Origin: a virus
Direction: 5' to 3' (one strand)
Virus record (IMG/VR): IMGVR_UViG_3300004369_000124
Span: 1 to 26,287 of that record
DNA: 26,287 nucleotides
Part shown: piece by piece, positions 1-26,287 of the stretch
Numbering within the stretch: the first letter of the stretch is position 1
How the letters are laid out: every line of letters starts with the position of its first letter
Program-made: the position numbers and the translations under genes
The notes under the pieces: model-generated
Seen by the model: only the letters and a program-made list of their open reading frames with translations
Told to the model about the DNA's origin: nothing
The model's database searches: none

Positions 1-1655
1 CCGCAAAGTACGTAAATCAGTTCCTCGGCGATCAATTACAAATTACACTAGATAGTTTTCAAGAATTCAATCGAATGGGTACAGTATTTACTGGCGGCAT
101 GGAAACCATTAGAGCAGTAACAGGCAGGGCAGGTATCTTGATAGATCAGTTTACCCAAGGTATAAGATCAGCAATCGACAGTGTGCGAGCCATGGGTTTA
201 GGAACACAATTTAGTTCTATCGCAGTAGCAAGGGGTATGGAGCAGTTAAAAGACGCTACACATGCTATCGAAATTGCAATTAGAAATGAAGAAGGTGAGG
301 TAATAAGGAGTACAGCGGCTACTAGTACCTTTAGAGAAAGTATCAGACGATTAGGTTACGAAACTGAAGACCAAGTTGCTCTTGTTGCCGACTTCCTGTC
401 CTTGCAACGTGCGCAAATGACAGAGGACGAGTTTAGAGCATTTACACGCAGAGGTATTGATGCCCAAGTTGCGCAGGATACACTAGAATATGCAAAAAGT
501 TTAAGACTAATAGCTGATTTGACTGGAGCAAGTGCATCAGAAGTTGCAAAAGAAGCGAGAGAAAGGCAGCTATCATCGTTGGCACTTGCCAATCTTACTA
601 CAGAACAGCGTGATGTTTTTGGCAATGTATCAACATTCTTTGAAAAATCAGGTGCAGGGTTCCTAAATACCGCACTTAACCAGTTGATTGCTACTGGCGG
701 GAACGCTGTCCTAGATGAAAGTTTTAATGTTATAGCAAGTAAAATGCCTGAACTTAGGCAATTAGTTGATACAATGTATGCAAATATCACCAGTGGCGAA
801 ATGTCAGCAGAAGAAGCTGGTAAAGCCGCTGCCGCTCAATATGGTGATATAACAGAAATGTTACGGGAGCGTATGCCAGAATTCCGAGAGTTGATAGCCG
901 CGGGAACACTAGGTAACGCAAGTAACCTAGGTCCAATAATAAACTTCTTGGATACCATGGCAGGGTACACAAGAGGAGGAACACAAACAATAAAGGATTC
1001 AAGTGCGGCAATAGACGCAATGGCAAATGCGCCAGACAAGTTAACTCAATCACTAGTCAAAAATGCAGAAGCACTATTAGATACTTCAGTGGCCATTGAG
1101 CAAGCAACTACAAGTATTTTACCTAGGTATTCAAGTGCCCTGGCAACAATAAACACATACATGAAAAACTTTGTAGAATTTTTAGCTCAATTTGGTGGCA
1201 ACATTGGTAACATATTGGCTGGTGATTTTAGTTTCTTTGGCAAATACACAACAGGATCTGATATTGGCGTTACCATGGGGCAAGGTACTGATAGTAATAA
1301 TACTCAAGGAGGCTTAACTGGTTCGGGAGAGTTCACCGGAGCATCTGTAACAAATCCAGATACTGCAATACCTGTTGCAGACCGTGTGTTACTAGGTGAC
1401 ATGAAATTACTGTTGGCTAAAGCAGGTGAGACAAATCGAATATTACAACAAGAAACTCTTAAAACAGCACAAGCGTCCGGTGACGTAAATACAGAATCAA
1501 ACGCAATTCTACAAAAGTTAGATGCACTAATTGCAAAAAATAATGATTTGCTAGAAGAAGCCAGACTTCAAACTACTAAATTAGACGTATCAGCTCGCGC
1601 AAATAAAGCCCAAGCAGATACGGCAGCTCTTGCAAACGTATATACCTTCTCGTAA
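1..1655 (+). CDS. Large virion structural protein, tape-measure-like (5' end outside window)
   Basis: The frame is open from the left edge (first full codon at base 3), so the first in-frame ATG at base 75 is probably internal: the 24 codons before it read as normal protein and no good Shine-Dalgarno precedes it. About 550 residues are visible. The protein is mostly predicted helix, rich in Ala, Thr, Glu and Gln, with a segment containing LIADLTGASASEVAKEARER, a hydrophobic glycine-rich stretch (MKNFVEFLAQFGGNIGNILAGD) around residue 360-385 from base 75, a Gly/Thr/Ser linker, and a C-terminal coiled-coil-like tail with 'LDALIAKNNDLLEEARLQ'. Long helical proteins with a hydrophobic patch are typical of phage tape-measure or internal virion proteins. 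It sits directly upstream of the portal gene, where T4 has tail tube gene 19. The structural role is inferred from composition and position; the exact function is not recognised. Confidence 0.8.
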   Translation, partial: AKYVNQFLGDQLQITLDSFQEFNRMGTVFTGGMETIRAVTGRAGILIDQFTQGIRSAIDSVRAMGLGTQFSSIAVARGMEQLKDATHAIEIAIRNEEGEVIRSTAATSTFRESIRRLGYETEDQVALVADFLSLQRAQMTEDEFRAFTRRGIDAQVAQDTLEYAKSLRLIADLTGASASEVAKEARERQLSSLALANLTTEQRDVFGNVSTFFEKSGAGFLNTALNQLIATGGNAVLDESFNVIASKMPELRQLVDTMYANITSGEMSAEEAGKAAAAQYGDITEMLRERMPEFRELIAAGTLGNASNLGPIINFLDTMAGYTRGGTQTIKDSSAAIDAMANAPDKLTQSLVKNAEALLDTSVAIEQATTSILPRYSSALATINTYMKNFVEFLAQFGGNIGNILAGDFSFFGKYTTGSDIGVTMGQGTDSNNTQGGLTGSGEFTGASVTNPDTAIPVADRVLLGDMKLLLAKAGETNRILQQETLKTAQASGDVNTESNAILQKLDALIAKNNDLLEEARLQTTKLDVSARANKAQADTAALANVYTFS

Positions 1656-1680
1656 AAACAATGCCTACAACTAATGATGC

Positions 1681-1688
1681 GATAAATA
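1681..1688 (+). promoter_or_regulatory. T4-type late promoter upstream of portal gene
   Basis: GATAAATA matches the T4 late consensus TATAAATA at seven of eight positions and lies in the 56-base gap before the portal ATG. If it is used as in T4 (octamer at -13 to -6), transcription would start near 1694, giving an 18-base leader. No strong Shine-Dalgarno is seen in that leader (GGAA at 1701-1704 is the nearest). Confidence 0.6.
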
Positions 1689-1711
1689 TAACACAACTTC
1701 GGAATCATTAA

Positions 1712-3457
1712 ATGACCTGGCGAAAATATTTTAAAAGTAGCAACATACCTAGCAACGTAAGTCCTATAGGCAGTGGCCGTAGCAGTGGTGCAAACCCCGA
1801 CTATCGCAACTTCGAGAGCAACTTACCTGACGTATACATTGGTCACCCAAACCGTACTGAACGTTATAATCAGTACGAGCAGATGGACATGGATTCAGAG
1901 ATCAATGCCGCACTGGATATTCTTGCTGAGTTTATGACACAAAAGAATGAGTCTAACGGCACAAACTTTGACATACACTTTAAAGATAATCCCACAGACA
2001 ACGAAGTAAACATAATCAAAGAACAGTTACAACAGTGGGTATCACTTAATGAATTAAACAAACGCACGTTTAAGATCATACGAAATACAATCAAATACGG
2101 CGATCAGGTGTTTGTGCGTGACCCAGAGAACTTTAAGTTATTTTGGGTAGAAATGAGTAAGGTCACGAAGGTTATTGTTAACGAAGCAGAAGGTAAAAAG
2201 CCTGAACAGTACCTCATTAAAGATATTAACCCCAACTTCCAAAATCTCACAGTCACATCAGTAGCCGCAACGGACACTTATATTAATCATCCGCAAGTTG
2301 GCGGACCTAGCGGTGCATACACTCAACCAGCGACACCGTATTCGGGTGGTAGTAGATTTAGCCACGCACAAAATGAAACTGCTATTGATTCACAGCACGT
2401 GGTACACCTGAGCCTAACAGAAGGGTTAGACGCTTATTGGCCTTTTGGTAACAGTGTGCTAGAGAATGTGTTTAAGGTTTACAAGCAAAAAGAACTGCTT
2501 GAAGATGCTATTATTATATACAGAATACAACGTGCGCCAGAGCGTAGAGTATTCAAAATTGACGTAGGTAACATGCCAACACACATGGCAATGGCTTATG
2601 TGGAACGTATTAAGAACGAAATACACCAGCGACGTATCCCAACACAAACAGGTGGCGGCGCTAACATGATGGATGCAACATATAATCCGTTAGCAATGAT
2701 GGAAGATTACTTCTTCCCAGTTACAGCAGAAGGACGTGGCAGCAGTATCGATGTTTTTCCTGGAGGACAGAATCTAGGCGAAATTACAGATTTACGTTTC
2801 TTTACTAACAAGTTGTTCCGTGGACTGCGTATTCCTAGCAGTTATTTGCCTACAGGATTAGAAGATGGCACTCAAAGTTATAATGACGGGCGTGTTGGTA
2901 CAGCACTAATACAAGAATGGCGCTTTAATCAGTATTGTAAACGTTTACAAAACATGATTGTTGATAAACTCGATCAAGAGTTTAAGACATTTATGCGGTG
3001 GCGTGGTATTAATATTGATAGTCAGCTGTTTGATCTTAAATTAGAAGAGCCGCAAAACTTTGCACAGTACAGACAAGCAGACGTTGATTCAGCTCGTATT
3101 GCAACATTTGCACAGTTAGAAGCATATCCGTATATGAGCAAGCGTTTCTTAATGAAGCGGTATTTGGGCATGACTGAGCAAGAAATGACAGAGAACGAAG
3201 AAATGTGGGCACAAGAACAGGGCGATATAGAAACAGCACCAGCAGATGATGCATCACTACGCAATGTAGGCATCAGCCCAGGAACCATTGCAGGTGACCT
3301 AGACAACGTGGAAACTGCTGAAGCAGTCCCCCCAGGAGCTGAAGAAGCCGCAGGCGGCGCACCAACAGGTGTTCCTGATACAGTAGGACCGGGTTCAGCA
3401 CAAGGTCCTGGTCCTGGCGCCGCAGGAGCCCAACCATCAGCCCAAACTGCAGGATAG
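1712..3457 (+). CDS. gp20: Portal vertex protein (T4 gp20 family)
   Basis: Forms the dodecameric portal ring through which DNA is packaged and to which the neck and tail attach; it also nucleates prohead assembly. The 581-aa product is close to the length of T4 gp20 (524 aa) plus a tail extension. Family landmarks are an N-terminal block with NQYEQMDMDSEINAALDI, the central ERRVFKIDVGNMP block (Arg278 to Pro289) and the FFTNKLFRGLRIPSSYLP block that follows the core. T4 and cyanophages normally have FYIDVG where this protein has FKIDVG. The last ~60 residues are a low-complexity Pro/Gly/Ala tail, likely disordered. It is followed at once by a late-promoter motif and a 76-aa gene, with the core, protease, scaffold and capsid genes downstream in T4 order. 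Recognition is by sequence landmarks and synteny; the assignment is very secure. Confidence 0.96.
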   Translation: MTWRKYFKSSNIPSNVSPIGSGRSSGANPDYRNFESNLPDVYIGHPNRTERYNQYEQMDMDSEINAALDILAEFMTQKNESNGTNFDIHFKDNPTDNEVNIIKEQLQQWVSLNELNKRTFKIIRNTIKYGDQVFVRDPENFKLFWVEMSKVTKVIVNEAEGKKPEQYLIKDINPNFQNLTVTSVAATDTYINHPQVGGPSGAYTQPATPYSGGSRFSHAQNETAIDSQHVVHLSLTEGLDAYWPFGNSVLENVFKVYKQKELLEDAIIIYRIQRAPERRVFKIDVGNMPTHMAMAYVERIKNEIHQRRIPTQTGGGANMMDATYNPLAMMEDYFFPVTAEGRGSSIDVFPGGQNLGEITDLRFFTNKLFRGLRIPSSYLPTGLEDGTQSYNDGRVGTALIQEWRFNQYCKRLQNMIVDKLDQEFKTFMRWRGINIDSQLFDLKLEEPQNFAQYRQADVDSARIATFAQLEAYPYMSKRFLMKRYLGMTEQEMTENEEMWAQEQGDIETAPADDASLRNVGISPGTIAGDLDNVETAEAVPPGAEEAAGGAPTGVPDTVGPGSAQGPGPGAAGAQPSAQTAG

Positions 3458-3472
3458 TATAAATAATACTAT
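3454..3472 (+). repeat. Perfect 7-bp inverted repeat holding a late promoter and the next start codon
   Basis: ATAGTAT (3454-3460) and ATACTAT (3466-3472) are exact reverse complements around a 5-base AAATA loop. The left arm contains the portal stop codon, the element contains TATAAATA, and the right arm contains the first two bases of the next gene's ATG. In read-through mRNA this could fold over the start codon. Confidence 0.55.
3458..3465 (+). promoter_or_regulatory. T4-type late promoter (perfect TATAAATA) directly before the 76-aa gene
   Basis: Exact match to the late octamer. With T4 geometry (octamer at -13 to -6) the transcript would begin at 3471, which is the A of the ATG, so any mRNA from here would be leaderless. 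Usage is inferred. Confidence 0.6.
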
Positions 3473-3701
3473 GTTTTTAGCTGAACTCTACCAAAAGACC
3501 GAAAAAGGGTACTACTCACCAGGCGACGATAACTCAACTATCAAGTTAAGTGACATGCGCAAAGGTTCACGCCTTACTCTTGGTGATTTAAACAGACTGC
3601 GTATGAGCAACGATGTACGTAAAGTCGAACATGAGAAAAAGCTAGAAAGAGTATCAACCCAGTACAAACCACCCGTTGAACCCGGTGGTCTAGGCGTATA
3701 G
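3471..3701 (+). CDS. Small conserved-position head-cluster protein (76 aa), function unknown
   Basis: A 76-aa product lying between gp20 and the gp67-like core protein gene. It starts MFLAELYQKTEKGYY, has a basic middle (MRKGSRLTLGDLNRLRMSND) with many Arg/Lys, and ends in a Pro/Gly-rich tail (YKPPVEPGGLGV). No signal peptide or membrane segment is seen. No Shine-Dalgarno lies within 5-10 bases of the ATG; the nearest is AGGA at 3451-3454, on the far side of an inverted repeat. T4 has no gene in exactly this position (67 and 68 follow 20 there). Location among prohead genes suggests a minor head or core component, but this is inference from context only. The frame is kept open by sense codons typical of the neighbours, so I believe it is real. 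Confidence 0.75.
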   Translation: MFLAELYQKTEKGYYSPGDDNSTIKLSDMRKGSRLTLGDLNRLRMSNDVRKVEHEKKLERVSTQYKPPVEPGGLGV

Positions 3702-3754
3702 CACACAAAATCATTCAAAAAAACACCTATTTAACTAGTAATATACAGTTATTT

Positions 3755-3762
3755 GTTAAATA
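3755..3762 (+). promoter_or_regulatory. Weak late-promoter-like site before the core protein gene
   Basis: GTTAAATA in an AT-rich 93-base gap; it keeps the TAAATA core but not the first two consensus bases. The gap otherwise holds only the AAGGAG Shine-Dalgarno at 3784-3789, five bases before the next ATG. Confidence 0.35.
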
Positions 3763-3794
3763 TTCAACAAGCCATATTAAATTAAGGAGTCACT

Positions 3795-4694
3795 ATGAAC
3801 AAATATGAACAGCTTATAGAATACATCATCAACGAAGATGAAGACAAAGCCAAGGCTTTATTTCATGACATCGTTGTTGAAAAATCACGAGACATTTATG
3901 AGTCTTTGATGGACGAAGAAACCGTTGACGAAACAATTGGTGGAAACGAAGTCGAAGATTTGGTAGACGAAATACAAGCCGACGAAACCGACGGCATTCC
4001 TGAAGGCGAAGAAGAAGAGATGGACGCTGAAGAGGAAATGATGGGCGGTGACGACGAAGAGCATGCAGATGAAGAGCACGGTGAGCTTGAAGATAAAGTT
4101 ATGGATCTTGAAAAAGAACTTGACGAACTTAAAGCAGAATTTGATGCACTCATGGCAGACGAAATGGAAGAGCCAGCACACAGTGATATGGCAGACGACA
4201 TGGAAGCTGATGCTGAAGAGTTAGAAATGTACGAAGCACACGACGAAGACGAAGATGAAGACGAAGTTTCCGAAGCACATTGCACACCTGCACACAGAAA
4301 AAAGAAAATGGAAGAAGACGAAGAAGTAGTTGAAGATGCTGAAGAAGTAGCAGAGTCAACAAAGCCACAAGCAAAATACTCTAAGTCAGCAGTTGATCTT
4401 ATGCGTGAGTATGTTGAAAAAGTTGCAATGCCATCAGGTGAAGACAACAAAGCAGTTTCACCCGTTGCTGGTAAAAACGACATGGGCGGTAAAGCAGTTG
4501 ATTTTGATGCTGGTAGTACTACTGATCCAGACGGAACAAGCGCACCTAAAGAAGGTAAAGTAGATAAAATGCCGCATGCTGGTAACTACCAAAACGTTCC
4601 AGGTGCTAAAGCAGACCTAAGCAAAGCAACAGGTGCTAAGACTGCTGAAGAAGGCGGTGTCAACAAAGACAGCGTTGAAAAAGGTGGTAACTAA
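3795..4694 (+). CDS. gp67: Prohead core protein, gp67-like, strongly enlarged
   Basis: The N-terminal ~40 residues (KYEQLIEYIINEDEDKAKAL, then FHDIVVEKSRDIYESLMDEE) resemble T4 gp67, which begins with a LIEAIKSNDLVAARKLF-type helix and continues into an acidic tail. The product is 299 aa against 80 in T4. Residues ~40-180 are extremely acidic (runs of Glu and Asp, with a coiled-coil-like LEDKVMDLEKELDELKAEFD segment), followed by a short basic patch (AHRKKK) and a Gly/Lys/Ser-rich, probably disordered C-terminus. T4 gp67 is an internal core component needed for correct head shape and is degraded by gp21. The place before gp21 and gp22 agrees. Start chosen by the AAGGAG at 3784-3789. The family assignment rests on the N-terminal similarity, acidity and synteny; the extension is unlike T4. 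Confidence 0.8.
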   Translation: MNKYEQLIEYIINEDEDKAKALFHDIVVEKSRDIYESLMDEETVDETIGGNEVEDLVDEIQADETDGIPEGEEEEMDAEEEMMGGDDEEHADEEHGELEDKVMDLEKELDELKAEFDALMADEMEEPAHSDMADDMEADAEELEMYEAHDEDEDEDEVSEAHCTPAHRKKKMEEDEEVVEDAEEVAESTKPQAKYSKSAVDLMREYVEKVAMPSGEDNKAVSPVAGKNDMGGKAVDFDAGSTTDPDGTSAPKEGKVDKMPHAGNYQNVPGAKADLSKATGAKTAEEGGVNKDSVEKGGN

Positions 4695-4708
4695 ACTAGG
4701 ACAATAAT

Positions 4709-5350
4709 ATGGCTTTGTACCTAAAAGAGAATCTTACATTTGATCGGGCCAAGATTGAGGTCATCTCAGAAGACAGCAACACCGGTCGAGGTAAGGATCT
4801 ATATATGAAAGGGATATTCATTGAGGGAGGCGTCAAAAACGCTAACGCTCGTGTTTATCCCATTCACGAAATTGAAAAAGCCGTTTCAAGTATCAATGAG
4901 CAAATCAAAGAAGGACATAGCGTCCTAGGCGAAGTAGATCACCCAGATGATTTAAAAATTAATTTGGATCGTGTATCACACATGATTGAAAGTATGTGGA
5001 TGGACGGACCATGCGGCCACGGTAAACTTAAAATCCTTCCAACACCAATGGGAAAACTAGTAGAATCTATGATTACTAGCGGTGTTAAGTTGGGTGTTAG
5101 TTCACGTGGTAGCGGTGAAGTTAATGAGAGTTCGGGACACGTTAACAATTTTGAAATTATTACTGTTGACGTTGTCGCACAACCAAGTGCTCCACATGCT
5201 TATCCAACCCCAATTTATGAGGGGTTGATGAACATGCGTGGTGGACACAACGTATTTGAAGTAGCGAAAGAAGCTACTCAAGATCAAAGAGTACAAAAGT
5301 ACCTGAAAGAAGGCGTTTTACGCTTAATCAAGGACCTTAAGTTAAAATAG
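4709..5350 (+). CDS. gp21: Prohead core protease (T4 gp21 family)
   Basis: Serine protease that matures the T4-type prohead by cutting capsid and core proteins after Glu in short [LI]-x-E sites, then digests itself. The 213-aa product matches the T4 enzyme (212 aa). Visible catalytic candidates of the herpesvirus-assemblin-like fold are His78 in LGEVDHPDD, Ser131 or Ser132 in GVKLGVSSRGSG, and Asp154 in IITVDVVAQPSAP. The YMKGIFIEGGVKNANARVYP block near residues 32-51 is also typical of the family. It starts 15 bases after the core protein stop, with AGGA at 4698-4701, and its own stop overlaps the scaffold gene's Shine-Dalgarno, so the two are probably translationally linked. Confidence 0.94.
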   Translation: MALYLKENLTFDRAKIEVISEDSNTGRGKDLYMKGIFIEGGVKNANARVYPIHEIEKAVSSINEQIKEGHSVLGEVDHPDDLKINLDRVSHMIESMWMDGPCGHGKLKILPTPMGKLVESMITSGVKLGVSSRGSGEVNESSGHVNNFEIITVDVVAQPSAPHAYPTPIYEGLMNMRGGHNVFEVAKEATQDQRVQKYLKEGVLRLIKDLKLK

Positions 5351-5359
5351 GAGAACTAG

Positions 5360-6466
5360 ATGTTAGATGCTATCAAGCCATTGATAGATAGCGGTATCAT
5401 TAACGAAGATACGCAAGAAGCAATTACTGAGGCATGGGAAGCAAAACTTTCTGAAGCCAAAGAAGTTGCTCGTGCAGAACTTCGTGAAGAATTTGCAAAT
5501 CGCTATCAACATGACAAACAAGTAATGGTTGAAGCTCTAGACAAAATGGTAACTGAAAGTCTCCAATCAGAACTTGAAGAATTTGCTTCAGAAAAGCAAG
5601 CACTTGCTGAGGATCGTGTGAAGTTTAAAACACACATGAACGAAAGCAGTGCTAAGTTTAATGATTTCATGGTAACAAAATTAGCAGAAGAAATCAAAGA
5701 ACTTAGAACAGATCGCAAACAGTACGAGAATAGTGTATCTAAACTCGAACAGTTTGTTATCAAGCAACTTGCAGAAGAGATTCAAGAGTTTGAGCAAGAC
5801 AAGCAGGCAGTAGTAGAAACAAAAGTCCGCTTGATTGCAGGAGCAAAAGACAAATTAGCAGAATTACAGCAGAACTTTGTAGCACGTAGTTCAGCACTTG
5901 TTAAAGAGTCAGTTGCTAAAAACCTAGAGTCAGAAATGACTCAACTCAAAGAAGACATCCATCAAGCACGTGAAAACATGTTTGGTCGTCAAATCTTTGA
6001 AGCCTTTGCTTCAGAATTCGCTGTTACTCACTTAAATGAGAACAAAGAAATCAAGAAGTTACAGGCTGTTGTTGCCGCTAAAGAGCAAGCTCTAGCAGAA
6101 GCTAAATCACAAGCAGAAGAAAAGGCAATAATTGCTGAGTCAAAAGATAAAGAAATCAAAATGATTAAAGAATCAGCAGAACGCAAGGATAAACTTGCTG
6201 ACCTGTTGAAACCACTCAACAAAGAGAAAGCCGCAGTGATGAGCGAACTTCTCGAAAGTGTGCAGACTGCTAAGTTGCAGAATGCATATGACAAGTATTT
6301 ACCGGCAGTTTTAAACGCAAATAGCAAGACAGTTAGCGAAGCGAAAGCAGTGTTAACCGAAAGCCGCGTTGAAGTTACTGGTGATAAATCTGCTAAACAA
6401 ACCAACGCCAAGACCGAAGACGACAGCAATGTTGTTGAGATCAAGCGTTTAGCAGGGCTTAGATAA
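5360..6466 (+). CDS. gp22: Prohead scaffolding core protein (T4 gp22 family)
   Basis: Major internal scaffold around which the capsid shell assembles; removed by gp21 proteolysis before DNA packaging. The 368-aa product is larger than T4 gp22 (269 aa). It is almost entirely charged helix with long coiled-coil character (for example EELRTDRKQYENSVSKLEQF-type heptads and a long Lys/Glu/Gln/Ala-rich block at residues ~215-275), then a more compact C-terminal part with LLKPLNKEKAAVMSELLES and a final VVEIKRLAGLR. An N-terminal LDAIKPLIDSGIINEDTQEA block is typical of marine T4-like gp22. AGGAG at 5349-5353 overlaps the gp21 stop. Position between protease and capsid is the T4 order. Confidence 0.93.
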   Translation: MLDAIKPLIDSGIINEDTQEAITEAWEAKLSEAKEVARAELREEFANRYQHDKQVMVEALDKMVTESLQSELEEFASEKQALAEDRVKFKTHMNESSAKFNDFMVTKLAEEIKELRTDRKQYENSVSKLEQFVIKQLAEEIQEFEQDKQAVVETKVRLIAGAKDKLAELQQNFVARSSALVKESVAKNLESEMTQLKEDIHQARENMFGRQIFEAFASEFAVTHLNENKEIKKLQAVVAAKEQALAEAKSQAEEKAIIAESKDKEIKMIKESAERKDKLADLLKPLNKEKAAVMSELLESVQTAKLQNAYDKYLPAVLNANSKTVSEAKAVLTESRVEVTGDKSAKQTNAKTEDDSNVVEIKRLAGLR

Positions 6467-6490
6467 CCCTAAAAGGAAAAAGGAAAAGAA

Positions 6491-7675
6491 ATGACACAAG
6501 CACTATTAGAAAGCCGTTGGGGCGAAACAAAAGATGCCCTGTTAGAAGGTTTAAACGGCGCCAAGCGCAGTACAATGGGTGTTGTTCTAGAGAACACACG
6601 CAAGAGTTTGATGGAGACCGCTACCGCTGGTTCAACAGCCGCTGGTAACGTTGCTACATTGAACCGTGTAATTTTACCAGTCATTAGACGAGTAATGCCA
6701 ACCGTTATTGCTAACGAAATCGTTGGTGTTCAGCCTATGACAGGTCCAGTTGCACAGATTCACACACTACGTGTACGCTATGCTGATTCAGTTACATCAA
6801 CAGCAAGTGCACCATTTGATACAAGCGTTACTGCTGGTGATGAAGCACTTTCACCATTCAAGATTGCTACAGTATATTCAGGTAGTTCTTCTACCGGTCG
6901 TGCTGATTCAACAAGTACACTTGAAGGTAACCCAGGTAACAAGATCAACGTCCAGATCTTAAAGCAAGTTGTTGAAGCTAAGACACGTAAGCTATCAGCA
7001 CGTTGGACATTTGAAGCCGCTCAAGATGCGCAAGCAATGCACGGCTTGGATATTGAAGCAGAAGTTATGGCAGCTCTTGCACAAGAGATTACAGTTGAAA
7101 TTGACCAAGAAGTTCTTGGTTCACTTCGTAGTCTTGCTGGTACTGAGTTCACATATAACCAGGCAGCAGTATCTGGTACAGCTACTTACGTTGGTGATGA
7201 GCATGCCGCATTGGCAGTTCTTATCAACAGAACAGCTAACTTGATTGCATCACGCACACGTCGTGGCGCAGGTAACTGGGCAGTTGTTTCACCAGCCGCT
7301 TTAACAGTTCTCCAGAGCGCAACAACAAGTGCTTTTGCACGTACAACTGAAGGCACATTTGAAGCACCTACAAACACTAAGTTTGTTGGTACATTAAATG
7401 GTGCAATGAAAGTTTATGTAGACAGCTATGCTAGTGATACACAAGCAGTTCTAGTTGGTTACAAAGGTTCAAGCGAAGCAGATGCAGCCGCATTCTATTG
7501 CCCATATATTCCATTAATGAGCAGTGGTGTTGTGTTGGATCCATCAACACTTGAGCCAGTAGTTGGCTTTATGACTCGCTACGGATATGTAGAGCTCACG
7601 AATACTGCATCATCGTTCGGTAATGCAGCCGATTACTTGGGTGAGATTGCAGTTTCGAATCTTTCATTCCAGTAA
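6491..7675 (+). CDS. gp23: Major capsid protein (T4 gp23 family), compact form
   Basis: Forms the hexamers of the head shell (HK97-type fold). Family landmarks: an N-terminal ALLESRW...LLEGL start, the NVATLNRVILPVIRRVMPTV block, GVQPMTGPVAQIHTLRVRY, SARWTFEAAQDAQAMHGLDI, and a C-terminal MTRYGYVE block. At 394 aa it is much shorter than T4 gp23 (521 aa), consistent with loss or reduction of the insertion domain and peripheral loops. A probable gp21 cleavage site is Leu-Met-Glu42 before TATAGS, removing a 42-residue propeptide (T4 removes 65). Two purine-rich AAGGAA-type ribosome sites (6474-6486) precede the ATG, fitting very high expression, and a strong terminator follows. I see no perfect late octamer right before it. 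Confidence 0.95.
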   Translation: MTQALLESRWGETKDALLEGLNGAKRSTMGVVLENTRKSLMETATAGSTAAGNVATLNRVILPVIRRVMPTVIANEIVGVQPMTGPVAQIHTLRVRYADSVTSTASAPFDTSVTAGDEALSPFKIATVYSGSSSTGRADSTSTLEGNPGNKINVQILKQVVEAKTRKLSARWTFEAAQDAQAMHGLDIEAEVMAALAQEITVEIDQEVLGSLRSLAGTEFTYNQAAVSGTATYVGDEHAALAVLINRTANLIASRTRRGAGNWAVVSPAALTVLQSATTSAFARTTEGTFEAPTNTKFVGTLNGAMKVYVDSYASDTQAVLVGYKGSSEADAAAFYCPYIPLMSSGVVLDPSTLEPVVGFMTRYGYVELTNTASSFGNAADYLGEIAVSNLSFQ

Positions 7676-7717
7676 TAGTAATACAAACTTCCTAGTTTTT
7701 AAAATAGGAAAAAGCAG

Positions 7718-7743
7718 AAAAGGAGTCGCAAGACTCCTTTTTT
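7718..7743 (+). terminator. Intrinsic terminator after the capsid gene
   Basis: Perfect 10-bp stem AAAAGGAGTC / GACTCCTTTT closed by a GCAA (GNRA) tetraloop and running into six T. It ends the head-gene transcription unit. Confidence 0.92.
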
Positions 7744-7780
7744 GTTGGCTTGCATTTCTTATTAGTACATAAGTACTATA

Positions 7781-8059
7781 ATGGAAACTATCGTAATGGC
7801 AATTTTAGTCACTGTGTTAACAGCAGACGGGACACCGTCAACGGGTTATCACCAACATGGTCCAGAGTTTTACAACCTAGGTGCATGTCAACGCATAATT
7901 GGCGACAGGGATCTTCTTCCTGAAATATACGAAGATGTGCGCAGACATATAGGCTCACGTTTGGTTAAAACTAGAGAGATTGGATGCTTTACTGCAGAGT
8001 CTCTTAAAGATACTAACGACTTGCTTAATTATGATTCAACACCTTTTCTATCATTATAA
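7781..8059 (+). CDS. Small protein of unknown function (92 aa)
   Basis: A 92-aa product lying alone between the capsid terminator and the riboswitch unit. Not recognised. Visible features: a short hydrophobic start (METIVMAILVTVLTADGTPS), a middle GPEFYNLGACQRIIGDRDLL, and VRRHIGSRLVKTREIGCFTA, giving two cysteines (Cys36 and Cys69) that could pair if the protein leaves the cytoplasm. The hydrophobic segment is too short to call a signal peptide. There is no Shine-Dalgarno before the ATG at 7781; the second ATG at 7796 (Met6) has GGAA 10 bases upstream and is a credible alternative start. TATAAT at 7777-7782 overlaps the first ATG, and if it were a -10 box the Met6 start would be the one used. 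Codon use resembles its neighbours. Confidence 0.7.
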   Translation: METIVMAILVTVLTADGTPSTGYHQHGPEFYNLGACQRIIGDRDLLPEIYEDVRRHIGSRLVKTREIGCFTAESLKDTNDLLNYDSTPFLSL

Positions 8060-8070
8060 AACAAAATAAC

Positions 8071-8101
8071 TTGACTTAATATGCTAGTTACTGTATAAAT
8101 A
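8071..8101 (+). promoter_or_regulatory. Superimposed sigma70-like and T4-late promoter for the riboswitch unit
   Basis: TTGACT (8071-8076), a 17-base spacer and TATAAA (8094-8099) make a near-consensus host-type promoter. The same -10 region is a perfect late octamer, TATAAATA (8094-8101). Both readings predict a start near 8107, one base before the first aptamer, so the RNA would begin at the P1 helix. It could therefore be read early by host sigma factor and late by the phage-modified polymerase. Confidence 0.75.
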
Positions 8102-8107
8102 TATATA

Positions 8108-8152
8108 CGTTCAGCTGAGAGGCCGGAAGTAGACTACCCAGTCGAAGGAACG
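8108..8152 (+). promoter_or_regulatory. Glutamine riboswitch aptamer 1 (glnA-type RNA)
   Basis: Matches the conserved glnA / Downstream-peptide glutamine aptamer: CGTTCA at the start, CGGAAGTAG in the middle, CGAAGGAACGC at the end. Helices readable in the sequence: P1 CGTTC (8108-8112) with GAACG (8148-8152); P2 GCT-GAGA-GGC with a GNRA loop and one G-U pair; P3 GACT-ACCC-AGTC. This copy has a weaker P2 than copy 2. Established knowledge: this RNA class binds L-glutamine and is found in cyanobacteria, marine phages and marine metagenomes. Confidence 0.9.
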
Positions 8153-8161
8153 CATTATCAT

Positions 8162-8209
8162 CGTTCATCTCGAAAGAGACGGAAGTAGGTAATGGTTACC
8201 GAAGGAACG
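8162..8209 (+). promoter_or_regulatory. Glutamine riboswitch aptamer 2 (glnA-type RNA)
   Basis: Second copy nine bases after the first. P1 CGTTC (8162-8166) with GAACG (8205-8209); P2 TCTC-GAAA-GAGA; the conserved ACGGAAGTAG core; P3 GGTAA-TGG-TTACC; then CGAAGGAACGC. The three helices form perfectly and the unpaired core is identical to the class consensus. Tandem copies are known for glnA RNAs and usually sharpen the response to ligand. Confidence 0.94.
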
Positions 8210-8233
8210 CACCTAACTGTGAAAAGGAGGGTG
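8210..8233 (+). promoter_or_regulatory. Expression platform: strong Shine-Dalgarno with a possible sequestering stem
   Basis: AAGGAGG (8224-8230) lies eight bases before the short ORF's ATG and is the strongest ribosome site in the window. CACCT (8210-8214), immediately after aptamer 2, can pair with GGGTG (8229-8233), covering the end of the Shine-Dalgarno with four canonical pairs and one G-U pair. Ligand-dependent stacking on P1 could shift this pairing. This is an inferred mechanism. Confidence 0.45.
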
Positions 8234-8238
8234 TTATT

Positions 8239-8346
8239 ATGACAATGTGGACTCGCTATTGTAGAGAGCAAGCACAGAAAGACTATCACAAGTCTCAAAT
8301 GCTTAAAATCTTGTTGTTACGTGCAATACACGAAACAGACAAGTGA
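8239..8346 (+). CDS. 35-aa riboswitch-controlled peptide
   Basis: A short ORF from ATG 8239 to TGA 8344-8346. It begins MTMWTRYCREQAQKDYHKSQ and continues MLKILLLRAIHETDK. It is basic (Arg6, Arg9, Lys14, Lys18, Lys23, Arg28, Lys35) and looks like a single amphipathic helix with a Leu/Ile-rich second half. It has one cysteine. It is preceded by a perfect AAGGAGG and followed within six bases by a terminator, so it is the only thing this RNA encodes. Short ORFs after this aptamer are the defining context of the 'Downstream-peptide' RNAs. In cyanobacteria, glutamine riboswitches control small basic glutamine synthetase inactivating factors. A similar role here is a hypothesis from context and charge, not from recognised sequence identity. 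Confidence 0.85.
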   Translation: MTMWTRYCREQAQKDYHKSQMLKILLLRAIHETDK

Positions 8347-8351
8347 ACTTC

Positions 8352-8375
8352 AAGGGGCTGAAACGCCCCTTTTTT
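8352..8375 (+). terminator. Intrinsic terminator of the riboswitch-peptide unit
   Basis: AAGGGGC (8352-8358), a six-base loop and GCCCCTT (8365-8371), with six T at 8370-8375. It closes a transcription unit of about 270 bases that begins near 8107. Confidence 0.93.
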
Positions 8376-8389
8376 GTGACTAACATTTC

Positions 8390-8397
8390 TATAAATA
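8390..8397 (+). promoter_or_regulatory. T4-type late promoter (perfect TATAAATA)
   Basis: Perfect octamer 15 bases after the peptide-unit terminator. The predicted start near 8403 gives a leader of about 70 bases for the 162-aa gene. Confidence 0.72.
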
Positions 8398-8401
8398 CTA
8401 T

Positions 8402-8448
8402 TGTTCATATGAACTTATGCGGAGCCAAACCGCGTAGGCCTAGAACGC
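8402..8448 (+). other. Structured 5' leader with inverted repeats
   Basis: Contains the 12-base perfect palindrome GTTCATATGAAC (8403-8414), a GCGG (8419-8422) / CCGC (8430-8433) hairpin with a seven-base loop, and AGGCCT. The leader's TGTTC (8402-8406) can also pair with GAACG (8443-8447), echoing the P1 helix of the upstream aptamers, but the GGAAGTAG core is absent. Function unknown. Confidence 0.4.
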
Positions 8449-8472
8449 CACTTATAATAAGGAGAAGTTAAA

Positions 8473-8961
8473 ATGGCAAGAGGTTTAAAAATCAGTCACG
8501 AACGTGCAGATGGCACACTAGTTGACCAACAAGTTACTTCAATTAGTAGTATTGGTGGTACAGGTGGTCGACCACAATGGATTACTGTAGAAGGTGTAAA
8601 AACTGTAAAGGTTGCTTTTAGAACTGATGCAGGTATTTTACATTCAAATGCTTACATTATTGCACAAAAAGGTGCTACACAGTACTTTGTCGCAAATGCT
8701 ACAGGAGCAGTAGAAGGATATACACACGCTAATGCTAGTACTACAATTGCTACATTAACAGCAGGTGCTGACGTCGCTAATGCTACACCAGCAACAAGTA
8801 CAAGTTCATGTACAATCACAGGCTACAACACATCAAACACACGATTTTATGTTTCACGTATTTCAAACAAATTTGTTTGGGATCAATCAAACAATAGATA
8901 TCGCTGGAGAACAAGTGATAACGTTGCAACATCAACATTTGCTAACGTTCAATGTCACTAA
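8473..8961 (+). CDS. Probable virion protein (162 aa), function unknown
   Basis: A 162-aa, Thr/Ala/Asn-rich, beta-type protein beginning MARGLKISHERADGTLVDQQ. It has no signal peptide or membrane segment; the second half has TSTSSCTITGYNTSNTRFYV and a Trp/Arg-rich strand (FVWDQSNNRYRWRTSDN), and it ends NVQCH. AAGGAG (8459-8464) sets the start. It forms a single-gene unit with its own late promoter and a UNCG-loop terminator, which suggests high late expression, as for a head decoration or other abundant structural protein. The structural role is inferred from composition, promoter and place after the capsid gene; I do not recognise the family. Confidence 0.85.
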   Translation: MARGLKISHERADGTLVDQQVTSISSIGGTGGRPQWITVEGVKTVKVAFRTDAGILHSNAYIIAQKGATQYFVANATGAVEGYTHANASTTIATLTAGADVANATPATSTSSCTITGYNTSNTRFYVSRISNKFVWDQSNNRYRWRTSDNVATSTFANVQCH

Positions 8962-8963
8962 TA

Positions 8964-8980
8964 TAAAGTTTAGAACTTTA
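8964..8980 (+). other. Perfect 7-bp hairpin after the 162-aa gene
   Basis: TAAAGTT and AACTTTA around a TAG loop, starting three bases after the stop codon and six bases before the terminator stem. It may protect the 3' end of the mRNA. Confidence 0.5.
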
Positions 8981-8986
8981 GAGATT

Positions 8987-9007
8987 AACCCGCTCCGGCG
9001 GGTTTTT
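8987..9007 (+). terminator. Intrinsic terminator with UCCG loop
   Basis: AACCCGC / GCGGGTT 7-bp stem closed by a TCCG (UNCG-type) tetraloop and ending in five T. Confidence 0.93.
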
Positions 9008-9032
9008 CTTTGTCCACCAACATTTTAATTAG

Positions 9033-9040
9033 TATAAATA
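9033..9040 (+). promoter_or_regulatory. T4-type late promoter of the first fibre operon
   Basis: Perfect TATAAATA; predicted start near 9046, with AAGGA (9049-9053) just downstream. It probably drives the run of five fibre genes up to 15332, as no terminator is seen between them. Confidence 0.72.
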
Positions 9041-9061
9041 TAATGAATAAGGACTTTGAAA

Positions 9062-9682
9062 ATGGCTGTAGTCAACAATTTAAACACTGATTTATTAATT
9101 ACTAATACAATAAACCCTTCTGCAAATATCACATTGCAGAGTGCTACTGTTTACATAGATGGTGACTTGCAGGTTGGTGGAAACAGCACAGCCGTTACTA
9201 AAACTGATTTAGAAGTTACAGATAACTTAATTACCTTAAACAAAGGTGAATCCGGGGCAGGCGTCACATTAGGTAGTGCCGGTATTGAGATTGACAGAGG
9301 TAGTTCTAGTACAGTTGCCCTTCGATTTAACGAAACTGGTGACAAATGGCAAATAACAAATGATGGTGCTACTTATGGTAACATAACAACATCAGCAACC
9401 TCGCTTACTACACTGGTTGATGACACGAATCCAACACTGGGTGCTAACTTAGATGTTGCTACATTTACAATTTCAAGTGAGTCAACCGACTATGTTAAGT
9501 TTGACAGTAATTTAGCAGTAAGACATACAAGCACAGCACCAAGTACAGTTGCAGATCATACAGTAATTTATGCGCAAACACCTTCCCAAGGTGGTAGCGG
9601 TGTTTACTTAACAAACACAAGTGATGCTGGCAGACAAGTCAGCACAGTAAGAAATGCAATAGTATACTCATTGGTATTATAG
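9062..9682 (+). CDS. Tail-fibre-type structural protein (206 aa)
   Basis: Start chosen at ATG 9062 (MAVVNNLNTDLLITNTINPS), eight bases after AAGGA; an in-frame TTG at 9056 is less likely. The protein is beta-rich and built from modules common in marine T4-like fibres: 'YIDGDLQVGGNSTAV', a 'DNLITLNKGESGAGVTLGSA' block followed by GIEIDRGSSSTVALRFNETG, and 'LVDDTNPTLGANLDVATFTI', a diverged copy of the DTTPQLGGDLDVNG motif that recurs in genes further right. Likely part of a fibre or baseplate-associated adhesin. Short compared with the other fibres, so it may be a proximal or connector subunit. First gene of the operon from the late promoter at 9033. Confidence 0.85.
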   Translation: MAVVNNLNTDLLITNTINPSANITLQSATVYIDGDLQVGGNSTAVTKTDLEVTDNLITLNKGESGAGVTLGSAGIEIDRGSSSTVALRFNETGDKWQITNDGATYGNITTSATSLTTLVDDTNPTLGANLDVATFTISSESTDYVKFDSNLAVRHTSTAPSTVADHTVIYAQTPSQGGSGVYLTNTSDAGRQVSTVRNAIVYSLVL

Positions 9683-9690
9683 GATAAAAA

Positions 9691-10005
9691 ATGACAATTC
9701 ACAGCAATTTATTAGGAACAGGTGTAGCAGGAAATATTTTAGTTTCTGCAGGAAACGGAGTTGCAGTTACTACCATGTATTTTACTAACACTGATACTAA
9801 TCCAATTACTTTCAATCTGCATGCAGTCCCAGTTGGGTTTACAGCAAACGGTAATAACATAGTTTACTCCAACAAACTGCTCAGTGCCAGCGACACTTAT
9901 GTGATTGACTGGGAAAAATTAGTACTAGATCCAGGCGAAACATTACAAGCAAATGCAAATGTAGCAAATAAAATTGTAGCAACAGTAAGCACAGTGGGAT
10001 TGTAA
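9691..10005 (+). CDS. Small beta-structured fibre-associated protein (104 aa)
   Basis: Follows the previous stop by eight bases, with its Shine-Dalgarno (AGGA, 9681-9684) overlapping that stop. Composition is all-beta, with no signal peptide. The pattern 'MYFTNTDTNPITFNL...KLVLDPGETLQANANV' resembles the 109-aa protein encoded at 23259, which has 'GFSLSNIHANNIAVTAT...KVVLEQGDTISVSSDT' at the same spacing, so the two appear to be distant paralogues, one in each fibre operon. Possibly a small trimeric cap, attachment or assembly factor for fibres. Function inferred from context. Confidence 0.82.
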   Translation: MTIHSNLLGTGVAGNILVSAGNGVAVTTMYFTNTDTNPITFNLHAVPVGFTANGNNIVYSNKLLSASDTYVIDWEKLVLDPGETLQANANVANKIVATVSTVGL

Positions 10006-10009
10006 CGTT

Positions 10010-10447
10010 ATGGGACGCTATATAAAAAAGACTGAAGCAATAGGCGGAAGTAGTGCTACTGCTATCCAAATACCAACTAGTTCAACTACTTCTGGTCCTG
10101 AAATACTCGATAACGGAATGCTGAGATGGAATACCGACAACAGGCGTATAGAGTTCTGGTACGAGAATGCATGGCAAACTGTAGCCAAAGTGGGTAGTGT
10201 ACAAATTACCACAGACGAATTCACAGGCGATAATGCAACCACTACGTTTACTATGGGACAAGCCGAATCGGATGCTAACGCTGTGATAGTACAAATCGGA
10301 GGAGTATATCAACAACCAAATGTCAACTACACCATGGATGGTAGTACCACAATCACGTTTACTAGTGCACCGCCAGCACCCGGAGTAAACCCAAATAAAG
10401 TAGTTGTTGTGCATAATATAAACAGTACTGACACAACTTACGACTAG
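10010..10447 (+). CDS. Fibre/baseplate-associated protein with 'INGv-Q-P' module (145 aa)
   Basis: A 145-aa product, MGRYIKKTEAIGGSSATAIQ at the start, then 'NGMLRWNTDNRRIEFWYENA' (a block often met in marine phage fibres as 'GmLRyNt...lEfy-g..W') and, from about residue 67, an 'EFTGDNATTTFTMGQ...VIVQIGGVYQQPNVNYTM' module. The same two blocks occur inside the proteins encoded at 13860 and 15542, so this gene is a stand-alone copy of a fibre domain. It begins four bases after the preceding stop with no visible Shine-Dalgarno, which suggests translational coupling. Likely a virion adhesin component; exact role unknown. Confidence 0.85.
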   Translation: MGRYIKKTEAIGGSSATAIQIPTSSTTSGPEILDNGMLRWNTDNRRIEFWYENAWQTVAKVGSVQITTDEFTGDNATTTFTMGQAESDANAVIVQIGGVYQQPNVNYTMDGSTTITFTSAPPAPGVNPNKVVVVHNINSTDTTYD

Positions 10448-10455
10448 GAGTTTAA

Positions 10456-13400
10456 ATGGCGATTGGAAAAATTTCCGGTGCAATGCTTTATCCCAACCTT
10501 GTTCGTCAAGGTATAGATTTAGCATTTGAGTCAAACTTACTTTACCTAGATGTAAATAATCATAGAGTTGGTGTAATCAACTCCTCTCCTGCCTACGCAC
10601 TCGACAGTTCTGGCAACGTAAAAATAGCAAATATAGTAGTAGAAGGAAGTTCCTTTAGTTCTAACACTGGCGTTATGTCTTTTGGTAGTAATGCCAATGT
10701 TAGCATTACAGGCGGAACATCAGGGCAATATTTGCAAACTGATGGTAGTGGAAATTTAAGTTGGGCAACAGTTGAAACCAGTGGCGATTCAATAACGTTA
10801 GGCACACCCAGCGACGGGTTACTTTGGCCTACCGGAATGTTAAGCACGTGGGAGTCAGCGACAACAATCACCAATGCTGTTGACGATGTTAACGAGTGCA
10901 TGTTTAACATTATGAACAGCACCGCAGTTGCTAATGTAGCATTTACAGCAGATACAACATCAGGTGGTGCTGGTACAACAGTAACACTTAACATTTCTTC
11001 ATTGGGCAATCCTAATAGGTACGACATTAATTGGGGCGACGGCACAACTGATAGTAATCAAACAGATTCAACCCCAACACATACATATTCAACAAACAGC
11101 GGGTCACCGTTCACAGTAAACGTAAGAGCATACAACAACGGTGGTGTTGGTGCGTGTAGTGAAATGTACTACGAACTCGAAGATTACATTATCATATACA
11201 CAGCAGATCCAGTTGTAAGTTTTGCGGCGTATGCGGCAAGTTCAGGTGGTAGTGCAATTACACAATGGGACGATGGTGATACAGTTTACTTTGAAAACAC
11301 AACTACCAACACCAGTGGAGCAACAGTTCAATATACATGGTCCTGGGGTGATGGGAGCAGTGATGATGTGGTATCAAGTGATGCATCAGCAGGTGGTGTA
11401 GGTGGTGGTAGACTAGCACATACATTTACTGCAAGCTCAGAACAAGAACAAACACGAACAGTCACATTAACACTAGACAGTCATACTACAGCAACACCAG
11501 ATGTAATACCAACTAATGATTCTGATGCGTTTAAGATTTATGACGACCATACACCTTCTGTTTCACTGAGTAGTACAACAGGAATCAACGAAGAAGGAAC
11601 CAGCGGGTTACCCATTACATTTACCAACACAACAGAAACTTCCATTGGTAGTTACGCAACATACGGTATTCAGTACAGATACGAGTTTGGTGATGGAAAT
11701 GTGCATGTTGTTAATACAGGATCTAGCGCAAGCGGAGATACCAGCGGAACAATCGGGCATACATACGCACTAACATCAGGTGAACAATCTTCAGGAACAG
11801 CACGTGACTTTAGTGGAAACTTAAAAGTACTTAGTAACCACGATAGCTCGCCATTTATCAGTTCGACGTTTACAGTGCATGTTGAACCAGATGTACGTGC
11901 TATTGTTAGTGCTACAGCAGTCACTACCAGTGACAGAAGCGGTGACAATCAATACGATTTATATCCGTTTACAGATTACAATGGAAACAATCGTGCATTG
12001 GTTAGAGCAACTAATACATCACAGAACGCTGATGATTATTTGTACGACTGGGGCGATTCGTCAGATGATTCAGTAATTGAAGACGGCTCATCAGCAGGTA
12101 GTATAGCCGCAACAATTGATCACAGTTATATAAGTGCAAGCACAGGTAATTACAATTTATCATTTACAGCAAACGGTACTCCTGACATATCTACACAAAC
12201 TGACACAGACACAGGTATCACGTTTACACTAAATGCAGTTCCGTCGGCACCATCTAATTTGAGTGCGTTTAGTATCACCTTATCAGACAGCGCACAAGGC
12301 ACGAATCCAAAACTAACTGCTGGCTTTACAGACAACAGTGATTCCAATCCACTAAGTGCTGGCGCAAGTTTATCAACTACAACAGCAAGACGCTACACCA
12401 GCGGCACAATCGATACTAGCACAGTCAATAATGCATACAATGGTGTAGATGGAACACTTACTGCAATCATCAACGGCGCAGACAGCGGTAACAAGACATT
12501 CAGTACGTCAACTGGTGAAAACGGAACGTTTACAAGTTTGGTAGTAAGCGGACAACTTGATGCACACGACAGTATCAGTTCAAGTACCTACCCAACAGGT
12601 TTTTATCAAACGTTTGACGCAAAAATTACACAAGCACTTGCAAGTTATACCGTAGGTGTCAACGATCAAAGATTAGAACACAGCTCAACAGGAAATACAA
12701 ATTACGTAGCAGTTGTGTATGATGATGTTACTAGTGTGCCAAGCATTGTTGTTAACGGTACATTGTCAGAAGGCACTGGCGGAACAAAACGTTACATATC
12801 AGGCATCCCATATTACAATTCAGGATCACCTACACTTACACTAAGTGGAGTTGAAATCAGTAACTTAACTGGTCAGGCATACACAGACCAAAGTAATATT
12901 GTTGAAGTGGACAACGGTACTAATCAAGAAGGTACAAGTTCTGCAGGTACAACAAACACAGATTACAGTTACAGTGACATAGACGGTGCAAGCAGTATGC
13001 TCACAGGGGGTATACCAAATGTGGATACTGGTGTTGCTAGTGCGTATGCAATAGGAGATTTAAGCGTTCCTATTACATCAAGCTCAGTAAGAACTATTGA
13101 TAGAGTTAAAATTAGAGCAAGGAACTGTAATGGTACAAGCAGTTACAGTGAAAACACAACTAATGTACAAGTACATTCAGCGGCACAAAGTGGTATCAGT
13201 GAGATCGCTATTGCAGTATCAGACAGTTTAGGCGCTGGGTTTGACGATGACGGTGTAAGAATATTTGATTTTAATGCGGCAACAACAGACAATCCTAGTT
13301 ACAACGGTGCTACAAACTTCTACACAAACAGTCCTTACACAGAAGCAAGTGATCCTGGTGTTGAAGGCACAAAAGAAGCAACTATTAGATTAGGTGTCTT

Positions 13401-13860
13401 GAAGTATGATGTAACAGATTATAGTTCAGGATATCTCCCAGTAGGTCCAGATAGAAGCAGTGACACAGGCACACAATACTTTACCTTTGCATTTAGACGT
13501 ACCACAATGGCAAACTTTGATATTAACATTACAAGTTCGGGCATTGCAGGTTTATGGATAGCGGCACCAGGTACTGCTATTGACTCAGCATCATCGCTTA
13601 ACGGTTGGTTGGATGCAAGCACAACATACGGTGGTTCAGGTGTACCAGGTGCTAACACAGGCAGTGGCGGTAATGGTTCTAACGGATGTGCATTTACGTC
13701 TGGTGATAGAATCGCCACCAGCACATCACTAAGTGGTGGTTACACAATGACACTGGGTAGTGAGAACGGAACAAACGCAACAGGCAATGTTGTGTTGGTG
13801 AGAATAGCATTAACAAGTGGGCAAAGTGTTACTGCGCTTAGTGTAGGAGTAGCGAGCTAA
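10456..13860 (+). CDS. Large tail fibre / adhesin with four PKD-like domains (1134 aa)
   Basis: AGGAG (10446-10450) overlaps the previous stop. The N-terminus (MAIGKISGAMLYPNLVRQGI) is followed by a fibre module 'GQYLQTDGSGNLSWATV'. Four PKD-like Ig-fold repeats are visible by their WGDG cores and downstream H-T-Y/F strands: WGDG near residue 193 (THTYS), WGDG near 297 (AHTFT), FGDG near 411 (GHTYA), WGDS near 532 (DHSYI). The middle is Ser/Thr-rich beta structure. The C-terminal ~110 residues hold 'GLWIAAPGT' (1032-1040), 'GGNGSNGCAFTSGDR' and a final strand pair, a likely receptor-binding tip. PKD domains mediate protein or polysaccharide contacts at cell surfaces, fitting host recognition. 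The stop overlaps the next ATG by one base (TAATG). Confidence 0.88.
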   Translation: MAIGKISGAMLYPNLVRQGIDLAFESNLLYLDVNNHRVGVINSSPAYALDSSGNVKIANIVVEGSSFSSNTGVMSFGSNANVSITGGTSGQYLQTDGSGNLSWATVETSGDSITLGTPSDGLLWPTGMLSTWESATTITNAVDDVNECMFNIMNSTAVANVAFTADTTSGGAGTTVTLNISSLGNPNRYDINWGDGTTDSNQTDSTPTHTYSTNSGSPFTVNVRAYNNGGVGACSEMYYELEDYIIIYTADPVVSFAAYAASSGGSAITQWDDGDTVYFENTTTNTSGATVQYTWSWGDGSSDDVVSSDASAGGVGGGRLAHTFTASSEQEQTRTVTLTLDSHTTATPDVIPTNDSDAFKIYDDHTPSVSLSSTTGINEEGTSGLPITFTNTTETSIGSYATYGIQYRYEFGDGNVHVVNTGSSASGDTSGTIGHTYALTSGEQSSGTARDFSGNLKVLSNHDSSPFISSTFTVHVEPDVRAIVSATAVTTSDRSGDNQYDLYPFTDYNGNNRALVRATNTSQNADDYLYDWGDSSDDSVIEDGSSAGSIAATIDHSYISASTGNYNLSFTANGTPDISTQTDTDTGITFTLNAVPSAPSNLSAFSITLSDSAQGTNPKLTAGFTDNSDSNPLSAGASLSTTTARRYTSGTIDTSTVNNAYNGVDGTLTAIINGADSGNKTFSTSTGENGTFTSLVVSGQLDAHDSISSSTYPTGFYQTFDAKITQALASYTVGVNDQRLEHSSTGNTNYVAVVYDDVTSVPSIVVNGTLSEGTGGTKRYISGIPYYNSGSPTLTLSGVEISNLTGQAYTDQSNIVEVDNGTNQEGTSSAGTTNTDYSYSDIDGASSMLTGGIPNVDTGVASAYAIGDLSVPITSSSVRTIDRVKIRARNCNGTSSYSENTTNVQVHSAAQSGISEIAIAVSDSLGAGFDDDGVRIFDFNAATTDNPSYNGATNFYTNSPYTEASDPGVEGTKEATIRLGVLKYDVTDYSSGYLPVGPDRSSDTGTQYFTFAFRRTTMANFDINITSSGIAGLWIAAPGTAIDSASSLNGWLDASTTYGGSGVPGANTGSGGNGSNGCAFTSGDRIATSTSLSGGYTMTLGSENGTNATGNVVLVRIALTSGQSVTALSVGVAS

Positions 13861-15332
13861 TGGCAATATCAGACTCCCAAAAAGTTGACTATCTGTGGAA
13901 AAAGCTAGGTTACTCTGCTGCCAAATCAGATACTAACGCTAATAAGAAAGCACCCAACGAAGCGATAGCAAGTCCGCTGTTGATGCGAGCTGATAAGTTA
14001 TGGTCACAGGCTAGTGAAATACCAGCAGTATTACCAGGAAGTACCAGTGATCCTGTAACAGTATACCCAACATCAGCCCCACAAGAATGTACAGTTGATG
14101 CTACGTCAACTGCAAATAGAACATGGAAAACAGGCCTAGCAGATTGGATTAGCCCAGAGTTTGGCTCTACATATCAAGTAAAAGTTTACATCCACACCGC
14201 AAGTGATGCCGCTGGTGCAACTGGTGGTGATCAAGTGTTTGCAACTGGTTCAGGCAATGATGACGAATGGTTCTTTGACTATCAAGCTGGTACATTGCAT
14301 TTTATTGGAACAAACTTACCAAACAGTATAAGTTTTACAGGCAAGAGTGTATATATTAGTGGTGGACGTTACACAGGCGATTTTGGTATCGGTACAGTTA
14401 CAGAAGCTAATATTAGTGGCGGTAATGTTAGTGCAAACATCAGTGGTAACGTCGATGGTGGATATGGTGTGTTTTCTGCAAATGTTTCAGCACCATGGTT
14501 TGTTGGCAACATCGATGCAGATATTGGCACTTTTGACACCAGTTTGTACGCTGAAGAAGTTACCATAAGCAGTAATAGTTCATTTACTGATACTAGTGCT
14601 ACTATACAATATCTAACAGTAGAAGGTGAAACAATCACCAGCACCAACGAACATGTTACCATTAGTCCAAATACTAGTGGTGCTAATAACGTTGTTAAAA
14701 TTGGTGGCGTTACTGCGATAGATGTGCCAACTGGCAATACAGCACAACGACCAGCAATAGCAGATGCAGGTTATGTACGTTTCAACAGTGAGACCGGAAC
14801 ACTAGAGTGGTATACAGGTAGCACCTGGGCGTCAGGATCATCTGGTATTACACAGCAAACTATTACACCAAATGGATCCGACAGTACATTTACACTGGAT
14901 CAAGAGTCAACTGCTGATGGTATACTTGTAAGTATCAACGGTACTAGCCAGAATCCAGACTCTTCATATAGCGTAAGCGGAACAGACATAACATTTACAG
15001 AAACACCACTTGCAACTGATATTATTGATATACGTTTCCTAGCAGTTGCAGTTGCCGCAGCCGGTATGGATAGTGTGATTGAAGATACTAGCCCACAACT
15101 AGGCGGTAACTTGGACGTAAACAGTAATTATATTACCAGTGCAAGTGATGGTAATATACCAATTAAAGCAGACGGAACAGGCGAAGTCACTTTACAAGGT
15201 AACGTTATTAGTTTAACAGGAAATCTAGAAGTCAGTGCCACATCTGGCACACCTAGTGATGCGTCAACTCCAACAGCATGGCTTAAAGTTTATGTTGGTG
15301 GAACAGAGTATTTTCTTCCTTTGCACCAGTAA
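13860..15332 (+). CDS. Tail-fibre-associated structural protein (490 aa)
   Basis: Starts in the TAATG overlap with AGGAG at 13845-13849. The first ~160 residues form a distinct domain: MAISDSQKVDYLWKKLGYSA, 'APNEAIASPLLMRADKLW', 'RTWKTGLADWISPEFGSTYQ' and 'DEWFFDYQAGTLHFIGTNLP', a set I associate with conserved virion proteins of marine T4-like phages. It looks like an attachment head domain. The rest is modular fibre: short beta repeats ('ISGGNVSANISGN'), a 'GYVRFNSETGTLEWYTGSTW' block, an 'INGTSQNPDSSYSV' module near residue 350-395, and 'EDTSPQLGGNLDVNSNYITS'. It probably links a fibre to the baseplate or forms its shaft. Last gene before the 15333-15541 gap. Confidence 0.87.
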   Translation: MAISDSQKVDYLWKKLGYSAAKSDTNANKKAPNEAIASPLLMRADKLWSQASEIPAVLPGSTSDPVTVYPTSAPQECTVDATSTANRTWKTGLADWISPEFGSTYQVKVYIHTASDAAGATGGDQVFATGSGNDDEWFFDYQAGTLHFIGTNLPNSISFTGKSVYISGGRYTGDFGIGTVTEANISGGNVSANISGNVDGGYGVFSANVSAPWFVGNIDADIGTFDTSLYAEEVTISSNSSFTDTSATIQYLTVEGETITSTNEHVTISPNTSGANNVVKIGGVTAIDVPTGNTAQRPAIADAGYVRFNSETGTLEWYTGSTWASGSSGITQQTITPNGSDSTFTLDQESTADGILVSINGTSQNPDSSYSVSGTDITFTETPLATDIIDIRFLAVAVAAAGMDSVIEDTSPQLGGNLDVNSNYITSASDGNIPIKADGTGEVTLQGNVISLTGNLEVSATSGTPSDASTPTAWLKVYVGGTEYFLPLHQ

Positions 15333-15388
15333 AACAAGCAGAATAATTTTATAATTTGGACTAAATAATATAGCAAGACACACTTCAT

Positions 15389-15444
15389 AACACCCCTTCC
15401 CTCCCCTTTTCCAAATCATTAAAAACAAAACGGCAAAAGGTGTT
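15389..15444 (+). repeat. Inverted repeat enclosing a pyrimidine tract in a non-coding gap
   Basis: AACACC (15389-15394) and GGTGTT (15439-15444) are exact reverse complements 44 bases apart. Between them is a 20-base all-pyrimidine run (15393-15412), unusual in this AT-rich genome. No coding frame is supported in 15333-15541. Not a normal terminator, since no T run follows the second arm. Confidence 0.4.
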
Positions 15445-15457
15445 CCCTCACGAATGC

Positions 15458-15465
15458 GATAAATA
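15458..15465 (+). promoter_or_regulatory. T4-type late promoter of the giant fibre gene
   Basis: GATAAATA, seven of eight consensus bases, inside a GATAAA-TAAC-TTTATC inverted repeat (15458-15473). Predicted start near 15471, giving a leader of about 70 bases to the ATG at 15542. A weaker ACTAAATA lies at 15360-15367. Confidence 0.6.
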
Positions 15466-15541
15466 ACTTTATCACTGGCAAGCATGTCCGGATATTGTCA
15501 CTGAGATTAAAGCGTTTATACACTATTAAAAGGAAGCTAGA

Positions 15542-18500
15542 ATGGCCGTTACTCGTATTAAAAATAATCAGATTACTGATAGCACTATCACCGGTGCCAA
15601 GGTTGCAAACGCAACACTAACAGGCGGATTATTTGCATCAGCACTCACACTAAACTCTAACGTAAGTATTGTAGGTAACTTATCTGTTACAGGAACCACA
15701 TCAACAGTTAGCAGTACAAACACATTTATTAATGATCCGTTGATTGTTTACAACAATGGCTATACGGGTGATTTATCAAACTACAGCATTGGTATGCTGG
15801 TAAACAGAAACCTTGCGTCACTTGCCGACTATGGCAGTGTTAACGTAGCCTGGGCCTGGGATGAAGCCGAAGGTGCTTTTGTTGCAATTGCAACAACTGA
15901 CACTGGTTCAGGTATCACAAGTATTAACAACAGTGGCTACGGAAATGTTAAATTAGGTAATGCAGAAATTGTATCCAAATTAACGGCCGGATCATTAGTT
16001 GCAACCACATTCGAAGCAACCAACTTATCCGCTACTACGCTTGTAGCAACAAACTTTAGTTCAGGTAACGCTCAAATCTCAGGTGGATATGCAGATGGAT
16101 TTACAATTGGTGGCAACACAGCCGCAACTGGAACATTTACTACTACCAATCACGACGAAGTTGTAGCAACGTCTGGTAATGCCGCAACATGGTATGCAAC
16201 CACACTAAACAGTACAGCAGGTAACATCACAACACTTACTGCTCCTACTGTTGATGCACAAACAACCACAACTACAACATTAAATGCCACAACTGGTAAT
16301 ATTACTACTGCAACAGCAGGTAGTATGGCAGTCAGCGATTTAACAAACAACAGAGTTGTTATTGCTGGTACAAGTGGCGAACTTGAAGATGATGCAAACT
16401 TTACATGGGATGGTACAGATCTAAACCTTACTGGTGGATTAAACGTAACTGGCGACTTAGCAGTTGATAACATTGCAGTTAACGGCAACGCTATTACGTC
16501 AACAGACACAGACGGAGACATAACACTAACACCAAATGGTACTGGTGAAGTTGTTATAAGTGCAGGGTTAGCAACAACTCTTAATGCCGCAACTGCTACT
16601 GCTGTTACATTAAACAGTACAGCTGGTAACATCACAACACTTACTAGCCCAACAGTTGATGCACAAACAACTACAACTACTACACTTAATGCTACAACTG
16701 GTAATGTTACAACTATTAGTGGTACAACAGCAACATACACAAATGTTAATGCTGGTACAACCACAAGTGCTACCATAAATGCTACAGCAGGTAATGTTAC
16801 AACACTTACAGCACCTACTATTAACGCAGGTACAACCACAAGTGCTACCATAAATGCTACAGCAGGCAATGTTACAACACTAGGTGCTACAAACTTTAGC
16901 AGTGGCAACTTACAAGTAACAGGTGGATTTGTTGACAATGTACATGTTGGTGCCAATGTAGCCGCAACTGGTAACTTTACAACACTTGATGCAGAATCAT
17001 TGGATGTTGATAACATCACAATTAACGGCAACGACATTACGTCAACTGACACCAATGGCGATATTAACATCACACCAGACGGAACAGGTAGTGTAGTCAT
17101 TGATGGATTAAACTATCCACAAGCAGATGGTTCAGCTAACCAAGTAATACAAACAGATGGTAGTGGTCAACTAAGTTTTGCTACTGTATTGACTGATATC
17201 GTTGCAGACACAACACCTCAGTTAGGTGGCGACTTAGATGTAAATGGACAATCAATTGTATCTGTATCAAACGGTGATATTAATATTACGCCAAATGGTA
17301 CAGGTGATGTTGTTGTTAGTACTATCGAAGTTAGTGATTTAACTGACAACAGAGTTGTTATTGCTGGCACAGCAGGTGCACTTGAAGATGACGCTAACCT
17401 AACCTATAATGGTACAACACTAGCCACAAATGGCCTCAGTGCTACTACTGCTGACATTAACGGTGGTACTATTGATGGAACTACAATTGGTGGAGCAAGT
17501 GCTGCCGCAGGTACATTTACTGATTTGTCAGCAACCAATGCTGCCTTAACAGGTGGTTATGTTGATAATGTACATGTTGGCGCAAACACAGCCGCTACAG
17601 GTTCGTTTACTACACTAGAAGCAAGTGGCACTTCAACTCTTGCACAAGTAGATGCAACTATACTAAACGGTGCAACACTAAATGTCACAAATGGTAACGT
17701 AACTACACTTACTGCTCCTACAATTAATGCAGGTACAACCACAAGTGCTACAGTTAATGCTACAACTGGCAATGTTACAACATTAACTGCTACAAATGTA
17801 ATCAATACTACATTGGTTGCTACTAACTTCAGCAGTTCTAACGTTGATATTAATGGTGGCGCAGTTGATGGAGCCACAATTGGTGCCGCAAGCGCAAGTA
17901 CTGGTGCATTTACAACACTAAGTGCAAGTGGTAACACAACAGTAACAAGTTCACAAAGCAGTGGCAATGCAAGTTCGGGTGCTTTGGTTGTTACAGGTGG
18001 TGCTGGTATTGGTGAAAACTTAAACGTTGGTGGTGATGTTGTTATCACTGGTGACTTAACAGTTGAAGGTGACACAACAACTATTAACACAGCAACACTT
18101 AATGTTGAAGATTTGAACATTACTATTGCTGACGGTGCCGCAGATGCCGGATCTGCTAACGGTGCTGGTATTACAGTTGACGGTGCCAACGCAACCATTA
18201 CATACGCAAGTGCAGATGATAGTTGGAACTTTAACAAACTATTGAAAGCAACAGATGGTTCTATCACAACACTAACATCTACAAATGTAATCAACACAAC
18301 ATTGGTTGCTACAAACTTTAGTAGTGGTAACGTACAAGCAACAGGTGGTTATGTTGATAACGTACACGTTGGTGCGAATGTAGCCGCTACAGGTGCATTT
18401 ACTACACTAGAAGCAAGTGGTACAAGCACACTAGCTGGTGTAGATGCTACATCAGTAACAAGTGCTACAGTCAATGCTACATCAGGTAACGTAACTACAC

Positions 18501-21500
18501 TTACTGCTCCTACAATTAATGCAGGTACAACCACAAGTGCTACAGTTAATGCTACAACTGGTAATATTACTACTGCAACAGCAGGTAGTTTGGCAGTTAG
18601 TGACTTAACTGATAACAGAGTTGTTATTGCTGGTACAAGTGGTGAACTTGAGGATGATGCTAACTTTACATTCAATGGTACAATATTGGCATTGACAGCC
18701 GCTATGGATATCACAGGCGACTTAGATGTAGATAACATCAACATCAATGGCAACGACGTTACATCAACTGACACCAATGGCGATATTAACATCACACCAG
18801 ATGGAACAGGTAGTGTGGTCATTGACGGGTTGAGTCATCCGCAAGCAGATGGTACATCCGGACAAGCACTTGTTACAGACGGAAGTGCGCAGTTAAGTTT
18901 TGCTACTGTGTTAACTGATCTTGTACAAGACACAACACCTCAACTAGGTGGTGATTTAGATGTAAATGGCAATCAAATTGTTAGTGTATCAAATGGCAAT
19001 ATTGCACTTACTCCTAACGGTACAGGTGAAGTTATTGCAAGCACACTAGCAGTAAGCGATTTAACAAACGATAGAGTTGTTTTTGCAGGTGTAAACGGTG
19101 CATTAGAAGACAGTACCAATCTTACATACGATGGTACAAACTTAACTACAAATGGTTTAGTTGCTACCACTGCTGACATTAACGGCGGTACAATTGACGG
19201 CACTAACATTGGTGTTTCATCACAAGGCTCTGGTGCATTTACAACACTAAGTGCAAGTGGTACTTCAACCGTAGCACAAGTAGATGCTACTGTATTGAAT
19301 AGTGCTTCACTTAACACCACAGCTGGTAATATCACAACACTTACTAGCCCAACAGTTGACGCACAAACAACCACAACTACTACACTAAATGCAACAGCTG
19401 GTAATATCACAACACTTACTAGCCCAACAGTTGATGCAATTACCACAACAAGTACAACTGTTAATGCTACAACAGGTAATGTTACTACACTAACAGCAAC
19501 TGATGTTATCAACACAACACTAGTTGCTACAAACTTTAGTAGTAGTAATGTTGACGTTAATGGTGGTGCAATTGACGGAACACCAATTGGTGCCGCAAGT
19601 GCAAGCACAGGTGCATTTACAACACTAAGTGCTTCGGGTACTTCAACTGTAGCACAGGTAGATGCAACAATACTTAATGGCGCCACAGTTAATGCAACTG
19701 CTGGTAACATTACAACGTTGACATCACCAACAGTTGATGCACAAACTACTACAAGTACTACACTTAATGCTACAACAGGTAACGTTACAACATTAACTGC
19801 TCCTACTATCAACGGTGGTACTACTACAACTGCTACGTTAAACAGCACAAGTGGTAATATTACTACATTGGATAGCACAACTGTTAATGCCATAACAGGT
19901 ACAATCACCACAGTTAATACAACAACTGCAAACGTTCATACTGGTGTTATTGACAACTTGTCAAGTGCGAATGTAATGCTTACAGGTGGTGATATTGACG
20001 GTGTTAATATTGGTGCTTCAACAGCAGGCACTGGTGCGTTCACAACACTTGCCGCAAGCGGTGTTTCAACACTAGCAGGCAACATTGTTGGTACAAGTGG
20101 TACAGCAAGCACAAGCGATATTACTGGTGCATTGGTACTTACAGGTACAGGCGGTGCTGGCATTGGCGGCAATATTAATGTTGGTGGCGGTGCGCTACTT
20201 AACATTGATCAAACTGCCAACTACGACGTTAAGGTTAGTGGCGCAAATGATACATCATTGCTTTGGGCACGTGCCGCAAATGGTTACGATCAAGTATTAA
20301 TTGGTAACAGTGCTGTAGTAAGCAATTTGGTTAATGGTGCTAAACTTCAAATTAACACCACAGACAGTATATTACTACCAGTTGGTACAACAGCACAGCG
20401 TCCAGGTAGTGTTGGCGGAACTGACACAACTGGTATGTTGCGTTATAACTCCAGTATTGACAACCTTGAGTTCTACGATGGCTCAGAGTGGAACACAGCT
20501 GGTACAACGTTTACTGTTATTGCAAGTGAAACATTTAATGGTGATGATTCAACAACAGGCTTTACACTAAGCGAAGCACAAACAACTGCAAGTTGTATTG
20601 TTAGTATCAACGGTGTTGTTCAGCTACCAACCACAGCATACAGTGTCAGCAGTACAACACTTACATTTACTGAAGCTCCAGCAACTGGTGATAAGATTGA
20701 AGTTAGAAAACTAACAACAACACAAACAGTATCAGGACTTTCAAGTGCAAACAGTTATGTACAAGTTGAAGCAGCCGATGATGGTGTTAAGTTCTACGCA
20801 GGCACAAGTGCCGCAACACTACGTTGGACAATTGACACAGACGGTCACTTAGTACCGGCAGCCAATTCTACACAGAACATTGGTAGCTCAAGTGCTAGAC
20901 TTGGTACGTTATATGTAACTGATCTTGTAACAGGTAACCAAGGTGATTTACGCTTTAACGACGCTGACAGTAGCAACTTCGTTGCTTTCCAGGCTCCTGC
21001 TACAGTAGGTTCAAACATTACTTGGACACTACCAGATGCAGACGCTAGTGTAAGTGGTTATGCTCTTGTTAGTGATGCGTCAGGCACACTAAGTTGGGCG
21101 GCAGCTGGTGCAACTATTAGTCAAGACGAATCAACAAATACAAACTTTAACTTGTATTTTGCTACAACTACTAGCGGTGCACTAACATCAGTCAATTACG
21201 ATTCAGGTGTACATTACAATCCAAGTACAGGCACACTAACATCAGCCGCATTTGCTGGTAATGTTACTGGTGATGTAACTGGTCAACTTACAGCACAAAA
21301 CATTCAAGTTGGTGTTACAGGTACTAATGAAATTGACACAACAAGTGGCGGTTTAACTCTTGATTCAGCAAGCGGCACAGTTACAGTTGATGACAACTTG
21401 ATTGTTAGCGGTGACTTTACTGTAAACGGTACTACAACAACAATCAATTCAACAACTTTAACAGTTGATGATAAAAACATTGTTCTTGCTTCAGGTGCCG

Positions 21501-22195
21501 CAGATGCTGCAACTGCTAACGGTGCTGGTATTACAGTTGATGGTGCAAGTGCTACACTTACTTACGCTAATACAGGTGACAAGTGGGTATTTAACAAAGC
21601 AACTGATGTTTCATCATTGTTGATCAATGGTACTGCTGTTACTTCGACAGCCGCAGAACTTAACTACGTGGCTGGGGTCACGTCAGCCATACAAACACAG
21701 TTAGATACGAAAGCACCATTAGCAAGTCCAACATTTACTGGCACAGTAAGTGGCGCTACAGCTTCATTTAGTGCTAACGTAACTGCAAGCTACTTCATAG
21801 GTACAGCAACAGAATCATTGTATGCTGACTTGGCTGAGAACTATCAAGCAGATGCTAATTATTCAGCAGGTACAGTACTTGAGTTTGGTGGCGCAGAAGA
21901 AGTAACAACTGCTACTGAAAATTCAAGACGTGTAGCAGGTATTGTTTCAACTGATCCAGCTCACTTGATGAACGGCGGACTAAAAGGTTCTAACGTGGTA
22001 CCATTGGCACTTATGGGTCGTGTTCCATGTTTAGCAATTGGTCCAGTAGTCAAAGGTGACATGATGGTATCAGCAGGATTTGGTTATGCGAAAGCAGACG
22101 CTAATCCAGCAACAGGTACTGTGATTGGTAAAGCACTAGAAGCACTAGCAGACGGTGAAAAAGCAACAATTGAAGTAGTTGTAGGTAAAGTATAA
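15542..22195 (+). CDS. Giant repeat-built tail fibre (2217 aa) with C-terminal YADLAENY domain
   Basis: AGGAA (15531-15535) sets the start. The N-terminus has MAVTRIKNNQITDSTITGAK and an 'NTFINDPLIVYNNGYTG' module shared with the protein encoded at 22288. Residues ~223-1460 are a shaft of Thr/Asn/Ala-rich repeats: about 16 copies of an N-x-T-x-G-N-[VI]-T-T motif, often in exact 25-residue periods, mixed with about nine 'DG--IGA--A-TGAFTTL-ASGTST' units. Residues ~1655-1725 hold the 'INGVVQLPTTAYSV' module. The last ~140 residues, from YADLAENYQAD at 2094, form a compact domain with 'RRVAGIVSTDPAHLMN' and 'GRVPCLAIGPVVKGDMMVSA'. This resembles the C-terminal assembly/autocleavage (Peptidase_G2-like) domains of other phage appendages; that relation is an inference. 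Very likely a long host-recognition fibre. Flanked by a late promoter and a strong terminator, so probably a single-gene unit. Confidence 0.9.
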   Translation: MAVTRIKNNQITDSTITGAKVANATLTGGLFASALTLNSNVSIVGNLSVTGTTSTVSSTNTFINDPLIVYNNGYTGDLSNYSIGMLVNRNLASLADYGSVNVAWAWDEAEGAFVAIATTDTGSGITSINNSGYGNVKLGNAEIVSKLTAGSLVATTFEATNLSATTLVATNFSSGNAQISGGYADGFTIGGNTAATGTFTTTNHDEVVATSGNAATWYATTLNSTAGNITTLTAPTVDAQTTTTTTLNATTGNITTATAGSMAVSDLTNNRVVIAGTSGELEDDANFTWDGTDLNLTGGLNVTGDLAVDNIAVNGNAITSTDTDGDITLTPNGTGEVVISAGLATTLNAATATAVTLNSTAGNITTLTSPTVDAQTTTTTTLNATTGNVTTISGTTATYTNVNAGTTTSATINATAGNVTTLTAPTINAGTTTSATINATAGNVTTLGATNFSSGNLQVTGGFVDNVHVGANVAATGNFTTLDAESLDVDNITINGNDITSTDTNGDINITPDGTGSVVIDGLNYPQADGSANQVIQTDGSGQLSFATVLTDIVADTTPQLGGDLDVNGQSIVSVSNGDINITPNGTGDVVVSTIEVSDLTDNRVVIAGTAGALEDDANLTYNGTTLATNGLSATTADINGGTIDGTTIGGASAAAGTFTDLSATNAALTGGYVDNVHVGANTAATGSFTTLEASGTSTLAQVDATILNGATLNVTNGNVTTLTAPTINAGTTTSATVNATTGNVTTLTATNVINTTLVATNFSSSNVDINGGAVDGATIGAASASTGAFTTLSASGNTTVTSSQSSGNASSGALVVTGGAGIGENLNVGGDVVITGDLTVEGDTTTINTATLNVEDLNITIADGAADAGSANGAGITVDGANATITYASADDSWNFNKLLKATDGSITTLTSTNVINTTLVATNFSSGNVQATGGYVDNVHVGANVAATGAFTTLEASGTSTLAGVDATSVTSATVNATSGNVTTLTAPTINAGTTTSATVNATTGNITTATAGSLAVSDLTDNRVVIAGTSGELEDDANFTFNGTILALTAAMDITGDLDVDNININGNDVTSTDTNGDINITPDGTGSVVIDGLSHPQADGTSGQALVTDGSAQLSFATVLTDLVQDTTPQLGGDLDVNGNQIVSVSNGNIALTPNGTGEVIASTLAVSDLTNDRVVFAGVNGALEDSTNLTYDGTNLTTNGLVATTADINGGTIDGTNIGVSSQGSGAFTTLSASGTSTVAQVDATVLNSASLNTTAGNITTLTSPTVDAQTTTTTTLNATAGNITTLTSPTVDAITTTSTTVNATTGNVTTLTATDVINTTLVATNFSSSNVDVNGGAIDGTPIGAASASTGAFTTLSASGTSTVAQVDATILNGATVNATAGNITTLTSPTVDAQTTTSTTLNATTGNVTTLTAPTINGGTTTTATLNSTSGNITTLDSTTVNAITGTITTVNTTTANVHTGVIDNLSSANVMLTGGDIDGVNIGASTAGTGAFTTLAASGVSTLAGNIVGTSGTASTSDITGALVLTGTGGAGIGGNINVGGGALLNIDQTANYDVKVSGANDTSLLWARAANGYDQVLIGNSAVVSNLVNGAKLQINTTDSILLPVGTTAQRPGSVGGTDTTGMLRYNSSIDNLEFYDGSEWNTAGTTFTVIASETFNGDDSTTGFTLSEAQTTASCIVSINGVVQLPTTAYSVSSTTLTFTEAPATGDKIEVRKLTTTQTVSGLSSANSYVQVEAADDGVKFYAGTSAATLRWTIDTDGHLVPAANSTQNIGSSSARLGTLYVTDLVTGNQGDLRFNDADSSNFVAFQAPATVGSNITWTLPDADASVSGYALVSDASGTLSWAAAGATISQDESTNTNFNLYFATTTSGALTSVNYDSGVHYNPSTGTLTSAAFAGNVTGDVTGQLTAQNIQVGVTGTNEIDTTSGGLTLDSASGTVTVDDNLIVSGDFTVNGTTTTINSTTLTVDDKNIVLASGAADAATANGAGITVDGASATLTYANTGDKWVFNKATDVSSLLINGTAVTSTAAELNYVAGVTSAIQTQLDTKAPLASPTFTGTVSGATASFSANVTASYFIGTATESLYADLAENYQADANYSAGTVLEFGGAEEVTTATENSRRVAGIVSTDPAHLMNGGLKGSNVVPLALMGRVPCLAIGPVVKGDMMVSAGFGYAKADANPATGTVIGKALEALADGEKATIEVVVGKV
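17031..17490 (+). repeat. Duplicated block, copy A (about 460 bases, in coding sequence)
   Basis: Aligns without gaps to 18753-19212 at a constant offset of 1722 bases (574 codons). Encodes 'NGDINITPDGTGSVVIDGL', 'DTTPQLGGDLDVNG', 'GALEDDANLTYNGT' and 'ADINGGTIDGT'. Most differences that I can see are at third codon positions. Confidence 0.8.
18753..19212 (+). repeat. Duplicated block, copy B (about 460 bases, in coding sequence)
   Basis: Partner of 17031-17490. The first 80 bases differ by only a few transitions, such as the C/T in CCAGA(C/T)GG; the divergence is larger in the second half. Confidence 0.8.
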
Positions 22196-22217
22196 TCTGC
22201 AATATCTCAAGCAACAC

Positions 22218-22250
22218 AATAAAGGGACACTGAGTTGTCCCTTTATTTTT
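22218..22250 (+). terminator. Strong intrinsic terminator after the giant fibre
   Basis: Perfect 12-bp stem AATAAAGGGACA / TGTCCCTTTATT with a six-base CTGAGT loop, ending in a T run. The A-tract on the left arm also makes it a possible terminator in the reverse direction. Confidence 0.93.
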
Positions 22251-22251
22251 G

Positions 22252-22259
22252 AATAAATA
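22252..22259 (+). promoter_or_regulatory. T4-type late promoter of the second fibre operon
   Basis: AATAAATA, seven of eight consensus bases, immediately after the terminator. Predicted start near 22265, leaving about 23 bases to the ATG at 22288, with no clear Shine-Dalgarno in the leader. Confidence 0.58.
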
Positions 22260-22287
22260 TATACACATATTTTTATAGACTTATATT

Positions 22288-23235
22288 ATGCCATTAACTA
22301 GACCACCATTATCATTCTTAAACTCAAACAGCACAGTGTTTAACGACCCACTGTTGGTATTACATCAAGGTTCGGGATCGGCTGACAGTGATGTAGGTTT
22401 TGTTTTTAATAGAGCAAACGGGTTAGTCGCCAATGTTGCTGTATACTGGAGCGAAACAGACAAATCGTTCTACACAGCATTCACTGACTCAGGCGGTGCG
22501 GGAGATGCAAACCTAGTACCAACAAGCTACGCACCAATAACGGTGGGTACACTAAATGCCAACAATGCAGTAGTTACAGGTAACTTAACAGTAAGTGGCC
22601 TCACCACAACAATAAACACAACAAACAGTACCATATCAGATAGTTTAATAGAATTAAACAGTGGCGCCGGCAGTAACAGTAACGATTTAGGATTTATATT
22701 TGAACGTGGTAGCACAGGCGACAATGCCGCAATCATATGGGACGAAAGCGCAGATGTTTTTGTACTAGGCACTACCACAGCAACAGGTGCAAGCACAGGT
22801 GACTTGACCGTATCACAAGTAGGTTTACACGCTGGTAGTATTACAATCAACAGTGCGTACACTTTCCCAACAGCAGATGGTAGTGCTAACCAAATACTAC
22901 AAACAGACGGTAGCGGCACACTAAGTTTTGTTGACAACACTGGCAGCGGTCTTAGCAACGTTGTAGAAGACACCACACCACAGTTAGGTGGTGACCTGGA
23001 TGTAAACGGACAAAAAATTACAAGTGCGTCAAATGGGCATATTGAAATTACACCCAACGGAACAGGCAACGTGGGGATTGGTAACGCATCACCAGCATCC
23101 CCACTAACAGTAGCAGGGGTAATTGAATCTACCACAGGTGGTGTTAAGTTCCCAGACGGTACAACACAAACAACAGCCGCAAGTGCTGGTATTACAGAAG
23201 CAACAGCAATTGAGTATGCAATAGCATTAGGTTAA
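22288..23235 (+). CDS. Tail-fibre-type protein (315 aa)
   Basis: Begins MPLTRPPLSFLNSNSTVFND. Two related blocks follow: 'DSDVGFVFNRANGLVANVAV' (with a 'WSETDKSFYTAFTD' continuation) and 'NDLGFIFERGSTGDNAAIIW' (with 'DESADVFVLGTT'), an internal duplication of a D-x-GF-x-F-x-R module. Then come 'ADGSANQILQTDGSGTLSFV', 'EDTTPQLGGDLDVNGQKITS', 'GNVGIGNASPASPLTVAG' and a final 'GGVKFPDGTTQTTAASAG'. The central block is nearly the same as a segment of the 2217-aa fibre, so the two genes share modules. The end resembles the start of a fibre C-terminal region, suggesting the protein may join with the products of the following genes. No Shine-Dalgarno is visible. First gene of the second fibre operon. 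Confidence 0.86.
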   Translation: MPLTRPPLSFLNSNSTVFNDPLLVLHQGSGSADSDVGFVFNRANGLVANVAVYWSETDKSFYTAFTDSGGAGDANLVPTSYAPITVGTLNANNAVVTGNLTVSGLTTTINTTNSTISDSLIELNSGAGSNSNDLGFIFERGSTGDNAAIIWDESADVFVLGTTTATGASTGDLTVSQVGLHAGSITINSAYTFPTADGSANQILQTDGSGTLSFVDNTGSGLSNVVEDTTPQLGGDLDVNGQKITSASNGHIEITPNGTGNVGIGNASPASPLTVAGVIESTTGGVKFPDGTTQTTAASAGITEATAIEYAIALG

Positions 23236-23238
23236 ATA
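23231..23238 (+). promoter_or_regulatory. Weak late-promoter-like site overlapping a stop codon
   Basis: GTTAAATA contains the TAA stop of the preceding gene and retains the TAAATA core. It lies 20 bases before the next ATG. It may be chance. Confidence 0.3.
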
Positions 23239-23258
23239 CAGTATGATAGGAATTAGAA

Positions 23259-23588
23259 ATGGCATTTAAAAGCGTAGTGACCGGGAACATAGGGACCAGC
23301 CCCGCACAGGTGTCTGACACAGTTTCGTCCAGTACAACACACACCATTATTGGTTTTAGTTTATCAAATATACACGCAAATAATATTGCTGTAACAGCAA
23401 CACTAAGCAAAAGCGGTGGCGCAACAGTAAACATGATCAAAGGCGCAACAGTAGCCAGTGGTGGTGCGTTGGTAATCGTTGGTGGTGATCAAAAAGTAGT
23501 TCTTGAGCAAGGTGACACAATAAGTGTTTCATCTGACACTGCTACTAGCACAGATTCCATAATGAGTTACTTGTCATCGTCGACTTAG
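23259..23588 (+). CDS. Small beta-structured fibre-associated protein (109 aa)
   Basis: AGGAA (23249-23253) is six bases upstream of the ATG. The product starts MAFKSVVTGNIGTSPAQVSD, is rich in Ser, Thr, Val and Gly, has alternating strands, and carries 'KVVLEQGDTISVSSDT' near residue 78, followed by a short hydrophobic end (SIMSYLSSST). The order of strands and the [KL]-V-L-x-x-G-[DE]-T motif match the 104-aa protein encoded at 9691, so both fibre operons contain one such gene near a large fibre. No catalytic residues or signal peptide are seen. Probably a small virion component or assembly factor; function inferred from context. Confidence 0.82.
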   Translation: MAFKSVVTGNIGTSPAQVSDTVSSSTTHTIIGFSLSNIHANNIAVTATLSKSGGATVNMIKGATVASGGALVIVGGDQKVVLEQGDTISVSSDTATSTDSIMSYLSSST

Positions 23589-23596
23589 GATAATCA

Positions 23597-24985
23597 ATGG
23601 CATATTTAGGCAACGAACCCGACGTTATAACAACAGCTGAAACAGTTATTAATACAGCCAATGATGGCAATAACGAAACTGTTTTCTTGGTATTCAGCGA
23701 TACACAAGGGGCTACAACCGCGTTAGAAACTGATGTTAGTTTAACATACAACCCTAGCACAAATTTATTAACAACAGCTGGTGCTGGTATTGGTACAGAT
23801 ATTCCCAGTGGCGCACTAACAATCAGTGCAGACAGTAGCACCACAAACAATCGTGCATTACATCTAACAATTACAGACGACGATCCAACTGCGGCAACAA
23901 CCGCTACATATATCGATTACAACGTAACAGGTGCAACTGCCACAGGTGGTGACACCAATCATATAGCACTTAGAGTTGATACCAATTCTAGTGCTACAGG
24001 TGGTGACACCACTGACGAACACAGAGTATTCGGCATTTATAACTCAGTAGATGTAAGTGGAGACTCTGACCTAGTGTACGGACACTACAACGATATGAGG
24101 GTTAGCCACAGTGAAGGTACAATATCTGTTTTGTATGGAAATTACACCCTGCTAGAATCAGACAACAGTGGCGGAACTGTTGCTACAGCGGCAGCAAACA
24201 GAAATTTAATGTACGTAAATGGTACAGGCAATACAACTAATGCATACGCTGATTTTAATGTTACTCTTTTACAAAATCCATCCACTGTTACAAATGCATT
24301 TGGTAGTTACCATGAGGTACAGTTAGAAGCCAATTCAACTGTAAGCACTGTATATGGCGTTCGTTCGGTAATTGATGAAAATGGTGGATCTTCAACAAAT
24401 GAATACTTGTTTCATGGAAGTTATGAAGGCACGCCAAGCGGATCAGGTTACGGTTTGTACATTGATGGTGAAACTAAAAATTACATCAGTGGTGCCGTTG
24501 GTATTGGTACGACTAGTCCATCTGATACACTAACCGTAGCCGGTACAGGAAACTTCAGTGGCAATGTAACAGCAAGTCACTTTGTAGGTACTGCTACTGA
24601 AGCACTATATGCTGACTTGGCAGAGAATTACCAAGCAGATGATACCTATGAACCAGGCACCGTATTGGTATTTGGCGGCTCAGCAGAAGTAACCGCAACC
24701 AACAAAACACACGATACCAGAGTAGCAGGCGTAGTCAGTACCAATCCTGCATACTTGATGAACAAGGACAGCGGCAACACATCACTGGGATTAACAGGGC
24801 GATTGCCTTGTTTGGTTAAAGGACCAGTAGACAAAGGTACACTGTTGGTAACAAGTACTACACCAGGTGTAGCACAAGCACTAAACGATGCGTACTACAA
24901 GCCAGGGTGTGTTATTGGCAAGAGCATGAACACATTAACAGATTCTAGCATAGAACTGATTGAAATAGCAGTAGGGAGATTCTAA
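23597..24985 (+). CDS. Tail fibre with C-terminal YADLAENY domain (462 aa)
   Basis: AGGA (23587-23590) overlaps the previous stop. The N-terminal part has MAYLGNEPDVITTAETVINT and 'NNETVFLVFSDTQGATTALE'. The middle is a beta-rich body with 'THIALRVDTNSS'-like strands and a string of 'YGHYNDMRV', 'YGNYTLLESDN', 'FGSYHEVQLEAN', 'YGVRSVIDENG' units, suggesting a repeated [YF]-G-x-[YR] strand motif typical of a trimeric shaft. Then come 'GIGTTSPSDTLTVAGTGNFS' and, from residue 338, YADLAENYQADDTYEPGTVL with 'TRVAGVVSTNPAYLMNKDSG' and 'GRLPCLVKGPVDKGTLLVTS'. This last domain is a paralogue of the end of the 2217-aa fibre, with the blocks in the same order, and probably helps trimer assembly or is cleaved off (Peptidase_G2-like, by inference). 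Confidence 0.87.
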   Translation: MAYLGNEPDVITTAETVINTANDGNNETVFLVFSDTQGATTALETDVSLTYNPSTNLLTTAGAGIGTDIPSGALTISADSSTTNNRALHLTITDDDPTAATTATYIDYNVTGATATGGDTNHIALRVDTNSSATGGDTTDEHRVFGIYNSVDVSGDSDLVYGHYNDMRVSHSEGTISVLYGNYTLLESDNSGGTVATAAANRNLMYVNGTGNTTNAYADFNVTLLQNPSTVTNAFGSYHEVQLEANSTVSTVYGVRSVIDENGGSSTNEYLFHGSYEGTPSGSGYGLYIDGETKNYISGAVGIGTTSPSDTLTVAGTGNFSGNVTASHFVGTATEALYADLAENYQADDTYEPGTVLVFGGSAEVTATNKTHDTRVAGVVSTNPAYLMNKDSGNTSLGLTGRLPCLVKGPVDKGTLLVTSTTPGVAQALNDAYYKPGCVIGKSMNTLTDSSIELIEIAVGRF

Positions 24986-26287
24986 GTGGCATATATTGGA
25001 AATAGAGTGGTAGCAGGTGTTGGATCAGCAGTTAAGGTTGATTTAGATGCACCAACAAATGCACTGAGAGTCAAAAGCGATGGTAGAATTGGTATTGGCA
25101 AGTCTGACCCAACTGCTCCGTTGGATGTAGCAGGTCAAATAAAGGCCACATCAATAGCTACAACAAATAATATTGATATTGCAAGTGGTGCTACTACCGG
25201 TTCTGGAATCTTAAACATAGGTGCAAATAGATCCGGTAATGGATATGGTTACATTGATATCGTTGGTGATACAACATACACAGATTATGGATTAAGGCTT
25301 ATTCGTAGCAATGGTGGTGCAAATACTAATAGCCAATTAGCTCATCGCGGCACAGGTCAGCTACAACTAGTTGTACAAGACGCTGGTGCCTTAGTAGCCA
25401 TAACCAGCAACACAGAACGCATGCGCATTGACTCTGCTGGTAACGTAGGTATTGGCTTAACCAATCCGAGCACAAAACTGCACGTAGCTGGAACAGTAAC
25501 AGCAACAGCATTTGCAGGTGATGGTAGTTCTTTAACAGGCATCGAATCCTTACCTGCCGCTATTGATGTTAATGGATCAGCACCAGACGATTCATTAGTA
25601 ATTGACAGTGCTGGCAACGTAGGCATTGGGACGAGTTCGCCGCAAACACGTTTACACGCATTTTCAAGCGCAACAACCACGACAGTTTCTATTCAAGGAA
25701 GTTTGTCTGCTGGGGCAAACACACCAACGCTGGACTTTACTGGCAATAATGGTGGGTATTCATTTGGCGCACGTATTCAAGCAATACGTGATACCTCGGC
25801 AGGCGGCTATGCTTTAGCATTTGGCACAACAACAAACAATGCCGCAGAAGGTAGCGCACCAACAGAGCGTATGCGTATCGACACCAGCGGTAGAGTGGGG
25901 ATTGGTACTGCTACACCTAGTTCAAAATTAGAAGTATATGACGCATCAACAGCGGTAGCCCGTGTTACGGCTGGTACAGAAATATTTGAGATTCGCAACA
26001 CCGGTAGCGAAGTTCGTCTTGCTGTTGTTAGCGCAGACCCCATGACATTTAGAACATCAAATGTTGAGGCTATGCGTATCGACAGCAGTGGCGATGTACT
26101 TCCAGGAGCAAACGGAACTCAAGACTTTGGATCAACCAGTTTACGTTGGGCAAACATTTACACCAGTGACTTGCATTTAAACAACGGCATAGGCAACTAC
26201 ACTATCGTCGAGGGCGAAGAAGACTTATTCTTGTACAACAACAAAAACGGCAAGACATACAAGTTCGTGTTGGCAGAAGTTGACCCC
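24986..26287 (+). CDS. Tail fibre, GTG start, 3' end outside window
   Basis: A GTG at 24986 directly follows the preceding TAA, with AGGGAG (24973-24978) seven bases upstream, and the frame stays open for 434 codons to the right edge. It starts (M)AYIGNRVVAGVGSAVKVDL, very like the MAYLGNEP start of the gene before it, which supports the GTG. The body is a fibre built from 'ERMRIDSAGNVGIGLTNPST' units: clear copies near residues 27, 144, 205, 294 and 361, the last losing the GIG ('EAMRIDSSGDVLPG'). The visible end, 'SLRWANIYTSDLHLNNGIGN' then 'YTIVEGEEDLFLYNNKNGKT' and YKFVLAEVDP, resembles the closing segment I associate with marine T4-like fibre proteins, so the stop is probably only a few codons beyond the window. 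Confidence 0.88.
   Translation, partial: MAYIGNRVVAGVGSAVKVDLDAPTNALRVKSDGRIGIGKSDPTAPLDVAGQIKATSIATTNNIDIASGATTGSGILNIGANRSGNGYGYIDIVGDTTYTDYGLRLIRSNGGANTNSQLAHRGTGQLQLVVQDAGALVAITSNTERMRIDSAGNVGIGLTNPSTKLHVAGTVTATAFAGDGSSLTGIESLPAAIDVNGSAPDDSLVIDSAGNVGIGTSSPQTRLHAFSSATTTTVSIQGSLSAGANTPTLDFTGNNGGYSFGARIQAIRDTSAGGYALAFGTTTNNAAEGSAPTERMRIDTSGRVGIGTATPSSKLEVYDASTAVARVTAGTEIFEIRNTGSEVRLAVVSADPMTFRTSNVEAMRIDSSGDVLPGANGTQDFGSTSLRWANIYTSDLHLNNGIGNYTIVEGEEDLFLYNNKNGKTYKFVLAEVDP

Follow-up and report, generated by a model that had tools for sequence, protein, structure and literature searches.

A tandem glutamine riboswitch behind a phage capsid gene heads a 35-amino-acid peptide unit also found in marine Burkholderiales

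Why would two glutamine-sensing RNA elements stand side by side in the virion gene region of a phage, and what do they control? We addressed this question in the 26,287 bases of a complete IMG/VR record (the window). Our favored answer, to which we assign a probability of about 0.6, is that the two aptamers form a serially gated glutamine-ON switch in a late phage cassette, that the cassette encodes a 35-aa regulatory peptide and is shared horizontally with marine Burkholderiales as likely hosts, and that its product damps nitrogen assimilation. The underlying RNA family (RF01739) is already known, as are tandem copies and occurrences in marine phages: tandem glutamine riboswitches have been reported (PMC2864571), with 157 doublets and 4 triplets in one survey (PMC9481103), and the OM43 phage Melnitz carries a glutamine riboswitch (PMC9004378).

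A cmscan of the window against all of Rfam returned two matches only, both to RF01739 on the plus strand and both above the gathering score of 35 bits (Table 1), and a repeat search recovered the same two aptamers. This confirms the two complete glnA-type aptamers claimed in an earlier sequence-only reading of this DNA. That reading had also raised the Downstream-peptide family, for which (RF01704, type 2) the whole window gave no match at gathering. Both copies contain P1, P2 and P3 helices together with the cores CGGAAGUAG and CGAAGGAACGC, and both cores are invariant across 64 tandem RNAs. P1 reads CGTTC/GAACG in each aptamer (8108-8112/8148-8152 in the first, 8162-8166/8205-8209 in the second), such that the span first described, 8108-8209, runs exactly from P1 to P1, and the nine-base gap, at 8153-8161, had been given correctly. 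P2 and P3 differ in sequence between the copies with pairing retained, again as reported. On their sequence, these RNAs would be expected to bind glutamine.

The aptamers are part of a self-contained unit located after the capsid gene of a T4-like jumbo phage, which comprises a promoter, the tandem aptamers, a Shine-Dalgarno hairpin, an ORF and a terminator. The sequence-only reading had overlooked the promoter just upstream, the 35-aa ORF with its strong Shine-Dalgarno and the terminator. Portal, head protease and major head protein genes (PHROG matches) precede the cassette, and virion and tail-fibre proteins follow it. The virion-region setting described earlier is therefore right as to location, with capsid upstream and fibres downstream, but the RNA is not attached to the virion genes, as it heads its own 35-aa peptide unit. 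The nearest capsid proteins are those of the jumbo phages Phosso of Sinorhizobium (70% identity) and PA5oct of Pseudomonas (67%), in agreement with the initial view of a diverged T4-like phage. A reading in which the riboswitch is mainly a 3' UTR of the capsid mRNA was rejected because the promoter lies directly upstream and, in several relatives, the riboswitch is preceded by a hairpin that resembles a terminator and carries a T run. Family-A phage loci at the capsid site retain the promoter hexamers while the spacer diverges, and a second TATAAATA at 8390-8397 lies ahead of the next gene in the window. Between the capsid gene and the cassette, a 92-aa ORF (7781-8059) without a PHROG match is found in only some close relatives (cluster c17); the largest ORF of the window, 2217 aa (15542-22195), lies in the tail-fibre region.

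Table 1. Features of the cassette and its upstream neighbor (window coordinates)
Feature	Position	Strand	Details and evidence
Major capsid protein gene, upstream	6491-7675	+	phrog_138, E 9.5e-100
Promoter, hybrid	8071-8101	+	TTGACT (8071-8076), 17-nt spacer, TATAAATA (8094-8101); sigma70-like -35 plus T4-type late promoter box
Glutamine aptamer 1	8106-8156	+	RF01739, 47.0 bits, E 1.5e-7
Aptamer-1 tail CAUUAUC, proposed gate	8153-8159	+	7-bp complementarity to aptamer-2 P3 5' strand; swap control, covariation, folding
Glutamine aptamer 2	8160-8213	+	RF01739, 61.1 bits, E 2e-11
GGUAAUG, aptamer-2 P3 5' strand, proposed tail partner	8188-8194	+	swap control, covariation, folding
Expression platform, predicted	8210-8233	+	CACCU (8210-8214) pairs GGGUG (8229-8233), covering part of Shine-Dalgarno AAAAGGAGG (8222-8230)
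ORF, 35 aa, MTMWTRYCREQAQKDYHKSQMLKILLLRAIHETDK, W-x-x-Y-C micropeptide family	8239-8346	+	homologues, pN/pS
Intrinsic terminator, end of unit	8352-8371	+	same terminator after the cassette in host locus L138

The arm predicted to pair with the Shine-Dalgarno sequence starts at a conserved C right after P1 of aptamer 2. Across the four pairs of this helix in 64 distinct tandem RNAs, all cells were paired (256/256) and 46 had changed on both sides; the observed pairing was reached in 0 of 500 shuffles, and slid versions of the helix gave 15-57%. The compensatory sets were CG/UA/AU and CG/UA, and the arms that change together in relatives include CAUCU/AGAUG, CAAUC/GAUUG, CAUUUUC/GAGAAUG and CACUU/GAGUG. 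Pair probability in the free RNA is predicted to be 0.95. The covariation supports a hairpin that sequesters the Shine-Dalgarno sequence. In the glutamine aptamer, a G23-C60 pair forms only with glutamine bound (PMC11477058), and by its position C8210, the conserved C after P1, probably corresponds to C60. As the first base of the arm would then be drawn into pairing with G23 in the bound state, the ligand should open the Shine-Dalgarno site. Such an ON direction would be in line with the cyanobacterial relatives tested, in which glutamine activates expression (PMC6316151). The same review covers the RF01739 element in the 5' UTR of another small-protein gene, Synechocystis gifB; here, by contrast, there are two aptamers, in phages and Burkholderiales, and the 35-aa product is unrelated.

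We then consider what the first aptamer acts on. Tail-1:P3 complementarity is retained in relatives through changes on both sides (CAUUGUU/GGCAAUG, and CAUC with G replacing A). The mean length of the tail-1:P3 helix was 5.03, against 3.85 (sd 0.17) with partners swapped between loci, where 0 of 1000 swaps reached the observed value, and control tails gave means of 1.6-2.6. When the 64 tandem RNAs were aligned, 90.2% of cells were paired and 25 were double-changed (0/500 shuffles; slid versions 27-61%), although covariation counts are inflated by kinship, related sequences not being independent events. There is no one-to-one correspondence between the states of this helix and those of the Shine-Dalgarno arm, which points to several events. 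With ViennaRNA, the helix had a probability of 0.75-1.00 in 16 of 18 free RNAs and dropped when aptamer 1 was forced into its bound form; the CAUC class (L002, L011) scored 0.00 in the folding model. Part of the covariation could be a consequence of P3 itself. Taken together, covariation supports the tail-1:P3 helix more weakly than the Shine-Dalgarno helix, and we have moderate confidence that it may serve as a serial gate. A hairpin between the 3' strand of aptamer-1 P1 and the 5' strand of aptamer-2 P1, conceivable because the P1 strands are identical, had a probability of 0.001 and was dropped.

In the serially gated model, the aptamer-1 tail (8153-8159) would pair with the P3 strand (8188-8194) when glutamine is absent and block folding of aptamer 2, while the aptamer-2 tail (8210-8214) would pair with 8229-8233 and hide the Shine-Dalgarno sequence. 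Glutamine on aptamer 1 would free P3 of aptamer 2; glutamine on aptamer 2 would draw C8210 to the base of P1 and free the Shine-Dalgarno sequence, such that the peptide would be translated at high glutamine. Two sensors in series would therefore respond more steeply, which gives the steeper response suggested by the sequence-only reading a concrete, partly covariation-supported route.

The published tandems resemble this one in that a single gene follows two consecutive glnA aptamers (PMC9481103, PMC2864571), and they were classed as independent, or pseudo-cooperative (PMC9481103). The window could likewise hold two riboswitches that each act on expression without mutual contact, and the roughly one-fifth of distinct tandem pairs in which the tail-1:P3 helix is missing (CCGAA, CCACA and CACUGAA linkers, and L064/L091) would fit such independence. 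We nevertheless consider it unlikely: the aptamer-1 tail co-varies with aptamer-2 P3, and aptamer 1 has no expression platform of its own, since the 9 nt between the P1 helices, a linker similarly short as a rule in relatives, hold neither terminator nor ribosome site. Two aptamers with a single expression platform form the architecture of a cooperative tandem, in which ligand binding would be coupled, and covariation suggests a coupling helix. Cooperativity could also arise, on the model of the tandem glycine riboswitch, by direct tertiary contacts between the aptamers; these would then have one common platform, and the tail-1:P3 complementarity would be a by-product. Close packing, the single platform and the unusual conservation of the aptamer-2 loops between phage and host speak for such contacts, but we identified no candidate contact and linker length is variable, and we judge this arrangement quite improbable.

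A strict tandem pattern recovered 99 stretches in IMG/VR, almost all with a short ORF after the tandem; with the window included, 51 of the 100 loci have the tandem immediately downstream of the major capsid gene and in the same orientation, one small ORF intervening in 7 of the 51. The sequence-only reading had called the tandem unusual; these numbers and the published tandems (PMC2864571; PMC9481103) do not support that view, and the capsid-adjacent site to which that reading had drawn attention is recurrent. The phages with this site are T4-like and strongly diverged, their capsid proteins sharing as little as 31-35% identity. All 76 tandem phage loci that extend far enough upstream have TAAATA within the 40 nt before the tandem, against a background of 2.1% per 40-mer, and 45 of them have the full TATAAATA. 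Each of 31 phage records searched gave exactly two RF01739 matches, one pair per record, even at 221-289 kb. A cyanophage origin is not supported because the psbA/psbD family (PF00124) is absent from 31 phage records, which are fragments and include ones of 289, 228 and 221 kb. Further aptamer loci, nearly all single, lie behind a capsid gene in 25 of 106 cases among the matches listed. The short proteins behind the switches fall into several unrelated groups: W-x-x-Y-C (the window), NPFY-tailed, YRG/DUF4278 (PF14105), GTSGY, SRPR and WQL. Among annotated phages, searches by DNA and by peptide (three peptide families queried) returned no close relatives. Melnitz likewise has an RF01739-type element in a marine T4-like phage (PMC9004378); its element lies in the ssrA region, whereas that of the window stands at the head of a micropeptide unit downstream of the capsid gene.

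Homologues of the 35-aa peptide are encoded in 25 viral loci, mostly at the capsid site and also elsewhere (L067; L018, L039, L058, L073), and the cassette therefore appears to move as a unit. The pN/pS ratio, 0.42 among phage copies and 0.26 among host copies, supports the view that the ORF is coding and under purifying selection. In a wider set of 26 peptides, only Met1 and Cys8 are without exception. The window peptide gave no match worth naming in Pfam, NCBIfam, PHROG or PDB.

Scanning bacterial genomes with a peptide profile yielded five loci, all assigned to Betaproteobacteria/Burkholderiales or to a proteobacterium, and each of the five has a tandem RF01739 pair directly upstream of the peptide. 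Four of them (L125, L127, L128, L129) share all 54 nt of aptamer 2 with the window. L125 and L126 share syntenic chromosomal flanks (cytochrome c, dioxygenase, DUF429-like, oxidase-like and thioesterase-like genes, named by eye from translations). Genomes with a chromosomal copy carry exactly one RF01739 pair. We found the tandem-plus-peptide unit in 8 of 17 species genomes of one marine Burkholderiales family; an order-level sample added only already-found members of that family (7 of 349 genomes), and in a phylum-level sample of 398 genomes only the centre genome was positive. The cassette in L138 (genome G040) is 91-95% identical to that of the window in nucleotides and 91% in peptide; it shares TATAAATA and the terminator with the window, and its contig carries chromosomal genes resembling nadE, glnB and trxB. 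In the other chromosomal copies, the promoter is of the TTGACA type and TATAAATA is absent. From sequence comparison, this shows an exchange of the cassette between phage and host by horizontal transfer, and the TATAAATA in L138 hints at the direction phage to host. Because the cassette is common to the phage and to Burkholderiales chromosomes, and on that basis only, marine Burkholderiales are the likely hosts. A duplication in G040 (L138:1259-1604, minus strand) takes in the leader, the peptide and the 3' end of aptamer 2, such that a double peptide of 72 aa is encoded in a single frame.

What would such a peptide do? In cyanobacteria, the small proteins PirA and IF17 are made in nitrogen excess and brake nitrogen assimilation (PMC8092223, PMC6316151), and at other phage loci that we surveyed this type of riboswitch precedes DUF4278 peptides (PF14105). 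The window peptide itself has no detectable similarity to PirA or IF17, and searches of Pfam, NCBIfam and PHROG revealed none to nitrogen regulators including PirA/DUF4278 or to GS inactivating factors. By analogy, it probably damps host nitrogen assimilation as these proteins do. Alternatively, the peptide could act for the phage against its host, for example in late host takeover or in the timing of lysis, and glutamine would merely signal the state of the host. In favor of this role are the late-promoter-like box present at every measurable tandem phage locus, the capsid-adjacent site, the many unrelated micropeptides encoded at comparable sites and a related idea for Melnitz (PMC9004378), but a host chromosome carries a selected homologue controlled by the same switch and a housekeeping regulator therefore fits better; we hold the anti-host role to be somewhat unlikely. 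The full combination, in which P3 of aptamer 2 is the platform of aptamer 1, making a serial gate with cooperative sensing, and the peptide founds a new nitrogen-regulator micropeptide family exchanged by phages and marine Burkholderiales, is put forward tentatively, at less than even odds.

Beyond the literature surveyed, which was incomplete and leaves priority uncertain, are the chromosomal tandem unit outside cyanobacteria, the micropeptide without annotation, the repeated occurrence of the tandem at a late-promoter site next to the capsid gene and the link from the aptamer-1 tail to P3. A 2018 review described glutamine riboswitches as restricted to cyanobacteria (PMC6316151). This statement is contradicted by a chromosomal gene under a tandem switch in a marine Burkholderiales family and a near-identical phage unit, and RNA-based glutamine sensing is therefore not confined to cyanobacteria. 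The coupling of tandem riboswitches now becomes testable with exact bases given, as does the question of why phages put glutamine-gated micropeptides behind the capsid gene, where the demand for amino acids is greatest. Members of this unannotated micropeptide family are short enough to be synthesized. GTSGY, SRPR and WQL, likewise unannotated types, stand behind the mostly single riboswitches of IMG/VR loci L146-L251, about a quarter of them capsid-adjacent among the matches listed. Peptides at L005, L009, L047, L062 and L099 join NPFY-type ends (MTKYQ...ITDNPFYP) to the YRG motif typical of DUF4278, as if the two types were fused.
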